Shown here: positions 1 through 64,000 of the stretch, in pieces
Numbering within the stretch: the stretch's first letter is position 1
Layout of the letters: each line of letters starts with the position of its first letter
NCBI GenBank assembly: GCA_029550865.1
Contig: JAKPGM010000026.1
Span: forward strand, 1 to 64,000
Direction: 5' to 3'
Length of the DNA stretch: 64,000 nucleotides
Source: Bacteroidota bacterium
Lineage (GTDB): Bacteria > Bacteroidota > Bacteroidia > Bacteroidales > DTGW01
The notes under the pieces: model-generated
What the model was told of the DNA's origin: nothing
Seen by the model: only the letters and a program-made list of their open reading frames with translations
Database searches by the model: none
Program-made: the position numbers and the translations under genes

Positions 1-30
1 CATAATATTAGTTTTTAAATTATTACAAAG

Positions 31-95
31 ATAATGCTGCCCTGCTACATTTCGCTCCGGCTACGCCTGCGCTTCATTTCGCAGGGCAGCATTAT
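31..95. repeat. Strong inverted repeat (hairpin), 15-bp perfect arms
   Basis: A perfect 15-bp inverted repeat lies at 31-45 and 81-95, with a GC-rich 35-base centre. The arms begin or end with ATAATGCTGCC. No T-run follows, so it is not a typical intrinsic terminator. It sits at the edge of the cassette-like segment and could be another boundary element or a transcript-end hairpin. Confidence 0.6.
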
Positions 96-484
96 ATGAT
101 TGCCTAATTATGAGTGTTTACACAATCTTTTTTATACTACCGTTTTTTACTAAAGGTTTCGATTTACTTGATAGTTATATGTCTTGTCTTAACCCAAACA
201 TATTGCTGTACAAAATTTAAAAAATTAATTTAGATGTAACTTGTTGCAGGTAGCAGCTTGCTCCCCGCCTGCATTACTACGGAAGAACAGGTTTGACCGG
301 CAGGGGGCTGATGTCGTGGCGCCACAATACCATCGGGTCGATCCGCGTACCAAAGCGCTTAAAAGGAAAACGAGAAATTTCCAGCGGTATTAAGCAGAAT
401 GTGAGTGGATTTGTTCTAAATTATTTTTTATAATCTATTTATCATTGTGCATTATGGTTACGTGTACGTTTTTAGCATTGCCTG
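96..484. other. Gene-free stretch with one coding-like patch
   Basis: No convincing complete gene is seen here. Bases 240-415 are more GC-rich than their surroundings. In the + frame they encode a stop-free stretch (255-433) containing GRTGLTGRGL, which resembles a segment of NUDT9-type ADP-ribose pyrophosphatases. A stop-free frame also exists on the opposite strand. It may be a gene remnant or coincidence. No start codon or ribosome-binding context supports expression. Confidence 0.25.
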
Positions 485-612
485 TAACTGTAGGCGGTAT
501 GAAATGTTGAGGAATTCGGAGTTGCGAACCTATCAACCGATAAGAACCTTGCCAGCGAGCGATGCGCTTGGCATAGTTCCAAAACCCCTATGAAGTATAT
601 ACTTTGTTGTGG
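485..612. repeat. Cassette-type intergenic repeat, copy A
   Basis: This is the most diverged member of a three-copy family of about 130 bp (A here, B at 1371-1505, C at 4179-4308). Shared features are GGCGGTAT near the left end, a central CCTATCAA, an AACCCCTAT-like right arm, and TTGTTG at the right end. It ends about 6 bases before the stop codon of the minus-strand gene that starts at 618, so it is immediately 3' of that gene. Confidence 0.6.
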
Positions 613-617
613 GAAGT

Positions 618-1325
618 TTATTTTTCAATAATTTTATATTTTTCAATCTTAAAGTAATATTTGTTATTTATTTTAAATAATTTGAAATTTCCAATTAAAT
701 CTCCGCCACTAGGACAACAATTTGCATCACCCTCATTCCATATTGGCGTTATAAAATTTAAATTCTCATTAAAATCCAAAATAGGTCCTTTCCAAACGCC
801 CTGACCTTTTTTCAAGACAGAGTTAAAAGGTTGTATTTCATATTCAATTTTATAACTTTTACCATCATCACTTGTTAATCTATAAATGTAATCCTCTGAT
901 AAATTACCTGTACCTGGAAATAATGCCCTAATTATAATAAACTGTTCAAAATCATTAGTATTAGCAATTCTGTATTTAAAATAAATGGGTAAATCAAAGA
1001 AATAAGGCTCATAGCTTACCTTTTTTAATTGATTCCTTAATATTATCTTATTTTCAATTTCATTATAGAAATTTATTTCTTCATACCCACGAACACCTTC
1101 GTGTGATCTATGATGAGTTATAATTATTTTACCTCCTTTAGAATAATCAGGATAAAATTCATTTAGATAGCATATCTTTAATGTATCTTGGTTCTCGGAA
1201 AGTCTAGTTATAACAATATCGTCCATTTTATATGTCGAATCAATAAATAATTTTTTGGGCTCCTGACAATAAATCTTAAATCCAAACAATGAAAGTATTA
1301 ATATTAGAATCTCTTTCCAAATCAT
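618..1325 (-). CDS. Hypothetical secreted or periplasmic protein (235 aa)
   Basis: I do not recognise the family. Residues 1-20 form a signal peptide (charged start, hydrophobic ILILILSLFGF, then YCQE). The Cys near residue 20 lies in KIYCQE, which is a weak lipobox. The rest is a soluble, aromatic- and Lys-rich domain typical of AT-rich Bacteroidota genes, with a Cys pair in the DANCCPSGGD stretch near residue 200. The gene stands alone between repeat A, just after its stop, and repeat B, just upstream. This single-gene cassette arrangement and its low GC suggest horizontal acquisition. The start at 1325 is the only ATG that includes the signal peptide. Confidence 0.7.
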   Translation of the reverse strand: MIWKEILILILSLFGFKIYCQEPKKLFIDSTYKMDDIVITRLSENQDTLKICYLNEFYPDYSKGGKIIITHHRSHEGVRGYEEINFYNEIENKIILRNQLKKVSYEPYFFDLPIYFKYRIANTNDFEQFIIIRALFPGTGNLSEDYIYRLTSDDGKSYKIEYEIQPFNSVLKKGQGVWKGPILDFNENLNFITPIWNEGDANCCPSGGDLIGNFKLFKINNKYYFKIEKYKIIEK

Positions 1326-1370
1326 TTTATATCACTTTTTTTACTTGTCAAGGCATTTTTTTAAATTGTC

Positions 1371-1505
1371 CACAACGATGGCGGTATAGCCAGTTAGGGA
1401 TTGCGGAGCGACGTTCCTATCAACCGAGACGAAAGATTGATGCGGGTAATGAACTTCGAATACCTCTGAAACCCTTATTGACTATACCGCTTGTTGGTTG
1501 CAGTG
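1371..1505. repeat. Cassette-type intergenic repeat, copy B
   Basis: Imperfect palindrome with arms at 1380-1399 (GGCGGTATAGCCAGTTAGGG) and 1472-1490 (CCCTTATTGACTATACCGC). It is flanked by CACAACG on the left and TTGTTGG on the right. The centre contains CCTATCAACC. It closely matches copy C and lies 5-10 bases beyond the stop codon of the minus-strand gene at 1510. The layout (outer CAAC/GTTG core-like ends, long imperfect stem, position 3' of a single gene) is like an integron attC site, but the exact GTTRRRY core is not matched. Confidence 0.75.
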
Positions 1506-1509
1506 TTTT

Positions 1510-4086
1510 TTATCTCTTTATGAATCTAAAAGACTCCCATTTCTCGTCATTCTTGACTCTAATAAGATAAATACCACTCTGAATATCAGACACATCAATT
1601 GAAGTATTTAAAACTCCTTGTTTAATTATAGTCCCCTGAATTGTATAAATTTGAAATTCATTTAAAGCTTTTGAATTTTTAAAGTACAAAGTATTTTCAA
1701 CAGGGTTTGGATAAATTAAATTTTTGTCTTCTATTAGTTTATTTATGTCTGTTGAAGCATTAGCAGAGTTTACAACATTAGATTTTGTTGAAGCATAAAT
1801 ATTCCCAGCTTTAGCGCTTTTTAAAAGTGGTTTGGCAACTTCAGGATTGCAAGCATCTTCAAGAACCATCTCTATTTGATAATACATATCCCCAACTGGA
1901 GCAGTATTATCAGTATACGAAATTAAATTACCTGCTATATCTGCTAAAAATGTCATATTATCTTTACTTGTACCCCTATACAATTTGTAAGTTGATATAG
2001 CAAGCCCTTCATAATGGGACCAAATAAGGTTCCATGCATTACCTGTTCCTTTATTAATAGTAAGATGAATAGTTTTATGCAAATCACTTAGTTCTGTTTC
2101 GTAACCGCTAAAATTTGTAATTGCCCCTATTTTATATCGATAAGCTTTCACAGAAGGGTCAGAAGCAACATCTTCAAATACAGATAATTCATTATATGCA
2201 ACGGTATCGAGTATTTCAAAAACATTAGCCTGATTAGTTTCTCTATAAATCTTGTATCCAGTAATAAAATCAACAGCTGGTTTTTCCCAAACTACAATAT
2301 TTTTTCCATTTTCAGAAACACTTACCATGCAAATTGAAGGAGGAGCAACATAAACCGAAAAATCTTTATTTTTAAGGTTCGAACAAGTCTGTTCATTATT
2401 TATCGAAATACTCATTGGTTCAAATGTAAACATATCAAATACTGGTTCAATTTTAAATGATGTTACTTCTGAAGGAGAGACTGGATATGATATTGGAAAT
2501 GAATATTTGCCTTCAGAATCAGTGACCAAATTAGAAACAATCAAACCTGTTTTTTCATTTACTATTTTTATAGAAATATCATTTGCAAATGACCCATCAG
2601 GAAATGTAATTTTACCTGTAACATTATCGGTAGCTTTTTTAGCATTATAATTTTCTTCTGTTAAATTTATACGATCAGCAATATAGCTGGATGGAATGTT
2701 GGTTTCAGAATAATCAAAGATATAACCCAATTTTGAAAAACTAAGATTCACATGCGCAGGGTCATAATAAGTTCCGTTATATACAAGCGTATCAATAATT
2801 GTATATTCGCCGGATGCGTTTGTAATATAAGTTTTCCCCCGACTTTCTATTGTTGCTCCTTCTAATGGTTCACCACAGGATAGAATAGAACCTCTAATAG
2901 AATAAACCACTTTTTCGGCAATCGTTCCGGTATAGGTAGCAACGAAATTTTGATTATCAAAATCTTTATCAACATCTAAAGTTATACTCTCAGGAGTAAA
3001 TGTGTAGTCAGACTTTGACGGGGTAATCGTATAAGTTGAGGCTTTAAGTCCTGTAAATGAATAATTTCCATTTGCGTCGGTACTTCCTATATGCATACCA
3101 AATACTGGGGAACTTAATGTAATACTAACTCCACTTATACCAGAATTGTCGTTTTTTTTAACACTACCCCCAATTGAGAAACCATTGCTACCGCCAGTTG
3201 AAGTGTATTGAAAATGAACTGTTTTTGTTACAGTTTTTCCATCAACTGTAAATGACAATTCACAGGTATTGTCTCCGCTCAAGAGTTCTCCTGTTAATGG
3301 CTGGTATGTTAAAATTTTATTATTATTTGTTAATACTGGAGTTCCTAAAATTGTATTTGAATTTATTTTCAGAGAATAATTTGTAATAGAAAGATTAGTG
3401 TTATTAGTTGCTACAATGGCTTGGATTTCAGGAAGATTTGTAGTCGAATAACTTTCATTGAATGCAGGTAACATATAAGTAATCATTGGATCGTCCACAG
3501 TAAGTTTTGAATTGTTGTACTGGCCACCATCGGTAACAGGGTTATATGGATCGGTGACCCAATTATCATCAACAACATACTTGTAAACATAATCCCCTGG
3601 CTCGAGTTCTTTTGTAATAGTGAATAAACCATTTCCTTGATTTGTAAGCTTATATTGAGGATCGGAAGGATTGTATGCATTCATGCTTCCTGCTAAAAAA
3701 ACATTAACCGGGCTTCCGGTTGCTTTATAGTAAAATGTAACTGGAATAGAAGTCGAATTGGCAGTGGATCCAACAAAATTACAATTAGTATAATCTTTTT
3801 CTACCAACCGTTCAATTAATGCCGGTGTAAAAGTATATCCAACCTTTTCGGCACGTATTGTCATCAATGTTCCAGATGGAACATTTGAAAAAGTGTAATT
3901 ACCAGATGCGTCGGTATATGTTTCGGCAACATATGGTGTTTCTGAATAAACTCTGGCATTTTCAATTCCAATTTGTGTTATACCATCCGGGCTGTAATAA
4001 ACTTTCCCAGAAACTGTATAAGGTTGAGCAATTAAAAATTTTATAATAAATAATTGCAGAATAAATGAAAGTAAAATTTTTTTCAT
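1510..4086 (-). CDS. T9SS-sorted multidomain secreted protein with carboxypeptidase-regulatory-like and CBM48-like domains
   Basis: Large secreted protein of 858 aa. A signal peptide (residues 1-20, ending LIAQPY) is followed by a carboxypeptidase-regulatory-like/Cna-B-type domain (about 22-108). Next is an AMPK/CBM48-like glycogen-binding fold (about 112-200) with the hallmark VNVFLAGSMN and YVYKYVVDD. Further regulatory-like beta domains lie around 300-385, 395-480 and 490-580, and fibronectin-type III-like modules at about 585-760. The last 80 residues are a type A T9SS sorting domain (LIYPNPVENTLYF ... GIYLIRV). It probably acts at the cell surface in binding polysaccharide, and no catalytic domain is evident. 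It sits alone between repeats B and C. Confidence 0.85.
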   Translation of the reverse strand: MKKILLSFILQLFIIKFLIAQPYTVSGKVYYSPDGITQIGIENARVYSETPYVAETYTDASGNYTFSNVPSGTLMTIRAEKVGYTFTPALIERLVEKDYTNCNFVGSTANSTSIPVTFYYKATGSPVNVFLAGSMNAYNPSDPQYKLTNQGNGLFTITKELEPGDYVYKYVVDDNWVTDPYNPVTDGGQYNNSKLTVDDPMITYMLPAFNESYSTTNLPEIQAIVATNNTNLSITNYSLKINSNTILGTPVLTNNNKILTYQPLTGELLSGDNTCELSFTVDGKTVTKTVHFQYTSTGGSNGFSIGGSVKKNDNSGISGVSITLSSPVFGMHIGSTDANGNYSFTGLKASTYTITPSKSDYTFTPESITLDVDKDFDNQNFVATYTGTIAEKVVYSIRGSILSCGEPLEGATIESRGKTYITNASGEYTIIDTLVYNGTYYDPAHVNLSFSKLGYIFDYSETNIPSSYIADRINLTEENYNAKKATDNVTGKITFPDGSFANDISIKIVNEKTGLIVSNLVTDSEGKYSFPISYPVSPSEVTSFKIEPVFDMFTFEPMSISINNEQTCSNLKNKDFSVYVAPPSICMVSVSENGKNIVVWEKPAVDFITGYKIYRETNQANVFEILDTVAYNELSVFEDVASDPSVKAYRYKIGAITNFSGYETELSDLHKTIHLTINKGTGNAWNLIWSHYEGLAISTYKLYRGTSKDNMTFLADIAGNLISYTDNTAPVGDMYYQIEMVLEDACNPEVAKPLLKSAKAGNIYASTKSNVVNSANASTDINKLIEDKNLIYPNPVENTLYFKNSKALNEFQIYTIQGTIIKQGVLNTSIDVSDIQSGIYLIRVKNDEKWESFRFIKR

Positions 4087-4178
4087 AATTTTTTGTTTTA
4101 TGTTTTTACGAAAGTATTAATTTTTTTTTAGAAAAAGTTGTATTAGATTTTTGAACCAAAAATTTTGCCTTAACATTG

Positions 4179-4308
4179 CAACCAGCGTTGGCGGTATGGC
4201 CAGTAAGGGATTGCGGGCGATTTCCTATCAAGCTACACGAAAAGTTGGAGCGGGCTACAACCCTTCGCATATCACTGTAACCCTTATGGCTATACCGCGT
4301 GTTGTGCT
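4179..4308. repeat. Cassette-type intergenic repeat, copy C
   Basis: Imperfect palindrome with arms GGCGGTATGGCCAGTAAGGG (4190-4209) and CCCTTATGGCTATACCGC (4281-4298). Outer GCAAC and GTTG ends and the central CCTATCAAG are shared with copy B. It lies 8 bases beyond the stop codon (4317-4319) of a short minus-strand reading frame, the same geometry as copies A and B. Confidence 0.75.
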
Positions 4309-4316
4309 TTCGTACA

Positions 4317-4900
4317 TTATTTTGTCTTTAAATTGTATAAACTATATTTACTATCAACGGTAACATTAAATCTTTTTTTTCCATCAGGTGTCTCCCAATA
4401 AATTTTCATCCGAATAAAATTATTTAATATGTTGAATATTAATTATTTAAACCATTCTTCCATTTCGTTGTATGGATAATATTCCCCATTTTATTCATTT
4501 CGTGTTTGTGCTTGAGCACAATCATGGAGGTTTCATCCGAAAATATTTTTAATTTTTTAAAGTGGCCGGATGGAACTCGCATGTAATATGTTTTGTGCTC
4601 TAAAATCAAGCAGGTATGAAAAATTATTTTCATCCTCGTTTGTGAAAACTGCTATACATGCTCGTTTCATAGCTTTAAAACGCATTAAAGTTCGAATATT
4701 ATTGCTATAAACTAAACAGTAGCCTGAAAAATGTCCATAAGCCAAAAATAGACGTATTTCTTTAAAATTTATCCACCATATTCTGGACATACCGAGTCAC
4801 CCTTTGTATAAAATCTCGGTCATAATCTACAATCAATACCGCAGCAACGAATTGCATCATATGTTTTACAATGAACATTGTTGTGTAGGTTATTATCTGA
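4317..4900 (-). pseudogene. Degenerate cassette region with broken minus-strand reading frames
   Basis: No intact gene is supported. Several short minus-strand frames follow one another out of phase. The frame from 4860 to 4762 (32 codons) contains VDYDRDFIQRV. The frame from 4790 to 4557 has 77 codons. The frame from 4633 to 4439 has 64 codons. A 30-codon frame from 4409 to 4317 starts MKIYWETPDGKKRF and ends next to repeat C. This pattern suggests one or two former genes broken by indels. I cannot name the families. The segment also holds copy 1 of the start-codon repeat (4534-4585). Confidence 0.4.
4534..4585 (-). repeat. Start-codon-associated 55-bp repeat, copy 1
   Basis: Read on the minus strand it begins ACATGCGAGTTCCATCCGGCC, continues with an A/T-rich spacer, and ends TTTTCGGATG. 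It is nearly identical to copies at 23684-23736 (minus) and 27752-27807 (plus). Here the terminal ATG opens only a four-codon frame, consistent with the decay of the surrounding region. Confidence 0.8.
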
Positions 4901-4901
4901 T

Positions 4902-5216
4902 TTAGGCAAATTTATGAATTGAAAATCCAAGTAGTCCACCTAAAATTGTTGTCATTATAGCAATTGGTATCAGAGAAACAGGCTCTTTCCAACCAATCAA
5001 AATTACAGTTGGTAATAAAACTAAAAATGAGATTATTATTCCTTTCATTATCGAATTAATTTTCAAATCAATTGTGGATATAAAAAATCCGACCACAATC
5101 CACATAGTAAATGCTGATATATTCGCATCCCATGTCAATTTTTGAATTATCATCGGAATCACGTCAATTATTCCGGCAATAATTCCTGACAACAAACCAA
5201 TTTTAATTTTTTTCAT
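4902..5216 (-). CDS. Small integral membrane protein (104 aa), unknown function
   Basis: The protein is almost entirely hydrophobic. A short charged start (MKKIKIG) is followed by about four membrane segments, roughly residues 6-24, 33-52, 57-76 and 80-100, with a Trp- and Glu-containing loop (GWKEP) before the last one. It has no signal peptide cleavage site and no catalytic motif. The gene is isolated on the minus strand in the AT-rich cassette-like segment, flanked by decayed sequence downstream and by a possible repeat remnant upstream. The ATG at 5216 is the only start that includes the first segment. Confidence 0.65.
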   Translation of the reverse strand: MKKIKIGLLSGIIAGIIDVIPMIIQKLTWDANISAFTMWIVVGFFISTIDLKINSIMKGIIISFLVLLPTVILIGWKEPVSLIPIAIMTTILGGLLGFSIHKFA

Positions 5217-5383
5217 AATCTTATCTTACTTGGTAGAATATCTGTTTTAGTTGCTGTACAACACTGAGTGATGCATCGTGAGGGAGTACGTAGCCACTTC
5301 AGTAACCACCGTTACTAAGCTTGCAATTAAGATGAACCGCTATATTTTATGACCATATGTTAGGTGGCGTTTTATTTATGCTA
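5217..5383. other. Intergenic spacer, possible diverged cassette repeat
   Basis: The spacer contains GTACAAC near 5260 and GTTAGGT near 5360. The latter fits the integron core consensus GTTRRRY. It falls between two single minus-strand genes, just beyond the stop of the upstream one, as the other repeats do. Its interior does not align well with copies A-C by eye, so membership is uncertain. Confidence 0.3.
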
Positions 5384-6055
5384 TTACCATATCTTAGGAA
5401 TTAATCGTTGTCTTGTTTTTTGTATGTAATCAGCATACCCTGTTAGTTCTTTTTTTAAGGCTTCATCCTCAAGATAAGTTCTTATTATCAACAAAATTAT
5501 AGCTATAATAATAGGTATTGTACTCCAAATAGAACCTGTTAATAAAGGAAAAGCAGCCAATGAAATTATCATCCCTAAATACCCAGGATGTCGCACAAAT
5601 TTATAAATACCTGTATCGCAAACGGTTTGTCCTCTATCCTTTTGAATTCGTACGACACTTGAAAAATATTTGTTTTCTTTTCTTGCAGTAAGAAAAATCA
5701 TTTGCCCAATTATCATTAGTACAACTCCAATAAGATAAATACTCCAATGAAAGTCAGGCGACCATTTATAACGTCCTGAGTCAAGACCAGCAATTACAAC
5801 ACTTATCAAATATATCACTCCCGATAATGCTAAAATTAACTTATCCCATGATTTTGAATCTTTATCAACTTTTGACCGTTCAGTCATTAATTCTATATCT
5901 TTTCTAATTGTCCAAAAATTCATAAGTGCAGTAATAAGGTTGGCAAATAAGAAAACATACCCTTGAACATAGTCTATTCTCCCTGCAGTAATAAATATTA
6001 TTACAGGAAAAATCAATGATGTGGTTATTGTTTTAATAAAATATTTTGTTTTCAT
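5384..6055 (-). CDS. Isoprenylcysteine carboxyl methyltransferase-family membrane methyltransferase
   Basis: A 223-aa polytopic membrane protein of the ICMT/phospholipid-methyltransferase superfamily. There are about five membrane segments. The family signature is at residues 143-165: GIYKFVRHPGYLGM, where the RHPxY motif takes part in binding S-adenosylmethionine. The C-terminal catalytic element LEDEALKKELTGYADYIQ follows a membrane hairpin. In this family the ExxL...YxxY region contributes to the active site. The natural substrate of bacterial members is usually unknown and may be a lipid or small molecule. It is a single minus-strand gene at the right end of the cassette-like segment. Confidence 0.8.
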   Translation of the reverse strand: MKTKYFIKTITTSLIFPVIIFITAGRIDYVQGYVFLFANLITALMNFWTIRKDIELMTERSKVDKDSKSWDKLILALSGVIYLISVVIAGLDSGRYKWSPDFHWSIYLIGVVLMIIGQMIFLTARKENKYFSSVVRIQKDRGQTVCDTGIYKFVRHPGYLGMIISLAAFPLLTGSIWSTIPIIIAIILLIIRTYLEDEALKKELTGYADYIQKTRQRLIPKIW

Positions 6056-6551
6056 AATTTCATTTCAATTAGTCAATAATAGTTTAATGGTTTAACACCC
6101 TATTTCCGGGACATTAAAAAAAAAGATAAGGACAAATTCCTTGTCATTTTGTTAAGCAAAGATAGTCATGCTGGCGAATTTGTCAAGAGTAAAACAAGCG
6201 GTAATAAGTTTTATACGCAAAAATCAATATGCAGAACCAAAACATCAATACACTGGCGGTTAAACCTGCCTTCCACTACGAGCTATCGGACACATGCGAT
6301 AAATTAGCCTAACTGCATAAAATTAAGTTGTTAATTTTGTCGTGTAATTATGGGTTACAGGTACCTATCCTCTTTCCAATTGGATTGTCAGAAGGGAGAT
6401 ATCATCTTTCCAATCGAGTAAACTGCTTAAAACAAAAATCTTTCAAACACAAGGGTTCGACAAAAAATTTGCCCCAATACATAGAAAAATAAAAATCTTT
6501 CACAATTTTTGGGGCAAAATTGTGTTTGATAGTTCGGGTAAATAAAAAGTC
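6056..6551. promoter_or_regulatory. Long intergenic leader upstream of the TonB receptor operon
   Basis: About 500 bases without an intact gene. Contents: a 9-bp inverted repeat GACAAATTC (6131-6139) / GAATTTGTC (6176-6184); a 27-codon coding-like fragment (6229-6312, start MQNQNINTLAVKPAF); a candidate -7 box TAATTTTG (6332-6339) without a clear -33 box; direct repeats TCTTTCCAAT (6371-6380 and 6405-6414); and the palindromic structure described separately at 6434-6528. It marks the boundary between accessory and ordinary sequence. Confidence 0.45.
6434..6528 (+). promoter_or_regulatory. Palindromic leader with two competing hairpins
   Basis: Two alternative pairings are visible. The local one is CACAATTTT (6501-6509) with AAAATTGTG (6516-6524), a 9-bp stem with a 6-base loop. 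The long-range one pairs CAAACACAA (6444-6452) and TTTGCCCCAA (6468-6477) with TTGTGTTTG (6520-6528) and TTGGGGCAAA (6509-6518). AAAAATCTTTC occurs twice (6434 and 6491). The region ends 23 bases before the receptor start codon. It could be a regulatory RNA structure or a protein operator. Confidence 0.5.
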
Positions 6552-8999
6552 ATGAGGATTAAAAATATAGTTATTCTTTTATTAGTACTGTTGACCGATG
6601 GAATGCTTTTGAATGGGCAACAAACGGGAGTATTCTATGGGATAGTGTCGGACACATCGGGTTATTCGGTTGGTTTTGCCACTTTGGCCATTCCCAACAC
6701 GAAATATGGTGCTATTGCCGATCGTTCGGGACGGTACGAGATTAAACTCCCTGCAGGAAAATATACGATAATGGTAAGTTGTGTAGGATATAGGACACTT
6801 CAAATAACCGATAGTGTGTCACCTGGACAAAGGAAACAACTGGATATTGTACTCACAGAGTCGATAGAAAATGTAGAAGAAATAAAAGTAACAGGGCGTG
6901 CCGATAACATTGGTGGTATTCAGCGAGTGAGTATAAAATCACTGCAGGCCATGCCTAATGCAAGCGGGAATATCGAAGGCATAATCAAACGGCTACCTGG
7001 TGTAGCTTCCAACAATGAGCTTAGCTCGCAATATTCGGTGCGAGGGGGAAGCTTCGACGAAAATATTATCTATGTCAATAACATCGAAATCTACAGGCCT
7101 GTCCTTATCCGTAGTGGGCAGCAGGAGGGACTTAGTTTTGTAAATCCCGATCTGGTTGGTTCATTAAAATTTTCGGCTGGTGGATTCGACGTAAGCTACG
7201 GCGATAAAATGTCGTCGGTACTTGATGTAACCTATAAACGCCCCGAAGACAATGCAGGCTCGGCTACAGTTAGCTTTCTCGGTGCCAACCTTCACTACGA
7301 AGGTGTATCCGATAACCAACGTTTTCGACATCTTACGGGCATACGATATAAAACTACCCAGTACCTGCTTTCGGGGCTTGACGCTAAAGGCGAGTATCGA
7401 CCTACTTTCCTCGATGCACAAACCTATCTTACATACAACCTGACGCCACACTGGGAAATCGATTTTCTGGGGTATGTTGCGCAAAACAACTATACTTTCG
7501 TTCCTACCACCCGCGAAGTCGAATTTGGCACCTTTCAACTCCCCTTAAGAGCCCAAATATTTTATGAGGGTCAGGAAGTCGACCGATACCTCAATACTCT
7601 GGGGGCTGTTACAATCCTATTCAGACCAGGCGATAAATCATGGTACAAACTCATTGGTACTGCATACGCAAACAACGAATCCGAAACCTTCGACCTGCTG
7701 GGCGAATATAACATTGGTCAAATTGATTACAACAACCGCGATAGCGTAGAAAAAATAGGTGTTGGTGGTTTTCTTAATCATGCCCGTAATTTTCTCAATA
7801 GCTATGCTTATAGTCTACAATTCATTGGCCAGAATAGCTTTGCCGATAATCGCATACGCTATGGCATTACCTGGCAAACCGAAAAAATCGATGACCGACT
7901 GAAAGAATGGGAAATCATCGACTCTGCAGGGTACCTGTTCCCTTACAACGCAGATGTTATCCAACCACTTGCTCTTCGAAATGCACAAAACCAGATCGAA
8001 TTCTACCGACTGATGGGATACCTTCTGTACAGCAGAACATTTGTGCTGGGTGACGAAAAGTTTACACTCAATGCAGGGATTCGAAGTCATTATTGGTCGT
8101 ACAATGGGCAAAATATCATTAATCCCCGCACCTCGCTTTCGTATCAACCCTCCTGGAAAAAAGGATTATTACTTTATGGAGCTGTCGGCTACTATCAACA
8201 ACCTCCTACCTATAAGGAAATGCGCTATCCTTCCGGCGAGGTCAATAAAAATATCAAAGCCCAAAAAGCCGTAAATTATTTGCTAGGGGTTGACTATTTG
8301 TTTTACAGCTGGTCGCATCCCTTTAAACTCACAGTAGAAGCTTATTATAAAAAACTCGATAACTTAATTCCTTACCGTATCGAAAACGTCCGTGCTATCT
8401 ATGCTGGTGAAAACCTTTCGAAAGGCTATGCCCGTGGCATCGACATTAAGCTCAATGGCGAATTTATCAAGGGAACCGAGTCGTGGTTCAGCCTTTCCCT
8501 CCTCGACACCAAAGAGGATATTCCCAACGATGCTTATACCCTACCCTCACGTCCCGACTCACTAATTTATCCTGGTTATTTCTCCCGTCCCACCGATCAA
8601 CTACTCAATCTTAACATATTCTTTCAGGATTACCTGCCCCGATATCCTTCCTATAAAGTATATCTCAGTATACATTACGGAAGTGCGCTACCGGTTACCT
8701 TCCCCTTTTCGAATCGTTGGGACGATGTACAGAAACTTTTACCTTCCTACAAACGGGTCGACCTGGGCATTTCTAAAATTTTAAAATCGGCAAATGAAAC
8801 AGCCAGCTGGAGTATCCTAAACCATTTCAACGAAGTTTGGTTGAGTGCCGAAATTTTTAATGTTATCGGAGCCAACAATACCGCCTCCTACATGTGGATA
8901 AAAACGTTTGCACAGCAAGAAGGTATACCCGGCACCTTTGCCGTACCCAACTACCTTACCCCTCGAAGGCTGAATTTGAAATTAGTGGTTACTTTTTGA
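6552..8999 (+). CDS. TonB-dependent receptor with carboxypeptidase-regulatory-like N-terminal domain
   Basis: Outer-membrane active transporter of 815 aa. A signal peptide (about 1-22, ending LNGQQ) is followed by a CarboxypepD_reg-like domain at about 28-112. The plug domain at about 118-230 contains GIIKRLPGVASNNELSSQYSVRGGSFDENIIYVN. The remainder is a TonB-dependent beta-barrel with many alternating aromatic strands, ending in an aromatic residue (KLVVTF). It is shorter than SusC proteins and has no SusD partner, so it is a general TonB receptor for a metal chelate or small ligand that I cannot name. The three genes that follow on the same strand probably form one unit with it. Confidence 0.9.
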   Translation: MRIKNIVILLLVLLTDGMLLNGQQTGVFYGIVSDTSGYSVGFATLAIPNTKYGAIADRSGRYEIKLPAGKYTIMVSCVGYRTLQITDSVSPGQRKQLDIVLTESIENVEEIKVTGRADNIGGIQRVSIKSLQAMPNASGNIEGIIKRLPGVASNNELSSQYSVRGGSFDENIIYVNNIEIYRPVLIRSGQQEGLSFVNPDLVGSLKFSAGGFDVSYGDKMSSVLDVTYKRPEDNAGSATVSFLGANLHYEGVSDNQRFRHLTGIRYKTTQYLLSGLDAKGEYRPTFLDAQTYLTYNLTPHWEIDFLGYVAQNNYTFVPTTREVEFGTFQLPLRAQIFYEGQEVDRYLNTLGAVTILFRPGDKSWYKLIGTAYANNESETFDLLGEYNIGQIDYNNRDSVEKIGVGGFLNHARNFLNSYAYSLQFIGQNSFADNRIRYGITWQTEKIDDRLKEWEIIDSAGYLFPYNADVIQPLALRNAQNQIEFYRLMGYLLYSRTFVLGDEKFTLNAGIRSHYWSYNGQNIINPRTSLSYQPSWKKGLLLYGAVGYYQQPPTYKEMRYPSGEVNKNIKAQKAVNYLLGVDYLFYSWSHPFKLTVEAYYKKLDNLIPYRIENVRAIYAGENLSKGYARGIDIKLNGEFIKGTESWFSLSLLDTKEDIPNDAYTLPSRPDSLIYPGYFSRPTDQLLNLNIFFQDYLPRYPSYKVYLSIHYGSALPVTFPFSNRWDDVQKLLPSYKRVDLGISKILKSANETASWSILNHFNEVWLSAEIFNVIGANNTASYMWIKTFAQQEGIPGTFAVPNYLTPRRLNLKLVVTF

Positions 9000-9076
9000 G
9001 AAAATCATGGCGATACAAACCTAAAACTTTTTGAAATATTATTTGTTTAAAAAAAAGCCTTCAAAAACATACATCA

Positions 9077-9447
9077 ATGAGAAAGCTACTAACAATGTTC
9101 TCCATTGTCTTCATACTGGCTTCCTGTACCAGCGATAACGAAGAAGATACTTTTTCGAACAATAACGATACAGGAGGAAACGGCGGGTCAACTACCAACT
9201 GCGACACGACCAATATTTCTTTCAGCAAGGTAATTATGCCCATGATTCAGAACAACTGCCTCAGTTGCCATGCAAGTACCAGTCCTCAACTATCAAGCTA
9301 CGACAAAATTGCGGCAAATGCTACCCGTATGCTGGGAGCTATCAAGCATCAACCAGGATATAAAGCAATGCCCCCCAATGGAAAACTTCCCGATTGCAGT
9401 ATTGGCAGTTTGAAGCATGGGTAAAACAGGGCAAGAAAAATAACTAA
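9077..9447 (+). CDS. CxxCH heme-binding lipoprotein (cytochrome c-like), single-base frameshift near the 3' end
   Basis: Lipoprotein signal with lipobox ILASC (Cys about residue 17), then an Asn/Gly-rich linker. The cytochrome-like core contains NNCLSCHAS, a single CxxCH heme site. The family motif AMPPNGKLPDC follows. In the annotated frame translation stops at 9424 after DCSIGSLKHG. Shifting frame just after GGC restores the expected C-terminus QFEAWVKQGKKNN, ending at 9447. One missing base around 9400 explains this, either a real mutation or a sequence error. The gene lies between the receptor and the DUF5777 protein, and the product is probably a periplasmic or outer-membrane electron carrier. 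Confidence 0.75.
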
Positions 9448-9492
9448 GCCTCCCTATTCGAAACTGAGTTAAGTGATATAATACGGTACGCT

Positions 9493-10419
9493 TTGAATTG
9501 TTCAAATAAATTTTCCTCCATGAAAATAGCTTCATTGCTCATCATCACTGCTTTTTTCCTGGGACATTACGTAAGTGCTCAGGACTTAGACGACATGCTG
9601 AGCCAATTAGAAAATCAGCAAGCCGATAATGTTGTAACAGCCACATTCAAAGCTACACGTATTCTCAATGGTCATTCTATCGAACGCATGCCGCAGGGAC
9701 AGCTCGATTTCCGAGTCCATCACCGTTTTGGAACAATTAATAGTGGGGCTTATAACTTTTGGGGTATCGATGCTGCTGAAACTCAGTTCAGCCTCGAATA
9801 TGGGATTACCGACTGGCTAATGGTGGGAGTAGGACGCGGTTCGTACGAAAAAACTTATGAGGGATTTTTTAAATTTAGCCTCTTTCGGCAAAAAACAGGC
9901 AACAAATCTTTTCCCCTGAGTATATCGTACCTTACCGTGATGACTGTGCGAACCCAGGATTTTCCCTATGTCGATTCCCTTCAAAATAACGATAATTATC
10001 CCTTCTCGGCTCGACTGGCATATGTACATCAATTACTTATTGCCCGTAAGATTAGCAGTCGCCTCTCACTCCAACTAAGTCCTGTACTTATCCATTACAA
10101 CATGGTTGCCACGGCTAAAGAACCCAATGATATTTTCGCCCTGGGGGTCGGCGGACGCATTAAACTTACCACGCGAACCTCCTTTAACTTCGAGTATTAT
10201 CCCCGATTTCCAACAAAAGGCATCCCAAATCAATATTCCGATGCCCTTAGCGTTGGTTTTGACATCGAAACCGGCGGACATGTGTTTCAGCTAATCCTTA
10301 CCAATACTCAGGGGATGACAGAAAAAGACTTTATTGGCCGTACCACCGGTAAATGGAGCAAAGGCGATATCCACTTTGGATTCAATATTTCAAGGGTATT
10401 CAACATTAATCGTCGCTAA
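9493..10419 (+). CDS. DUF5777-family outer-membrane beta-barrel protein
   Basis: 308 aa. Translation from TTG at 9493 is possible, but the ATG at 9520 (MKIASLLIITAFFLGH) gives a clean signal peptide cleaved after VSAQ and is the likelier start. The mature part matches the Bacteroidota DUF5777 pattern: ATFKATRILNGHSIE, then HRFGTINSGAYNFWGID, YGITDWLMVGVGRGSYEKTY, and a final GFDIETGGHVFQL ... DIHFGFNISRVF. Its alternating strands and terminal aromatic residues indicate a small outer-membrane barrel. Members are often found beside cytochrome-like and YceI genes, as here. The function is unknown, and a role in handling electron-transfer lipids or oxidised substrates is only inferred from the neighbours. 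Confidence 0.85.
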   Translation: MNCSNKFSSMKIASLLIITAFFLGHYVSAQDLDDMLSQLENQQADNVVTATFKATRILNGHSIERMPQGQLDFRVHHRFGTINSGAYNFWGIDAAETQFSLEYGITDWLMVGVGRGSYEKTYEGFFKFSLFRQKTGNKSFPLSISYLTVMTVRTQDFPYVDSLQNNDNYPFSARLAYVHQLLIARKISSRLSLQLSPVLIHYNMVATAKEPNDIFALGVGGRIKLTTRTSFNFEYYPRFPTKGIPNQYSDALSVGFDIETGGHVFQLILTNTQGMTEKDFIGRTTGKWSKGDIHFGFNISRVFNINRR

Positions 10420-10459
10420 AAAATATTCAGCCTGAAATTCCAATTAAACCCCCACTATT

Positions 10460-11005
10460 ATGATAAAAAAAACTATTTTCTTGCTTCTTCTTCCCTTCGT
10501 AACAATATCTTTACCCGCCCAAAAATATATTACCACCGAAGGCAACATAAGTTTCTTCTCCTCCACACCTTTTGAAGACATTAAGGCTGAAAATAAAAAA
10601 GTAATAGCAATCCTCGACATGCAAACGGGCGAAGTGGCTGTGAGCTGTATTATGAAAATGTTTCACTTCGAACGTGCTTTAATGGAGGAGCATTTTAATG
10701 AAAATTATGTCGAATCTCACAAATTTCCCAAAGCCACTTTTAAAGGGAAAATAGCTAATACGTCGGTACTATCAAATAAAAATATGGAGCAAGAAACTGA
10801 AGTTGAGGGCATTATGAACATTCATGGGGTCGATCAACCTTTTCGTGCTAAGGTAAAGATGACCCCAGCTAACGAACAAATTACTGTAAAATCAGAATTT
10901 GAGATATCCCCCGCTGATTATGGAATTAAAATTCCCCAACTTGTACGTACCAAAATTGCCGAGAAAATTCAGGTCAAAGTAAATCTTACCTTAAAAAAAC
11001 AGTAG
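10460..11005 (+). CDS. YceI-family periplasmic lipid-binding protein
   Basis: 181 aa with a signal peptide (residues 1-20, cleavage after LPAQ). The YceI lipocalin-like fold follows: ITTEGNISFFSSTPFEDIKAENKKV, the central FHFERALMEEHFNENYVESHKFPKATFKG, and GIMNIHGVDQPFRAKVKM. YceI relatives bind isoprenoid chains such as quinones inside a beta-barrel. Here it closes the receptor/cytochrome/DUF5777 unit, 41 bases after the previous gene. A quinone- or polyisoprenoid-linked job is a family-level inference. The gene is followed by an AT-rich gap leading to the ilv leader. Confidence 0.88.
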   Translation: MIKKTIFLLLLPFVTISLPAQKYITTEGNISFFSSTPFEDIKAENKKVIAILDMQTGEVAVSCIMKMFHFERALMEEHFNENYVESHKFPKATFKGKIANTSVLSNKNMEQETEVEGIMNIHGVDQPFRAKVKMTPANEQITVKSEFEISPADYGIKIPQLVRTKIAEKIQVKVNLTLKKQ

Positions 11006-11053
11006 CAGGCAAAAATTTTTTGAACATATTTTTTTAAAAAAAATAATTATTTA

Positions 11054-11061
11054 TATATTTG
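11054..11061 (+). promoter_or_regulatory. Candidate -7 box (TATATTTG) of the ilv operon
   Basis: This matches the Bacteroidota -7 consensus TAnnTTTG, 20 bases before the leader peptide start. I do not see a -33 TTTG box at the usual distance of about 20 bases, so the assignment rests on the -7 box and its position only. Confidence 0.4.
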
Positions 11062-11080
11062 CATCACTAAACAAAGATAA

Positions 11081-11167
11081 ATGAAAGCTCTGCTAAGCAA
11101 TATTATTCTCGTGGTAGTAGTGGTGCTCGTGGTCGCACGATCGTGGGTTGAGAATGGTATTGCATAG
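11081..11167 (+). CDS. Ilv leader peptide (28 aa, Val/Leu/Ile-rich)
   Basis: A short frame encodes MKALLSNIILVVVVVLVVAR followed by SWVENGIA. Fifteen of its 28 residues are Val, Leu or Ile, including the block IILVVVVVLVV. It lies between a candidate promoter and a strong terminator, with ilvD directly beyond, which is the classic arrangement of a ribosome-mediated attenuator for branched-chain amino acid synthesis. Stalling at the Val/Leu/Ile block (codons 8-18, ending at 11134) would leave the downstream antiterminator strand (11146-11154) free. The peptide itself is unlikely to have another function. It resembles enterobacterial IlvL in logic, not in overall sequence. Confidence 0.85.
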   Translation: MKALLSNIILVVVVVLVVARSWVENGIA

Positions 11168-11226
11168 CGATTAAGAGCTAAAAAAATATAGGAACCCTTC
11201 TCAACCAAGTTTGAGAAGGGTTTTTT
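11146..11226 (+). terminator. Attenuator: terminator hairpin with competing antiterminator strand
   Basis: The terminator stem AACCCTTCTCAA (11193-11204) pairs perfectly over 12 bp with TTGAGAAGGGTT (11211-11222), with loop CCAAGT, and the T-run extends to 11226. The segment GGTTGAGAA (11146-11154), inside the last codons of the leader peptide, is perfectly complementary to TTCTCAACC (11198-11206). The two structures share the 5' terminator arm and cannot coexist. A ribosome that reaches the leader stop covers 11146-11154 and allows termination. Confidence 0.85.
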
Positions 11227-11265
11227 CGTATATAGCAAAATATTAACTAACAAAAAACTTACACG

Positions 11266-13092
11266 ATGAAGTACAGATTACGTAGCTTAACCACCACCGA
11301 AGGCCGATTGATGGCTGGTGCCAGAAGTCTTTGGAGGGCTGCTGGAATGAAAGAAGAACAGATAGGAAAGCCTATCATAGCAGTAGTCAATTCGTTTACC
11401 CAATTTGTTCCTGGGCATACTCATCTGCACGAAATTGGCCAGAAAGTAAAGCAATGGATTGAAGAAGAAGGATGTTTTGCTGCCGAGTTCAATACCATAG
11501 CCATTGACGATGGTATTGCTATGGGGCATGATGGCATGCTATACTCTTTGCCATCGCGTGACCTTATTGCCGACAGTGTTGAATATATGGTCAATGCCCA
11601 CAAGGCTGATGCCATGATATGCATTAGCAACTGCGACAAAATTACCCCGGGTATGCTCATGGCAGCTATGCGTTTGAACATACCTACCATATTTGTATCG
11701 GGCGGCCCCATGGAAGCAGGTCGCGTCCGAAACAAAAAGTACGACCTGGTAGATGCTATGGTATTGGCTGCCGACAGTTCAGTTTCCGATAGCGAACTCG
11801 AGGAAGTTGAAAAAAATGCCTGTCCCACCTGCGGCTCTTGCTCGGGTATGTTCACTGCCAACTCAATGAACTGCCTTAACGAAGCATTAGGTCTGGCACT
11901 TCCTGGCAACGGAACGATAGTGGCTACCCACAAAAATCGCATTGAGCTATTCAAAAAAGCCGCCAAGAAAATTGTCGAAAATACCCGAAAATACTACTTT
12001 GAAGGCGATGATAGCGTACTTCCCCGATCCATTGCCACCCGTGCCGCCTTCATGAATGCTATGGCACTTGACATTGCAATGGGCGGATCGACCAATACTG
12101 TGCTTCATATCCTGGCCATTGCCCACGAAGCACAGGTCGATTTTACCATGAAAGACATCGATGCGCTTTCACGCAAAATCCCCGTTCTCTGCAAGGTAGC
12201 ACCTAGCTCCCATTACCATGTCGAAGATGTTGGTCGTGCGGGGGGTATCCTGGGCATTTTGGGCGAACTCGATCGAGCTCAACTCCTCGACACCACCGTC
12301 AAAAGAGTTGACGGCCTTACGCTAAAGCAAGCTCTTGACAACTACGACATTATGCGTCCTTCTGTTACAGAAGAAGCGATAAAAATCTATAAAAGTGGTC
12401 CCGCTGGCATCAAAAATCTGAGCATGGGTTCACAGGAATACTATTACCCCGAGCTCGATAAGGACCGTAACAATGGTTGCATTCGCGACATCGCCCATGC
12501 TTACTTCCCCGACGGCGGCCTGGCAGTACTCTACGGAAATTTAGCCAAAGACGGGTGCATAGTAAAAACTGCAGGCGTAGATCCCTCCATCTTCAAGTTT
12601 AAAGGTCCTGCAAGGGTATTCGAAAGCCAGGAGGAAGCCTGCGAGGGTATTCTCAAAGACATTAAGGCAGGTGACGTGGTGGTGATACGCTACGAGGGAC
12701 CTAAAGGAGGCCCCGGTATGCAGGAAATGTTGTATCCCACCTCGTACATCAAAGCACGTAACCTGGGTAAAGAATGCGCCCTCATCACCGATGGTCGCTT
12801 CTCGGGAGGTACCTCAGGATTATCCATTGGACACATTTCGCCCGAAGCTGCCTCGGAGGGTATAATAGCCATAGTACAGGATGGCGATATGATTGAAATT
12901 GATATCCCCAACCGTTCAATAAAACTATTGGTATCCGACGAAGAAATTGAAAAACGACTTAACGAGGAACGTAAACGTGGGAAAGATGCATTTACCCCAA
13001 AAACTCGTAAACGAAATATTTCTAAAGCGCTGAAAGTTTATGCCAGCATGGTATCCAGTGCCGACCGTGGGGCAATAAGATTAATTGAATAA
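11266..13092 (+). CDS. ilvD: Dihydroxy-acid dehydratase
   Basis: Converts 2,3-dihydroxy-isovalerate and its methylvalerate analogue to the 2-oxo acids in valine and isoleucine synthesis. At 608 aa it is the long IlvD form common in Bacteroidota. Visible motifs are the iron-sulfur ligands in [10 protein letters not shown] (about residue 124) and [17 protein letters not shown] (about residue 186), GGSTNTVLH near 275, and the C-terminal swivel domain with [19 protein letters not shown] (about 505). The start at 11266 is 40 bases after the attenuator T-run. It is the first structural gene of ilvD-ilvB-ilvN and is predicted to be controlled by the upstream leader. Confidence 0.97.
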
Positions 13093-13111
13093 CAAAAATA
13101 ATTTGAAACAT

Positions 13112-14818
13112 ATGAGTGAGACACGAAAAATTACAGGAAGTGAAGCGGTTATTTTATCGCTCATTGAAGAAGGGACCGAGGTTATATTTGGATACCCTGG
13201 TGGGGCAATCATGCCCGTATACGATGCATTGTATGGTTTTGCCGACCGTATTAAACATGTCCTTACCCGTCACGAGCAGGGGGCAATTCATGCAGCCGAA
13301 GGCTATGCAAGGGCTACAGGTAAGGTTGGCGTAGTGATGGCTACCTCAGGACCAGGGGCCACAAACCTTATCACCGGTATTGCCGATGCCATGATTGACA
13401 GTACCCCTATCGTTGCTATTACTGGCCAGGTAGGAGCAGCACTGCTGGGAACCGACGCCTTTCAGGAAACCGACGTTGTAGGCATTTCAATGCCTGTAAC
13501 CAAATGGAACATCCAGGTTACCCGACCCGAGGATATTCCCGGTGCTATTGCTAAAGCTTTTTACATTGCTCGCTCGGGACGTCCTGGCCCAGTACTCATT
13601 GACCTTACTAAAAATGCTCAATTTGGCACCCTTGACTATAAATACGAAAAATGCCATTTTATTCGTAGCTACGTACCCAAACCTACCCCCGATGAGTCGA
13701 AAATTATTGAAGCTGCCAAGTTAATTAACAGTGCTCAAAAACCATACGTACTCGTTGGCCAGGGAGTTATTCTGGCGAATGCCGAAGAAGAATTTCGTGC
13801 CTTCATTGAAAAATCGGGAATCCCATTTGCCTGGACATTACTTGGCGCCAGCGCTATGCCAATTGACCATCCCCTCAACGTGGGTATGCTGGGTATGCAT
13901 GGTAACTACGCACCCAACATCAAAACCAACGAATGCGATGTACTCATTGCCGTTGGTATGCGATTCGACGACCGCGTAACGGGCGACCTGAATCGATATG
14001 CCAAACAGGCCAAAGTCATTCATCTGGAAATCGACCCAGCCGAAGTGGACAAAAATGTAAAAACGACTGTTGCTGTTCTGGGCGATGTAAAAGAAACGTT
14101 GCCATTACTCACCCGACTGGTCGAAAAACGCGATCACAGCCAATGGCGGAAAGAATTTGACGAATGCTACGAAATAGAAAAACAAAAAGTCATCCAGCAC
14201 GAAATGTATCCCTCCAAACCAGGGCTTACCATGGCCGAAGTCATTCGTCGCATCAACGAACAAACCAATGGCGATGCTATCATCGTTACCGATGTTGGCC
14301 AACATCAAATGATAGCCTCACGTTATTTCAAATATACCAATAAGCGCAGCCTGATTACCTCGGGTGGGTTAGGAACTATGGGATTTGGATTACCTGCCGC
14401 CATGGGCGCCAAAATCGGCAAACCCGACAAACAGGTCATTTGTGTGGTAGGTGATGGTGGTTTACAAATGACTATTCAGGAATTTGGCACTATTATGGAA
14501 TATAACATTCCTGTTAAAATAGTCTTGCTCAACAATCATTTCCTGGGCATGGTACGTCAATGGCAACAGCTATTCTTCGAACGACGTTACTCGATGACCG
14601 AACTCAAAAATCCCGATTTCATGAAAGTAGCTGAAGGATACGAATTGAATCATCAAAAAGTTACCGAACGTGCCCAACTCGATGAGGCTATCAGCAATAT
14701 GCTTAAGTCGGACAAAGCATTCCTACTTGAGGTCGTTGTCGAAAAAGAAGATAATGTATTTCCCATGGTACCATCCGGAGCCTCTGTAAGTGATATTTTA
14801 CTGGAAGCAACAAATTAA
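13112..14818 (+). CDS. ilvB: Acetolactate synthase large (catalytic) subunit
   Basis: A thiamine-diphosphate enzyme that condenses two pyruvates, or pyruvate with 2-oxobutyrate. I chose the ATG at 13112 (MSETRKITGSEAVI). The longer frame from the TTG at 13085 would overlap the ilvD stop and adds an unconserved stretch. Motifs: VIFGYPGGAIMPVYDAL and the activating Glu in HEQGAIHAAEGYARATGK in the N-terminal ThDP domain, SGPGATNLITGIADA, the central FAD-type domain (about 190-330), and the ThDP/Mg site GDGGLQMTIQEFGTIMEYNIP ending in LLNN. It is followed 13 bases later by the regulatory subunit. Confidence 0.96.
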   Translation: MSETRKITGSEAVILSLIEEGTEVIFGYPGGAIMPVYDALYGFADRIKHVLTRHEQGAIHAAEGYARATGKVGVVMATSGPGATNLITGIADAMIDSTPIVAITGQVGAALLGTDAFQETDVVGISMPVTKWNIQVTRPEDIPGAIAKAFYIARSGRPGPVLIDLTKNAQFGTLDYKYEKCHFIRSYVPKPTPDESKIIEAAKLINSAQKPYVLVGQGVILANAEEEFRAFIEKSGIPFAWTLLGASAMPIDHPLNVGMLGMHGNYAPNIKTNECDVLIAVGMRFDDRVTGDLNRYAKQAKVIHLEIDPAEVDKNVKTTVAVLGDVKETLPLLTRLVEKRDHSQWRKEFDECYEIEKQKVIQHEMYPSKPGLTMAEVIRRINEQTNGDAIIVTDVGQHQMIASRYFKYTNKRSLITSGGLGTMGFGLPAAMGAKIGKPDKQVICVVGDGGLQMTIQEFGTIMEYNIPVKIVLLNNHFLGMVRQWQQLFFERRYSMTELKNPDFMKVAEGYELNHQKVTERAQLDEAISNMLKSDKAFLLEVVVEKEDNVFPMVPSGASVSDILLEATN

Positions 14819-14831
14819 AAAAAAAGACAAA

Positions 14832-15389
14832 ATGAGTAAGATTGAACAATATACCATCATTGCATTCTCAGAGAATGCAGTTGGTTTGCTAAATCGTATA
14901 ACGATAATTTTTACCCGACGTCATGTCAATATCGAAAGCCTGACAGTTTCTGAATCGTCGTTGCACGGTATTCACAAATTTACCATTGTGGTAAACACCA
15001 CACAAGACATGGTTCAGAAAATAACCAAACAAATTGAAAAACAGGTAGAAGTGCTTAAGGCCTACTATTTCACAAAAGATGAAATTATTTTTCAGGAAAT
15101 TGCGCTTTATAAAGTTTCGACGGAGGCCCTTCTCAAAAGCAATATGATTGAAACCATTGTAAGGGAAAGCAATGCCCGCATCATCGAAATTACCGCTGAA
15201 TATACAGTTATTGAGAAAACAGGGCATGAGTTCGAAACCAGTAAGCTTTTTGCCGAACTTAACAAGCACGGTTATGTTAAACAATTTACCCGGTCGGGAC
15301 GCATTGCGGTTACTCGTTCCAATGCTGAATTGCTTACCGAGTTTCTCAATGCTCGTCAACAGGAACAAATAGAATTATCCCGTAATTAG
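14832..15389 (+). CDS. ilvN: Acetolactate synthase small (regulatory) subunit
   Basis: 185 aa from the ATG at 14832, 13 bases after ilvB. An N-terminal ACT domain (about 5-75) contains YTIIAFSENAVGLLNRITIIFTRRHVNIES-type sequence. A second ACT-like half (about 78-170) is typical of IlvH/IlvN (ALYKVSTEAL ... ARIIEITAEYTVIEKTG). This subunit confers valine feedback inhibition on the catalytic subunit. The longer frame from 14790 begins inside ilvB and is not needed. No ilvC or ilvE follows. The next gene, 13 bases on, is an ABC-type ATPase that may be co-transcribed by position only. Confidence 0.94.
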   Translation: MSKIEQYTIIAFSENAVGLLNRITIIFTRRHVNIESLTVSESSLHGIHKFTIVVNTTQDMVQKITKQIEKQVEVLKAYYFTKDEIIFQEIALYKVSTEALLKSNMIETIVRESNARIIEITAEYTVIEKTGHEFETSKLFAELNKHGYVKQFTRSGRIAVTRSNAELLTEFLNARQQEQIELSRN

Positions 15390-15402
15390 TAAAATTACTG
15401 TG

Positions 15403-16728
15403 ATGTCTTCCTTTGCCTGTTCATTATCCTATACAATCGATGAGCAGACAATACATATGGAGGTAAGAAATGGCCAGTTGTGGTGCATGGAATTTGATTC
15501 CAGCGCCACAATGGTTTTATTTTTACAACAAGTAAAAAAACAAAGTATTGGTTGGCAATCCACACTACCACAATCCATAAATATTCAGATTGTACCCTAC
15601 GAGATTACCCATGCGGAAGAGAAGACATTTTATTACCAGCAACGTTACCACGCTACCGAAAACGATGATGTAATAAGCGTTCGAGAGTTCATTGGTCAAC
15701 CTAACCAGGTGATACCATCCCTTCTCCAACAAAGCATCCTACACAATCGTCTGGATGAACCCATTACCTGTCTTTCAACCGGCGAATTCAAGATAGCCTG
15801 CCTACTCAAAGCCTTTCGGCCAGCATCAAAAATTATTTTCTTTGAAGAGCTGTTTGCAGGCCTCGATGCTGCTAATCGCACATTGGTCATTCAATTCCTA
15901 CACATCCTTAAACAAACCCTACAAACATGTATTATTGCAACCACCATCCGGCCCTATGAAACATCGCTTTTCGATAGGTACATAAAAATACACTCGTCCA
16001 ACCCCCAAAACCAAAATTTTTTCTACCCCGATTCGTTAAAAAATCTATTCTGCAAACGTTCCCATCACGATTTTCAATATGCTTTTAAACTCTCGAACAT
16101 ACAGGTAAAATACAACGATCGGTTTATCCTGAGGAATATCTCATGGACTGTCAAAAAAGGCGAGAAATGGGCATTACGGGGAAAAAATGGTTCCGGCAAA
16201 TCTACCCTACTCAGCCTTATCAATGCCGACCATCCACAAAGCTATATCAACGATATTACCCTCTTTGACCAACCGCGAACATACGGACAAAATATCTGGG
16301 ATATCAAGGAAAATATTGGTTTCTTCTCCCACGAATTTTTTCGCTTTTTCGACAAATCAAAAACAGTAGCAGACACTGTTTTTTCCATTGTCAATAGCCA
16401 TCCCTATAAACCCTCAACAAACCTACAAATGCTTGACGAAAAACTCAGTATCCTGATGGATTATTTCGGGATACCCATTCATAAAAAGCACCAGGCAGTC
16501 TATCATCTTTCACCTGCTCAACAGCGACTGAGTATATTGCTCGGTATCGTTTTAAAAGAAGCACCCCTACTGATACTGGACGAACCCTATCATCATTTTG
16601 ACTTGCCCACTATCAAAAAATTTAATCACCTACTTGACCATTTTCATAATCCCTGTACGCTTATCTTTGTAAGTCACGATGAAAACGATTTTCCTTCGTG
16701 TATTCAACATCATTTTTATTTATCCTAA
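15403..16728 (+). CDS. ABC-type ATPase with two nucleotide-binding domains, the first degenerate
   Basis: 441 aa without membrane segments. The second half (about 230-440) is a complete ABC ATPase: Walker A RGKNGSGKSTLLSL, a signature-like LSPAQQRLS, Walker B LLILDEPYHHFD and the H-loop FVSHDENDF. The first half keeps a signature-like LSTGEFK and a Walker B-like IIFFEELFAGLD, but I see no Walker A, so this half probably cannot hydrolyse ATP. The layout resembles ModF/PhrA-type soluble tandem ABC proteins. The role is unknown. The frame could begin at GTG 15400; ATG 15403 is preferred. It is 13 bases after ilvN. Confidence 0.8.
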   Translation: MSSFACSLSYTIDEQTIHMEVRNGQLWCMEFDSSATMVLFLQQVKKQSIGWQSTLPQSINIQIVPYEITHAEEKTFYYQQRYHATENDDVISVREFIGQPNQVIPSLLQQSILHNRLDEPITCLSTGEFKIACLLKAFRPASKIIFFEELFAGLDAANRTLVIQFLHILKQTLQTCIIATTIRPYETSLFDRYIKIHSSNPQNQNFFYPDSLKNLFCKRSHHDFQYAFKLSNIQVKYNDRFILRNISWTVKKGEKWALRGKNGSGKSTLLSLINADHPQSYINDITLFDQPRTYGQNIWDIKENIGFFSHEFFRFFDKSKTVADTVFSIVNSHPYKPSTNLQMLDEKLSILMDYFGIPIHKKHQAVYHLSPAQQRLSILLGIVLKEAPLLILDEPYHHFDLPTIKKFNHLLDHFHNPCTLIFVSHDENDFPSCIQHHFYLS

Positions 16729-16739
16729 AAGTTTTAGCT

Positions 16740-17591
16740 ATGCGTATAACCGACCGTATTCATCAACTTACTTTACCCTTTTCGCTAAAAGTTGCAGAAA
16801 ATAAGACTGTAAAGCGAAGTGTCAACATTTTTATCCTGCTGGGTAAACGTATTACACTCATCGATGCAGGTCCGGCAGGCAGTGAAGAGAAAATTTTTTC
16901 GTATCTTGAGGAAATAGGCCGTTCGCCCGACGAAATAAAATTCATCTTACTCACTCATTCGCATCCCGATCACATGGGAGCAGCCGCCGCCATTAAAAAA
17001 AACGTAGCCTGCAAGGTTGGCATTCATCTCGCCGAACAGCGATGGCTGGAAGACATCGATTACCAGTTCAGCCAACGACCTGTACCTAATTTTTACGATC
17101 TGGTAAATGAATCCGTTACTGCCGACATACTGTTGAAGGATGGAGAAATCCTGGATATTGACGAATTGTTACGAATTAAAGTCATTCATGCACCTGGACA
17201 TTCACCCGGTTCAAGCTGTTTTCTCTTACAACAGGACAATGCTTTGTTTACGGGGGATGCTATTCCGATTAAACATATCCCACCCATATACGATAGCTGG
17301 CACGAAAGCCTTTCGTCGCTCGAAAGACTTGAAAATTTACCTTACGCTAAATATCTTTTATCGGCATGGCATGATTACAGACAGGAAGATGAGGTGCAGG
17401 ATTTTATAAGCGATGGCATTGAATGGCTGTATGCAGTGTACACAGCCCTCGAAAAATTTAAGCAGACGAACAATCTGTCCACACATCATCTGGCTACATA
17501 CGTTCTCAAAGAGTTGAATATTTCCGTAGAAAATTATCATCCGCTGTACGAACGCACTGTACAACGGATGATAAAAGACCTATTTAGCTAA
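16740..17591 (+). CDS. MBL-fold metallo-hydrolase
   Basis: 283 aa from the ATG at 16740. Metallo-beta-lactamase fold: a first strand region ending LIDAGPAG, the metal motif THSHPDHMGAA (HxHxDH, about residue 77), a His in IHAPGHSPGSSCFLL (about 157), the Asp in FTGDAIP and a late His in SAWHDYR. These give the usual binuclear metal site. A helical C-terminal domain (about 220-283, TNNLSTHHLATYVLKEL) resembles the winged-helix tail of LACTB2-like hydrolases. The substrate is unknown. It follows the ABC ATPase by 11 bases on the same strand and converges on nrdJ with only 14 bases between. Confidence 0.85.
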   Translation: MRITDRIHQLTLPFSLKVAENKTVKRSVNIFILLGKRITLIDAGPAGSEEKIFSYLEEIGRSPDEIKFILLTHSHPDHMGAAAAIKKNVACKVGIHLAEQRWLEDIDYQFSQRPVPNFYDLVNESVTADILLKDGEILDIDELLRIKVIHAPGHSPGSSCFLLQQDNALFTGDAIPIKHIPPIYDSWHESLSSLERLENLPYAKYLLSAWHDYRQEDEVQDFISDGIEWLYAVYTALEKFKQTNNLSTHHLATYVLKELNISVENYHPLYERTVQRMIKDLFS

Positions 17592-17605
17592 AATTTCCTT
17601 TAAGC

Positions 17606-20221
17606 TTAGCCACATTTCGAGGCACCACAGCTTTTGCAGGTCAGGCAGCCTTCTTGATAAACCAGATTTTCAGAACCACAGGAGGCACAACGTTCGCCTT
17701 CACGAGCTTTGGTTCCATCAGGAATATATCTGCGTAAGGCTCTTTCTACACCATTCTTCCAGGTATTAATGGCTTCGCTGTCGAGCTGAAGCGAACTTAC
17801 CAGGTTAACTACATCGGGGATAGGCATGCCATAACGCAATACGCTTGAGATAAGCTTTGCATAGTTCCAATATTCCTTGTTGAACTGGTGCGACAAACCA
17901 CCCAGCGTATTCTTGTATCCATATTTATCGGTATATTGGAAGTCGTAACGCGTATTGCCTTCCTCATCCTTAGTTTTTATAATCTTACCCTTGGTAATCG
18001 ATTTTGGGATTGGGAACATCTCTTCATCCTGCAAACCGGTAAAAATTTCGTACGGACGACCATCGAGCAACCCGATAAAAGCAATCCAGTTTTCATTATT
18101 GTTTTTAAAGCGAATGATATCGCAGTCGAGCACCTTTGGTCGTTTCAGCGGCTGTCCAATAACCGTTTCGGTAGCTTGCGTTTTCTTATCCGATTTTGAG
18201 ATTAACACACCCGAACGAGATCCCTCGCGATATACCGTACAACCCTTGCAACCACTTTCCCAGGCCGTTATATACAGATTAGCTACCAGCTTTTCGTCGA
18301 CATTTTCAGGCAAATTGATGGTAACACTGATAGAATGGTCGACCCACTTTTGAATAGCCCCCTGCATCTTTACTTTTTTAACCCAATCCACATCATTGGC
18401 AGTAGCTTTATAGTAGGGCGAACGAGCAACCAGTTCATCTATTTGCTCGTCGGTATAGTTTTTCACTTCCTCAGGGTTATATCCATTAACTTCAAGCCAG
18501 GTGAGGAATTTGGGATGAAATACATTGTATTCTTCCCAATGATCGCCCACTTCATCCACAAAAGCAACCTTAACGTTGGTGTCATTGGGATTTACCTTAC
18601 GACGTCGTTTGTATACCGGCCGAAATACGGGTTCAATACCTGAAGTAGTCTGAGTCATAAGACTGGTGGTACCTGTAGGCGCAATGGTCAGCAACGCAAT
18701 ATTTCGACGTCCAACCTTCACCATTTTTTGGTACAAATCTTCATCCTCTGCTCTCAAGCGCAAAATGAAAGGATTGTTTTTTTCGAGGTTAGGATTGTAA
18801 ATGGGGAAAGCTCCGCGTTCTTCGGCCATTGTCACCGACGAACGATAAGCCTCGAGCGCTAACGTCCGATGGACTTCGACCGAAAAATCAATAGCATCGT
18901 CACTTCCATAACGAAGCCCCAAAGCAGCTAACATATCACCTTCGGCAGTAATACCTACCCCTGTACGACGCCCCTGCAAAGTTTTTTCCCTTATCTTTTC
19001 CCACAGTCGACGTTCAACCATTTTTATTTCTTCGTCCTCAGGGTCACGATTGATTTTATCGAGAATGGCATCAATTTTTTCTATCTCAAGATCGATGATG
19101 TCATCCATGAATCGCTGAGCAACAGCGACATGCTTTTTGAATTTTTCGAAATTAAACTTAGCCTGTGGGGTAAAAGGATTTTCGACGTAGCTATAAAGAT
19201 TTATAGCCAGCAAACGGCAGCTATCATATGGACAAAGCGGTATCTCGCCGCAAGGGTTGGTTGATATGGTTTTAAATCCATACTCGGCATAGCAATCGGG
19301 TACCGATTCGCGAATAATGGTATCCCAGAATAGAACACCAGGCTCAGCCGATTTCCATGCGTTGTGGATAATTTTATTCCACAAAGCACGAGCATCGATT
19401 TCTTTTGTGATAGTAGGATTAGGTGAATCGACAGGGTATTGTTGAACGTATGGTTTACCTTCGACTACTGCCCGCATAAATTCATCATCGATGCGTACCG
19501 AAACGTTGGCACCTGTAACTTTACCCTGTTCGAGCTTAGCATCGATAAATTTTTCGGCATCGGGATGCTTGATAGAAATGCTGAGCATCAGCGCACCACG
19601 ACGGCCGTCCTGAGCAACTTCACGGGTAGAATTGGAAAAACGTTCCATAAAGGGAACTACCCCTGTCGAGGTAAGAGCACTATTAAGAACAGGACTGCCC
19701 GATGGACGAATATGCGACAGGTCGTGCCCTACCCCACCACGACGTTTCATAAGCTGCACCTGCTCCTGGTCGGTTTTCATAATTCCCCCATAGGAGTCGG
19801 CCTTATTCCCAATGACAAAACAATTGGACAGGGATGCTATCTGAAAATTGTTTCCTATACCCGCCATGGGACTACCCTGCGGAACTATATAGCGAAAATC
19901 CCGAAGATATTCATATATTTCATCCTCTGTCATGGGATTGGGATATTTGGCCTCAATACGCGCCAATTCCCGAGCAATACGACGATGCATATCGTCGGGA
20001 TTAAGCTCATAAATGTTACCCTGCGAGTCCTTCAGGGCATATTTTGTTACCCATACCCGTGCGGCCAGCTCATCGCCCTTAAAATAGGCCAGTGAGCTCT
20101 TAAATGCCTCATCGAAGGTATAAGTTCCCTGTTTCTTCTGTGTTTTTGTCCTTGCCATTTCTACTGTCAATTCGTCTGCATTAATTTGCTTGTCCTTCAT
20201 TATTACTTCATCAGCTTGCAT
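17606..20221 (-). CDS. nrdJ: Adenosylcobalamin-dependent (class II) ribonucleotide reductase
   Basis: Reduces ribonucleotides to deoxyribonucleotides using a B12-derived radical, with or without oxygen. At 871 aa it has the class II barrel. Visible features: SLSNCFV (Cys134, half of the redox pair), RRGGVGHDLSHIRPSGSPV, and the active-site motif TNPCGEIPLC (322-330; radical Cys324, Glu326). APTGTTSLMTQTTSGIEPVF comes near 530. A C-terminal zinc-ribbon-like tail CASCGSENLVYQEGCLTCKSC carries cysteines that reload the active site. The start at 20221 is the first ATG; a second at MARTKTQKK (about residue 22) is possible. No cobalamin riboswitch was recognised upstream. Confidence 0.95.
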   Translation of the reverse strand: MQADEVIMKDKQINADELTVEMARTKTQKKQGTYTFDEAFKSSLAYFKGDELAARVWVTKYALKDSQGNIYELNPDDMHRRIARELARIEAKYPNPMTEDEIYEYLRDFRYIVPQGSPMAGIGNNFQIASLSNCFVIGNKADSYGGIMKTDQEQVQLMKRRGGVGHDLSHIRPSGSPVLNSALTSTGVVPFMERFSNSTREVAQDGRRGALMLSISIKHPDAEKFIDAKLEQGKVTGANVSVRIDDEFMRAVVEGKPYVQQYPVDSPNPTITKEIDARALWNKIIHNAWKSAEPGVLFWDTIIRESVPDCYAEYGFKTISTNPCGEIPLCPYDSCRLLAINLYSYVENPFTPQAKFNFEKFKKHVAVAQRFMDDIIDLEIEKIDAILDKINRDPEDEEIKMVERRLWEKIREKTLQGRRTGVGITAEGDMLAALGLRYGSDDAIDFSVEVHRTLALEAYRSSVTMAEERGAFPIYNPNLEKNNPFILRLRAEDEDLYQKMVKVGRRNIALLTIAPTGTTSLMTQTTSGIEPVFRPVYKRRRKVNPNDTNVKVAFVDEVGDHWEEYNVFHPKFLTWLEVNGYNPEEVKNYTDEQIDELVARSPYYKATANDVDWVKKVKMQGAIQKWVDHSISVTINLPENVDEKLVANLYITAWESGCKGCTVYREGSRSGVLISKSDKKTQATETVIGQPLKRPKVLDCDIIRFKNNNENWIAFIGLLDGRPYEIFTGLQDEEMFPIPKSITKGKIIKTKDEEGNTRYDFQYTDKYGYKNTLGGLSHQFNKEYWNYAKLISSVLRYGMPIPDVVNLVSSLQLDSEAINTWKNGVERALRRYIPDGTKAREGERCASCGSENLVYQEGCLTCKSCGASKCG

Positions 20222-20443
20222 TGCCTTATAATATTTAAAAGGTTGATAATTTAGGTTTTGGCTTGGTGTTACCCAGTTGAAAAATGTAGCTGCAATTTAT
20301 GATGAAGTATGACAAGATTACAAAATTATCCCCTCCCAATTATCAACTCTCATACCAGAGTTATTAACAATTTGATTTTGTATTTTATGTTAATTATGTA
20401 AATTATTTAATATCAATGTTTTAATATAAACATTCAGGGTAAT
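20222..20443. other. AT-rich spacer upstream of nrdJ
   Basis: No gene is seen. It contains a perfect 10-bp inverted repeat, GTTGATAATT (20242-20251) and AATTATCAAC (20338-20347), 86 bases apart. This is too far apart to be a simple hairpin and may be chance. I found no B12-box-like sequence. Confidence 0.3.
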
Positions 20444-20815
20444 TTATTTTTTTACAGGTGGATAAAAGGCATTTTCAATATGTTCGATAACTGTTTTCCC
20501 GTATTCATAGGAAATACAGATAACATCGAAACGCGATTCGCCATCCAGTCCTTTTTGCTGGAGATACAGGTTAGCCGCCTCAACAAGTAAACGTTGTTTC
20601 TTGAGCGTTACACTTTCGGAAGGGGTAAGCATTCCCCCGAAACGTCGAGTACGTACCTCAACAAATACGTAGGTATTATTATACTGAGCAACAATATCGA
20701 GCTCACGACGAAAACATTGCCAGTTCCGGGCTAAAATCTTGTATCCTTTGCCAACCAGGTATTCTGCTGCCAAGGTTTCACCTGTATTTCCAATATTGTT
20801 TTTTTCCATCAACAA
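20444..20815 (-). CDS. yraN: YraN/UPF0102 family nuclease-like protein
   Basis: 121-123 aa. The frame opens at 20815; the ATG at 20809 (MEKNNIGNTGE) is the more usual start. The family pattern is clear: GNTGETLAAEYLVGKGYKILARNW, ELDIVAQYNNTYVFVEVRTRR, and SVTLKKQRLLVEAANLYLQQKGL. The E-x-D-x-V ... F-V-E-V-R residues form a restriction endonuclease-like (Holliday-junction resolvase-like) active site. The cellular role is not settled. It is on the minus strand, its start 129 bases from the divergent gene at 20945. Confidence 0.9.
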   Translation of the reverse strand: MLMEKNNIGNTGETLAAEYLVGKGYKILARNWQCFRRELDIVAQYNNTYVFVEVRTRRFGGMLTPSESVTLKKQRLLVEAANLYLQQKGLDGESRFDVICISYEYGKTVIEHIENAFYPPVKK

Positions 20816-20944
20816 TTAAATTCTTTAGAAATATATTTTCGTCAATAAAAAAGTGTCTTTAGTGGAAATTTTATGTCTATTCGTAAATTTTTTATTTCAA
20901 AATTGCAACGAATTCGTATAAATGAATAAAATTTGTGGAAATTT

Positions 20945-21607
20945 ATGAAATATTTCTTAAATTATAGAAGGGTGTTGAAAGGGAAGTTATTGTGGGGGTT
21001 ATTGCTATTTGCTGTCGAGTGTGTATGGGGTAATAATTTTGAAGGCAGCATTACGTGGGTCAAACAATCGCTTTACGATACCACTTTTTATACCTATTAC
21101 ATTTCCGGTGAACGCATTCGTATTGAGGAAAAAGACAGCAAAAAAGCTGTGCGAATGGTTTACCTTATCAATATTGCTAAAGAGGATGTTTTTATTATTG
21201 ATCCCACCCGGAAGATGTATACCAAGCTAAACAAACTCCCTGCTGCTCATAAAGATAACAAACAATTCATTGTTAAGAAAACCAACAATTATAAAATTAT
21301 TAAAGGGGTAAAGTGCTACCAATGGCGGGTCAAAAATATCCACCAGAATGCTGAAATAACCTATTGGGTAGCACAAAAAAATTTCGACTTTTTTGACAAA
21401 ATGGTAAAAGTGCTCAACCAAACCGATAAAAGTTGGGAGTTCTTCGTCAACATACCCCATTCAGCAGGGTATTTTCCCATGCTATACGAAGAGCGAACAC
21501 TACTGCGGGATAGAAAAATGCAAACTTTTGTAATTAAAATTGAACAACATCAAATCGACCCCTCCGTATTCCAGATTCCTCAGGAATATACGCTTTTTGT
21601 TATGTAG
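20945..21607 (+). CDS. DUF4412-like secreted protein
   Basis: 220 aa from the ATG at 20945; the frame from TTG 20933 is less likely. A signal peptide spans about residues 1-32 (positive LNYRRVLKGK, then LLWGLLLFAVECVWG). The mature domain starts NNFEGSITWV and has the alternating beta pattern of DUF4412/LolA-like periplasmic proteins: YYISGERIRIEEKDSKK, MVYLINIAKEDVFIIDPTRKMYTKL, and a second half YKIIKGVKCYQWRVKN. It probably works in the periplasm. I cannot assign a ligand. It is a stand-alone plus-strand gene. A small AAGGATT/AATCCTT hairpin follows at 21622-21639. Confidence 0.7.
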   Translation: MKYFLNYRRVLKGKLLWGLLLFAVECVWGNNFEGSITWVKQSLYDTTFYTYYISGERIRIEEKDSKKAVRMVYLINIAKEDVFIIDPTRKMYTKLNKLPAAHKDNKQFIVKKTNNYKIIKGVKCYQWRVKNIHQNAEITYWVAQKNFDFFDKMVKVLNQTDKSWEFFVNIPHSAGYFPMLYEERTLLRDRKMQTFVIKIEQHQIDPSVFQIPQEYTLFVM

Positions 21608-21663
21608 ATTTTGTCCTTACAAAGGATTATTGAATCCTTCCAAACAAAAAGAATCCATCTACC

Positions 21664-21897
21664 TTAGGGCAATTCCATGGAGGCAATGATTTCCTCGACG
21701 GTTTTAAAAGAATTGGGCAACAGATCGGGAGGGACTTTCCCCACACGTTTGCGAACCTGATAACGTTTACAGGTACTCCAGCCCGATTCTCCAGCTTCGC
21801 AATACAGCCTTCGATAATTTGCTGCAGTAACAGCATAATCGACCAACACCCCAGAGTAAATGGGACATTTTTCATAATATTCACAAACTTCAGGCAT
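21664..21897 (-). CDS. Small four-cysteine protein (77 aa), unknown function
   Basis: I do not recognise the family by name. It starts MPEVCEYYEKCPIYSG and contains four cysteines, at residues 5, 11, 33 and 43 (CEYYEKC ... YCEAGESGWSTCKRY). This arrangement could bind a metal or an iron-sulfur cluster. The C-terminus (VPPDLLPNSFKTVEEIIA) looks helical. The overlapping frame from 21884 is a shadow. It is monocistronic on the minus strand. The coding pattern and ordered Cys spacing make it a plausible real gene. Confidence 0.65.
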   Translation of the reverse strand: MPEVCEYYEKCPIYSGVLVDYAVTAANYRRLYCEAGESGWSTCKRYQVRKRVGKVPPDLLPNSFKTVEEIIASMELP

Positions 21898-22129
21898 AAT
21901 TATAAAGGTTTAGTATTGATAACAAAACTTTGTTAAAGTTATAGTTATTTTTATATACCCTGCAATTTTTTTTCAACTTTTTTTAGCTCCCTGGTCAAAA
22001 AAATTCTATCATCCTTATCTATTGCACGAAAAACAAGCATTTGAGAACTCTTCGGCCAAACTAAGCAGATTACTCAGATCGCAGAATTTGAAATTGAGGC
22101 AGTTTTATCCATCATCATAAAACCTTATC

Positions 22130-23686
22130 TTAATATGATTTGCCCGAAAAAATTAATTTCCAGAGACTTAGAGTTTTATGGTTTATCTGGTTTCCATTTA
22201 GCCTATTAATTGCCTCAATCAATGGCTCTTCGGGTAAAATTATATTGTACTGTTCCCAATACTCATCATGATAGGCATCAATCTTATCTGCCAAAATATC
22301 ATCCGAACGCACGATTTCGTTCCAACGAAAACGGGAATAATTGGTAGTATCAATGTTGGTTACCACCAATTCCGAACGTGTTGTGACGGTATTGTTGTAA
22401 AACAAAGTATTACTTTTTGCTTTCAATTTTAGCTCAAGAACCGTGTATTCGAGATACCAACGGTTGTTAAACGGTCGATAAAAAACCATGTAATTGGCTT
22501 CCTGTAACTTCACCTGAGTTTTTCGAGGAACCTTTTTTACCAGTAAATGTTGTGCATAATCAACTCCCCAGGAAGTTAAACTAAAAGCAGCACCAGCCAG
22601 AGCATAGGTTTTATCGTCGACGTAAAGTACGCCCTCATACGACATTTCGGGTAAACGCCGTAAAGGTTCAAATCGTATCACGTAAAGCATTCGCTCGTTA
22701 TAGGCTATTTTGCCCTGAAGCCGGTATACATATTCTGATATGCCTTCTTTACTCAAAAAAGAAGGTTGTTCCTTAATAAGATCTATTTTCACTGCATTGT
22801 ATACCCCTCCTTCGAGCTTAAAAGAAAAGGCCTGTAATTTTTTGGTAGCCTGGCTGCGATGCCCTTTAAAAATTCTCGCCTGATCGTTCAACCAACCCGA
22901 ATAAGGGGCTTTAGCTATATCAACAAGCGCTTCAATAATAGATAGATAATCTTCATTATCCCGAATGATCTCGCGATAAAAAGCCGAATACATAGCATTC
23001 TGCTTCGAGTAATTGTTGGAAATATTTCGGACGACCTGTTCCACAATCGAGGATGCCGATATGCTTCTTACCCAAACCGGTGATAACTCCACAGGGGCAT
23101 CACGAAGCTGAAATACCAGTTCACGACGAGTAAGCGTATCGAGTCGCATGCGTAAGGGTTCATATCCCAGATGGGTAATCACAAGCGTATCGGTTGAGTT
23201 GACATATGGAATTTTAAGCATAAACCTTCCATCGGCATTAGCAACGGTCGACACACTGCGATGCAATAAACCAACCGACGCATAAGACAGGGGTTCTTTC
23301 TGATCATTGATGATTTTACCATAAAGGATAAAAAATGAATCGGTTGGCGCGAACGCCGATTTTGTAGCAGGCAGAGATATTATCGGAAAAATTACAACCT
23401 GTCGACCCACAACCTCAAAATCCAGCGAAGTAGCAGCCACCAGATGTCTAAGTACCTCGCTAAGCGTGCCCTCATAGTCAAGCGAAACCAAACGATTCAA
23501 CTCGGACAACCGTGCATTATATGAAAAATTTACCTGATAAAGCGCCGAAATAGAATCAAATGCTTGAACCAATGGCACCTGCTGCAACCGAACACGACGT
23601 ATTTCAATATTACCCTGTGCTTTCAAGGCAAAAGAAGCAATTGTTGCAATAAAACAGGAAAGTACTATAGCAGAGGGCATTTTCAT
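22130..23686 (-). CDS. STN plus carboxypeptidase-regulatory-like domain protein without a TonB barrel
   Basis: 518 aa. Signal peptide (1-23, ending LKAQG), then an STN domain (about 28-105: LQQVPLVQAFDSISALYQVNFSYN ... LSEVLRHLV). A CarboxypepD_reg-like domain (about 120-205: LYGKIINDQKEPLSYASVGLL) is next. A long beta-rich region with VYRLQGKIAYNERMLYVIRFEP and GVLYVDDKTYAL follows and resembles the non-barrel part of DUF5686-type proteins. The usual TonB plug and barrel are missing. It lies downstream of a FecR gene on the same strand, as STN-type receptors normally do, so it may be a sensor part of that pair. Its start codon is the last three bases of repeat copy 2. Confidence 0.75.
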   Translation of the reverse strand: MKMPSAIVLSCFIATIASFALKAQGNIEIRRVRLQQVPLVQAFDSISALYQVNFSYNARLSELNRLVSLDYEGTLSEVLRHLVAATSLDFEVVGRQVVIFPIISLPATKSAFAPTDSFFILYGKIINDQKEPLSYASVGLLHRSVSTVANADGRFMLKIPYVNSTDTLVITHLGYEPLRMRLDTLTRRELVFQLRDAPVELSPVWVRSISASSIVEQVVRNISNNYSKQNAMYSAFYREIIRDNEDYLSIIEALVDIAKAPYSGWLNDQARIFKGHRSQATKKLQAFSFKLEGGVYNAVKIDLIKEQPSFLSKEGISEYVYRLQGKIAYNERMLYVIRFEPLRRLPEMSYEGVLYVDDKTYALAGAAFSLTSWGVDYAQHLLVKKVPRKTQVKLQEANYMVFYRPFNNRWYLEYTVLELKLKAKSNTLFYNNTVTTRSELVVTNIDTTNYSRFRWNEIVRSDDILADKIDAYHDEYWEQYNIILPEEPLIEAINRLNGNQINHKTLSLWKLIFSGKSY

Positions 23687-23736
23687 CCAAAAATATTTTT
23701 TAATTTTTTATAGTGGCCGGATGGAACTCGCATGTA
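23684..23736 (-). repeat. Start-codon-associated 55-bp repeat, copy 2
   Basis: Read on the minus strand: ACATGCGAGTTCCATCCGGCC, an A/T-rich stretch, then TTTTTGGATG. The final ATG (23686-23684) is the start codon of the STN-domain gene. CATCC/GGATG can pair, and the neighbouring pair is G-U instead of the G-C in copies 1 and 3, so base-pairing potential is kept. It lies in the 126-base gap after fecR. Confidence 0.85.
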
Positions 23737-23812
23737 GTGAGTTTTCTACTATTTATCAAGTAAAAAAGTAGTTATTTTCGCTTTTATTTCAATTAACCCT
23801 ATAAAAACCTTT

Positions 23813-24814
23813 TCATTTTTTAATCCTTTCCATTGTCGAAGCATTGCTTACCCAGAAAAGGCTATCATTTACGGACTGTGTTTGCAATAGAAAGGTTCGA
23901 TCAATGATTTTCAATATCTCTTCCAACGTTAAATTTTCAAAGGTAGCCGTCAACCTGTTGTGAACAATGGCGCTGTCGGGCTGAATAACTTTGCCAAATG
24001 TTGTAGAGATCATTTTGTACACATAGGCCAGTTCGGCATCACGAAACACCAGGCGATGAGTTTTCCATGCCAGTAGGTTCCAATCGACCGAATCGACTTT
24101 TTCCAACGTATTTGATTGAACAGAATAAGTAGCGCCCTCATTACGGGTTAACATAAGTTTGCTTGCCGTATTGACTGACTGAAACAAGACTTTACCCGAT
24201 TGTACCAACACCTGTACGTTTCCATCGGCATGTATTTTAACATTGAATTGAGTTCCTAATACTTCGACACGCGCCGATGACGTTGTAACGATGAAAGGAT
24301 GCAATGCATCAGCTTTAACGGCAAAAAATGCCTCTCCACTTATCAGCTTCACTTCCCTGTTCTTATTGCCAAACTTTCGGGGATATTCAATACAAGAATT
24401 ACGATTTACCTCTACCACTGTACCATCCGATAAAACCAATTGCTTTGGTACCTCTTTCGTGGCAAGGGAAGTAACCGAATTCTCCATGATGCGCACCAAA
24501 AAAGTGGTGGCCAGAACAATGAACACAGAAGCAGCCACCGCATATATGGCAACGCTAATTCGTTTTGACCGCGAAGGTTTGCCAGAAAAATGGATTCGCT
24601 CACGCATACTTACCCAGGCAGCATCGGCATCAAAGCTTATTCCGCCTTTCGATTGTTCCCAAATACGCTGGCACGACGTAAAAGTATGCTCATTGTTCTC
24701 GGATTGCTGACGCCACTTCAATAGCGCCTGTTCTTCAGTTGCCGTTGCATTACCCGAAAGTACTTTGGCGATTAATGACCATGTATCTTCTTCGTTATCA
24801 ATTAAATCTCTCAT
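23813..24814 (-). CDS. FecR-family anti-sigma factor
   Basis: 333 aa membrane-anchored regulator. The N-terminal cytoplasmic part (about 1-85) has the anti-sigma-type helices (WSLIAKVLSGNATATEEQALLKW). One membrane segment (about 87-108, AIYAVAASVFIVLATTFLV) follows. The periplasmic FecR beta domain contains LVLSDGTVVEVNRNSCIEYP and GEAFFAVKADALHPFIVTT, with VEVLGTQFNV. The end (about 245-330) is DUF4974-like. FecR proteins normally sit next to their ECF sigma gene, but none is adjacent here. The only ECF sigma in the window is 22 kb away. The downstream STN-domain gene is the likely periplasmic partner. Confidence 0.92.
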   Translation of the reverse strand: MRDLIDNEEDTWSLIAKVLSGNATATEEQALLKWRQQSENNEHTFTSCQRIWEQSKGGISFDADAAWVSMRERIHFSGKPSRSKRISVAIYAVAASVFIVLATTFLVRIMENSVTSLATKEVPKQLVLSDGTVVEVNRNSCIEYPRKFGNKNREVKLISGEAFFAVKADALHPFIVTTSSARVEVLGTQFNVKIHADGNVQVLVQSGKVLFQSVNTASKLMLTRNEGATYSVQSNTLEKVDSVDWNLLAWKTHRLVFRDAELAYVYKMISTTFGKVIQPDSAIVHNRLTATFENLTLEEILKIIDRTFLLQTQSVNDSLFWVSNASTMERIKK

Positions 24815-25063
24815 AATGAATATTCCTCTTTTTAGTTATTACAACTATCTCTACCAATTCCCCTAAGTTTCCAGGATGACATTTTGACAAATTCAAAAAA
24901 AAAATTACCCTTAATAACATTGTTGGCAGAATTGACAAAAACGAAACAAACTAATGTCGCTATTTTTTGTTTTAGAAGTATAATTTAAAACTGGCACACC
25001 GTTTGCCCCAACTTCAAACATACTATAAAATAGTAAAATTTCATTAAATTTGCCAAAAAATTC

Positions 25064-25444
25064 ATGAGAAAAAAGGAATTGATAGAAGTAGAAGAAGAAA
25101 CGAGGCTAACCGAAATTATCATAGATGCCATTAAAGAAAAAAAGGGAAAAAGGATTATCAAAATCGACCTGAGAAAGTTAAAAAACAATTTGTGCGATTA
25201 TTTCATCATCTGTGAAGGTGACTCGAGCACTCAGGTGAGTGCACTGGCCGAAAATATTGAACGACAGGCCTACCTACAAGCAAACAAAACCCCTCACCAT
25301 ATCGAAGGAAAAGAAAATGCTCAGTGGATTCTCATCGATTTCTTCGACGTAGTAGTTCATGTATTTCAACAAGAAAACCGCAACTTCTATAAGCTCGAAG
25401 ATTTGTGGTCGGATGGTATAGTAGAAACAATTGAAAACGAATAA
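25064..25444 (+). CDS. rsfS: Ribosome silencing factor
   Basis: 126 aa RsfS/YbeB/Iojap-family protein, which binds ribosomal protein L14 and prevents 30S-50S joining when nutrients are low. Family motifs are KIIKIDLRKLKNNLCDYFIICEGDSSTQVSALAENIE and a late WILIDFFDVVVHVFQQENRNFYKLEDLW. It opens a plus-strand housekeeping run, and ftsH begins 9 bases after its stop. The intergenic region shared with the divergent fecR carries a TAAATTTG -7-like box at 25045-25052, very close to the start. Confidence 0.95.
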   Translation: MRKKELIEVEEETRLTEIIIDAIKEKKGKRIIKIDLRKLKNNLCDYFIICEGDSSTQVSALAENIERQAYLQANKTPHHIEGKENAQWILIDFFDVVVHVFQQENRNFYKLEDLWSDGIVETIENE

Positions 25445-25453
25445 TTTACAAAT

Positions 25454-27514
25454 ATGTCAGACGAAAAAGAGCTGAAACAGAAAACGGATAATTTTTCCAA
25501 TAGCAGAGATAACTCAAATAATCCCATGGAAAATAATCAGTCGAATACGCCCAAACCTAAATTTAACGTTTACTGGGTATATGCGCTGATCGCTATTGTT
25601 TTTATAGTCCTTCAATATTTTCAATTTGGCAAACATCCGCACGAGATTTTTATGAAAGATTTACGCGAGATGATTGCCGCTAAAGATGTTGACAAAATAG
25701 AGGTCATCAACAAAGAGGTAGCAAGGGTATATCTTAAGCCCGGCAAACTGGATAACTATCAAAAACTTGTCGGGAAAGATTTTAACCGTATTCCCAAGGA
25801 TGGTCCCCACTTTGAGCTTCAGATTGGCGATGTGACGGCTTTCAAGGACGAGATTGACAAGGTACAAAAAGATTTTGCGCCAGCCGATTACGTAAATATC
25901 GTATATAAGGTGGAGAAAAATTATTTTCTCGATATTTTCATCAGTTTCATTCTGCCCATACTGATTCTCATTGCAATCTGGAGCTATTTTTATCGGCGGA
26001 TGACCAGTGGTGGAGGAGCTGGTCCGGGAGGGTCTAATATTTTTAATGTAGGAAAATCGCGTGCAAAGATTTTCGATCGCGAAACAAGCGTGAAGGTGAA
26101 TTTCTCGGATGTAGCGGGTCTGGAAGAAGCTAAAATAGAGCTTAAGGAAATCGTTGATTTTCTGAAAAATCCTAAAAAATACACTGACCTGGGTGGAAAG
26201 ATTCCACGAGGAGCCTTATTGGTAGGGCCCCCGGGTACAGGTAAAACCTTACTTGCCAAGGCTGTTGCGGGCGAAGCCAACGTACCCTTCTTCTCTCTTT
26301 CGGGTTCCGATTTTGTGGAAATGTTTGTAGGGGTAGGAGCTTCCCGTGTACGCGATCTATTTGCACAAGCCAAACAGAAAGCCCCCTGCATTGTGTTTAT
26401 CGACGAAATTGATGCCGTTGGCCGATCGCGGAGTAAAAACCCTGGATGGGCAGCCAACGATGAACGCGAAAATACGCTCAACCAGTTACTTACAGAAATG
26501 GACGGTTTTGCCCCCAATACGGGTATCATTGTGCTGGCAGCCACCAACCGAGCCGATATTCTCGACCGTGCGCTATTGCGTGCAGGTCGATTCGACCGTC
26601 AGATTCATGTTGAGCTACCTGACTTAAAAGAACGACTTGAGATTTTCAAGGTACACATGCGTCCACTCAAATTGGCCACCGACATTGATGTGGAATTCCT
26701 GGCTAAACAAACTCCCGGATTCTCGGGTGCCGATATTGCCAACGTATGCAATGAAGCGGCGTTGATTGCTGCCCGTAAAAATAAAACCAGCGTTGAAAAA
26801 CAGGACTTCCTCGATGCTATCGATCGTATTATTGGTGGGCTTGAAAAACGAAATAAGATTATTTCCAAACTCGAGAAAAAAACTATTGCTTACCACGAGG
26901 CTGGTCATGCTACAGTAAGCTGGTTGCTCGAACATGCCAATCCCCTGGTAAAAGTAACCATCATACCCCGTGGAAGAGCTCTGGGTGCTGCCTGGTATTT
27001 GCCTGAAGAACGACAGATAACCACTACCGAGCAACTCTACGATGAAATGTGTGCCACGTTAGGGGGACGTGCTGCTGAAGAAGTAGTATTTGGCAAGGTC
27101 TCGACCGGTGCACTAAACGACCTCGAAAGGGTTACCAAGCAAGCCTATGCCATGGTGGCCTATTTCGGCATGAGCGAAAGAATTGGAAATATTAGCTATT
27201 ACGACTCTTCAGGACAATCGGAATTTACTTTCAGTAAGCCCTACAGTGAAAAAACAGCCGAACTCATTGATGAAGAGGCTAAAAAAATTGTCGAAACCCA
27301 ATACGAACGCGCTAAAAACATTCTTCGGGAAAACAAGGATGGCCTTGATCAGTTGGCTCAAAAACTGCTTGAGAAAGAAGTAATATTCAGCGAAGACCTG
27401 GAACAAATCTTTGGCAAACGAAAAGGCGGTGTTCCTGAAGAACAGCAACTACTGATTGACAACAATGGGGCTAATCAAACAACGAGTTCCTCGGATAGTC
27501 CACAAAATGCCTGA
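25454..27514 (+). CDS. ftsH: ATP-dependent zinc metalloprotease FtsH
   Basis: Membrane-bound AAA+ protease that degrades misfolded membrane and regulatory proteins. 686 aa. The N-terminal Asn/Lys-rich cytoplasmic tail is followed by membrane segment 1 (about 37-55), an FtsH extracellular domain (about 60-155), membrane segment 2 (about 156-178), and a Gly-rich linker. The AAA domain has Walker [14 protein letters not shown] (about 257), Walker [12 protein letters not shown] and the second region of homology [19 protein letters not shown]. The zinc site HEAGH is near residue 478. The start at 25454 is supported by the 9-base spacing to rsfS. A DUF2007 gene follows 3 bases later. Confidence 0.97.
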
Positions 27515-27517
27515 TGT

Positions 27518-27721
27518 ATGGAAAAAGGCTGGACCATCATCTATAAAACCCAAAATGCCTACCATGCCGAGATTATCCGCCAGGTAATGGAAAAGGAAAA
27601 TATTTCTTGCGTGGTCATGAATAAGCAAGACTCGTCCTTTTTTTTCGGCAATATTGAGATACTTGTTAAGGACGAAGATGTAGAAGCTGCTAAAAAACTT
27701 CTTCAAAATTTCGAACCCTGA
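27518..27721 (+). CDS. DUF2007-family small protein
   Basis: 67 aa. The ferredoxin-like DUF2007 pattern (putative prokaryotic signal-transducing protein) is seen: WTIIYKTQNAYHAEIIRQVME, the central CVVMNKQDSSFFFGNIEILV, and DEDVEAAKKLLQNF. The family is often encoded beside envelope or phospholipid genes in Bacteroidota, as here between ftsH and cdsA. It starts 3 bases after ftsH, so it is almost certainly co-transcribed. The function is unknown. Confidence 0.88.
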   Translation: MEKGWTIIYKTQNAYHAEIIRQVMEKENISCVVMNKQDSSFFFGNIEILVKDEDVEAAKKLLQNFEP

Positions 27722-27751
27722 AAAGTATCCACAAACAGGCAGGAAATATCT

Positions 27752-27807
27752 TACATGCGAGTTTCATCCGGCCGATTTTAAAAAACATTTAAAATTATTT
27801 TCGGATG
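27752..27807 (+). repeat. Start-codon-associated 55-bp repeat, copy 3
   Basis: ACATGCGAGTTTCATCCGGCC, an A/T-rich spacer, then ATTTTCGGATG. The last three bases (27805-27807) are the cdsA start codon. CATCCG (27765-27770) and CGGATG (27802-27807) can form a 6-bp stem that encloses the start codon. It matches copies 1 and 2 over nearly the whole length although the host genes are unrelated. Confidence 0.85.
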
Positions 27808-28617
27808 CAAGAAATAGTCAAACGCTCGATTACAGGCACAGCCCTTGTATTACTTATGGTAGCAGCTATTATAGGAGGCGAAATATCGTTTATGATATTT
27901 TTCGCATTGCTTATAGCTGGCACAATGTGGGAATTTTATGGGTTGGCCAATAAAATGGACATCGAACCCCAAAAAATCTGGGGAATTGCAGGTGGACTAC
28001 TCCTATATACTCTTTTCTACCTTACAGCTACCGGACTTGTAAAAAGTTCTTTATTTGCTGTACTAATTGCCTGGGGACTAATTTCGTTTGTTATCGAATT
28101 ACTCAGGAATAAAAATCGGCCTTATCAGAATATTGCTTTTACCTGGATGGGGATAATATACATAGCGGTTCCTATAGCAATGCTTTTAGACATTGCATAC
28201 CGACAAAACATTTTTCAGTACAGTCATCATCTGGTACTTTCGTATTTTATTCTCATCTGGACGTACGATACCATGGCCTATGTATGCGGTTTATTATGGG
28301 GTAAACATAAGCTTTTCGAACGCATTTCACCCAAAAAAACATGGGAAGGCGCCATAGGAGGATTAGTATTTGCCCTACTGGCATCGTATTTGCTTTCTAC
28401 CCTTTTTGAAGAACTTACACGTTTTCAATGGTTTACCTTTGCTACCCTCGTCTCGGTTTTTGGAACAATAGGCGACCTGGCAGAAAGTATGCTTAAAAGA
28501 AGCATTGGGGTAAAAGATTCGGGAAATATACTGCCGGGACATGGGGGGCTATTGGATAGGTTCGACGCATTGTTTTTGGCAATACCAGCAGTTTATCTAT
28601 ATTTGCAATTCATTTAA
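27805..28617 (+). CDS. cdsA: Phosphatidate cytidylyltransferase (CDP-diacylglycerol synthase)
   Basis: Makes CDP-diacylglycerol from phosphatidate and CTP, the precursor for phospholipid head groups. 270 aa with about seven membrane segments and no cleavable signal. The C-terminal family signature is intact: FGTIGDLAESMLKRSIGVKDSGNILPGHGGLLDRFD lies across residues 217-252, with the KD...GHGG.LDRxD metal/CTP site. The start codon coincides with the end of repeat copy 3. The next gene, phosphatidylserine decarboxylase, starts 14 bases after the stop and acts later in the same pathway. Confidence 0.95.
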   Translation: MQEIVKRSITGTALVLLMVAAIIGGEISFMIFFALLIAGTMWEFYGLANKMDIEPQKIWGIAGGLLLYTLFYLTATGLVKSSLFAVLIAWGLISFVIELLRNKNRPYQNIAFTWMGIIYIAVPIAMLLDIAYRQNIFQYSHHLVLSYFILIWTYDTMAYVCGLLWGKHKLFERISPKKTWEGAIGGLVFALLASYLLSTLFEELTRFQWFTFATLVSVFGTIGDLAESMLKRSIGVKDSGNILPGHGGLLDRFDALFLAIPAVYLYLQFI

Positions 28618-28631
28618 AATCTGCTTATATT

Positions 28632-29345
28632 ATGTTGAATATAAAAAACGTGCTGCAAAACTTAATAGAGTTCAAGAATAATCATATACATTTGCATCAA
28701 GAGGGGAAGGCATTTGTGCGTAACCTGCTTATCTGGTTGCTGATTATCAACGGTATATTATATTTTTTGGACATAAACGATTACATCTTTGGTATCATTA
28801 ATTTTCTGAGCATTGTTTCCTTTGGCATTGTTTTGTACTTCTTTCGGAATCCTCGCAGGGAAATTGTTGAACCTTCTGAAAACATTGTTTATGCGCCTGC
28901 CGATGGGAAAGTTGTAGTAGTAGAAGAAGTTATCGATACCGAATACTTCAATGAACCGCGTATTCAAGTTTCAATATTTATGTCACCCCTCAATGTGCAT
29001 GTAAATAGGGTTCCGATAAGTGGTGAAGTAAAATATTTCAAGTATCACGATGGACAGTATCTGGTAGCATGGCACCCCAAGTCATCCGCTCATAACGAAC
29101 GTACTACCGTAGTGATAAAAACTTTACAGGGCATCGAGATTCTTATTCGCCAGATTGCTGGGGCGGTTGCACGCCGTGTGGTATGTTATGCCGAAGTGGG
29201 TAAAAACATGAAACAGGGTGAAGACCTTGGTTTTATTAAATTTGGCTCCCGTGTTGACATTTTGCTTCCTCTTAATGCCGAAATCAAAGTAAACATTGGA
29301 GATAAAGCGCTTGGCAACAAGAGTATAATCGCCTACCTAAAATAA
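28632..29345 (+). CDS. psd: Phosphatidylserine decarboxylase proenzyme
   Basis: Converts phosphatidylserine to phosphatidylethanolamine. 237 aa, the short (PSD-A/asd-like) form. A paired hydrophobic N-terminus (about 33-75, LLIWLLIINGILYFL and IFGIINFLSIVSFGIVLYFF) anchors it. The catalytic part has YAPADGKVVVVEE, FMSPLNVHVNRVPISGEV and the late FIKFGSRVDILLP. The Gly-Ser there (about residue 210) is the self-cleavage site that makes the pyruvoyl cofactor. It is co-directional with cdsA at a 14-base spacing. Confidence 0.94.
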   Translation: MLNIKNVLQNLIEFKNNHIHLHQEGKAFVRNLLIWLLIINGILYFLDINDYIFGIINFLSIVSFGIVLYFFRNPRREIVEPSENIVYAPADGKVVVVEEVIDTEYFNEPRIQVSIFMSPLNVHVNRVPISGEVKYFKYHDGQYLVAWHPKSSAHNERTTVVIKTLQGIEILIRQIAGAVARRVVCYAEVGKNMKQGEDLGFIKFGSRVDILLPLNAEIKVNIGDKALGNKSIIAYLK

Positions 29346-29393
29346 AATCTTCATTTTTCCAATAAAATAATTAATTTTATAAAAAATCCAACC

Positions 29394-30047
29394 ATGTCGT
29401 TCGACTACAATACCAAACGAAAAAAACTTGTTCTTCCTGAATATGGCCGGCACATTCACAAGTTAGTGGATTATATCGTTAGCATTCCCGATCGCGAGGA
29501 AAGAACTCGTGCTGCCCACGCTCTGGTAGCTGTTATGGGCAATCTAAATCCGCACTTACGGGATGTAGCCGACTTCAAACATAAATTGTGGGATCATCTG
29601 GCTATCATGGCCGACTTTAAGCTCGACATTGATGCCCCCTATCCCTTGCCTACCCAATCGGCCTTTGCCGAAAAACCACGCAAAGTTCCTTACAATCAGC
29701 ACACTATTCAATACAAGCATTATGGCAAGATTATCGAGCAAATGATTAAAAAAGCTGTAGAAATGCCCGAAGGCAATGAAAAAACAGTGCTGATAGAAAT
29801 GATTGCCAACCTAATGAAACGACAATATCTAACGTGGAATCGCGATGCCGTAACCGATGAGGTTATTCTGAAAGACCTTTATGAACTTTCGAATGGGAAA
29901 ATAAATATAACTCCTGCTACGCTGAAACTTTCTGAAGCACGCACCATTCATAGTCAGAACCGACAGAAAAATAAAAAAATGACCATCAACAAGCGTAATG
30001 GGAATAACGGGAGTTATAATGGGAGTAACAAACATAAGAAAAACTAA
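29394..30047 (+). CDS. DUF4290 domain-containing protein
   Basis: 217 aa, cytoplasmic, with no signal peptide or membrane segment. It matches the Bacteroidota-specific DUF4290 pattern: NTKRKKLVLPEYGRHIHKLVDYI, NPHLRDVADFKHKLWDHLAIM, YKHYGKIIEQMIKKA, and ANLMKRQYLTWNRDAVTD. The C-terminal tail is Asn/Lys-rich and probably disordered. In many Bacteroidota this gene sits directly before murA, as here with 8 bases to the murA ATG. The function is unknown, and a link to envelope or cell-cycle work is inferred only from that neighbourhood. Confidence 0.9.
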   Translation: MSFDYNTKRKKLVLPEYGRHIHKLVDYIVSIPDREERTRAAHALVAVMGNLNPHLRDVADFKHKLWDHLAIMADFKLDIDAPYPLPTQSAFAEKPRKVPYNQHTIQYKHYGKIIEQMIKKAVEMPEGNEKTVLIEMIANLMKRQYLTWNRDAVTDEVILKDLYELSNGKINITPATLKLSEARTIHSQNRQKNKKMTINKRNGNNGSYNGSNKHKKN

Positions 30048-30055
30048 TATTGGCG

Positions 30056-31363
30056 ATGGCTTCGTTTGAAGTTGAAGGTGGCCATGCCTTACACGGCAAC
30101 TTATACCCGCAAGGCGCAAAAAATGAAGCATTACAGGTTATTTGTGCCACTCTGCTTACCGATAAAACAGTTATTCTTCATAATGTTCCAGAGATAAAAG
30201 ATGTTACTATATTGATAGAGATGCTTTCTCTATTGGGGGTGGAAGTGGAAAAGCGGGGACAAAATACGTATGCTTTTACTGCAGAAAACCTTCAACCAGA
30301 GATTCTTAAGCAACCTGAAGTTCAAAAACGTTTTTCTGCATTGCGGGGTTCCATCATGTTAGTTGGTCCACTGCTGGCACGTGTTGGGTACGCCTATGCC
30401 GGCAAACCTGGTGGTGATATGATAGGCCGACGACGTATCGATACGCATTTTTATGGACTTCAACAACTTGGTGCACAATTCCAATATGAACCCGAAAACA
30501 ATCTTTATTTACTCAGAGCATCAAAGCTAAAGGGAAATTATATCTTGCTCGACGAAGCGTCGGTAACCGGTACTGCCAACATTATAATGGCCGCCGTACT
30601 GGCCGAAGGTACAACAACTATCTACAATGCTGCCTGCGAACCCTACATACAGCAGCTGTGCAAGATGCTGGTGTCCATGGGTGCCCGCATCGAGGGAATT
30701 GGTTCTAATCTGCTTACCATACACGGGGTAAGCCGTCTTCAAGGATGTGAACATACCCTGCTGCCCGACATGATTGAAATAGGGAGTTTTATTGGACTGG
30801 CCGCTATGTGTCACTCCGATATTACCATCAAAAACGTATCGTACGAAAATCTGGGCATAATTCCGCGTACCTTTCAGCGCATGGGCATTACCATCGAACG
30901 GGTTGGCGACGATATACATATCCCCGTTCACAACGAATACGAAATTGAAACTTTTATCGATGGTTCCATTTTAACTATAGCCGACGCTCCCTGGCCTGGA
31001 CTCACGCCCGATCTTCTGAGCGTATTTTTGGTTGTTGCAACCCAAGCCAAAGGAAGCGTGCTGATACATCAAAAAATGTTTGAAAGCCGCCTATTTTTTG
31101 TCGATAAACTTATCGACATGGGTGCTCAAATTATCCTGTGCGATCCCCATCGGGCAACCATTATCGGCCTTAATAATCGTCATCCGTTGAAGCCCACCAC
31201 CATGAGTTCGCCCGACATCCGTGCCGGGGTGGCTCTGCTAATAGCTGCACTTTCTGCCCCAGGCAAAAGCATTATTCACAACATCGAACAAATTGACCGG
31301 GGGTACTATCGCATCGACGAGCGACTGAATGCTATTGGCGCCAGAATAAAACGTATCAGTTAA
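30056..31363 (+). CDS. murA: UDP-N-acetylglucosamine 1-carboxyvinyltransferase with Asp at the usual Cys position
   Basis: First committed enzyme of peptidoglycan synthesis. 435 aa from the ATG at 30056. Inside-out beta/alpha-barrel of the EPSP-synthase family: GAKNEALQ (Lys22, active site) and RGSIMLVGPLLARVG. In the catalytic loop KPGGDMIGRRRIDTHF, Asp121 takes the place of the Cys found in Escherichia coli MurA (PGGC). The end is IDRGYYRIDERLNAIGA. Asp at this position keeps activity but removes the target of fosfomycin, as known for mycobacterial and chlamydial MurA. It follows the DUF4290 gene by 8 bases. Confidence 0.95.
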   Translation: MASFEVEGGHALHGNLYPQGAKNEALQVICATLLTDKTVILHNVPEIKDVTILIEMLSLLGVEVEKRGQNTYAFTAENLQPEILKQPEVQKRFSALRGSIMLVGPLLARVGYAYAGKPGGDMIGRRRIDTHFYGLQQLGAQFQYEPENNLYLLRASKLKGNYILLDEASVTGTANIIMAAVLAEGTTTIYNAACEPYIQQLCKMLVSMGARIEGIGSNLLTIHGVSRLQGCEHTLLPDMIEIGSFIGLAAMCHSDITIKNVSYENLGIIPRTFQRMGITIERVGDDIHIPVHNEYEIETFIDGSILTIADAPWPGLTPDLLSVFLVVATQAKGSVLIHQKMFESRLFFVDKLIDMGAQIILCDPHRATIIGLNNRHPLKPTTMSSPDIRAGVALLIAALSAPGKSIIHNIEQIDRGYYRIDERLNAIGARIKRIS

Positions 31364-31471
31364 CTTATCTATCCTGTCGTATTTTTCTCGTAGCCTTTCA
31401 GGGTAAAAATAGTAGCCATAAATCACCAGCTTATCTGATTGCGTTCCTACCTTTGAATAAAACTAATTTTT

Positions 31472-34222
31472 ATGGCTATGATACGAAAACTTTTTACTAC
31501 CGTAATCCTTGTTCCCTTACTGACATTTTCTTTTTCAAGTTATGGACAAGGCTTTTTAAAAAGAGACAATAAGAAAATTGTCAACGGCAATGGTGAGGAA
31601 ATACTACTCCGAGGCATCGGCATAGGCGGATGGATGCTTCAGGAACCCTACATGCTTAGCATTTCGGCAACCAACCAGAAAGATATCCGAAAAAAAATTG
31701 AAGCGTTAATTGGCAAGGACAACACAGATGCTTTTTATAATGCCTGGCGAACCAATTTTGTACAAAAACGCGATATCGACTCATTGGCCGCATGGGGATT
31801 CAACAGCATCCGGTTGGTCATGCACTACAATTTATTCACGTTACCCATCGAAAAAGAGCCTGTTGCCGGACAACAAACCTGGCTCGAAGAAGGTTTTACG
31901 CTGGTGGACAGTGTACTGGCCTGGTGTGCTGCCAATAAGATTTATGTAATTCTCGACCTGCATGCCGCTCCTGGTGGACAGGGTAAAGATGCTGCCATTT
32001 CGGATTACGACGCTACACTCCCCTCCCTTTGGGAAAGCGAAGCCAATAAAGTAAAAACAATAGCCCTCTGGCGAAAACTGGCTGAACGCTACAAAAACGC
32101 TGAGTGGATTGGCGGATACGATTTAATTAACGAACCCAACTGGGACTTTGAAAATAGTGGTAATCAAAACGGTTGCAATTGTAACCAAAACAAACCCCTG
32201 CTTGACCTCTACAAACGCCTCATCGATACCATTCGTCAGGTAGACACCAATCACCTTATTATTGTCGAAGGCAATTGTTGGGGAAACAATTATAACGGTA
32301 TGGCGTCGATTTTTTCATACGACAATAATTTAGCGGTCAGCTTTCATAAATACTGGAGCTTCAATAATATTGCCAGCATTCAGGGCATCATGAATATCCG
32401 TAACACCTATAATGTACCCATCTGGTGTGGTGAATCGGGAGAGAATTCAAATGTATGGTATACCGAAGCCATCAGGCTACTGGAAAGCAATGATATTGGT
32501 TGGTCGTGGTGGACACTCAAAAAAGTACGTTCATTGTCAGGTACCATGTCTATTGAGCCCGACAATAATTACACCACCTTACTAAACTATTGGAAAAATG
32601 GGGGAACCAAACCTGATACTGCTTTTGCATTCAATACGTTGATGAACCTGGCCGAAAAAGTAAAACTGGAGAATTGCAAAATCAATTATCCGGTATTAGA
32701 CGCCATGTTTCGCCAGGTACAAACTACCGAAACGCGTCGATATGCGGCCAATATAATCCCAGGAACACTCTTTGCAACCAATTTTGATTATGGACGCAAT
32801 GGCTATGCTTACTGGGATACCGATACAGCCAATTACAATGTTAGTACAGGTACTTATACTACATGGAATGCAGGTTATGGTTACCGCAATGATGGCGTAG
32901 ATATTGAAGCCTGCTCCGACAACCCGAAAACAAATGGATATAACGTAGGGTGGACAGCCGACGGGGAATGGCTTAAATTTACTGTAACCATTACTCAGGA
33001 AGGCGGCTATAAAGTAAAAATACGACATGCAGGTAGTGGATGTAAAGTTAAGCTTCAACTCAACGATATTGACATTTCGACAGTGCTAACGCTCCCCTCG
33101 ACGGGAGGCTGGCAGACCTGGAAAACCGATTCGTTTGACAACATCCTGCTGCCCATTGGTGAACACGCTTTAAAACTTTTTATTGTTAAAGGGGGTTCTA
33201 ACCTCAACTATCTTGAATTTGTTTACGAAAAACCCTCTGCAGCCGTCGATTTCAAAATACTTAATGCCGAAACAGACAACTCAGGAAAAAAAGTGGTGGT
33301 AAGTCTCAATAAGCCCCTCCTTACCAATACATTTAATTCTGCCGACTGGGACATTTATGTCAATGCACAGCCAGTCGAAATTGCGGGAGTAAGTATGCTT
33401 AATAGCCAGCAAATTTTGATTGACCTTAATGCCAAAATCCTCTATGGCGATGTAATACAAATATCCTATCATGGCACCCAAATCCAGGGCATCGATTCCA
33501 GTTTTTTACAGAGCATCGACAAGTTGAGTGTTATCAATAATCTGCCGGTAATGTACACGATTCCGGCAAAAATTGAAGCCGAAAATTATTATCAGCAAAG
33601 CGGTTTAACTGCAGAGACCTGTAGCGAAGGAGGTCAAAATATGGGTTATACCAATGCTGGTGATTATCTCGACTACCTGATTATTGTAAAAAAAACCGGG
33701 CAATACACAGCCCAATTCCGCATATCTGCGCAAAACAGCGGAGGGGTCATTGAGTTGCAATTATACGACGACAATAATGTTAAAACAACGCTGGGCACAT
33801 TTAATGTTCCGGCTACAGGGGGCTGGCAAAATTGGAAAACCATCAGTGGTTCCATCCAGTTGAACGAAGGACATTACCGATTGCGTATTTATATTAAGAG
33901 CCCTGAGTTTAACATTAATTGGTTTTCGATTGACGAATACACCAGGATTGCCCAGTTAGACCATTCGCAGTCGATCCAAATTTTTCCCAATCCCTGTAAC
34001 GACAAATTATCTATCGTTTACCCACAGCCTAACGATGAAACCATGCAATTAATCATCCGCAATCTGGAGGGAAAAACCTTTGCTATGCATACGTTCACAA
34101 ACGTGCAACAGGCCGATATTCTAACATTTGATGTATCGTTTCTAAAAGAAGGTATGTATGTAGTAAACTTACGCAACCAAAAAGGAACATGTTATGCCGA
34201 AAAACTTGCCATCATCAGGTAG
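31472..34222 (+). CDS. Secreted glycoside hydrolase family 5 with two CBM6-like domains and T9SS sorting domain
   Basis: 916 aa. Signal peptide (about 1-25, ending SSYGQ). GH5 domain at about 28-390 with LRGIGIGGWMLQEPYML, DLHAAPGGQ, the acid/base Glu221 in LINEPNWDF and the nucleophile Glu321 in WCGESGENS. Two CBM6-like beta-sandwich modules follow. The first is near 430-590 (NVGWTADGEWLKFTV). The second is near 695-820 (MGYTNAGDYLDYLI, IEAENY). A short Ig-like insert lies between them. The last 80 residues are a T9SS type A sorting signal (IQIFPNPCNDKLSI). It is a predicted extracellular endo-beta-glucanase-type enzyme. A -7-like TACCTTTG lies at 31448-31455. Confidence 0.92.
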   Translation: MAMIRKLFTTVILVPLLTFSFSSYGQGFLKRDNKKIVNGNGEEILLRGIGIGGWMLQEPYMLSISATNQKDIRKKIEALIGKDNTDAFYNAWRTNFVQKRDIDSLAAWGFNSIRLVMHYNLFTLPIEKEPVAGQQTWLEEGFTLVDSVLAWCAANKIYVILDLHAAPGGQGKDAAISDYDATLPSLWESEANKVKTIALWRKLAERYKNAEWIGGYDLINEPNWDFENSGNQNGCNCNQNKPLLDLYKRLIDTIRQVDTNHLIIVEGNCWGNNYNGMASIFSYDNNLAVSFHKYWSFNNIASIQGIMNIRNTYNVPIWCGESGENSNVWYTEAIRLLESNDIGWSWWTLKKVRSLSGTMSIEPDNNYTTLLNYWKNGGTKPDTAFAFNTLMNLAEKVKLENCKINYPVLDAMFRQVQTTETRRYAANIIPGTLFATNFDYGRNGYAYWDTDTANYNVSTGTYTTWNAGYGYRNDGVDIEACSDNPKTNGYNVGWTADGEWLKFTVTITQEGGYKVKIRHAGSGCKVKLQLNDIDISTVLTLPSTGGWQTWKTDSFDNILLPIGEHALKLFIVKGGSNLNYLEFVYEKPSAAVDFKILNAETDNSGKKVVVSLNKPLLTNTFNSADWDIYVNAQPVEIAGVSMLNSQQILIDLNAKILYGDVIQISYHGTQIQGIDSSFLQSIDKLSVINNLPVMYTIPAKIEAENYYQQSGLTAETCSEGGQNMGYTNAGDYLDYLIIVKKTGQYTAQFRISAQNSGGVIELQLYDDNNVKTTLGTFNVPATGGWQNWKTISGSIQLNEGHYRLRIYIKSPEFNINWFSIDEYTRIAQLDHSQSIQIFPNPCNDKLSIVYPQPNDETMQLIIRNLEGKTFAMHTFTNVQQADILTFDVSFLKEGMYVVNLRNQKGTCYAEKLAIIR

Positions 34223-34240
34223 GTAAGCATATCCAACCAT

Positions 34241-34277
34241 AAAAAAAGAGAGGTACCGATGGTACCTCTCTTTTTTT
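34241..34277. terminator. Bidirectional intrinsic terminator
   Basis: Perfect 17-bp stem: AAAAAAAGAGAGGTACC (34241-34257) and GGTACCTCTCTTTTTTT (34261-34277), loop GAT. The flanking A- and T-runs make it functional on both strands. It sits 18 bases after the GH5 stop and directly beyond the 3' end of the minus-strand tRNA-Asn. Confidence 0.93.
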
Positions 34278-34278
34278 G

Positions 34279-34352
34279 CTCCCCCTCCAGGACTTGAACC
34301 TGGGACCCTCTGATTAACAGTCAGATGCTCTAACCAGCTGAGCTAAGGAGGA
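34279..34352 (-). tRNA. tRNA-Asn (GTT)
   Basis: Read on the minus strand it folds as a full cloverleaf of 74 nt. The acceptor TCCTCCT pairs with AGGGGGA. The D-arm is GCTC...GAGC. The anticodon stem TCTGA/TCAGA carries loop CTGTTAA, with anticodon GTT. The T-arm has the GGTTCAAGTCC core. The discriminator is G and CCA is not encoded. Confidence 0.97.
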
Positions 34353-34608
34353 ATTTTTTGCGCTGCAAAAATAATGGGATTTTAGAAAAAATCAAAACTC
34401 GATTCATTTTTTTCTAAAAAAATTTCCATGAACATTCACCTTACCCCTGGAATAAACTATCAAATAAGGCCATACACAGAATCACCAGGTAATTTTAACC
34501 TCAAAACTATGGCTATTCAAAGAAAACGGTATGCAAAATTTTATTCAACAATGGTTCATCACTACAAATAGCAGCTTCCGTAGCTTTTTTAAATAGTACG
34601 TAAAGATG

Positions 34609-35589
34609 CTAAAATCTTTTCTGCCACAAGTAACGTCTTGCTGTTTCCCCAAATTTCATCGACAGGAACAATTCATGGGAACCAAAGGTAAAACGTTGAA
34701 AGGCATTAAAGTCGTAATCAAAAGCATAACCTATGTAAAGATTTTTCCAGCGGACCCCCATTAAGGCAATAAAGGTTTGTGCAGTACGATAGGAAATACC
34801 TCCCCAATATTTGTTCTGATAATAGATTTTACAGGAAAGTTCGCCCTGCATGATTAAACCTTCGGTAGTCTTAAACAAAAACGAGGGTTCGATTTGTAAA
34901 TCTTTATCCTGTTGAAAACGATAAGCTCCTATAAGATAATATTGCCGTTCGGTTTTGTATTGTCGCATTACGCTACTACCAAATTTAATTTTCGATTGCA
35001 ATAATTCGGTTGCTGAAATTCCTATGTAGTAAGCATAAAATTTATAATAAAAACACCCAATGCTAACATCGGGGATATATAAAGGATTTCCTACCAGATC
35101 CATCAGGGGTTCGGCGTTTCTAAATCCTATTCCCGACTTATCAATTTTATGTTGAGCTACAGAAGCCAGCAAACCAAAAGACAGCTGTGAATTGTGCAAA
35201 GGGATATGATAGGCATACGAAAATGCTGCGCCCGAATTCATAAAATATCCATTGCGATCGGAATACAGGTATCCTCCCAAACCCACCCTACCCTTACGAG
35301 CGGGGATAAATTTGTTTTTTCGGTGGGGACGCGTTACAATTTTGTAACTCCTTTGTAAAAGTCGGGTTTGAAATGAAAAAGAAAAAGTACGAGGTGCATT
35401 CTCAATCCCCAGCCATTGCTGTCGGGTAATAAGGTTAAAAACGGTGAGTCCTTCATACCCAGCCATGGCAGAATTAACGGTAAAACCGTCCATCATGTAA
35501 TGACTGTAAATAGGGGTACTTTGACAAAACAGCTTTGCCTGCGAAAAGATAAAAAAAAACACACTTAGCGCCTGTACAGCAAAACGCAT
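34609..35589 (-). CDS. PorP/SprF-family type IX secretion system membrane protein
   Basis: 326 aa. Signal peptide (about 1-23, ending KLFCQ). The PorP/SprF hallmark begins the mature protein: TPIYSHYMMDGFTVNSAMAGYEG, then TRQQWLGIENAPRTFSFSF. Beta strands and YIGISATELLQSKIKF-type segments follow, and the protein ends near FGSHELFLSMKFG. The family forms outer-membrane barrels associated with T9SS and gliding. Many copies occur per genome, commonly paired with large surface proteins. None is adjacent here, but three T9SS-sorted proteins lie within the window. Its start codon is in a GGCCGGATG context. Confidence 0.9.
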   Translation of the reverse strand: MRFAVQALSVFFFIFSQAKLFCQSTPIYSHYMMDGFTVNSAMAGYEGLTVFNLITRQQWLGIENAPRTFSFSFQTRLLQRSYKIVTRPHRKNKFIPARKGRVGLGGYLYSDRNGYFMNSGAAFSYAYHIPLHNSQLSFGLLASVAQHKIDKSGIGFRNAEPLMDLVGNPLYIPDVSIGCFYYKFYAYYIGISATELLQSKIKFGSSVMRQYKTERQYYLIGAYRFQQDKDLQIEPSFLFKTTEGLIMQGELSCKIYYQNKYWGGISYRTAQTFIALMGVRWKNLYIGYAFDYDFNAFQRFTFGSHELFLSMKFGETARRYLWQKRF

Positions 35590-35753
35590 CCGGCCGGGTA
35601 TTAATTTCAGGCAATAATACGTTAATTATTAGTTTTTTACAAGTAAAACATAATGCAAATACATGCTAAGTCAAAGACTAAAACCATTTTCTCTGAAATT
35701 CAGTAAGCAAACTAATTTCAAGCAAAAAATTTATGCTTGTTGTAAGATAAATT

Positions 35754-35761
35754 TAAATTTG
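35754..35761 (+). promoter_or_regulatory. Candidate -7 box (TAAATTTG)
   Basis: Matches TAnnTTTG, 20 bases before the glycosyltransferase start codon. The -33 region is weak, with only TTATG at a suitable distance. Confidence 0.35.
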
Positions 35762-35781
35762 TACCAGAGAAAACCATTTCC

Positions 35782-37755
35782 ATGAAACTCTCAGTTATCA
35801 TCGTCAACTACAACGTAAAGTATTTTCTGGAACAATGCCTATACTCGGTGCAGCGGGCTATCAAAGACATCGCAGCGGAGGTTCTGGTGGTCGACAACCA
35901 TTCGGTGGATGGTTCGTGTGCCATGGTTAGAGAAAAGTTTCCATGGGTACATTTAATAGCCAACCAGGAAAATGTAGGGTTTTCTCGAGCCAACAATCAA
36001 GCGATACGTATTGCCAGGGGGGAATATGTATTACTCTTAAACCCCGATACCGTTGTTCAGGAAGACACTTTTGTCAAGTGCATTGAATTTATGGATGCAC
36101 ATCCCGAAGGGGGAGCTCTTGGTGTGAAAATGATTGACGGGAAAGGGCATTTTCTGCCCGAGTCGAAGCGCGCCCTGCCTACCCCATGGGTAGCCTTTTA
36201 CAAAATATTTGGTTTGTCCCGACTATTCCCCAAATCTCGAACTTTTGGCCGATATCATCTTACCTACCTCAACCCCGACCAGATTCATGAGGTAGAAATA
36301 CTCTCCGGCGCTTTTATGTTTATCCGCCGCAAGGTTCTGGATGAAATAGGTCTACTGGATGAAACATTCTTCATGTACGGCGAAGACATCGACCTATCCT
36401 ATCGAATTATTCAGGCTGGATACAAAAACTATTACTTCCCCCACACTTCTATCATCCATTACAAAGGCGAAAGCACCAAAAAAGGTAGCTTAAACTATGT
36501 ATTGGTTTTTTATCAGGCCATGATCATTTTTGCGCAAAAACACTTTGCCCACGATGCCAGCTATCGTTATCTGACCTTTTTCATCCGTTTGGCTATATAT
36601 CTGCGAGCTTTGCTGTCGTTGCTCAAACGCATATTCATGGCGTTATTTTTGCCAGTCATGGATATCCTCATCATATTTGCTGGCTATCTTTTCCTGAAGC
36701 CCCTTTCCGAATCAATAAAATTTGAGGAAGGTATTCATTATCCCGATTTTTACCTCACCCTCATTGTACCCAGCTACATTCTTATCTGGTTCCTATCCAT
36801 GCTTTTTGCTGGTGTGTACGACAGGCCTTATCGTCTCGACAAAGTAGTTAAAGGGATTGGCATGGGTACTATCATTATCCTGGCCATTTATGCTCTTTTG
36901 CCTGAAGGTCTGCGATACTCGCGTATGCTAATTGTTTCAGGCGCCCTATGGAGTTTACTGTCGCTTACCCTATTCCGGTACTTGCTCCACATCAGCAGAA
37001 TTAAATCGTTCCAACTTTTTAATGCAAAACGAAAAAAAGTAATCATTGTCGGATCGAAGGAGGAATATGAGCGTATCCGGTACCTGCTTATTCAAACTTC
37101 TGTCAATGTCGATATTGTTGGATTTGTAAGTAACGTAGCTTGTGGCAACCGCGACGAGTTAGGAACCATTGATCAAATAAGCGATATAGTGCAAATTTAT
37201 AGCATCGACGAAATCATTTTTTCGGGCAAGGACATGAGTGCACAACAGATTATTCATCACATGTTGCATCTAAAACCCTCAGGGTTAGAATATAAAATTG
37301 CCCCACCAGAAGGTATGTCGGTTATTGGAAGTAATTCTATCAATACGGCAGGTGATTTATACCTGGTAAACATTAATACTATTCACATGCCTACCTACCG
37401 CAGGTTAAAGCGATTATTCGACATGCTCACCTCCTCTTTATTATTATTGGCTTATCCATTTATTTTTTTATTCTATCGCAACAAAATTCAACTTCTGAAA
37501 AACATCCTGAACGTACTGATAGGTCGACGTACCTGGGTAGGATACTGGGGCTTGCAAACACCCTCCAATGATTCCATCGACCAGCTACCCCCATTAAGAA
37601 AGGGCATCTTAACCCCTGTCGATGGCATTAAAAAGAATGACCTTAGCGACGACATGAAATCCAAACTCAATATTTTCTACGCTAAAGACTATAAATTTGC
37701 CAACGATTTTAACATTTTGCGAAAAGGACTGTTATACATTGACAGAGTTTGTTAA
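35782..37755 (+). CDS. Family 2 glycosyltransferase fused to a reduced sugar-phosphate transferase module
   Basis: 657 aa. An N-terminal GT2 domain (about 1-270) has VIIVNYNVKYFLEQCLYS, VVDNHSVDGS and NVGFSRANNQAI, with the metal site LLNPDTVV and MYGEDIDLSYR. About five membrane segments (about 275-400) follow. A Rossmann/CoA-binding-like domain (about 415-530, VIIVGSKEEYERIRYLL) resembles the N-terminal half of polyprenyl-phosphate sugar transferases. The end keeps RRLKRLFDMLTSSLLLL and WVGYWG ... LPPLRKGILTP, but the catalytic middle of that transferase family seems to be missing. It probably acts at the inner membrane in surface glycan assembly. The E2 gene follows 11 bases later. Confidence 0.85.
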   Translation: MKLSVIIVNYNVKYFLEQCLYSVQRAIKDIAAEVLVVDNHSVDGSCAMVREKFPWVHLIANQENVGFSRANNQAIRIARGEYVLLLNPDTVVQEDTFVKCIEFMDAHPEGGALGVKMIDGKGHFLPESKRALPTPWVAFYKIFGLSRLFPKSRTFGRYHLTYLNPDQIHEVEILSGAFMFIRRKVLDEIGLLDETFFMYGEDIDLSYRIIQAGYKNYYFPHTSIIHYKGESTKKGSLNYVLVFYQAMIIFAQKHFAHDASYRYLTFFIRLAIYLRALLSLLKRIFMALFLPVMDILIIFAGYLFLKPLSESIKFEEGIHYPDFYLTLIVPSYILIWFLSMLFAGVYDRPYRLDKVVKGIGMGTIIILAIYALLPEGLRYSRMLIVSGALWSLLSLTLFRYLLHISRIKSFQLFNAKRKKVIIVGSKEEYERIRYLLIQTSVNVDIVGFVSNVACGNRDELGTIDQISDIVQIYSIDEIIFSGKDMSAQQIIHHMLHLKPSGLEYKIAPPEGMSVIGSNSINTAGDLYLVNINTIHMPTYRRLKRLFDMLTSSLLLLAYPFIFLFYRNKIQLLKNILNVLIGRRTWVGYWGLQTPSNDSIDQLPPLRKGILTPVDGIKKNDLSDDMKSKLNIFYAKDYKFANDFNILRKGLLYIDRVC

Positions 37756-37766
37756 AGTAAAGAATT

Positions 37767-39089
37767 ATGCCATTAAACAAAGTGGTACTGCCAGCCCTCG
37801 GCGAAGGAATTACCGATGCTACCATTATTCGGTGGTTGGTTGAAGAAGGTGACGCCGTATCTGTAGATCAACCACTAGCCGAGATTGCCACCGACAAGGT
37901 CGATTCTGAAGTATATTCTCCCTATGATGGAATTTTAAAGAAAATTATTGCATTACCGGGGGAAGTTCCCAAAGTTGGTGATATAATAGCCTACATTCAG
38001 GTAGGCGCCGAAATGGGTAGCACAGCTCCTGTTGCCCCAGCAGTAGTTGAATCGCAACCAATATCGCAAAAAACTGCAGCACCCAGGAGTACCGTGCAAG
38101 CACCTTCCTCCCCACAGGTTGTTACCGAGGAACCTTTCATTCCACCATTTGTACGAACAGTAATACAACGACTGCAAATCGACGAAAAAGACCTCATACA
38201 ATTCACGGGAAAAAAAGCAGGCCAAACCCTCGATAAAGAAGACATAGAAAAATATGTAGAAGAACAATTACCCTTTGTTGAGAAGAAAAAGCATAAGGTG
38301 AGTACGGCTCTTGCTTCTCCAACAATCGTCCCTGGCGAACCAGCTTTTCCAGTCAACGGCGAAATGAGCACTAGCCCCGAAGATGTTGAAAAAGTTCCCC
38401 TGCCCCGAATACGAAAAAAAATTGCCGAACACATGCTCATTTCGAGCAAGACCATTCCCCATGTAACTTCGTTCATCGAGGTGGATGTAACTCCCCTGGT
38501 CGAATGGCGAGAACAAAAAAAGGATGAGTTCCAACGTAAGTATGGCACCAAACTTACCCTTACACACCTTTTTGTCGAAGCCATCGTTGCTGCCTTAAAG
38601 AAATATCCACAGGTGAATGTCTCGCTCGAAGGCGACACACTTTTAATCAAAAAAAATATCCATATAGGGATGGCCACTGTGCTACCCGATGGGAATCTTA
38701 TTGTACCCGTCATCAAACATGCCGATAAGCTAAATCTTTCTGGCATTGCCCAGGCCGTTAATGATCTATCGGAACGAGCCCGAAACTACAATCTTAAACC
38801 TCACGAAGCCACAGGAAGCACTTTTTCATTTACCAACATTGGCATCTTTGGTTCATTATCTGGAACCCCATTGATTAACGTGCCCGAAGCGGCCATCCTG
38901 GGAATTGGTGCGGTAACCAAAAAACCATGGGCAGTGAAAACTACCGAAGGCTATGCCCTTGGCCTTCGCGACATCATCATGCTTTCGCTTGCATACGACC
39001 ATCGCATCATCGATGGAAGCCTTGGAGGACTGTTCCTGAAGTTTCTTAAAGATTACCTGGAAGCCTTTGATGCTTCGCGACCCATTTAA
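37767..39089 (+). CDS. Dihydrolipoamide acyltransferase (2-oxo acid dehydrogenase E2)
   Basis: 440 aa. The N-terminal lipoyl domain (about 2-77) has the lipoylated Lys44 in EIATDKVDSEVYSP. A Pro/Ala/Ser-rich linker follows. The peripheral-subunit-binding domain (about 122-160) is FIPPFVRTVIQRLQIDEKDL. The catalytic acyltransferase core (about 205-440) has KKIAEHMLISSKTIPHVTSF and the active site YDHRIIDGSLGG. It could be the E2 of a branched-chain or pyruvate dehydrogenase complex. The sequence alone does not decide, and no E1 or E3 gene is nearby. It follows the glycosyltransferase by 11 bases, so it may share its transcript. Confidence 0.93.
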   Translation: MPLNKVVLPALGEGITDATIIRWLVEEGDAVSVDQPLAEIATDKVDSEVYSPYDGILKKIIALPGEVPKVGDIIAYIQVGAEMGSTAPVAPAVVESQPISQKTAAPRSTVQAPSSPQVVTEEPFIPPFVRTVIQRLQIDEKDLIQFTGKKAGQTLDKEDIEKYVEEQLPFVEKKKHKVSTALASPTIVPGEPAFPVNGEMSTSPEDVEKVPLPRIRKKIAEHMLISSKTIPHVTSFIEVDVTPLVEWREQKKDEFQRKYGTKLTLTHLFVEAIVAALKKYPQVNVSLEGDTLLIKKNIHIGMATVLPDGNLIVPVIKHADKLNLSGIAQAVNDLSERARNYNLKPHEATGSTFSFTNIGIFGSLSGTPLINVPEAAILGIGAVTKKPWAVKTTEGYALGLRDIIMLSLAYDHRIIDGSLGGLFLKFLKDYLEAFDASRPI

Positions 39090-39186
39090 CAAAAATAGTT
39101 GTATCATCCAATAGAGGCTTCCCCAAAGATTTTTATTACCTAAAAGGGTAGGTCACTATTTTCCAGCCTTACCTAAGCAAGGATAC

Positions 39187-39218
39187 TTGGATTTTAGTAA
39201 AAAAGATTTATATCTTTG
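39187..39218 (+). promoter_or_regulatory. Bacteroidota-type promoter of the S9 peptidase gene
   Basis: -33 box TTGG at 39187-39190 and -7 box TATCTTTG at 39211-39218, separated by 20 bases. This fits the TTG/TAnnTTTG pattern. It lies about 20 bases before the start codon. Confidence 0.6.
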
Positions 39219-39238
39219 ACTTTTATAACATCACAATC

Positions 39239-41323
39239 ATGAAAAACTACATTCGCTTTGTTGTACCAGCTTTGTTTATGCTGATATTTTCGTGCAAGCA
39301 ACAATCGCAGGATTATTTTTTTGACCAGCCATTAACCGAACAAGAAAAACAAGCGCAACGTTTAACGCCAGAAATATTGTGGAAATTTGGCCGAATTACC
39401 GAAGCTGAGCTTTCGCCCGATGGTAAAGAGATTGCCTTTATTGTAAAGCGATACGACTTAAAGAGGAACAAAGGCAATGCCGAGATTTTTGTGATATCCA
39501 CAAGCGGTGGAGAGCCTGAGCAACTTACTTTTACTGTAGAATCGGAATCATCGATACATTGGACGCCCGATGGGAAAAGGATAGGTTACCTGGCATTAGC
39601 CGCCAATGGAACCAGCCAAATTTGGGAAATCGACCGTCACAGCAAGAAAGTTAAACAAATTAGCCGAGTAGAGGGCGATATAGAAATTTTTGCATACTCC
39701 CCTGCAGGTACCCATGTGTACTATACCATGCGTGTAAAAACCGATAGCTCGGCACAGGACCGCAATCCCGATCTCCCATTATCTACAGGTCGGGTATACA
39801 CCGACCTGATGTACCGGCACTGGGATAGCTGGTGGGACTACCGCAACAGCCATTTATTTGTGGCCACATACAACGGAAACGCCCTTACGACAACAAAGGA
39901 CATTAACGCTGGCGAGCCTTACAATACGCCTTTAGCCCCTTTCTACGAACCTTCGGAAATAAGCTGGTCGGCCGATGGGAAAAAGATAGCCTATACCAGT
40001 CGCAAGCTCAAAGGCAAAGCCGAAGCGCTCAGTACTAATTCCGACATTTATCTATATGATCTTGAAACCCAGCAAACCACCAATCTTTCGGAAGGGATGA
40101 CCGGGTACGATCGCAATCCTGTCTTCTCACCCAACGGTAAAATGATATGCTGGACCAGCATGGCAACGCCTGGGTACGAGTCGGACAAAGACAGGCTAAT
40201 GCTTTATAATTTCGAAACACAAACATATACCGACCTTACAAAGGATTTCGACCAGAGTGTTTCGCAACTGGTATGGAGCGACGATAGTCGTTACATATAC
40301 TTCATCAGTGGCATTCATGCCACCTATCAGGTTTACAGGATTGACGTGCAAACCCAACAAATTACGCAGCTTACCAATGGCTGGCACGACTATACCTGGC
40401 TGGCACGTAAAGGCGACATCATGGTGGGACAAAAAATGTCGATGCGTATGGCAACAGAAATCTACCGTGTAGGGGACGATGGCAAAGAAACTCAGCTTAC
40501 CTATGTCAATCAGAATATCTACGACGTCATCCGCATGGGAGAAGTAAAGGAAAGATGGGTAACAACCACCGACAATAAACGTATGCTGGTGTGGCTGATC
40601 CTTCCCCCCAATTTTGATTCTACCCGTAAATATCCAGCCATATTGTATTGCCAGGGAGGGCCACAAAGTGCTGTTAGTCAATTTTTCTCGTACCGATGGA
40701 ATTTTCAGCTTATGGCAGCTAACGATTATGTAGTGATTGCACCCAATCGACGTGGATTGCCAACCTTTGGCCAGGCCTGGAACGATCAAATAGCCCAAGA
40801 CTACGGCGGTCAAAACATGAAGGACTATTTGAGTGCCGTCGATGAAATAAGTAAAGAACCCTTTATCGATAAAGAACATATCGGTGCCGTTGGTGCCAGC
40901 TATGGTGGTTATTCGGTATTCTATCTGGCAGGCCATCATCAAAAGCGATTCAAAGCGTTCATTGCTCACTGTGGTATGTTTAATTTCGAAAGTGAATTCG
41001 GAGCTACCGACGAATATTTCTTCGAATACCACGATATAGGCGGGCCATACTGGGAAAAACCTAAACCCCGTAGCTACAATTTTTCCCCCCATCTTTATGT
41101 CGATAAATGGGATACCCCCATCCTTATCATTTCAGGCGAAAAGGATTTCAGAATACCCTACACCGAAAGTCTACAAGCATTTAATGCCGCACAGTTGCGA
41201 GGAATACCCAGCAAGCTATTGATATTTCCTGACGAAAATCACTGGGTACTGAAACCACAAAATAGTGTATTGTGGCAAAGGGAATTCTTTGGCTGGCTTG
41301 ACCAATGGCTTAAAAAAAAGTAA
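39239..41323 (+). CDS. S9-family prolyl oligopeptidase-type peptidase (lipoprotein)
   Basis: 694 aa. A lipoprotein signal (LFMLIFSCKQQ, Cys about residue 20) is followed by a seven-bladed beta-propeller-like region (about 40-430) with repeated WDxxG/SxDGKxI motifs such as LSPDGKEIAFI, WTPDGKRIGYL and WSADGKKIAYT. The C-terminal alpha/beta hydrolase holds Ser554 in GASYGGYS, the Asp in ISGEKDFRIPY and the His in PDENHW. It probably trims oligopeptides in the periplasm or at the outer membrane (DPP-type or acylaminoacyl peptidase type). A membrane protein gene follows 2 bases later. Confidence 0.93.
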   Translation: MKNYIRFVVPALFMLIFSCKQQSQDYFFDQPLTEQEKQAQRLTPEILWKFGRITEAELSPDGKEIAFIVKRYDLKRNKGNAEIFVISTSGGEPEQLTFTVESESSIHWTPDGKRIGYLALAANGTSQIWEIDRHSKKVKQISRVEGDIEIFAYSPAGTHVYYTMRVKTDSSAQDRNPDLPLSTGRVYTDLMYRHWDSWWDYRNSHLFVATYNGNALTTTKDINAGEPYNTPLAPFYEPSEISWSADGKKIAYTSRKLKGKAEALSTNSDIYLYDLETQQTTNLSEGMTGYDRNPVFSPNGKMICWTSMATPGYESDKDRLMLYNFETQTYTDLTKDFDQSVSQLVWSDDSRYIYFISGIHATYQVYRIDVQTQQITQLTNGWHDYTWLARKGDIMVGQKMSMRMATEIYRVGDDGKETQLTYVNQNIYDVIRMGEVKERWVTTTDNKRMLVWLILPPNFDSTRKYPAILYCQGGPQSAVSQFFSYRWNFQLMAANDYVVIAPNRRGLPTFGQAWNDQIAQDYGGQNMKDYLSAVDEISKEPFIDKEHIGAVGASYGGYSVFYLAGHHQKRFKAFIAHCGMFNFESEFGATDEYFFEYHDIGGPYWEKPKPRSYNFSPHLYVDKWDTPILIISGEKDFRIPYTESLQAFNAAQLRGIPSKLLIFPDENHWVLKPQNSVLWQREFFGWLDQWLKKK

Positions 41324-41325
41324 CA

Positions 41326-41721
41326 ATGATTAAGGTGTTATATATTATTGCCTTTGCCTTTGTTTTTTTATTGACCTATATTTTGCTTGACCCTTTCCGC
41401 ATGCACCGCAAACGCCCCTACTCTACCATTGCGCTGAAGCTTTCGTTTCTGGTATATCTGGTATTTGCCCTCATCATAACCTATCTCTTCCTGTTCAACT
41501 ATTCCCGTTCTGTTTCTTTTTTTGAAGATATTGAAAACCCGAGAGCTTCATTGCATTTTACGCTGTACATGATTACACTCATCGTTCCGACTCTGGGTAT
41601 TTTTTTACGCCGAAAATTTAATAGACGAACCACCTACAATATTATTTTTACCATCGTTAACATCCTATGCATCCTGTATTACTTGCTACTGGTTAAAATA
41701 GCCTTCGACGTTAACATTTAG
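41326..41721 (+). CDS. Small integral membrane protein (131 aa), unknown function
   Basis: It has four predicted membrane segments: about 4-22 (LYIIAFAFVFLLTYILL), 37-58, 72-95 and 106-128. A basic loop HRKRPYS follows the first, and RRKFNRRTTYN precedes the last. I do not recognise the family. It starts 2 bases after the S9 peptidase stop, which implies translational coupling, although any functional link is unproved. A bidirectional terminator follows at 41764-41787. Confidence 0.7.
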   Translation: MIKVLYIIAFAFVFLLTYILLDPFRMHRKRPYSTIALKLSFLVYLVFALIITYLFLFNYSRSVSFFEDIENPRASLHFTLYMITLIVPTLGIFLRRKFNRRTTYNIIFTIVNILCILYYLLLVKIAFDVNI

Positions 41722-41763
41722 AGTATTATTCAAAAAAACTACCAACTTATTGCTATACAACAA

Positions 41764-41787
41764 AAAAGCGGGCCGCAGCCCGCTTTT
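41764..41787. terminator. Bidirectional intrinsic terminator
   Basis: AAAAGCGGGC (41764-41773) pairs with GCCCGCTTTT (41778-41787), loop CGCA. It lies between convergent genes, 43 bases after the small membrane protein gene and 15 bases after the stop of the minus-strand PKD gene. Confidence 0.92.
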
Positions 41788-41801
41788 GTTTAAACGTAAA
41801 C

Positions 41802-44800
41802 TTATTTTTTAATCAGTATTAGATTCTGATCCTTGTCCAACGATTTTATATGAAGAATATAAGTACCTGACTTTATCGTATTAACATCCCATGTAAAGAT
41901 ATTTTCTCCCTTTACAGCCTTAAACAAGGCAGTTTGAATGGTTCGTCCTGTCAAATCGGTTAATTTTACAGTATAGACGTAATTATTAGAAGGCGAAACC
42001 AGGTGGATAAATAATCTGTCGTACATGGGATTGGGGTAAGCATCAATCTGCTCTGCTAAGGGTGCCTGCCTGTTGGGTATGTCGGTAATCACCACTTGCT
42101 GACAGTAGAGGTCGGAAGCCTGTGTGATAGGATCGGACACCTCGTAGCAAACTGTGTATGTGCCCGGACTGCTGTATACATGGGTTGGACTGGTAGTTGT
42201 AGTATCAGTAGTACCATCACCAAAATCCCATTTAATACGCACTTCGTCACCCAGTCCTGCCCCAATGAAATCGACTGGATAACCACCAGCTTTTTGATTG
42301 CTCGTATCGCGAAAATAGGCAAACATTACTTTCAACCGACCTGGCATCCCCACATTGATAAGTTTAAAAGACTTCGACGAACAATTGTTCCCCGAAATTT
42401 CGAGAGAAGTTAAATAATATCCCGCATTAGCATACCCATGCAAGGCATAAGGCGTAGTAGCTGTATTATTATCGCCAAAGTCCCACAACCATTGATTATG
42501 ATCACCCAACGATTGATCAACAAAGAAAGCTTCTCTAGTATTAGGGTTTACCACATAATTATAATTTGCCACGCATAAAACGGGATTTCCTGCAGCAACC
42601 TTTTTACAGGTAATATCGGTGTTACCCTTGTTATTGACAACAGTAAGACACGTATTGTAAATACCATCCACATTATAGGTATGCACCGGATTGGCTTCGG
42701 TTGAAATAGTTCCATCGCCAAAATTCCACACATATTTTACAATGTTTCCAGCGGTTGTAGAAGTAAACGTTACACTGAGTTCCTGGGGAACATAAAAGAA
42801 ATCGGCTTCACAATCGTCGGAATTAAAACCAAACTGTATTGTTTGTTCATAAAAATCGCTACAGTTATTGGCTACATTCAGAATACTGTGTTTTACTTTT
42901 CCTATTAGCTTTTTAGCAAAAGGAACCACTGGCATAGCATCGGTAATAACAGTACCATCGGGGAATTCCCAGGTATGCATATAATTGGGGTCTTCCACTC
43001 CCTGAAAGGTTACCCTTTTAGAAGCTTCATCGATATAATAGGTAAATGAAGCATTACAATTATTATCTCCAATAACAACCACCTGCTCGGATATATCCTT
43101 ACAATTAGCCGCAATAGTTCCCGTAATGAGAGAAACCTTATAACTTCCGTCCTTGGTATAAGTATGAACGGGATTTTGGTCGGTGGAAACACTTCCATCA
43201 CCAAAATTCCACAAATAATACACTCCATTGGAAGCATTGTTGAAAGTTACTGTTCGCATAGCATGATTAACAGTATAGCTAAACTCCGACTTGCAAATAA
43301 CTGCTCCTATGGTAACGACTTTTGTTACATTATCAATACAGTTGGTCATTGGATCGACTGCTGTTAAAGTAATGGCATAATTACCCGCCGATGAATACAC
43401 ATGCACTGGTTCTTTTTCCATAGATATGTTTCCATCGCCAAAATCCCAGAGAAAGGTTTCAGCATTTTGGGTTTGGTTGCTAAAATATACCGTATCTGCT
43501 TTGACGGTATAGGCAAAAGCTGCAGCACATGGTTTTGCCACCTGAGAAATAGCAAGGGTGTATGTCTTTGTAGCAACACCCGATGTAAGCTTCAAGGTTT
43601 TAGTACCACCCCCCGAATAATCGACTGGATAACCCGAGGTTACCGGTTCATTTTCAATGGTAACCGTAGTATCGGGCGTAACGGTGTAGTATGTCTTAAT
43701 ATTTTTGAGCGATACATACCCGCCCACCTGGACAGTAATGATATTATTGTTTCTATCAATAACTGGTCTACCAACCTGGCCATGCAAATCAAAGGTCAAC
43801 AACTCGGGCGCTAGTGCATTCACATCCTTAAATTCAATAGTCCAACCACTGGTTTGTTGGGGATCAGAGAGGGAATACAGGATACTTGTCTGCCCGCTTA
43901 CATCTACAGGGGATATACCACTCGTTTGTAGCTCTTCCTGATGATATAGTTGAGCTCCTTCCGTAAGTTTAAACGAAGGGATGATGAAATCATTTTTCTT
44001 TGTTAAGTCGTAGAAAACCCATACTATTCGGTTCGTCGAATCAATCCAGGCAGGTGCCAACTCGCCGGGCACACTATAGTATATGATCTTACCCGGTTCT
44101 ATTGGTTTTTCGTTAAACTGGAAAGTCCACTCACTTTTACTACTATCCATTGCCATGATTATCAGCGTATCCCCATTGCTAATAGAATAATTAGTGGTAC
44201 TATAAGTTGCATTGGCTGATACAATAGCCGTATAACTGGATATAGCTGTCGTCCCTGTTGGAACATCAATGATTATTTTTCTATTAAGCCTGTCGATTTT
44301 CACAGGATAAGTTACATTCCACTCGCCTGCCATAAAACCTATTAGTTCCTTGTCGCCAGGAATAATATTGGTAGTCAAAATATTATATTCATAGTTGGTG
44401 TATGATTCTCGAGAAACATACCCAAAGTAATAAAACAGCGTATCGCCCTTATTCAGCAGCATATTAATCGATTGTCCAGGTCCCAGACTTTTATAGTTTA
44501 GCGCCCCATTCTTACCCCTTTGCATAGTAAGCGAAGCATAATTCATAGACTTGAAAGTAACCACTTGCTTTCCCTCTGAATTATTAACATAAGCGTAATA
44601 TAAGTCAAGGGGGGTATTTTTAAAATTAACGGCATTGTTACCGGCATATACATAAATAGGCTCATCTATCGACTTACCCTGGGAGGGGGCATTAATAACT
44701 ACACTCAAATTATATACATTGGACGTTCCATCTTCAGCATATACTGTTACCGTAAAGGTTGCGTTAGTTGAAGACATTGTGTCAGGAACAGTGATACAAT

Positions 44801-46631
44801 TAGAGCTGATAGTTGCAAATTCTGACAAGACGGGAGTAAAGCAATAGGTAGGATCTCTTTGCCACATAAGGTCAAATACCCATGTTTGATTTGATGAGTC
44901 ATAACTTTTACTCAGTTGTTTTTCGGGTGAGAAATTTAAATCCAATAATTCAGCTACACTACTTGGCGACGTTGAAGGGATAACTTTTATTTTCCATCTG
45001 GCAGTATCCCCGAAAATATCAATAAGTTTAACTATGGCTGAATCATTTATAGTTAGGTAGGAATTGGACAATTTTTGATTATTACCATCAACCATTACCG
45101 TTCTAGCAGGTAAGGCGAAGTCAATATTAGCTGAATTATTGTAATAGTTTGAGTAAATTTCAATTTTCTTGTTCACAAAAGATTTGTTCACCTGAAATTT
45201 AAATTGATAATCCGAGGAGTAAGCTGAAAAGTCGAGAAAATCTAACGTTCGCACCCATTTTATGGTCACATTATTAGTTAATTTAGCTAAATTTCCAGTA
45301 AAGGCAAAATATACTGCATCTCCAGCTTTCACAGGCAGGCTGGCAGGTGTTAAAAGATTGGGATCCCTGTATAAATCTAAAAATGTTTCCGGAAGATCTA
45401 TCACAGGTTGTCCATTAAACGGAGCAATGGCTTTAAAAATTGTAAATTTTTTATAGGAGGAAGGATTAATACTAAAGACAGAATCATTAGACAAGGTAAC
45501 CATATTGCTCACCCTATCGGTAGGAGTTTCTGTATTGGGCACTTGAACCACCTTTAGCATAACAGCTACGCTGTCAAAAGTACCATATTCCCCATAATTA
45601 CTTAGCACTAATGCGAATGTAGCATTACCAGACTGAGTAATATTTAATACAGCAGTATCCAAAATTTCATACACCTTTCCATTTTGTGCATCGCCGAGGC
45701 TAACATTTTTATTGGCAGAAACCTTGTATTTTCCAGCTTGTGGGAAATACAACTGCACGTACGAATAATACAGATATTCATAATTATTAACCAGAGGAAC
45801 CGAAACATTTGAATTTAAAGGCAGATTAATAGGCGTATTGCTGGCCATTCCACTGGGAACAGGCAATTTCCTAAATATTAATTTAGCTGAATAACTTGAA
45901 GGCGCAACATGGTCATTAAATAGCCGCAAAAGCACCTTTTCTTTTGCCTTTCCATTTATCCTTAAAGTGGTTTTAAAATCGGAGCTATACATTGAATAAT
46001 GGGAACTCGAAAAAGTTAGCACCTGCGGTTGCATAAAATTATTAAAGTCTTGCCAATTATGGGTCAGGTAAGTTGGTGCGCTTCGGTACAATACAGCATA
46101 CTGACTATTGGTCTCAATAACCAACGAACCATCTTCTTCAAACGTATATTCACCCCAACCCTCATCGTAAGTTCCCGTTGATAACGTATTTTTACCCAAA
46201 AACAATTGCATGGGTTCATTAGGCAAATATCCTTTCCTGGATTGCAAAGCTGAAATATCATATAAAATCTGAAAAGTTGTACTAGTATTATCTGCATTTA
46301 TTAAAAGCGTATCACCCGCCTTTGCATGGATAGCATAAAAGTAATTCTCATTATCAATTTTTTGGGTAAAATTGTATAAAGGCTGTCCGCAATCGCTATA
46401 GAGTTCAACCGTCGAGTTAACTACTTTAATTAAAATATCTCTGTCTTCGTTGGCAGTACCCTTAACAACATATTTATACCATAAGTAGCCATTTATGTTG
46501 GTCAAAGGTTGAACTGCACTAACATCTTGAGGTTCACGGCACTATACACCCGTCTGGGCATTCAGACTTAACAGCATGAACAAAAAGATCATCATGCCCA
46601 CCAAGCCCTTTGTTATTTTACGAGATTTCAT
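41802..46631 (-). CDS. Giant PKD-repeat T9SS-sorted surface protein, signal peptide separated by an in-frame TAG
   Basis: The uninterrupted frame is 41802-46505 (1567 codons). Upstream and in the same frame lies a normal signal peptide starting at 46631 (MKSRKITKGLVGMMIFLFML ending NAQTGV), then TAG at 46542-46544, then CREPQDVSAVQPLTNINGY leading into the long frame. So the intact gene would encode about 1609 aa. The first 1000 residues are beta-rich Ig/cadherin-like modules. Six PKD domains follow, with WxFxDG motifs near residues 1019, 1098, 1178, 1258, 1339 and 1425 of the long frame. The last 85 residues are a T9SS sorting domain (DAYPNPMYDRLFIHL). It is a predicted adhesin-like cell-surface protein. 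Without readthrough or repair it would not be exported. Confidence 0.85.
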
Positions 46632-46686
46632 GGTGTTGTTATTTAGAATTTATAAAAATAAAAATTACATACTCCATATCTATATA

Positions 46687-46694
46687 CAAATTTA
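46687..46694 (-). promoter_or_regulatory. Candidate -7 box (TAAATTTG) of the PKD protein gene
   Basis: On the minus strand TAAATTTG matches TAnnTTTG, about 55 bases before the signal-peptide ATG at 46631. No clear -33 box was seen. Its position supports 46631 as the original start. Confidence 0.35.
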
Positions 46695-46791
46695 AACATT
46701 TTTTTATATTTAAATTATTTAGAAAGAAATATTTATCGAGACAATTCTCAATATCAACAAAAGTTCAAGAAAGCTACTATTCAGAGAAGTA

Positions 46792-47316
46792 TTACTTTAG
46801 ATAATCCTTCAGTTGCTCGCGTAACTGTTTAAGCGCCAAACCCATCTGTGCTTCAACTGTTTTCACCGAAAGCTGTAACTTACTGGCAATTTCGTGATAT
46901 TTCATACCTTCGTTACGGCTCATCAGAAAAATTTTTTTTCGCTGAGGGGGAAGCATATCAATAGCTTTGCTTATTTTTTCGTTCAAATCTTCACTGCTTT
47001 CCTCGAAAATTGTATTTTCAGTTTGTTGTTGTAAGTAGTTTTGGGCAAATGCTGCCTCCACCCGTTTGTGTTTCAAATAATTAAGACAGGTATTTTTGAT
47101 AGCCAAATAAAAATAAGCGGTAAGCGAACCTTTTACGTCGAGCGATTTGCGTTTTTCCCATATTTTAACAAAAACATCCTGTACAATTTCTTCGGCTAAA
47201 TCCCGATCGTTTAAATATCGGTATGCAAGCAAGCAAAAATTGGCATAGTGTTGTTTGAAAAATTTTTCAAAACGTACCACATGCAACAATATCCCGACAT
47301 CATCATCGGAGGCCAT
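46792..47316 (-). CDS. ECF-type RNA polymerase sigma factor
   Basis: 174 aa of the sigma-70 family expanded in Bacteroidota. Region 2 lies at about 18-85 (FFKQHYANFCLLAYRYLNDRDLAEEIVQDVFVKIWE, split by a linker). Region 4 lies at about 112-170 (IDMLPPQRKKIFLMSRNEGMKYHEIASKLQLSVKTVEAQM), a helix-turn-helix that binds the -35-type element. No FecR gene is adjacent. The gene begins 12 bases after the end of the ABC permease gene, so it belongs to that operon. The large PKD protein follows 160 bases downstream and is a candidate target. Confidence 0.93.
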   Translation of the reverse strand: MASDDDVGILLHVVRFEKFFKQHYANFCLLAYRYLNDRDLAEEIVQDVFVKIWEKRKSLDVKGSLTAYFYLAIKNTCLNYLKHKRVEAAFAQNYLQQQTENTIFEESSEDLNEKISKAIDMLPPQRKKIFLMSRNEGMKYHEIASKLQLSVKTVEAQMGLALKQLREQLKDYLK

Positions 47317-47327
47317 AGGGTAATTTT

Positions 47328-48683
47328 TTAACTATGTTTAAACCACTTCCATATTTCCTTGTACGAGATTTGCTTGCCATACATAAGAATAGCTGTACGG
47401 TATATTTTGGCCGAAAACCAGGTAAAGAAGACGAAAGCAGCTATTAATAGAATCATCGAGACGGCTACTTCCCAGTACGGAACGCCAAAGGGAATTTGCA
47501 CCATCATCACAATTGGCGAAGTGAGGGGTATCATAGAAAACCAGAAAGAAAGAGCACTGTCGGGATTATTGATGGTATTTATCATAACATAGATAGCAAG
47601 AATAAGTGGAATGGTAACCGGCAACATAAATTGTTGGGTATCGGCTTCGTTATCGACCAGCGAACCAATAGCAGCAAACAGCGCACCATACAATAAATAT
47701 CCCCCCAGGAAGAAAAACAGGAAGCTGGAAAGAATCACCACGAAGTCGATTTGCCTGATTGCCTCGAAAACAGCATGCGCAGTCAGGGCACCTTCGCTTT
47801 CGCCACTTACCTGGCTGGAGTCAATTGTTTTTGTCGCTTCGGGTTGGAGTACATTTTGCTGCATCATCAAGCTGGAGGATTCCCGCTTTAGGTCGGGGAA
47901 TAAAGCTTCTCTTCCTACTGATACGAGCATAAAAGTAATCCCTGTCCAAAGTATAAACTGCAGGATAGCAACCCCCGCCACACCAATAATTTTCCCCATC
48001 ATAAGCTCAAAAGGTCGAACCGACGATACTATAACCTCGATGATTCGATTCGTCTTTTCCTCAATGACCCCCCGCATTACCTGAGAGCCAAAAAGGAAAA
48101 TAAACAGGTAGATTAGAAAACCCGAAGTATAGCCAACAATCATGGCCAGGGTAGTATTACTATCTTTCTGATTGCCCTGATCGTCGAGCTTTATCATACG
48201 AAGATTTACATTCGATTTTAACGCTTGTAGCGTTTTATCGAGTCCTTCAATCCCATTGGCCTGTAGGATACGATGCTCTATTTCTTTTTTCAAGGCATTT
48301 TCGATATGGTACTTGATGGCAAGCCCAGGCTGACCGTGCGAAAAAAGAATTACAGAATTAGGCGAATAGGTTACCACATGCGAGATATATAGCACCCCCC
48401 AATAGCCTTCCTGTTGAAAGTTCTTGATAAACCGGGCAATATTTACATTTTCAACATACCTGAATTTAAGATTTTTTGTTTCCGGGATACGATCGACAAA
48501 CACGCGCGAGCTATCCACCACAGCTATAACTTTAATTTCCTTATCCTCGAGCGAAGCAAAATATACAGGCAAGACAATAACCGAGGCAATCAAGAAAGGG
48601 CCCAATAGCGCCAGCACCCAAAACGACTTACGTTGTACCCGTGTTAAAAATTCACGTGCAATGATGTATTTAATTTTGTTCAT
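47328..48683 (-). CDS. ABC-2 type transporter permease (NatB-like)
   Basis: 451 aa. An N-terminal membrane segment (about 20-42) is followed by a large extracytoplasmic domain (about 43-175). A cluster of membrane segments follows: about 180-205 (MIVGYTSGFLIYLFIFLFGSQV), 228-250, 315-340, 350-372, 380-400 and 405-425. The motif VMRGVIEEKTNRIIEVIVSSVRPFELMMGKIIGVA is characteristic of the NatB/DUF3526 branch. The partner ATPase is encoded 20 bases upstream. The substrate is unknown (sodium, drug or lipid export are known for relatives). The start at 48683 gives a basic N-terminus before the first membrane segment. Confidence 0.9.
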   Translation of the reverse strand: MNKIKYIIAREFLTRVQRKSFWVLALLGPFLIASVIVLPVYFASLEDKEIKVIAVVDSSRVFVDRIPETKNLKFRYVENVNIARFIKNFQQEGYWGVLYISHVVTYSPNSVILFSHGQPGLAIKYHIENALKKEIEHRILQANGIEGLDKTLQALKSNVNLRMIKLDDQGNQKDSNTTLAMIVGYTSGFLIYLFIFLFGSQVMRGVIEEKTNRIIEVIVSSVRPFELMMGKIIGVAGVAILQFILWTGITFMLVSVGREALFPDLKRESSSLMMQQNVLQPEATKTIDSSQVSGESEGALTAHAVFEAIRQIDFVVILSSFLFFFLGGYLLYGALFAAIGSLVDNEADTQQFMLPVTIPLILAIYVMINTINNPDSALSFWFSMIPLTSPIVMMVQIPFGVPYWEVAVSMILLIAAFVFFTWFSAKIYRTAILMYGKQISYKEIWKWFKHS

Positions 48684-48703
48684 AGGCTTTCTATACTAAA
48701 CCG

Positions 48704-49621
48704 TTATTTACCCGTTACTACGTCAATAAAAATTTCATCCATGGTAGGAAGAATTTCGCGGTACGACACCACGTGTACCGATTCAATGATCGACTTTAGC
48801 AATTCATTATCGGCAGGCGCACTAAGAATTTTAACTACAGCTTGATGCTGTGTTCTATCGGTTCGAATACTCAGAATTTCAAAAGTAGCAGTACGGAGCG
48901 CACGCTGAAAAGCTTCGACCGACCCCGTAAAAATCACTTCAAAAATGTTTTTTTTGTGCTGCTGCTTGATAGCCTCAACCTCGCCCGCAAGTATTACCTG
49001 TGAACGATTGATAAGGGCAATGGCATCGCATAGTTCCTCAACCGAGTTCATGTTGTGCGTCGAAAAAATGATGGTAGCCCCCCTATTCTTCAGCTCTAAA
49101 ATTTCGTTTTTCAGCATGCTGGCATTAATAGGGTCGAAACCGCTAAAAGGTTCATCGAAGATCAGCAATGCCGGATCATGAACGACCGTGGTAACAAACT
49201 GAACCTTCTGAGCCATCCCCTTGGAGAGTTGCTCTACTTTTTTATCCCACCAACCCGTAATTTCGAGTTTCTCGAACCAATATTTCAAGCGTTTTAGGGC
49301 TTCTTTCCGATCTAATCCTTTGAGTTGGGCGAGGTACAGGGCCTGTTCACCCACCCGCATTTTCTTGTATAAACCTCGCTCTTCAGGAAGATACCCCATA
49401 CGTTCTACGTCGTCAGACCGCAGGGGACGATTCTCGAATAGAACCTGCCCCTCATCGGGAGCCAGAATCTGATTAATAATACGAAGTGTGGTAGTTTTTC
49501 CTGCTCCATTGGGACCCAACAATCCAAAAATACTCCCCCTGGGTACCGAAAAACTTACCCGGTTCAGCGCACAATACGAACCGTAAAACTTGGAAACTTC
49601 CTTAAGCTCGAGCAATTGCAT
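48704..49621 (-). CDS. ABC transporter ATP-binding protein (NatA-like)
   Basis: 305 aa. The ABC ATPase domain (about 1-210) has Walker A GLLGPNGAGKTTTLRI, the Q-loop region ending MGYLPEERGLYKKM, the signature QLSKGMAQKVQF, Walker B LLIFDEPFSGFDP and the H-loop IIFSTHNMNSVEELC. A C-terminal extension (about 215-300, DUF4162-like) is typical of NatA-type export ATPases. It is the first gene of a minus-strand operon with the permease and the ECF sigma factor. Confidence 0.93.
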   Translation of the reverse strand: MQLLELKEVSKFYGSYCALNRVSFSVPRGSIFGLLGPNGAGKTTTLRIINQILAPDEGQVLFENRPLRSDDVERMGYLPEERGLYKKMRVGEQALYLAQLKGLDRKEALKRLKYWFEKLEITGWWDKKVEQLSKGMAQKVQFVTTVVHDPALLIFDEPFSGFDPINASMLKNEILELKNRGATIIFSTHNMNSVEELCDAIALINRSQVILAGEVEAIKQQHKKNIFEVIFTGSVEAFQRALRTATFEILSIRTDRTQHQAVVKILSAPADNELLKSIIESVHVVSYREILPTMDEIFIDVVTGK

Positions 49622-49758
49622 AATGGTAATTTAAGCATAATCCCGGCACCAAAGATAAAACAACTACCGAAACATAACATGGAATCTACCTGTTACTTTG
49701 GTAAAACCGTCCCTCTTTGCTGATTTTTTTATTAATACAACTTGTTCCAGCAATACCC

Positions 49759-50130
49759 TTATGTTTGTGACAGTAATTTCTCGATCTGCTGAATAGAAAA
49801 AGGCTTTGTAATCATTCCGTCGAAGTCCGAAAAATCAAGATAATCGTGTATGGTAGAATTGTTATAGGCAGTAATTGCAAATACTTTAACCTCCGATTTA
49901 GGCTTAGGCATCTGCGAACGTATGTAGTGTAAGGTTTCTATCCCATTCATCACGGGCATTTCTATATCCAATAACACACAAAAGACATCATAATTTTTAA
50001 GAAGTTCAATGGCCTGCTTACCATTCTCAGCTTCTAAAACATCATAACCAGCATTTTGTAAACTTTTTACCAAAACACGCCGGTTGATATAAATATCATC
50101 AACTATCAAAACTGTCTTAGCCAAGTTCAC
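49759..50130 (-). CDS. Single-domain response regulator (receiver)
   Basis: 123 aa CheY-like receiver without an output domain. The acidic pair Asp11-Asp12 (VLIVDDI), phosphoacceptor Asp55 (CVLLDIEMPVMNG), the Thr/Ala switch (FAITAYN) and Lys in MITKPF are all present. Its start codon overlaps the last codons of the Crp-family regulator by 14 bases, so the two are translationally coupled. It could receive phosphate from the nearby CheA, encoded divergently. Confidence 0.92.
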   Translation of the reverse strand: MNLAKTVLIVDDIYINRRVLVKSLQNAGYDVLEAENGKQAIELLKNYDVFCVLLDIEMPVMNGIETLHYIRSQMPKPKSEVKVFAITAYNNSTIHDYLDFSDFDGMITKPFSIQQIEKLLSQT

Positions 50131-50815
50131 TGAGAGTTTTTATGATTTTCATACTCTTAATTTCCACCTCCGAGCCATCAATTTCAATAATCTTATCGTT
50201 ACGAAATTCGGTAAGGGTACGGATAAAGCTTTCCTTTGTCGTCCCAGCAAGCTCGGCTAATTCCCTGCGTGTAAGGGGAAAAGTAAACCGCTGGCTCTTA
50301 TAGATTATTTCCGAAAAATACAATAACACATCGGCAACACGACCAGGCAACTGCTTATGGGTTTGTCCCATCAGCCGATCGAGCAAATGCAAACCCTGTC
50401 GGCTAAGATGATTCATTAGAAACAAAGCAAATTTCCCATTAGTATGAACGATTTGCTTAAAAATATTGATATCGATAAACAAAACATCAGTGGCTTCAAT
50501 GGCAGAGCAACTAAATTCATGCACATCGCCTCCAAACACGGAAAGCAGCCCTAAAAAATTTTGGGGTGTTTCTATTGAAAGTATAATGCGTTTGCCCATG
50601 CGCCCCTCACGGTACGTCTTAACCATACCCGAAATTAAATACATGACATGGGAAGTCAACGTCTTCTGGATAAAAATGTGATCATTTTTTCGGTAATGTA
50701 CCTGGTTGGAATGATTTCGTACCAGATCCTGTTCTTCGTTGTTAAGATATTGAAAAAAAGAGCAATGCCGCTCTAAATCGTCATTATAAATGCTCATCAG
50801 GCTCATATCTGGCAT
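50117..50815 (-). CDS. Crp/Fnr-family transcriptional regulator
   Basis: 232 aa. A cyclic-nucleotide-binding-type beta-roll (about 18-135, YRKNDHIFIQKTLTSHVMYLISGMVK split across strands) precedes a long dimer helix and a Crp-type winged helix (about 150-225). The recognition region is FPLTRRELAELAGTTKESFIRTLTEFRNDKIIEI. The beta-roll lacks an obvious cAMP phosphate-binding cassette (no RER motif), and no Fe-S cysteine cluster as in Fnr is seen, so the signal is unknown. It heads a minus-strand pair with a receiver, divergent from the chemosensory genes. Confidence 0.9.
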   Translation of the reverse strand: MPDMSLMSIYNDDLERHCSFFQYLNNEEQDLVRNHSNQVHYRKNDHIFIQKTLTSHVMYLISGMVKTYREGRMGKRIILSIETPQNFLGLLSVFGGDVHEFSCSAIEATDVLFIDINIFKQIVHTNGKFALFLMNHLSRQGLHLLDRLMGQTHKQLPGRVADVLLYFSEIIYKSQRFTFPLTRRELAELAGTTKESFIRTLTEFRNDKIIEIDGSEVEIKSMKIIKTLSELG

Positions 50816-51129
50816 TTGGCTTCAAAATTATGATTCTCTCTATAAAATTAATCATTTTTTTCAAATTGGTGATATATATCATCTTTTTTAACAATTCTTG
50901 AAGATTATTATATAACTTTACTTCATTAATATACAGACGGTTCCAAATCATGATAAAAGAATAAATCTTTTTTAAATGCATGTGTACGGGTTACAAGGAG
51001 ATGATAATATTGGGTATTTTTTAAACTTTTCCTCATATACTTCGTAAATTAGGTCAAACATTTAAAAGTAAATTGTATTTTTGTTTGATAATATTTTTAT
51101 TTCTAAACACAAATCAACTGCACCCAACT
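50816..51129. promoter_or_regulatory. Divergent AT-rich control region between crp-like and receiver genes
   Basis: It separates the minus-strand Crp/receiver pair from the plus-strand chemosensory run. A TATTTTTG box at 51076-51083 matches the -7 consensus for the plus-strand genes. No gene of its own was seen. The short minus-strand frame at 50784-50981 looks like chance AT-rich sequence. Confidence 0.4.
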
Positions 51130-51507
51130 ATGGATAACACATCAAAAACAATACTGGTCATTGACGACTCAACAACCAATGTTGTGCTACTCGAGGCCGT
51201 ACTCATGAACAAGGGGTACACCATCGACAAGGCCATGAATGTGAAAGAAGCCTATGAAATTATGCAAAAAAGATTACCCCAGCTAATACTCCTGGATCTA
51301 TTGATGCCACGAATCAATGGATTTGAGTTTTTGCAGCAATTGAAAAACAACCAACAATACAAAGATATACCGGTTATCATTGTCTCGGCGCTCACCGACG
51401 AAGAAACCATACAAAAAACTTATCAACTGGGTGCCCAGTACTTTATTAAAAAGCCTGTTGACATTAACCAGCTCATTGACATTGTAGGACAAATGGCACA
51501 TGTATAA
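51130..51507 (+). CDS. Single-domain response regulator (receiver)
   Basis: 125 aa from the ATG at 51130. The longer frame from 51073 would add a hydrophobic, unlikely N-terminus. CheY-like fold: Asp12-Asp13 in LVIDDST, Asp56 in LILLDLLMPRINGFEFL, VSALTDEE, and FIKKPVDI. It is the first gene of the plus-strand chemosensory run, and the 600-aa helical protein starts 20 bases later. It may be a phosphate sink or an output regulator for the CheA below. Confidence 0.9.
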   Translation: MDNTSKTILVIDDSTTNVVLLEAVLMNKGYTIDKAMNVKEAYEIMQKRLPQLILLDLLMPRINGFEFLQQLKNNQQYKDIPVIIVSALTDEETIQKTYQLGAQYFIKKPVDINQLIDIVGQMAHV

Positions 51508-51527
51508 GAAAGGGAAAAACATTGAAT

Positions 51528-53330
51528 ATGAGAGATGCGGGGAAAGAAAATACGATAAACAATGCCGAGGTAATTCTCAACGCTATTACTGTTGAAGAGG
51601 CCATTGCCACTTTCAAAAAGATTGAAAAATGGATAATGGAAATCCTGCAAACGTCGGGAGAGGATTTTTTGGCACTCAATAACCAGTTTAAAACTTATCA
51701 CCGCGAGTCAAAAAATATCTCAGAAAATGTACTACACATCATTCAGGTACTTACCGATCATCAACTCACCTCTACTTTTAAGCAGTTAAAATCGATTGTT
51801 GAAGGTTTCTACCATCTTTCCGAACAGTTTACCACACAGATTGAGGCCTTTGAAATTGATTTAAAAAAGAGCATACACAAAACAGAAAACTTAAGAATTG
51901 CCTACCAGAATTTCAAACAGGTAGTAATATCTTCACCTTTACTGATTGTTGCTGAAGAAAAGAAAGGCGTTCCTGAACTACCTTATCCACCTATCGAAAA
52001 GATAAAACAACTTTTACATGAAGCAGAAATACTATTGAATGAATTTGTCACGAAAGTTCAAGAAAATACGCTTTTTCTGACAGATATCAAAAAAGACAAC
52101 TATAATCATCTTCAACGACTCAACGACAATATCGAAATAGGGTTCGAGCTTTTCTACCGAAAACATCAAGAAGCCAATCAGTTTTCGGCAGCTTTGAAAG
52201 AACAGGCTGAAAATAATGCCACGTACGTTTCGTCCATCATTACTAATTTGCAATATCACGACATCATCCGCCAAAAAATTGAGCACATTCAGCGAACCCA
52301 CCATGACATACTGGCCGACCTTGATAAATTCCTCAAGGAGGAATCGGACGATGCCTTTATTCACAACAAAGCCAAAACCTACATTAAAATCCGCGACATA
52401 TCGGGATTACAGGCTGCCCAGCTCATCCATGCCAACAATCAGTATCAAACTGCCATACAGGAAATTTTTAAAGGATTGGAAGAGATTGGCAACAATATGA
52501 TTGCCATTAACTCCATGTGCGAAAATCTGGTAGGCAAATCGGGTCAATCGAAAAAATATTACTTAGAAAACATTGTTGAAAACTTGCATGGTGCGCTACA
52601 ATACAACCAGAAGTTGATGCATCTTACCCATCAAATCAACGAACGTACCCATACTTTAAAATCTATTGTGGAGCAAATCAAACAGCTTAACCAAAAAATT
52701 TTTGAGCTAACACAAGAATACTTTACATCGTTAGCGCATACTTTCGAAGAAAAAGGTGCTTCCCACAACGAATGGATGACGCTTAATCGGGAATGTAATG
52801 TATTGCATCAACAAATAGTCACCCATTCTGAGGAATTATTGTTAAAAATAAATGCCCTATACCAACTTATTTCTCAATTTTTAAATGAAGGGAATCTTCT
52901 GGAATCTTTCCAGGCATTAAGTCTTACCATACCAGATCTGATCAATTTACTCCAGAATAGCATTAAAGATGTCGACGAATCTTTACATCTTAACTCGTCG
53001 ATAAGCCAGAAAATTTCTACAGAAATTCAACAAACAGTATTTCAGGTAAAATACTACGAACTCTTTGAAAATAATTGCGTAAAGATTATCAACGAGCTGA
53101 ATTCCCTTAACATACGACTCAATTATGGTTACGATTTAACCGCCAAGGAAAGAGAAGAAAACTTGAAACTTTTAAAATCGAGATATACTATGGCCAGCGA
53201 ACATTTAATTCATGATCAACTGAGCCAGATGCAAAATCTAAGTGATGTAATTATAAATAATTCGGAAAAAATTATAGAAATTGCCAATCAAAATTCTGAT
53301 CCCGATGACGATAATTTGGAATTATTTTGA
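51528..53330 (+). CDS. Large soluble helical signalling protein (600 aa) in the chemosensory locus
   Basis: I do not recognise a named family. From the ATG at 51528 it has no signal peptide and no membrane segment. It is almost wholly alpha-helical with Gln/Glu/Lys/Asn-rich heptads. Three similar helix units are visible: LQYHDIIRQKIEHI (from residue 241), LQAAQLIHANNQY (294) and VFQVKYYELFENN (504). The first recalls the LQFxDxxxQ motif of CheZ-like and some methyl-accepting-type proteins. Its place between a receiver and STAS-CheY-CheA-CheW suggests a cytoplasmic receptor-like scaffold or a phosphatase for the receivers. No methylation helices or HAMP domain were recognised. Confidence 0.75.
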   Translation: MRDAGKENTINNAEVILNAITVEEAIATFKKIEKWIMEILQTSGEDFLALNNQFKTYHRESKNISENVLHIIQVLTDHQLTSTFKQLKSIVEGFYHLSEQFTTQIEAFEIDLKKSIHKTENLRIAYQNFKQVVISSPLLIVAEEKKGVPELPYPPIEKIKQLLHEAEILLNEFVTKVQENTLFLTDIKKDNYNHLQRLNDNIEIGFELFYRKHQEANQFSAALKEQAENNATYVSSIITNLQYHDIIRQKIEHIQRTHHDILADLDKFLKEESDDAFIHNKAKTYIKIRDISGLQAAQLIHANNQYQTAIQEIFKGLEEIGNNMIAINSMCENLVGKSGQSKKYYLENIVENLHGALQYNQKLMHLTHQINERTHTLKSIVEQIKQLNQKIFELTQEYFTSLAHTFEEKGASHNEWMTLNRECNVLHQQIVTHSEELLLKINALYQLISQFLNEGNLLESFQALSLTIPDLINLLQNSIKDVDESLHLNSSISQKISTEIQQTVFQVKYYELFENNCVKIINELNSLNIRLNYGYDLTAKEREENLKLLKSRYTMASEHLIHDQLSQMQNLSDVIINNSEKIIEIANQNSDPDDDNLELF

Positions 53331-53370
53331 TTAATTTTATTACGATTTTTGAAAATAAAAATTTTACAGT

Positions 53371-53667
53371 ATGGTGGTTGTACGCACCGATAGCAAGAAC
53401 AAGAAAAGACCAGTATTTCGGATAGAAAAGGAAATATCGATTAATAATATCGAGACGATCAAGGATGAAATAGCCAACCTGGTCAACACCGAAAAAGAGG
53501 GTTTTCATCTGGAATTAAAGGAAATTGAGAATTTTGATTTAACGGCTGCCCAATTACTGTGGGCTTTAAAAAACAAATTGGGCGACAAATTCAGTTATTC
53601 GCTCGATCTTCGTAAGGATCAAATTGTATTGTTGGAACACACAGGTATAAACAGGTATATTCAATAA
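53371..53667 (+). CDS. STAS-domain-like protein (98 aa)
   Basis: The length and pattern fit a stand-alone STAS domain of the SpoIIAA/anti-anti-sigma type: FRIEKEISINNIETIKDEIANLV, GFHLELKEIENFDLTAAQLLWALKN, and a final VLLEHTGINRYI. At the position where classic members have a phosphorylated Ser after Asp, this one has Thr58 (FDLTAAQ). STAS proteins are sometimes encoded in chemosensory clusters as output or coupling elements. It starts 40 bases after the helical protein and ends 17 bases before cheY. Confidence 0.7.
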   Translation: MVVVRTDSKNKKRPVFRIEKEISINNIETIKDEIANLVNTEKEGFHLELKEIENFDLTAAQLLWALKNKLGDKFSYSLDLRKDQIVLLEHTGINRYIQ

Positions 53668-53684
53668 TCGTAAATTTCAGTAAG

Positions 53685-54050
53685 ATGGCAAAAACAATAC
53701 TTATTGTCGATGATTCAGAAAGCATCCGTGAGGTAGTTAGCTTTACCCTTGAGAATGAAGGGTATACAGTTTTAGTAGCAGTGGATGGAAAGGATGCCCT
53801 TAAGTTTTTAGATGGTACAGAAATAGATCTGGTAATTACCGACCTGCACATGCCCGTGATGGATGGCATAGAGCTAATAAAGCACATTCGCAGTATGGAA
53901 AAATACCAACGAATTCCCATACTGTTTCTAACCACCGAATCGCAGGCTGCAAAGAAAATGGAAGCCAAAGAGGCAGGTGCTACAGGTTGGATTATAAAGC
54001 CCTTTGTACCCGCTAAACTTATTGCCGCTATCAATAAAGTCATTCGCTGA
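53685..54050 (+). CDS. cheY: CheY-type response regulator
   Basis: 121 aa receiver: Asp9-Asp10 in LIVDDSESIREVV, Asp53 in LVITDLHMPVMDG, Thr in LFLTTES and Lys in WIIKPFVPAKLIAAI. Its stop codon overlaps the cheA start by one base (TGATGG arrangement), so it is translationally coupled to the kinase. It is the most probable direct phosphate acceptor of CheA. The output is unknown because no flagellar genes are seen. Gliding or T9SS control is possible in this phylum. Confidence 0.93.
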   Translation: MAKTILIVDDSESIREVVSFTLENEGYTVLVAVDGKDALKFLDGTEIDLVITDLHMPVMDGIELIKHIRSMEKYQRIPILFLTTESQAAKKMEAKEAGATGWIIKPFVPAKLIAAINKVIR

Positions 54051-56113
54051 TGGACAACTTTCGGAATAAATTTATAGAAGAAGCTACCGAACACATAAAC
54101 GACCTGGAGGGAACGCTGCTGTTGCTTGAGCAAGACCCCGAAAACAAAGAACTGGTCGAAAAGGTGTTCCGAATTATGCACTCCCTTAAGGGAGGTGGAG
54201 CGATGTTTGGCTTCGAGCGTATTTCGGAATTTACCCATAATCTCGAAAATATATACGACCTGGTTCGAAACGGCGAAATGTTTGTCTCGAAGGATTTGCT
54301 CGATGTTACCTTAGCTGCAGTAGACCATTTAAAAAACCTCCTTGATGATCGAAAAAGTGAGCTCCCTCAAACACTGGATGTTCACCAAAACCTACTCGCA
54401 AAAATCAATAACATTCTGGAAAGTAAAAATGCTATTGCCATCACCAAAGACATTAACAAGGATAAAGGAAGTACTAACGTCACTTCTGCCATAGCCTCAA
54501 AAACTGCCACTTACTACATTTTATTTCAACCCAATGAAAATATCTTCGACAATGGTACCAATCCTTTATACCTTATCGACGAGCTATATAGTCTGGGGCA
54601 GGCTATCTGTATTCCACATTTTAACCGAATACCCGATTTCGACAAACTAATTCCTACCCAATGTTATACCTATTGGGAGGTCATTCTCTCCACAGCACAA
54701 CCGTTTAATGCCATATCCGATGTATTTATTTTTGTGGAAGACGAATGCCATATCGATATACACAAGCTAAGCGACTATAACCTACTCGAGAACAATGAAT
54801 TTTATGGTTTTATCCAGCAAGCGCTTAAAAGCTCGAACGACATCGGTATAGACAATTTACAAACACTGGCCTCTCGAATAAATGCCAGCATCATGGTTAA
54901 AGAGAAAAAGACCGATGATCGCCTGGCGGTGTCGAAAGAGAACACCATTTCGAGTATTCGGGTATCGTCCGAAAAGCTTGATGTGCTAATGAATCTGGTG
55001 AGCGAGCTAGTAACTACACAAGCTCGGCTGAGCCTTTTTGCCGAAAACAGCAACAATAATGAGCTCATTGCCATCGCGGAAAATGTACAAAAGCTCTCCC
55101 GGCAGTTACGCGATATAGCCTTTAGCATTGTGCTCATTCCTATCGAGAACCTGATGACGCGTTTTCAACGTTTGGTTCGAGACCTTTCGCAGGAATTGAA
55201 AAAAGAAGTACAATTTGTAGCAGAAGGCACCGACACCGAACTCGATAAAACCATCATTGAAAACCTTACCGATCCACTCCTTCACATACTTCGCAACAGC
55301 CTTGACCATGGTATCGAAGAACCTGCTATCCGTGTAAAACATGGTAAACCCCGTCAGGGTACAATCATGCTGAAAGCTTTTTATTCAGGTGCAAACGTTC
55401 ATATTCAGATTTCGGACGACGGAGCAGGTATTGATACCGAAAAAATAAGACAAAAAGCAATAAGTAAAGGCCTTATATCGCCCGATGCGGTGCTGTCGCA
55501 GAAGGAATTACTTGAATTTATTTTTATTCCTGGATTTTCGACGGCCAGTAACGTTACCGAGGTCTCGGGACGAGGCGTAGGAATGGATGTAGTACGTCGT
55601 AAAATTGCCGACATCAGGGGCGAAGTTGAAGTCGAATCCAAACTGGGAGTTGGAACTACTACTACCATCAAGCTGCCCTTAACATTGTCCATTATCGACG
55701 GATTACTGGTAAAAATTCACGACACCTTCTACATTATTCCTTTATCTTCGGTTGATAAGATATATGCCGCTGAACATAATAAAGTTGTAGGCACATTCAA
55801 TCAACTCATTGTCCTTGATGGGCAACAAATACCGTTCTTTTACCTGCGACATGAATTTGAATTAGAAGAGAACAATGCTCCGTTGGAGCAAGTTATCGTA
55901 GTACGTTACGAAGATAAACGCATTGGGTTGGTTGTCGACAGCGTGGTAGGAGAATATCAGGCAGTTTTAAAACCTCTTGGGAAATATTATAAAAATCAGG
56001 AAATTATTTCTGGTGCAACTATTTTGGGCGATGGAACCATTGCCCTGGTAATTGACACGAATAAGGCCATTAAATATTTTGCCCATAAATACAAAGTGGA
56101 GGAAGTAAAATGA
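54050..56113 (+). CDS. cheA: CheA-type histidine kinase
   Basis: 687 aa. HPt (P1) domain at about 1-105 with the phosphorylated His44 in MHSLKGGGAMFGF. A P2-like domain at about 155-265 (FDNGTNPLYLIDELYSLGQ) binds receivers. The dimerisation helices (about 300-370) include LDVLMNLVSELVTTQARL. The ATPase domain (about 375-545) has the N-box HILRNSLDHGIEEP, the G-boxes DDGAGID and GRGVGMDVVRRKI, and then the CheW-like P5 domain (about 550-687). All catalytic boxes are intact. It overlaps cheW by 4 bases. No receptor (MCP), CheR or CheB gene is present in the window. Confidence 0.96.
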   Translation: MDNFRNKFIEEATEHINDLEGTLLLLEQDPENKELVEKVFRIMHSLKGGGAMFGFERISEFTHNLENIYDLVRNGEMFVSKDLLDVTLAAVDHLKNLLDDRKSELPQTLDVHQNLLAKINNILESKNAIAITKDINKDKGSTNVTSAIASKTATYYILFQPNENIFDNGTNPLYLIDELYSLGQAICIPHFNRIPDFDKLIPTQCYTYWEVILSTAQPFNAISDVFIFVEDECHIDIHKLSDYNLLENNEFYGFIQQALKSSNDIGIDNLQTLASRINASIMVKEKKTDDRLAVSKENTISSIRVSSEKLDVLMNLVSELVTTQARLSLFAENSNNNELIAIAENVQKLSRQLRDIAFSIVLIPIENLMTRFQRLVRDLSQELKKEVQFVAEGTDTELDKTIIENLTDPLLHILRNSLDHGIEEPAIRVKHGKPRQGTIMLKAFYSGANVHIQISDDGAGIDTEKIRQKAISKGLISPDAVLSQKELLEFIFIPGFSTASNVTEVSGRGVGMDVVRRKIADIRGEVEVESKLGVGTTTTIKLPLTLSIIDGLLVKIHDTFYIIPLSSVDKIYAAEHNKVVGTFNQLIVLDGQQIPFFYLRHEFELEENNAPLEQVIVVRYEDKRIGLVVDSVVGEYQAVLKPLGKYYKNQEIISGATILGDGTIALVIDTNKAIKYFAHKYKVEEVK

Positions 56114-56628
56114 GCAATAATAAGCAGCACAAAATCAACTCCTACCTAACTTTTAAGTTAGGAGAGGAAACCTTTGCCGCCAATGTATCGAAGGTGCTCA
56201 ACATTTTGGAAATGACGAAAGTTACCAAGGTACCCAAGGCTCCACCTTACATGAAAGGGGTGATTAATCTACGGGGTGCTGTACTACCCCTGGTAGATAC
56301 GCGTATTAAATTTGAGATGACGCCTACCGAATTTACGCCCAATACATGTATTCTGGTTCTGGACATCAACATCAATGGTGAATCGGTACATGTAGGAGCG
56401 CTGGTTGACTCAGTACAGGAAGTAATAGAGCTCGACGATAGCCAGATAATGCCACCGCCAAGCATTGGTACACGCTACAAATCGGAATTTCTGGAAGGTG
56501 TTGCCAAAATCGGTGATGATTTTGTCATGATCCTGGATATGGATCTGATATTCTCGACCGATGAGCTAAGCCTGCTGAAAGAATCTGTTAACGAGGAACA
56601 ACAACAGGAACAGGGGAATGTTGGGTAA
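56110..56628 (+). CDS. cheW: CheW-type coupling protein
   Basis: 172 aa CheW double beta-barrel: SYLTFKLGEETFAANVSKVLNILEMTKVTKVPKAP, MKGVINLRGAVLPLVDTRIKF, and VGALVDSVQEVIELDDSQIMPPP. The end has Gln/Glu repeats. In ordinary systems CheW links CheA to receptors. Here it overlaps cheA by 4 bases although no receptor gene is nearby, so the receptor may be encoded elsewhere or replaced by the 600-aa helical protein. It converges on the minus-strand phosphatase gene. Confidence 0.95.
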   Translation: MSNNKQHKINSYLTFKLGEETFAANVSKVLNILEMTKVTKVPKAPPYMKGVINLRGAVLPLVDTRIKFEMTPTEFTPNTCILVLDININGESVHVGALVDSVQEVIELDDSQIMPPPSIGTRYKSEFLEGVAKIGDDFVMILDMDLIFSTDELSLLKESVNEEQQQEQGNVG

Positions 56629-56669
56629 AACACTACCTCAGCGCTATCTTTCCTAAAGATTTTTTTAGC

Positions 56670-57188
56670 TCACCAGCGCCAGTCGTCGGCATCCATCCAT
56701 TTTCCCTGAGCTTTGAGAACCTGTTGAATCACATCCCGTACAGCGCCATCGCCCCCTTCTTTGTCCGAAATGTATGTAGCGATGGCCTTAATTTCTTCGG
56801 CAGCTGACGCTGGACAGGTGGGAATAGCCACACGCTTCATCACTTCATAATCGGGCAAGTCGTCGCCCATGTACAGTACTTCTTCATCGGTAAGCCCATG
56901 CTGTTGGAGAAAATGTAAATAATCCTGCAGCTTGTTCTTTGAAAGAATATACACACTATTTATTCCCAGGTTTTCAAATCTTTGCTTAACAGCTTCCGAT
57001 GCTCCACCCGTAATAATGGCAATCTTGTATCCTTTGCGTACCGCATACTGCAAAGCATACCCATCTTTAATGTTCATGGTACGGAGCATTTGCCCGTCGG
57101 GGAATAGCAATACTTTGTCGGAACCCAATACCCCATCCACATCAAATACAAAAGCTTTGATTTGCTTTAGTTTTTTCCGAAAATTCAT
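56670..57188 (-). CDS. KdsC-like HAD phosphatase (3-deoxy-D-manno-octulosonate 8-phosphate phosphatase)
   Basis: 172 aa, the length of the C0-type HAD phosphatases. The catalytic motif I is FVFDVDGVLGSDKVLLF (nucleophile and acid Asp pair), motif II IITGGASEAVKQR, the Lys in LSKNKLQDYL, and motif IV YMGDDLPDYEVMKRV. KdsC removes phosphate from KDO-8-P in lipopolysaccharide core synthesis. Related C0 enzymes act on other sugar phosphates, and no kdsA or kdsB is nearby. Its start overlaps the end of the DUF2520 gene by 4 bases. Confidence 0.87.
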   Translation of the reverse strand: MNFRKKLKQIKAFVFDVDGVLGSDKVLLFPDGQMLRTMNIKDGYALQYAVRKGYKIAIITGGASEAVKQRFENLGINSVYILSKNKLQDYLHFLQQHGLTDEEVLYMGDDLPDYEVMKRVAIPTCPASAAEEIKAIATYISDKEGGDGAVRDVIQQVLKAQGKWMDADDWRW

Positions 57189-57976
57189 GAATGATACATC
57201 TTATATATACTCTCGCTTACAAAGGTATATATTTTTTGCCACTCGGGCTTTTCTTTAAGCAAATCAATATGCTTTTGTATCACTTCCACATTATTCCGAA
57301 CAGCCGGACCTGTTTGAGCCTTATGGGCAGATATTGCCAGCGCTTTTCGAAAAGTTTCCTGAACAAGCGGATGCAGGCTTTCAAGGGGTATATTCTTTTG
57401 CAGCAATATTTGTTCGGCAATAGCAAGCATGTGGTTGACAAAATTACAAGCAAAAACACCCGCCAGATGAAGATGCAGTCGCTGCTGGGAACTGGCATAT
57501 TGTACAGTGGACGAAACCCGCCCGATCAGCTGGGATAGCATATCTTCCACAGTTTTATTGGATGCTTCAATAAAAAATGGCACCTGGTTAAAATCTATTT
57601 CCACATCACGGGAAAACGTCTGAAACGGGTAAATAACCCCATACGCCTGGGTAAATGGTTTAAAAACATCCATCGGAACCGAACCTGCTGTGTGTACACA
57701 CAGCTTATCATTCCATTCTCCCTGCTGCAAAACCTCAAGAATTGCCGAATCGGAAAGCGCAAAAAGATAAAGGTCGGCTTCTACAAGACTATTGAGTTGA
57801 TTGGTATAGAGGCATGAAATCTCATCAGCCAGTCGCCGGGCATGATCGAGAGTTCGACTATATATCTGAACAATCTTTATCTGCCTTTGTGAAAAAGCTC
57901 GGGCAAGGTGGGTTGCCACATTGCCCGAGCCCAGAACAACCATAGTTCGAAAATTATCGGTTGCTAAGCGCATCAT
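57185..57976 (-). CDS. Rossmann-like and DUF2520 domain-containing protein
   Basis: 263 aa. The N-terminal NAD(P)-binding Rossmann domain (about 9-125) has VVLGSGNVATHLARAF, then IYSRTLDHARRLADEI, LYLFALSDSAILEVL and HTAGSVPMDVFKPF. The C-terminal DUF2520 helical domain (about 135-260) has LHLAGVFACNFVNHMLAIAEQIL and LHPLVQETFRKAL. The fold resembles 6-phosphogluconate or ketopantoate reductase relatives. The substrate is unknown. It is one base from trxB and overlaps the KdsC-like gene by 4 bases, so the three form an operon. Confidence 0.9.
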   Translation of the reverse strand: MMRLATDNFRTMVVLGSGNVATHLARAFSQRQIKIVQIYSRTLDHARRLADEISCLYTNQLNSLVEADLYLFALSDSAILEVLQQGEWNDKLCVHTAGSVPMDVFKPFTQAYGVIYPFQTFSRDVEIDFNQVPFFIEASNKTVEDMLSQLIGRVSSTVQYASSQQRLHLHLAGVFACNFVNHMLAIAEQILLQKNIPLESLHPLVQETFRKALAISAHKAQTGPAVRNNVEVIQKHIDLLKEKPEWQKIYTFVSESIYKMYHS

Positions 57977-57977
57977 A

Positions 57978-58982
57978 TCAGGCTAAACCGTGTTCGCTTA
58001 AGAAACGTTCGGCATCGATAGCTGCCATACAACCCGAACCAGCTGCCGTAATGGCCTGGCGATAATGCTTATCCTGCACATCACCACAGGCAAACACACC
58101 GGGTACATTCGTATGGGTACTTCCAGGCTTTGTTATAATATAGCCCTGTTCGTCAGTTTCAATCCAGGGTTTAAACACGTCGGAATTGGGAGTATGCCCA
58201 ATAGCCACGAAAAATCCAGAAATGTCCTTACGAACCAATTCCCCTTTTGAATTCTCAAGAATAACTCCCTCAACCACATTAGAACCTACAATTTCTTTGG
58301 TAACATGGCCAAAAAGTATTTCAATATTGGGAGTATTGAAAACACGCTGTTGCATGGCTTTAGAAGCTCTAAGATAATCTTTACGGACAATCATGTATAC
58401 TTTACGACAGATGCCCGAAAGGTAAAGAGCCTCCTCACAAGCCGTATCGCCACCGCCTACCACAGCAACATCCTGTCCTTTGTAAAAGAATCCATCGCAG
58501 GTAGCACATGCCGATACGCCTGAACCTTTAAATTTTTCTTCACTTTCCAGACCAAGATATTTGGCTGTAGCACCAGTGGCAATAATTACCGCCTGAGCCT
58601 CGATAATCTTCTCATCATCAACGGTAACCCGAAATGGTCTTTTAGAAAAATCGACAGCCGTAACAATACCAAAGCGGACATCGGTTCCAAAACGCATGGC
58701 TTGCTTTTTGAAATCCTCCATCATCTGGGGGCCCTGTACCCCTTCGGGATAACCAGGAAAGTTTTCCACCTCCGTTGTTGTAGTAAGCTGTCCACCAGGT
58801 TGAATACCCTCATACAACACAGGTGACAAATTGGCACGAGCCGCATAAATGGCTGCTGTATAACCAGCAGGCCCCGAACCTATGATAAGACATTTTACCT
58901 TTTCTGCATCCCCTGAAATCTCTTTTTGTTTTTCAGGACCCGATTGTGTCTCTAATTTTCCAAATGTAATCATGTCATTCAA
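57978..58982 (-). CDS. trxB: Thioredoxin-disulfide reductase
   Basis: 334 aa NADPH- and FAD-dependent reductase of thioredoxin. The FAD Rossmann motif CLIIGSGPAGYTAAIYAAR is near residue 30, after an N-terminal extension of about 28 residues. GIQPGGQLTTTTEVENFPGYPEG follows. The redox-active ACATCDGFFYKGQDV is near 162, the NADPH motif VVGGGDTACEEAL near 178, and the C-terminal FACGDVQDKHYRQAITAAGSGCMAAIDAE. The extension makes the upstream start less certain; a start closer to KVKCLIIG would fit the usual length of about 310. It is the first gene of a three-gene minus-strand operon. Confidence 0.96.
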   Translation of the reverse strand: MNDMITFGKLETQSGPEKQKEISGDAEKVKCLIIGSGPAGYTAAIYAARANLSPVLYEGIQPGGQLTTTTEVENFPGYPEGVQGPQMMEDFKKQAMRFGTDVRFGIVTAVDFSKRPFRVTVDDEKIIEAQAVIIATGATAKYLGLESEEKFKGSGVSACATCDGFFYKGQDVAVVGGGDTACEEALYLSGICRKVYMIVRKDYLRASKAMQQRVFNTPNIEILFGHVTKEIVGSNVVEGVILENSKGELVRKDISGFFVAIGHTPNSDVFKPWIETDEQGYIITKPGSTHTNVPGVFACGDVQDKHYRQAITAAGSGCMAAIDAERFLSEHGLA

Positions 58983-59082
58983 TTTTATATTAACATATAT
59001 ATTTTTCTATATAATAAACCAACACAAAGCAAGGCAAAAAGTTTGCCAGGTTGATAATATGACAAAATTAGCTCATTTCACT

Positions 59083-60621
59083 TTAACCTGCCCATCCTTC
59101 GCGGTCGAGACTTCGGTATTGGATCGCTTCGGCCAGATGAGCTGGTTTAATGTTTTCTGAGGCATCCAGGTCGGCAATGGTACGACTCACCTTAAGAATG
59201 CGGTCGTAGGCACGAGCCGACAGGCCAAGCTTTTCCATGGCATTTTTTAACATCTGCTGGCAGGTATTATCCAGCACACAGTACTTTCGCAAGAGCTTCG
59301 AATTCATCTGAGCATTGCAATGTATCCCTTTTTGGTCGCTAAAACGCTCTGCCTGTATTTGGCGTGCTTGCGTGACGCGTTGCCGTATAGTTGCACTATT
59401 TTCGGTAGGATGATTTTCGGAAAGCTTATTAAACGGAACAGGAACCACTTCGAGATGAATGTCGATGCGATCGAGCAGGGGACCCGAGATACGATTAAGG
59501 TACTTCTGAACCATGCCCGGCGAGCAAAGGCATTCTTTTTCGGGATGATTGTAGTAACCACAGGGACAGGGATTCATGGAAGCTACCAGCATGAAGCTGG
59601 CTGGATATTCTACGCTGAATTTAGCCCGAGAAACCGAAACAATTCTATCCTCGAGGGGTTGACGCATCACCTCAAGCACGGTACGTTTAAATTCCGGTAG
59701 CTCGTCAAGGAATAGCACTCCATTGTGTGCCAGCGATATTTCTCCGGGTTGAGGATAAGTGCCGCCCCCCACCAGGGCTACATCAGAAATGGTATGGTGA
59801 GGACTTCGAAAAGGACGCGTAGTGATTAAGGAAGTATTTTTATTTATTTTCCCTGCTACAGAGTGTATTTTGGTGGTTTCGAGCGATTCTTCCAGTGTAA
59901 GTGGGGGTAAAATAGTAGGAATACGCTTGGCCAGCATGGTTTTACCTGCTCCTGGCGGCCCAATGAGGATGATATTATGCCCGCCTGCTGCGGCTACCTC
60001 AAGGGCTCTTTTGACGTTTTCCTGCCCCTTGACATCAGCAAAATCAACTTCGTAATTACATGCTTGAAGATAAAATTCTTTTTGAATATCCACCTTTACC
60101 GGTTCTAATGTCACCTGTCCCGTCAAAAAATTGGTAACTTCCTTGAGGTGCTGTACCCCATACACATCAAGACCGTCAACTACTGCTGCTTCACGCGCAT
60201 TGGCCAGGGGAACAATAAGCTTTCGGAAGCCCTCTTTTTGAGCATTAACGGCAATGGGTAAGATGCCCTTCACCGCATGCACAGTTCCATCGAGTCCTAA
60301 TTCACCCATTATCATATAATTTTCCAATCCATCGACAATAATCTGTTCCGATGCAGCAAGAATACCAATGGCTATGGGCAAATCATAAGCCGACCCTTCC
60401 TTTCGAATATCGGCCGGCGCCATGTTGATGGTAACCTTACGACCAGGCATTTTAAAACCATTCGTTCGCAATGCCGAATCGATACGCTGTTGACTCTCTT
60501 TCACCGCACTATCGGGCAAACCCACTATGCAAAAATTAATACCCTGCGAGACATCTACCTCAATGGTGATTACTGTAGCCTTAATGCCAAACAAAGCACT
60601 TCCGAAAGTTTTTACCAGCAT
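59083..60621 (-). CDS. YifB/ComM-family Mg-chelatase-like AAA+ ATPase
   Basis: 512 aa. An N-terminal ChlI-like domain related to Lon protease (about 1-170) has GIKATVITIEVDVSQGINFCIVGLPDSAVKES. The AAA+ module has Walker A IILIGPPGAGKTMLAKRIPTI (about 214), Walker B HNGVLFLDELPEF (about 298), and a zinc-like cluster MNPCPCGYYNHPEKECLCSP (about 350). The C-terminal Mg-chelatase domain has KVSRTIADLDASENI. ComM relatives remodel branched DNA during natural transformation, and the exact role in Bacteroidota is not known. It is monocistronic on the minus strand. Confidence 0.94.
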   Translation of the reverse strand: MLVKTFGSALFGIKATVITIEVDVSQGINFCIVGLPDSAVKESQQRIDSALRTNGFKMPGRKVTINMAPADIRKEGSAYDLPIAIGILAASEQIIVDGLENYMIMGELGLDGTVHAVKGILPIAVNAQKEGFRKLIVPLANAREAAVVDGLDVYGVQHLKEVTNFLTGQVTLEPVKVDIQKEFYLQACNYEVDFADVKGQENVKRALEVAAAGGHNIILIGPPGAGKTMLAKRIPTILPPLTLEESLETTKIHSVAGKINKNTSLITTRPFRSPHHTISDVALVGGGTYPQPGEISLAHNGVLFLDELPEFKRTVLEVMRQPLEDRIVSVSRAKFSVEYPASFMLVASMNPCPCGYYNHPEKECLCSPGMVQKYLNRISGPLLDRIDIHLEVVPVPFNKLSENHPTENSATIRQRVTQARQIQAERFSDQKGIHCNAQMNSKLLRKYCVLDNTCQQMLKNAMEKLGLSARAYDRILKVSRTIADLDASENIKPAHLAEAIQYRSLDREGWAG

Positions 60622-60765
60622 GTCGTTAAAATATTTAATAGTTTTACTCCCTGAGAAATTTATGAAAAAGAATCCATTTTCCTGCTTTTAATGAAGAATT
60701 TTTCGTTATCTTATTAGCTAAAAATGGTCTCAAGAAATAACTAACTCTGCTTTTGTAAAAATACC

Positions 60766-61716
60766 ATGATGCACCTCAAAAAAATGTTTTTTCTATTCAG
60801 CCTTATTGGGTTGGGCTGGTTTGCCCATGATAGTAAAGGGCAAACCCAATCAGCTGATACACTTGAGCAGTTTCTTCTTCGACAACTTAAAAACAAGAAA
60901 AATGTCAGTTATGCCACTTATGGATTAGCCGCTTTATATTTTGATCGAGGAAATTACAGGCAGGCTATAGCCATCGCCAAAGAAAATCTACGCATCACCA
61001 ACGATTTTGATACAGCATGCAGCGTGTTATATGCCCGTTCGCTTGAGATGATCGGCAGATACAGCAAAGCAGAGAAAGTATTTCGTAAGGCGACCACTCG
61101 TTTTGCCAACTCGTCCGATGTGTGGCTGGCATACGGCTTTACGCTGTACAAATTAAGAAAATATACGCAAGCCGAACGAGCACTTGAAACGTCGGTTCGA
61201 TTAAATCCATTTGTACCATCGGCACATTACCTTTTAGGATATTGCCTGCTCGAAAACAAAAACAATCCTGCCTGCATTCAGGCATGGCTATTTGGACTGA
61301 TGATTGACCGTGACACGCTACGTTCAAACGAAATGTTACGGTTAATCTTCCATTATGTACAGCAACAATACGACTCCATTCACCTCCCCTTCTTTAACAG
61401 GCGTTTGTCGTTAAAATACCCCGACCAGCTTTTCCTTTACGACTATACGCCTCAACGACTCGAAAATTTTAATTTCCAGCTCAACATCGCGTCCTTCGTC
61501 CAACTATTGGCTGAAAAAATGGAACCAAACCCAACCCCTTCCTTGTACAGCCGTTTTTATAGAGCCATCTACGAAAACAACTTGCAGGAACCTTTTTGTT
61601 ACTTTGCCTTGCGTAATCTTAACCGGCGAGCATTAAAAAGCTGGTATGCTATCAATCGGGAAAAATTAGAACAACTGGCCGATTTCCTCGATCACCAGCT
61701 TGTTCGTCCATTTTAA
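60766..61716 (+). CDS. TPR-repeat periplasmic protein
   Basis: 316 aa (start at 60766 or the next codon, 60769). Signal peptide (about 1-26, ending SKGQ). Three tetratricopeptide-like helix pairs lie at about 50-160: YGLAALYFDRGNYRQAIAIAKENL, VLYARSLEMIGRYSKAEKVFRKA, and LAYGFTLYKLRKYTQAERALETSVRLNP. The C-terminal 130 residues are helical and unassigned. It is probably a periplasmic scaffold. Its nearest neighbours are a lipoprotein and a DUF5723 outer-membrane protein on the same strand, after a 167-base gap. Confidence 0.85.
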   Translation: MMHLKKMFFLFSLIGLGWFAHDSKGQTQSADTLEQFLLRQLKNKKNVSYATYGLAALYFDRGNYRQAIAIAKENLRITNDFDTACSVLYARSLEMIGRYSKAEKVFRKATTRFANSSDVWLAYGFTLYKLRKYTQAERALETSVRLNPFVPSAHYLLGYCLLENKNNPACIQAWLFGLMIDRDTLRSNEMLRLIFHYVQQQYDSIHLPFFNRRLSLKYPDQLFLYDYTPQRLENFNFQLNIASFVQLLAEKMEPNPTPSLYSRFYRAIYENNLQEPFCYFALRNLNRRALKSWYAINREKLEQLADFLDHQLVRPF

Positions 61717-61883
61717 CGCTAACATTTTTTGGCGAATGTCTTTTAAAAAAGGTGCAAAATTTTGTTATATTTTAATAAATTAGCATCATTCTGTTTATCA
61801 GCGATTATCTCATAGCAGTCTTAGCAGAAAATGCACTTTGCCTTCATAGGGAATACTGTCCTTTCAATATTTAACAAACAACT

Positions 61884-62546
61884 ATGCCTGAAAGAAAATG
61901 GATTTTGCTGTCAATTATTTTACTCTATCTTGCGATACTACCGGCATGTGAAAAGCTGGACAATTACAACCGGATATCGTACGATTATCCCTATCATGCA
62001 AATTTTGCCTTTGCGATAGGCAGCAGTGTGCTTAACTTACCGAAGCTGGGAAGAAATCTGCCCATGGGCTGGGAAGAGCATCCCGAACTTTTGGTCATCC
62101 CCGATTCGATCATCCTGGAAGACCATTTACCATTCGAACCACAGTCGTGGATTGAACAAGGTAGCACAAAAATTGCTCAAATTGTAATTAAAATTAGAGG
62201 ATACAACGAATTCCCAGATTGGGCGCAACTTACTTTCATGCTGACCGACAGCCTGAATCATTCAATCTTTCCCGACGACTCACTTACCTCGATAATCATA
62301 CGTGAAGCTATCTTTACCACCGACACCATACCTACAGAAAATGGCAATTTTGAAACTCTTGTGATAATTACCAAGCGTCAAATGACAAATCTCAGCCGGT
62401 ATCGCTATCTATCCATTCGAGCTTCTATTGCCAACAAAACAAAGCATAATGAGCAATACAGCTACTATCGATACCTGAAAATCGAAGTTGGCATTGGGGT
62501 ACAGGTACAGTTTGACTTTAATCTACAAACGTTGAATTCGAAGTAG
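61884..62546 (+). CDS. Predicted lipoprotein of unknown function
   Basis: 220 aa. The start MPERKWILLSIILLYLAILP leads into the lipobox ILPAC (Cys about residue 22). The mature domain is beta-rich with no recognised motif (VIPDSIILEDHLPFEPQ, LTFMLTDSLNHSIFPDD). It ends 1 base before the DUF5723 gene, so the two are translationally coupled, and they probably work together at the outer membrane. I considered the gliding lipoprotein GldH but see no supporting motif. Confidence 0.8.
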   Translation: MPERKWILLSIILLYLAILPACEKLDNYNRISYDYPYHANFAFAIGSSVLNLPKLGRNLPMGWEEHPELLVIPDSIILEDHLPFEPQSWIEQGSTKIAQIVIKIRGYNEFPDWAQLTFMLTDSLNHSIFPDDSLTSIIIREAIFTTDTIPTENGNFETLVIITKRQMTNLSRYRYLSIRASIANKTKHNEQYSYYRYLKIEVGIGVQVQFDFNLQTLNSK

Positions 62547-62547
62547 A

Positions 62548-63990
62548 ATGTCTACAGGAAAAACTGTTTTTACATTATTATGGGCTATATCTCTATGTCA
62601 GTTCCATCTTTTTGCCCAAAACGATATGGGCATGTACTTTATCCGTAACCTACCCCAGTCGAGTTTTCTCAACCCAGCACACCAAATACCCTGTAAGGTT
62701 TTTGTCGGTATCCCTGCACTTTCATCGATTCACGCCGGATACGATAATAGTCTTTTCAGCTACAATGACGTAATAATCAGAACACCCTCAGACTCACTGA
62801 TTCCCAATTTCGACTTTTTTCTAACTCATTCCCGAAAGGGAAAAATTGAATTTATCCGCACAGAATTGGAAATTAGTCTGATACATTTTGGGTTCAAGTT
62901 CAAGAAAAAGTACTACTTTTCATTTTTCATTCGCGACCGTGCAGATTTGGGCTTGCTTTATCCCATCAACTTGATTCGTTTACCGCTTACGGGGAATACT
63001 GTATACATTGGCACAACCTATCGTATGGATGGGTTGCGATTATTTGGAACATATTTTCGTGAATGGGCATTAGGTGTTTCAAAACAACTTGATTCCCGGC
63101 TAACAGTAGGCGCAAGGGTCCAGGTGCTTTTTGGAAAAGCAAATATACACACCTATTACAATCGCCTGTACCTGTACACAAATCCCGACATTTATCAGCT
63201 TGAAGCAGTATCGTCGGCTCAAATCAATGGTTCACCGCTTATTGTCACCGTCGACAACAACAAGCCTCAAAGTGTTGAGATTCCACAAATGTCGGTTACA
63301 TCATTTTTACTTAACCGCAGAAATAAAGGATTAGCCTTGAGCGCCGGTGTCATGTATCAATATACCGACGATATCATTTTAGAGGCCAGCGTATTGGATG
63401 TAGGGGCAATTTATTGGCGATACATACCCGTCCGCGTAAAAGAAAATGCTGACTTTACCTACAATGGGTTTCGATATAATCCCATTACGCGTCAATTCGA
63501 AAATGTTCAGCAAACTGTCGATTCGGCCTTGCAGAGCTACACTGTTACTGCCGACCGTAAAAATTATGTTACTGCTCTATCGCCCAAAATGTATGTAGGA
63601 GGCACCTACCAGGTTAAACCCTGGCTACAAACGGGCTTACTGTTGCGAAGCGAACTCTATCACAACCGGCTCAATATGGGGGTTACTCCATCCCTTATGT
63701 TGCGCTATAAGGCGATATCGTTGGTAGCAAGTGGAACATTAACGCATCGTAGCCTTTTAAATCCAGGGTTAGGACTTAACCTTCAAACCCGAAGGGTAGG
63801 GTTTTATGCCATAAGTGATAATGTTTATGGCCTTTTCAAGTATAAATCCATGCGCTACACAAACATCCGATTTGGTTTTAATCTCTTCTGGGGTTGCCCG
63901 AAAGCTGAAAAGAGGGGTATACCTCCCTGTCCTGCGTACGATGATTTACCTCAGAAACGCGAACGTTTAAAAGAGCTGAAGAAAAAATAA
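62548..63990 (+). CDS. DUF5723-family outer-membrane beta-barrel protein
   Basis: 480 aa. Signal peptide (about 1-24, ending LFAQN). The mature protein starts DMGMYFIRNLPQSSFLNPAH, a DUF5723 hallmark also reminiscent of PorP/SprF-type barrels. The rest is a long run of amphipathic beta strands (ISLIHFGFKFKKKYYFSFFI, LALSAGVMYQYTDDIILEASVLDVG). The last strand IRFGFNLFWG precedes a charged tail of about 28 residues with KRERLKELKKK, unusual for an outer-membrane protein C-terminus. The function is unknown. The gene ends 10 bases before the window end. Confidence 0.85.
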   Translation: MSTGKTVFTLLWAISLCQFHLFAQNDMGMYFIRNLPQSSFLNPAHQIPCKVFVGIPALSSIHAGYDNSLFSYNDVIIRTPSDSLIPNFDFFLTHSRKGKIEFIRTELEISLIHFGFKFKKKYYFSFFIRDRADLGLLYPINLIRLPLTGNTVYIGTTYRMDGLRLFGTYFREWALGVSKQLDSRLTVGARVQVLFGKANIHTYYNRLYLYTNPDIYQLEAVSSAQINGSPLIVTVDNNKPQSVEIPQMSVTSFLLNRRNKGLALSAGVMYQYTDDIILEASVLDVGAIYWRYIPVRVKENADFTYNGFRYNPITRQFENVQQTVDSALQSYTVTADRKNYVTALSPKMYVGGTYQVKPWLQTGLLLRSELYHNRLNMGVTPSLMLRYKAISLVASGTLTHRSLLNPGLGLNLQTRRVGFYAISDNVYGLFKYKSMRYTNIRFGFNLFWGCPKAEKRGIPPCPAYDDLPQKRERLKELKKK

Positions 63991-64000
63991 GTACAATGCA

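Follow-up and report, generated by a model that had tools for sequence, protein, structure and literature searches.

What are the three related repeats at one end of this stretch of Bacteroidota DNA, each lying just 3′ of a minus-strand gene, and do they mark an array of gene cassettes? The stretch (64,000 nucleotides, hereafter the window) had been interpreted, from its letters alone, as carrying an integron-type or analogous cassette array. Our analysis supports that interpretation through the linkage of a recombinase to such repeats and through switches of genes at a GTT triplet. We estimate a probability of about 0.9 that the repeats (A, B and C; Table 1) are the attC-like cassette recombination sites of a Bacteroidota integron-type system, a judgement that rests on sequence evidence and includes the mechanism proposed below.

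The three repeats could be aligned over their whole length and lie on the minus strand where the sequence-only reading had placed them. The blocks it had described as shared, GGCGGTAT, CCTATCAA, AACCC and TTG, are invariant across the alignment, B and C both form the long outer stems it had reported, and each repeat does begin close to a stop codon, 5–10 nt past the minus-strand stops of the cassette 2 gene (A), the cassette 1 gene (B) and a short frame with its stop at 4317 (C). Sites A, B and C scored 84.4 (E = 1e-18), 126.4 and 113.4 bits, respectively, with covariance model R1, for which they were training sequences, and 68.8, 109.6 and 98.8 bits with model R2. Folding of the individual sites gave only a modest gain over shuffled sequences (z of −1.3 to −2.4), so that the sites taken singly are not striking, and in the model alignment the left and right arms of A do not match each other, which makes A look chimeric. 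A model search of positions 1–9000 with filters off returned no significant sites beyond A–C, and blastn with C against its own genome recovered only B and chance matches. The model search also gave weak opposite-strand echoes of B and C and a 12-bit match at 5257–5366, which remains unresolved.

Table 1 Features of the cassette array in the window
Feature	Coordinates	Strand	Remarks
Site A, attC-like	483–613	−	3′ of gene 618–1325; stem arms mismatched (chimeric)
Cassette 2 end box AAACTTCCCACAAC	606–619	−	14 nt, last bases AAC
Cassette 2 gene	618–1325	−	235 aa
Cassette 2 start box GTTGTGGACAATTT	1363–1376	−	At 3′ end of site B
Site B, attC-like	1371–1500	−	Outer stem complete
Cassette 1 end box ACACTGCAACCAAC	1493–1506	−	Pairs with start box 4173–4186
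Cassette 1 gene	1510–4086	−	858 aa; carboxypeptidase-regulatory-like repeats, AMPK1_CBM, C-terminal secretion sorting domain
Cassette 1 start box GCTGGTTGCAATGT	4173–4186	−	At 3′ end of site C
Site C, attC-like	4181–4308	−	Outer stem complete
Short frame	4317–4409	−	Stop at 4317, 8 nt before site C; 30 aa from first ATG

Two whole cassettes and a fragment of a third lie in the window, at a contig end. Ten of the 11 scored positions pair between the start and end boxes of cassette 1, and the mismatch is the usual one, at position 11; this is a hand count, as automatic scoring took a neighbouring GTT and returned 1, and the core of this start box is GCT, not GTT. For the boxes of cassette 2, eight of the 11 positions pair. 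The cassette 2 gene has no Pfam match, and we infer a hydrophobic, signal-like stretch at the N terminus of its product. The short frame is probably a remnant of the cassette gene that owned site C, and no convincing start box for the cassette ending in C was found within 6 kb upstream.

The case for the repeats rests on related genomes. Of the 247 Bacteroidota genomes sampled, 97 carry structure-conserved sites of ~130 nt, which often form same-strand arrays that reach ~12 cassettes. With B alone as the blastn query, homologous copies were recovered in 13 relatives among 60 genomes (a few of the short matches being weak), and a covariance model located sites in 39 of these 60. The order of gene, stop codon and site recurs in the arrays: a same-strand open reading frame stopped within −30 to +40 nt of the 5′ end of 147 of 200 sites, compared with 19 of 200 in a mirror control. 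We observed stem arms that vary in sequence yet stay complementary, with compensatory changes in 13 of 20 pairs, and besides this covarying stem the sites contain conserved internal sequence. Their core reads GTTR in 185 of 188 cases and the canonical GTTRRRY in only 10, in keeping with the earlier suggestion that the repeats miss the standard core and may form a distinct class. There were no R1 matches in the non-Bacteroidota recombinase loci among L073–L152 and no model matches among the non-Bacteroidota source loci of R2.

The ends of these units are informative about how they are joined. We found that the two ends of one cassette, the GTT of the preceding site and the AAC of its own site, are reverse-complementary over 14 nt, and that the complementarity ceases at position 14. 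In a first set of 75 units, 6.96 of 11 positions were complementary, compared with 3.44 at random; in a later, independent set of 65 units the value was 8.37 of 11, compared with 3.74 for the two flanks of the same site and 3.75 at random (P = 3e-35, uncorrected for relatedness). That the ends of a cassette match, and not the flanks of a site, fits circles joined at GTT/AAC. Homology between loci breaks at the same place. Two loci from different families (G028:C3 and G019:C5) are 93% identical over 1,525 bp up to CCAACCGTT and unrelated beyond it, other shared sequences also begin at or near GTT, and seven plasmids that share a site type at ≥90% identity have seven different sequences from GTT onwards. 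The cassette boundary therefore lies at GTT and the body of the site goes with the upstream gene, as in integrons. An absence of gene gain and loss linked to the repeats, which would have spoken against a cassette array, is thus not what we see, although the near-identical loci that diverge into different genes are from different families and no same-species strains were compared.

Nor is a recombinase lacking, the other observation that was to have counted against an array. One specific clade of tyrosine recombinases is linked to the sites by both position and orientation: at recombinase-anchored loci, 30 of 30 sites lay downstream on the same strand, and in the 247-genome sample 46 of 47 nearby sites were directed away from the clade recombinase. 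Sites and recombinase co-occur across these genomes (odds ratio 6.3, P = 1.7e-10, again uncorrected for relatedness), and the recombinase gene is co-oriented with the array in 36 of 46 cases and divergent in 10. The first cassette had its best start box 27–349 nt past the recombinase stop codon in 10 of 18 loci, which gives a candidate attI-like junction; in the remaining eight, the first detected site was too distant for attI to be placed. At the threshold used, 43 of the 97 site-bearing genomes, including that of the window, had no clade recombinase, and 25 of 79 recombinase-bearing genomes lacked a site at E ≤ 1e-6. Such cases can be accounted for by draft assemblies, by CALIN-like remnants and by a site model trained on Bacteroidales-like copies, but this is not proven.

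The clade meets the criteria of the tyrosine recombinase superfamily (catalytic R-K-H-R-H/W-Y and a Phage_integrase domain), its residues R, K, H, R, H and Y being invariant, but not the tests for the IntI family. Four members scored 215–220 bits on TIGR02249, under the cut-off of 265 bits, compared with 368 bits for an IntI control. An additional domain near patch III defines the integron integrases of the IntI type (PMC9668308), and the clade recombinases lack it: the K patch and the HxLR motif are 60–66 aa apart in members in which the pattern was found, compared with 104–106 aa in IntI. The clade is also separate from IntI in a tree, albeit only a quick one. On NF040815, the XerA-type family named 'site-specific tyrosine recombinase/integron integrase', members scored close to the cut-off (199–225 bits, cut-off 220); the nearest PDB structure match was VchIntIA, narrowly ahead of XerA. 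Some relatives are annotated xerA, and the literature uses the names xerD or tpnF. XerA proper acts in chromosome dimer resolution at dif, whereas clade recombinases head cassette arrays and many carry an N-terminal extension with a HARP-like look (a sub-threshold Pfam score, with beta-alpha-beta repeats in the structural model).

We propose that a recombinase of this Bacteroidota clade would recognize the folded site and join it either to the site of a second cassette or to the attI-like site next to the recombinase gene, with strand exchange at the conserved GTT/AAC core. A cassette comprises one gene (sometimes several) and the site at its 3′ end. On excision, the two cassette ends would meet and complete a 14-bp outer stem with a fixed A·C mismatch; on insertion, this stem would be split between neighbouring sites. 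Catalysis by the linked recombinase, a folded single-strand substrate, the strand used and present-day activity are all inferred, and attI × attC recombination and circular cassette intermediates are inferred from cassette-end complementarity only.

Such a system resembles integrons, especially those of the sedentary chromosomal kind whose attC sites are long (the VCRs of Vibrio cholerae, for example), in its tandem same-strand cassettes of one gene and a 3′ site, its long, imperfect and structurally conserved stem, GTT exchange, attI beside the integrase gene, common integrase-less arrays and diverse cargo of mostly unknown genes. It differs in a recombinase that is mostly co-oriented with the array, in an R box of GTTR without RRY, in the conserved internal sequence of its sites and in a 14-nt complementary outer box in place of a 7-bp core. 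By the features that we could score (a same-orientation array of single-gene cassettes, structured attC, GTT boundaries and an integrase with adjacent attI, the last outside the window genome), the system works like an integron while failing the IntI membership test.

The same likenesses raise the possibility that the array is simply an IntI integron, intact or decayed (CALIN), whose attC sites have drifted. Such an integron would share the array logic, the attC-like stem and the CTAACAA...CGTTR ends and would accord with the VchIntIA match, and one relative does carry a true IntI. The array-linked recombinases, however, fall short on TIGR02249, have no IntI insertion and branch apart, GTTRRRY is rare, and across the 60 relatives nearly all TIGR02249 matches were below the cut-off, with a true IntI in 1 genome compared with sites in 39; we regard this explanation as improbable. 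The 14-nt complementary cassette ends could also be taken for the terminal inverted repeats of a transposon, in which a gene would move in an IS-like manner, for example with an IS91-type element, and the body of the site would be mere spacer. IS91 transposases and integrases do occur near cassette sites on some plasmids, but the body forms a covarying stem that runs on into the ends, it moves together with the upstream gene (homology extends across it as far as GTT), and the arrays are attached to a tyrosine recombinase and not to a transposase, so we hold this account to be very unlikely.

Hardly credible, in our view, is a third account, in which the repeats act at the RNA level downstream of genes, for example as transcription terminators, and have spread along with those genes by ordinary recombination. 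It would explain conserved stems just 3′ of genes, but it predicts neither complementarity between cassette start and end without complementarity of the flanks of one site, nor homology that ends sharply at GTT, nor sites pointing away from a single recombinase clade, and a search of the window at Rfam gathering scores returned only a tRNA and no family matching the repeats. We therefore retain the interpretation of A–C as sites of an integron-type system. The window on its own shows cassettes only: no clade recombinase was found in the assembly of its genome, in which the best match was a Xer (195.6 bits). As this assembly is 84% complete and the array lies at a contig end, absence of an integrase is not proven; the window begins at the first base of its contig, so there is no assembled sequence to the left of the array. 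The window is the end of an integron-type array, and the integrase of that array either lies in unassembled sequence or is missing from the genome (CALIN-like).

We think it likely that the Bacteroidota have, throughout the phylum, an integron class of their own. Its integrases would form a lineage distinct from IntI, its sites would follow their own rules (a 14-nt outer box that is split and always carries the same mismatch), and IntI-dependent methods would overlook it; resistance genes such as tet(X) and blaOXA-347 would have been assembled on this platform before reaching other phyla. The phylum is generally regarded as poor in integrons, IntegronFinder 2.0 having reported one complete integron in Bacteroidetes proper (PMC9024848). 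We found no description of such a system in the literature, although an unpublished description or one in a subscription journal is not excluded. If our interpretation is correct, integron-type sites are present in ~39% of the sampled Bacteroidota genomes and have been missed because tools seek IntI and its attC. Structured cassette sites could then also be recombined in a second way that dispenses with the IntI-specific domain, which turns the need for that domain into a testable question, and further genes for resistance and phage defence carried on cassettes could be sought in gut, marine and sewage Bacteroidota.

A further consequence would be a mechanism for the long-noted position of xerD or tpnF next to tet(X), a last-resort gene for tigecycline resistance. 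Passages on this arrangement in earlier reports describe a tpnF-tet(X3)-hp-hp-ISCR2 context on Acinetobacter plasmids (PMC7722449) and the adjacency of xerD and tet(X) (PMC7473080, PMC11194056); one of the three asks whether XerD mobilizes tet(X), and these passages propose no integron mechanism. The TpnF beside tet(X3) is a member of the clade, and across 238 aa it is 70.6% identical to one of the clade recombinases. In Acinetobacter, the model detected no intact site behind tet(X3), only the left part being readable by eye. An integron-like system nevertheless appears to have carried tet(X): tet(X3) begins 189 nt past tpnF on the same strand, the junction is placed at GTT, and a plasmid-borne tet(X2) is located between two cassette sites.

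The three palindromic repeats that the sequence-only reading described in the window (A, B and C) are present where it had put them, on the minus strand, and can be aligned end to end. Each of them singly folds only modestly better than shuffled sequence, so the weight is carried by comparison across relatives of the source genome, in which the repeat is common. With B as a blastn query against 60 genomes, copies were found in 13 relatives; in gene orientation they start with CTAACAA or CCAACA and end with CCGTTG or CCGTTA. An alignment of 14 copies shows an outer stem of 20 pairs, 13 of which have compensatory changes. The covariance model built from this alignment (R1) found sites in 39 of the 60 relatives, with as many as 24 in one genome. 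In a sample of 247 genomes spread evenly over the phylum, it found them in 97. A–C score highly with this model by construction because they are among its 14 seeds, but the blastn result is free of such circularity. The R box reads GTTR in 185 of 188 sites and GTTRRRY in 10. The source genome is a draft (2.5 Mb in 79 contigs), and the window covers bases 1-64000 of its contig C10; base 1 is the contig start, leaving no readable sequence further left. Two further features of the window are a weak site-like stretch, possibly a decayed site, and an inverted repeat close to the contig start that looks like a separate palindromic element.

Sites are organized in arrays. In G033, G004, G027, G019, G006 and other Bacteroidota genomes, all sites of an array share a strand, and each follows the stop of a same-strand gene by a few bases. 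In a survey of 200 sites, such a stop fell at −30 to +40 nt in 147 cases compared with 19 of 200 in a mirror control, and the median inter-site distance was 976 nt. A second covariance model (R2) reveals dense arrays in named species. Families were seldom repeated among 119 cargo proteins, the matches of which include pAgo, SIR2, AriA, restriction-modification and other defence models, as well as beta-lactamase-family proteins.

An integron cassette is a circle with its ends joined at the core, and once inserted these ends are split between two neighbouring sites. If this logic holds, one expects the 14 nt from GTT in one site (start box) to pair with the 14 nt up to AAC in the next (end box), and no such complementarity between a site's own flanks. 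In a first set of 75 units, 6.96 of 11 scored positions were complementary, compared with 3.86 for own flanks and 3.44 for random pairs. A second set of 65 units, drawn mostly from loci picked later, gave 8.37 of 11 versus 3.74 and 3.75, respectively (P = 3e-35; no P value here is corrected for relatedness of genomes), with at least 8 positions complementary in 47 of 65 units (2.8% by chance). Pairing reaches position 14, position 11 being a constant A.C mismatch; past 14, it is at chance level. Within the window, unit B-A matches at 8 of 11 positions and unit C-B at 10 of 11, the latter counted by hand on the printed alignment; C carries GCT, not GTT, and automatic scoring picked a neighbouring GTT, giving a score of 1.

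Homology also breaks at GTT. Two contigs from different families (G028:C3 and G019:C5) share 1525 bp at 93% identity, the last 800 nearly identical, and this homology stops exactly at ...CCAACCGTT; on the other side, shared cassettes start at GTT or a few bases from it. Seven plasmids with a 90-100% identical site carry seven different sequences from GTT onward. A short cassette segment beginning GTTGGCAACAAGTG is common to three loci from three families (L160, L154 and L163; 82-90% identity). Some sites are chimeric, with two arms of unlike type, which suggests homologous exchange within the conserved body besides exchange at GTT.

A clade of tyrosine recombinases, the enzyme sought for such arrays, is linked to the sites: in the phylum sample, among listed sites within 100 kb of a recombinase, 46 of 47 point away from it, 36 being downstream on the same strand and 10 upstream on the opposite strand. 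The layout of these 10 is that of classical integrons. One of the stronger IntI-like matches (G006:C7) has a site about 1 kb away, and others stop within a few hundred bases of the edge of their contig, which would fit an unassembled array coming next. All catalytic residues are common to the 13 recombinases in alignment A5. Scanning named genomes with A5 and then R1 gave 30 sites, all 30 downstream on the recombinase strand and only in Bacteroidota. Across the phylum sample, both recombinase and site were found in 54 genomes, only the recombinase in 25, only the site in 43 and neither in 125, an overlap above chance (odds ratio of 6.3, P = 1.7e-10). Of 18 loci, 10 have the first cassette's start box 27-349 nt past the recombinase stop. 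In most of these a TATA-rich motif comes before the box and ends in ...ACKA|GTT (consensus read by eye), a junction that is a candidate attI. Several genomes have more than one clade recombinase (G028, at L043 and L045, G011 and others), and some copies seem broken by several in-frame stops.

Could these enzymes simply be IntI? By the tests available, they are not. Their best fold matches are the integron-integrase structure VchIntIA and archaeal XerA. They score 215-220 bits against TIGR02249, below the cut-off of 265 and the 368 of a true IntI. Their K patch lies 60-66 aa from HxLR, compared with about 67-72 in most Xer and 104-106 in IntI, so they lack the additional domain that has been termed defining for IntI (PMC9668308). 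In a tree of 86 proteins, from a quick search only, array-linked (support 89), IntI (100) and Xer (99) proteins form separate branches. Together with the rarity of GTTRRRY, the missing domain bears out an earlier suspicion of a distinct class. Many clade members have an N-terminal extension, modelled with beta-alpha-beta repeats (mean pLDDT 75.7) and matching HARP below threshold in one member; it may help to recognize the folded site, although this is inference only. A same-order relative that has clade recombinases and sites also encodes a true IntI, at L048 (G011:C50; 368 bits, TIGR02249).

Judged from sequence alone, the system is one of gene cassettes that work like those of integrons, but its integrases belong to another lineage and its sites follow another grammar. 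Its anatomy, covariation, split outer box, junctions and linkage can be read directly; catalysis by the linked enzyme, a folded single-strand substrate and present-day activity are inferred. The integron-type or analogous array proposed for the window is supported, but an integrase has not been shown in its own genome, which is 84% complete.

Coordinates and properties of sites, cassettes, arrays and recombinase features
Feature	Location	Details
Repeat A	window 483-613, minus strand	chimeric site
Repeat B	window 1371-1500, minus strand	
Repeat C	window 4181-4308, minus strand	
Weak site-like stretch	window 5253-5383, minus strand	12 bits at 5257-5366; directly after stop of gene 5384-6055
Inverted repeat	window 31-95	31 bp, 3-nt loop (ATAATGCTGCCCTGC...), 77% complementary
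Window cassette gene		235-aa protein, no Pfam match
Window cassette gene		858-aa protein, C-terminal secretion sorting domain
Chimeric site	L061 18373-18503	
Dense array, Algibacter onchidii	L109	10 sites in about 9 kb (R2)
Dense array, Flavobacterium enshiense	L099	10 sites (R2)
Dense array, Seonamhaeicola aphaedonensis	L086	R2
Dense array, Winogradskyella ursingii	L087	R2
HARP-like N-terminal beta-alpha-beta repeats	A5 / L053 2939-4609	
tet(X) locus	L197 8052-10150	NZ_CP041297
tet(X) locus	L201 3873-5333	NZ_CP123862
blaOXA-347	L209 1146-2338	Myroides albus plasmid NZ_CP102755; between two sites, same orientation

Resistance genes appear among the cassettes. On Sphingobacterium faecium pWB8, tet(X2) is flanked by two sites of the clade-linked family (E values of 2e-12 and 4e-9), and its start and end boxes, read by hand, are complementary save at the usual mismatch position. 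In Acinetobacter, the recombinase TpnF is encoded beside plasmid tet(X3) and shares 70.6% identity with a clade recombinase over 238 aa; tet(X3) starts 189 nt past it on the same strand, and homology between this locus and the Sphingobacterium tet(X2) plasmid begins exactly at the G of GTTATGTGCCATTT. By its setting, tet(X) resembles a cassette of the clade-linked system; TpnF is a clade recombinase in shortened form, and GTT is where the tet(X3) segment joins it. The recombinase-tet(X) adjacency is noted in PMC7722449, PMC7473080 and PMC11194056, whose passages on it propose no integron; preprints and subscription journals lay outside the literature covered. The gene blaOXA-347 looks like a cassette too, and on other plasmids sites adjoin estT, floR and a dihydrofolate-reductase-like gene.
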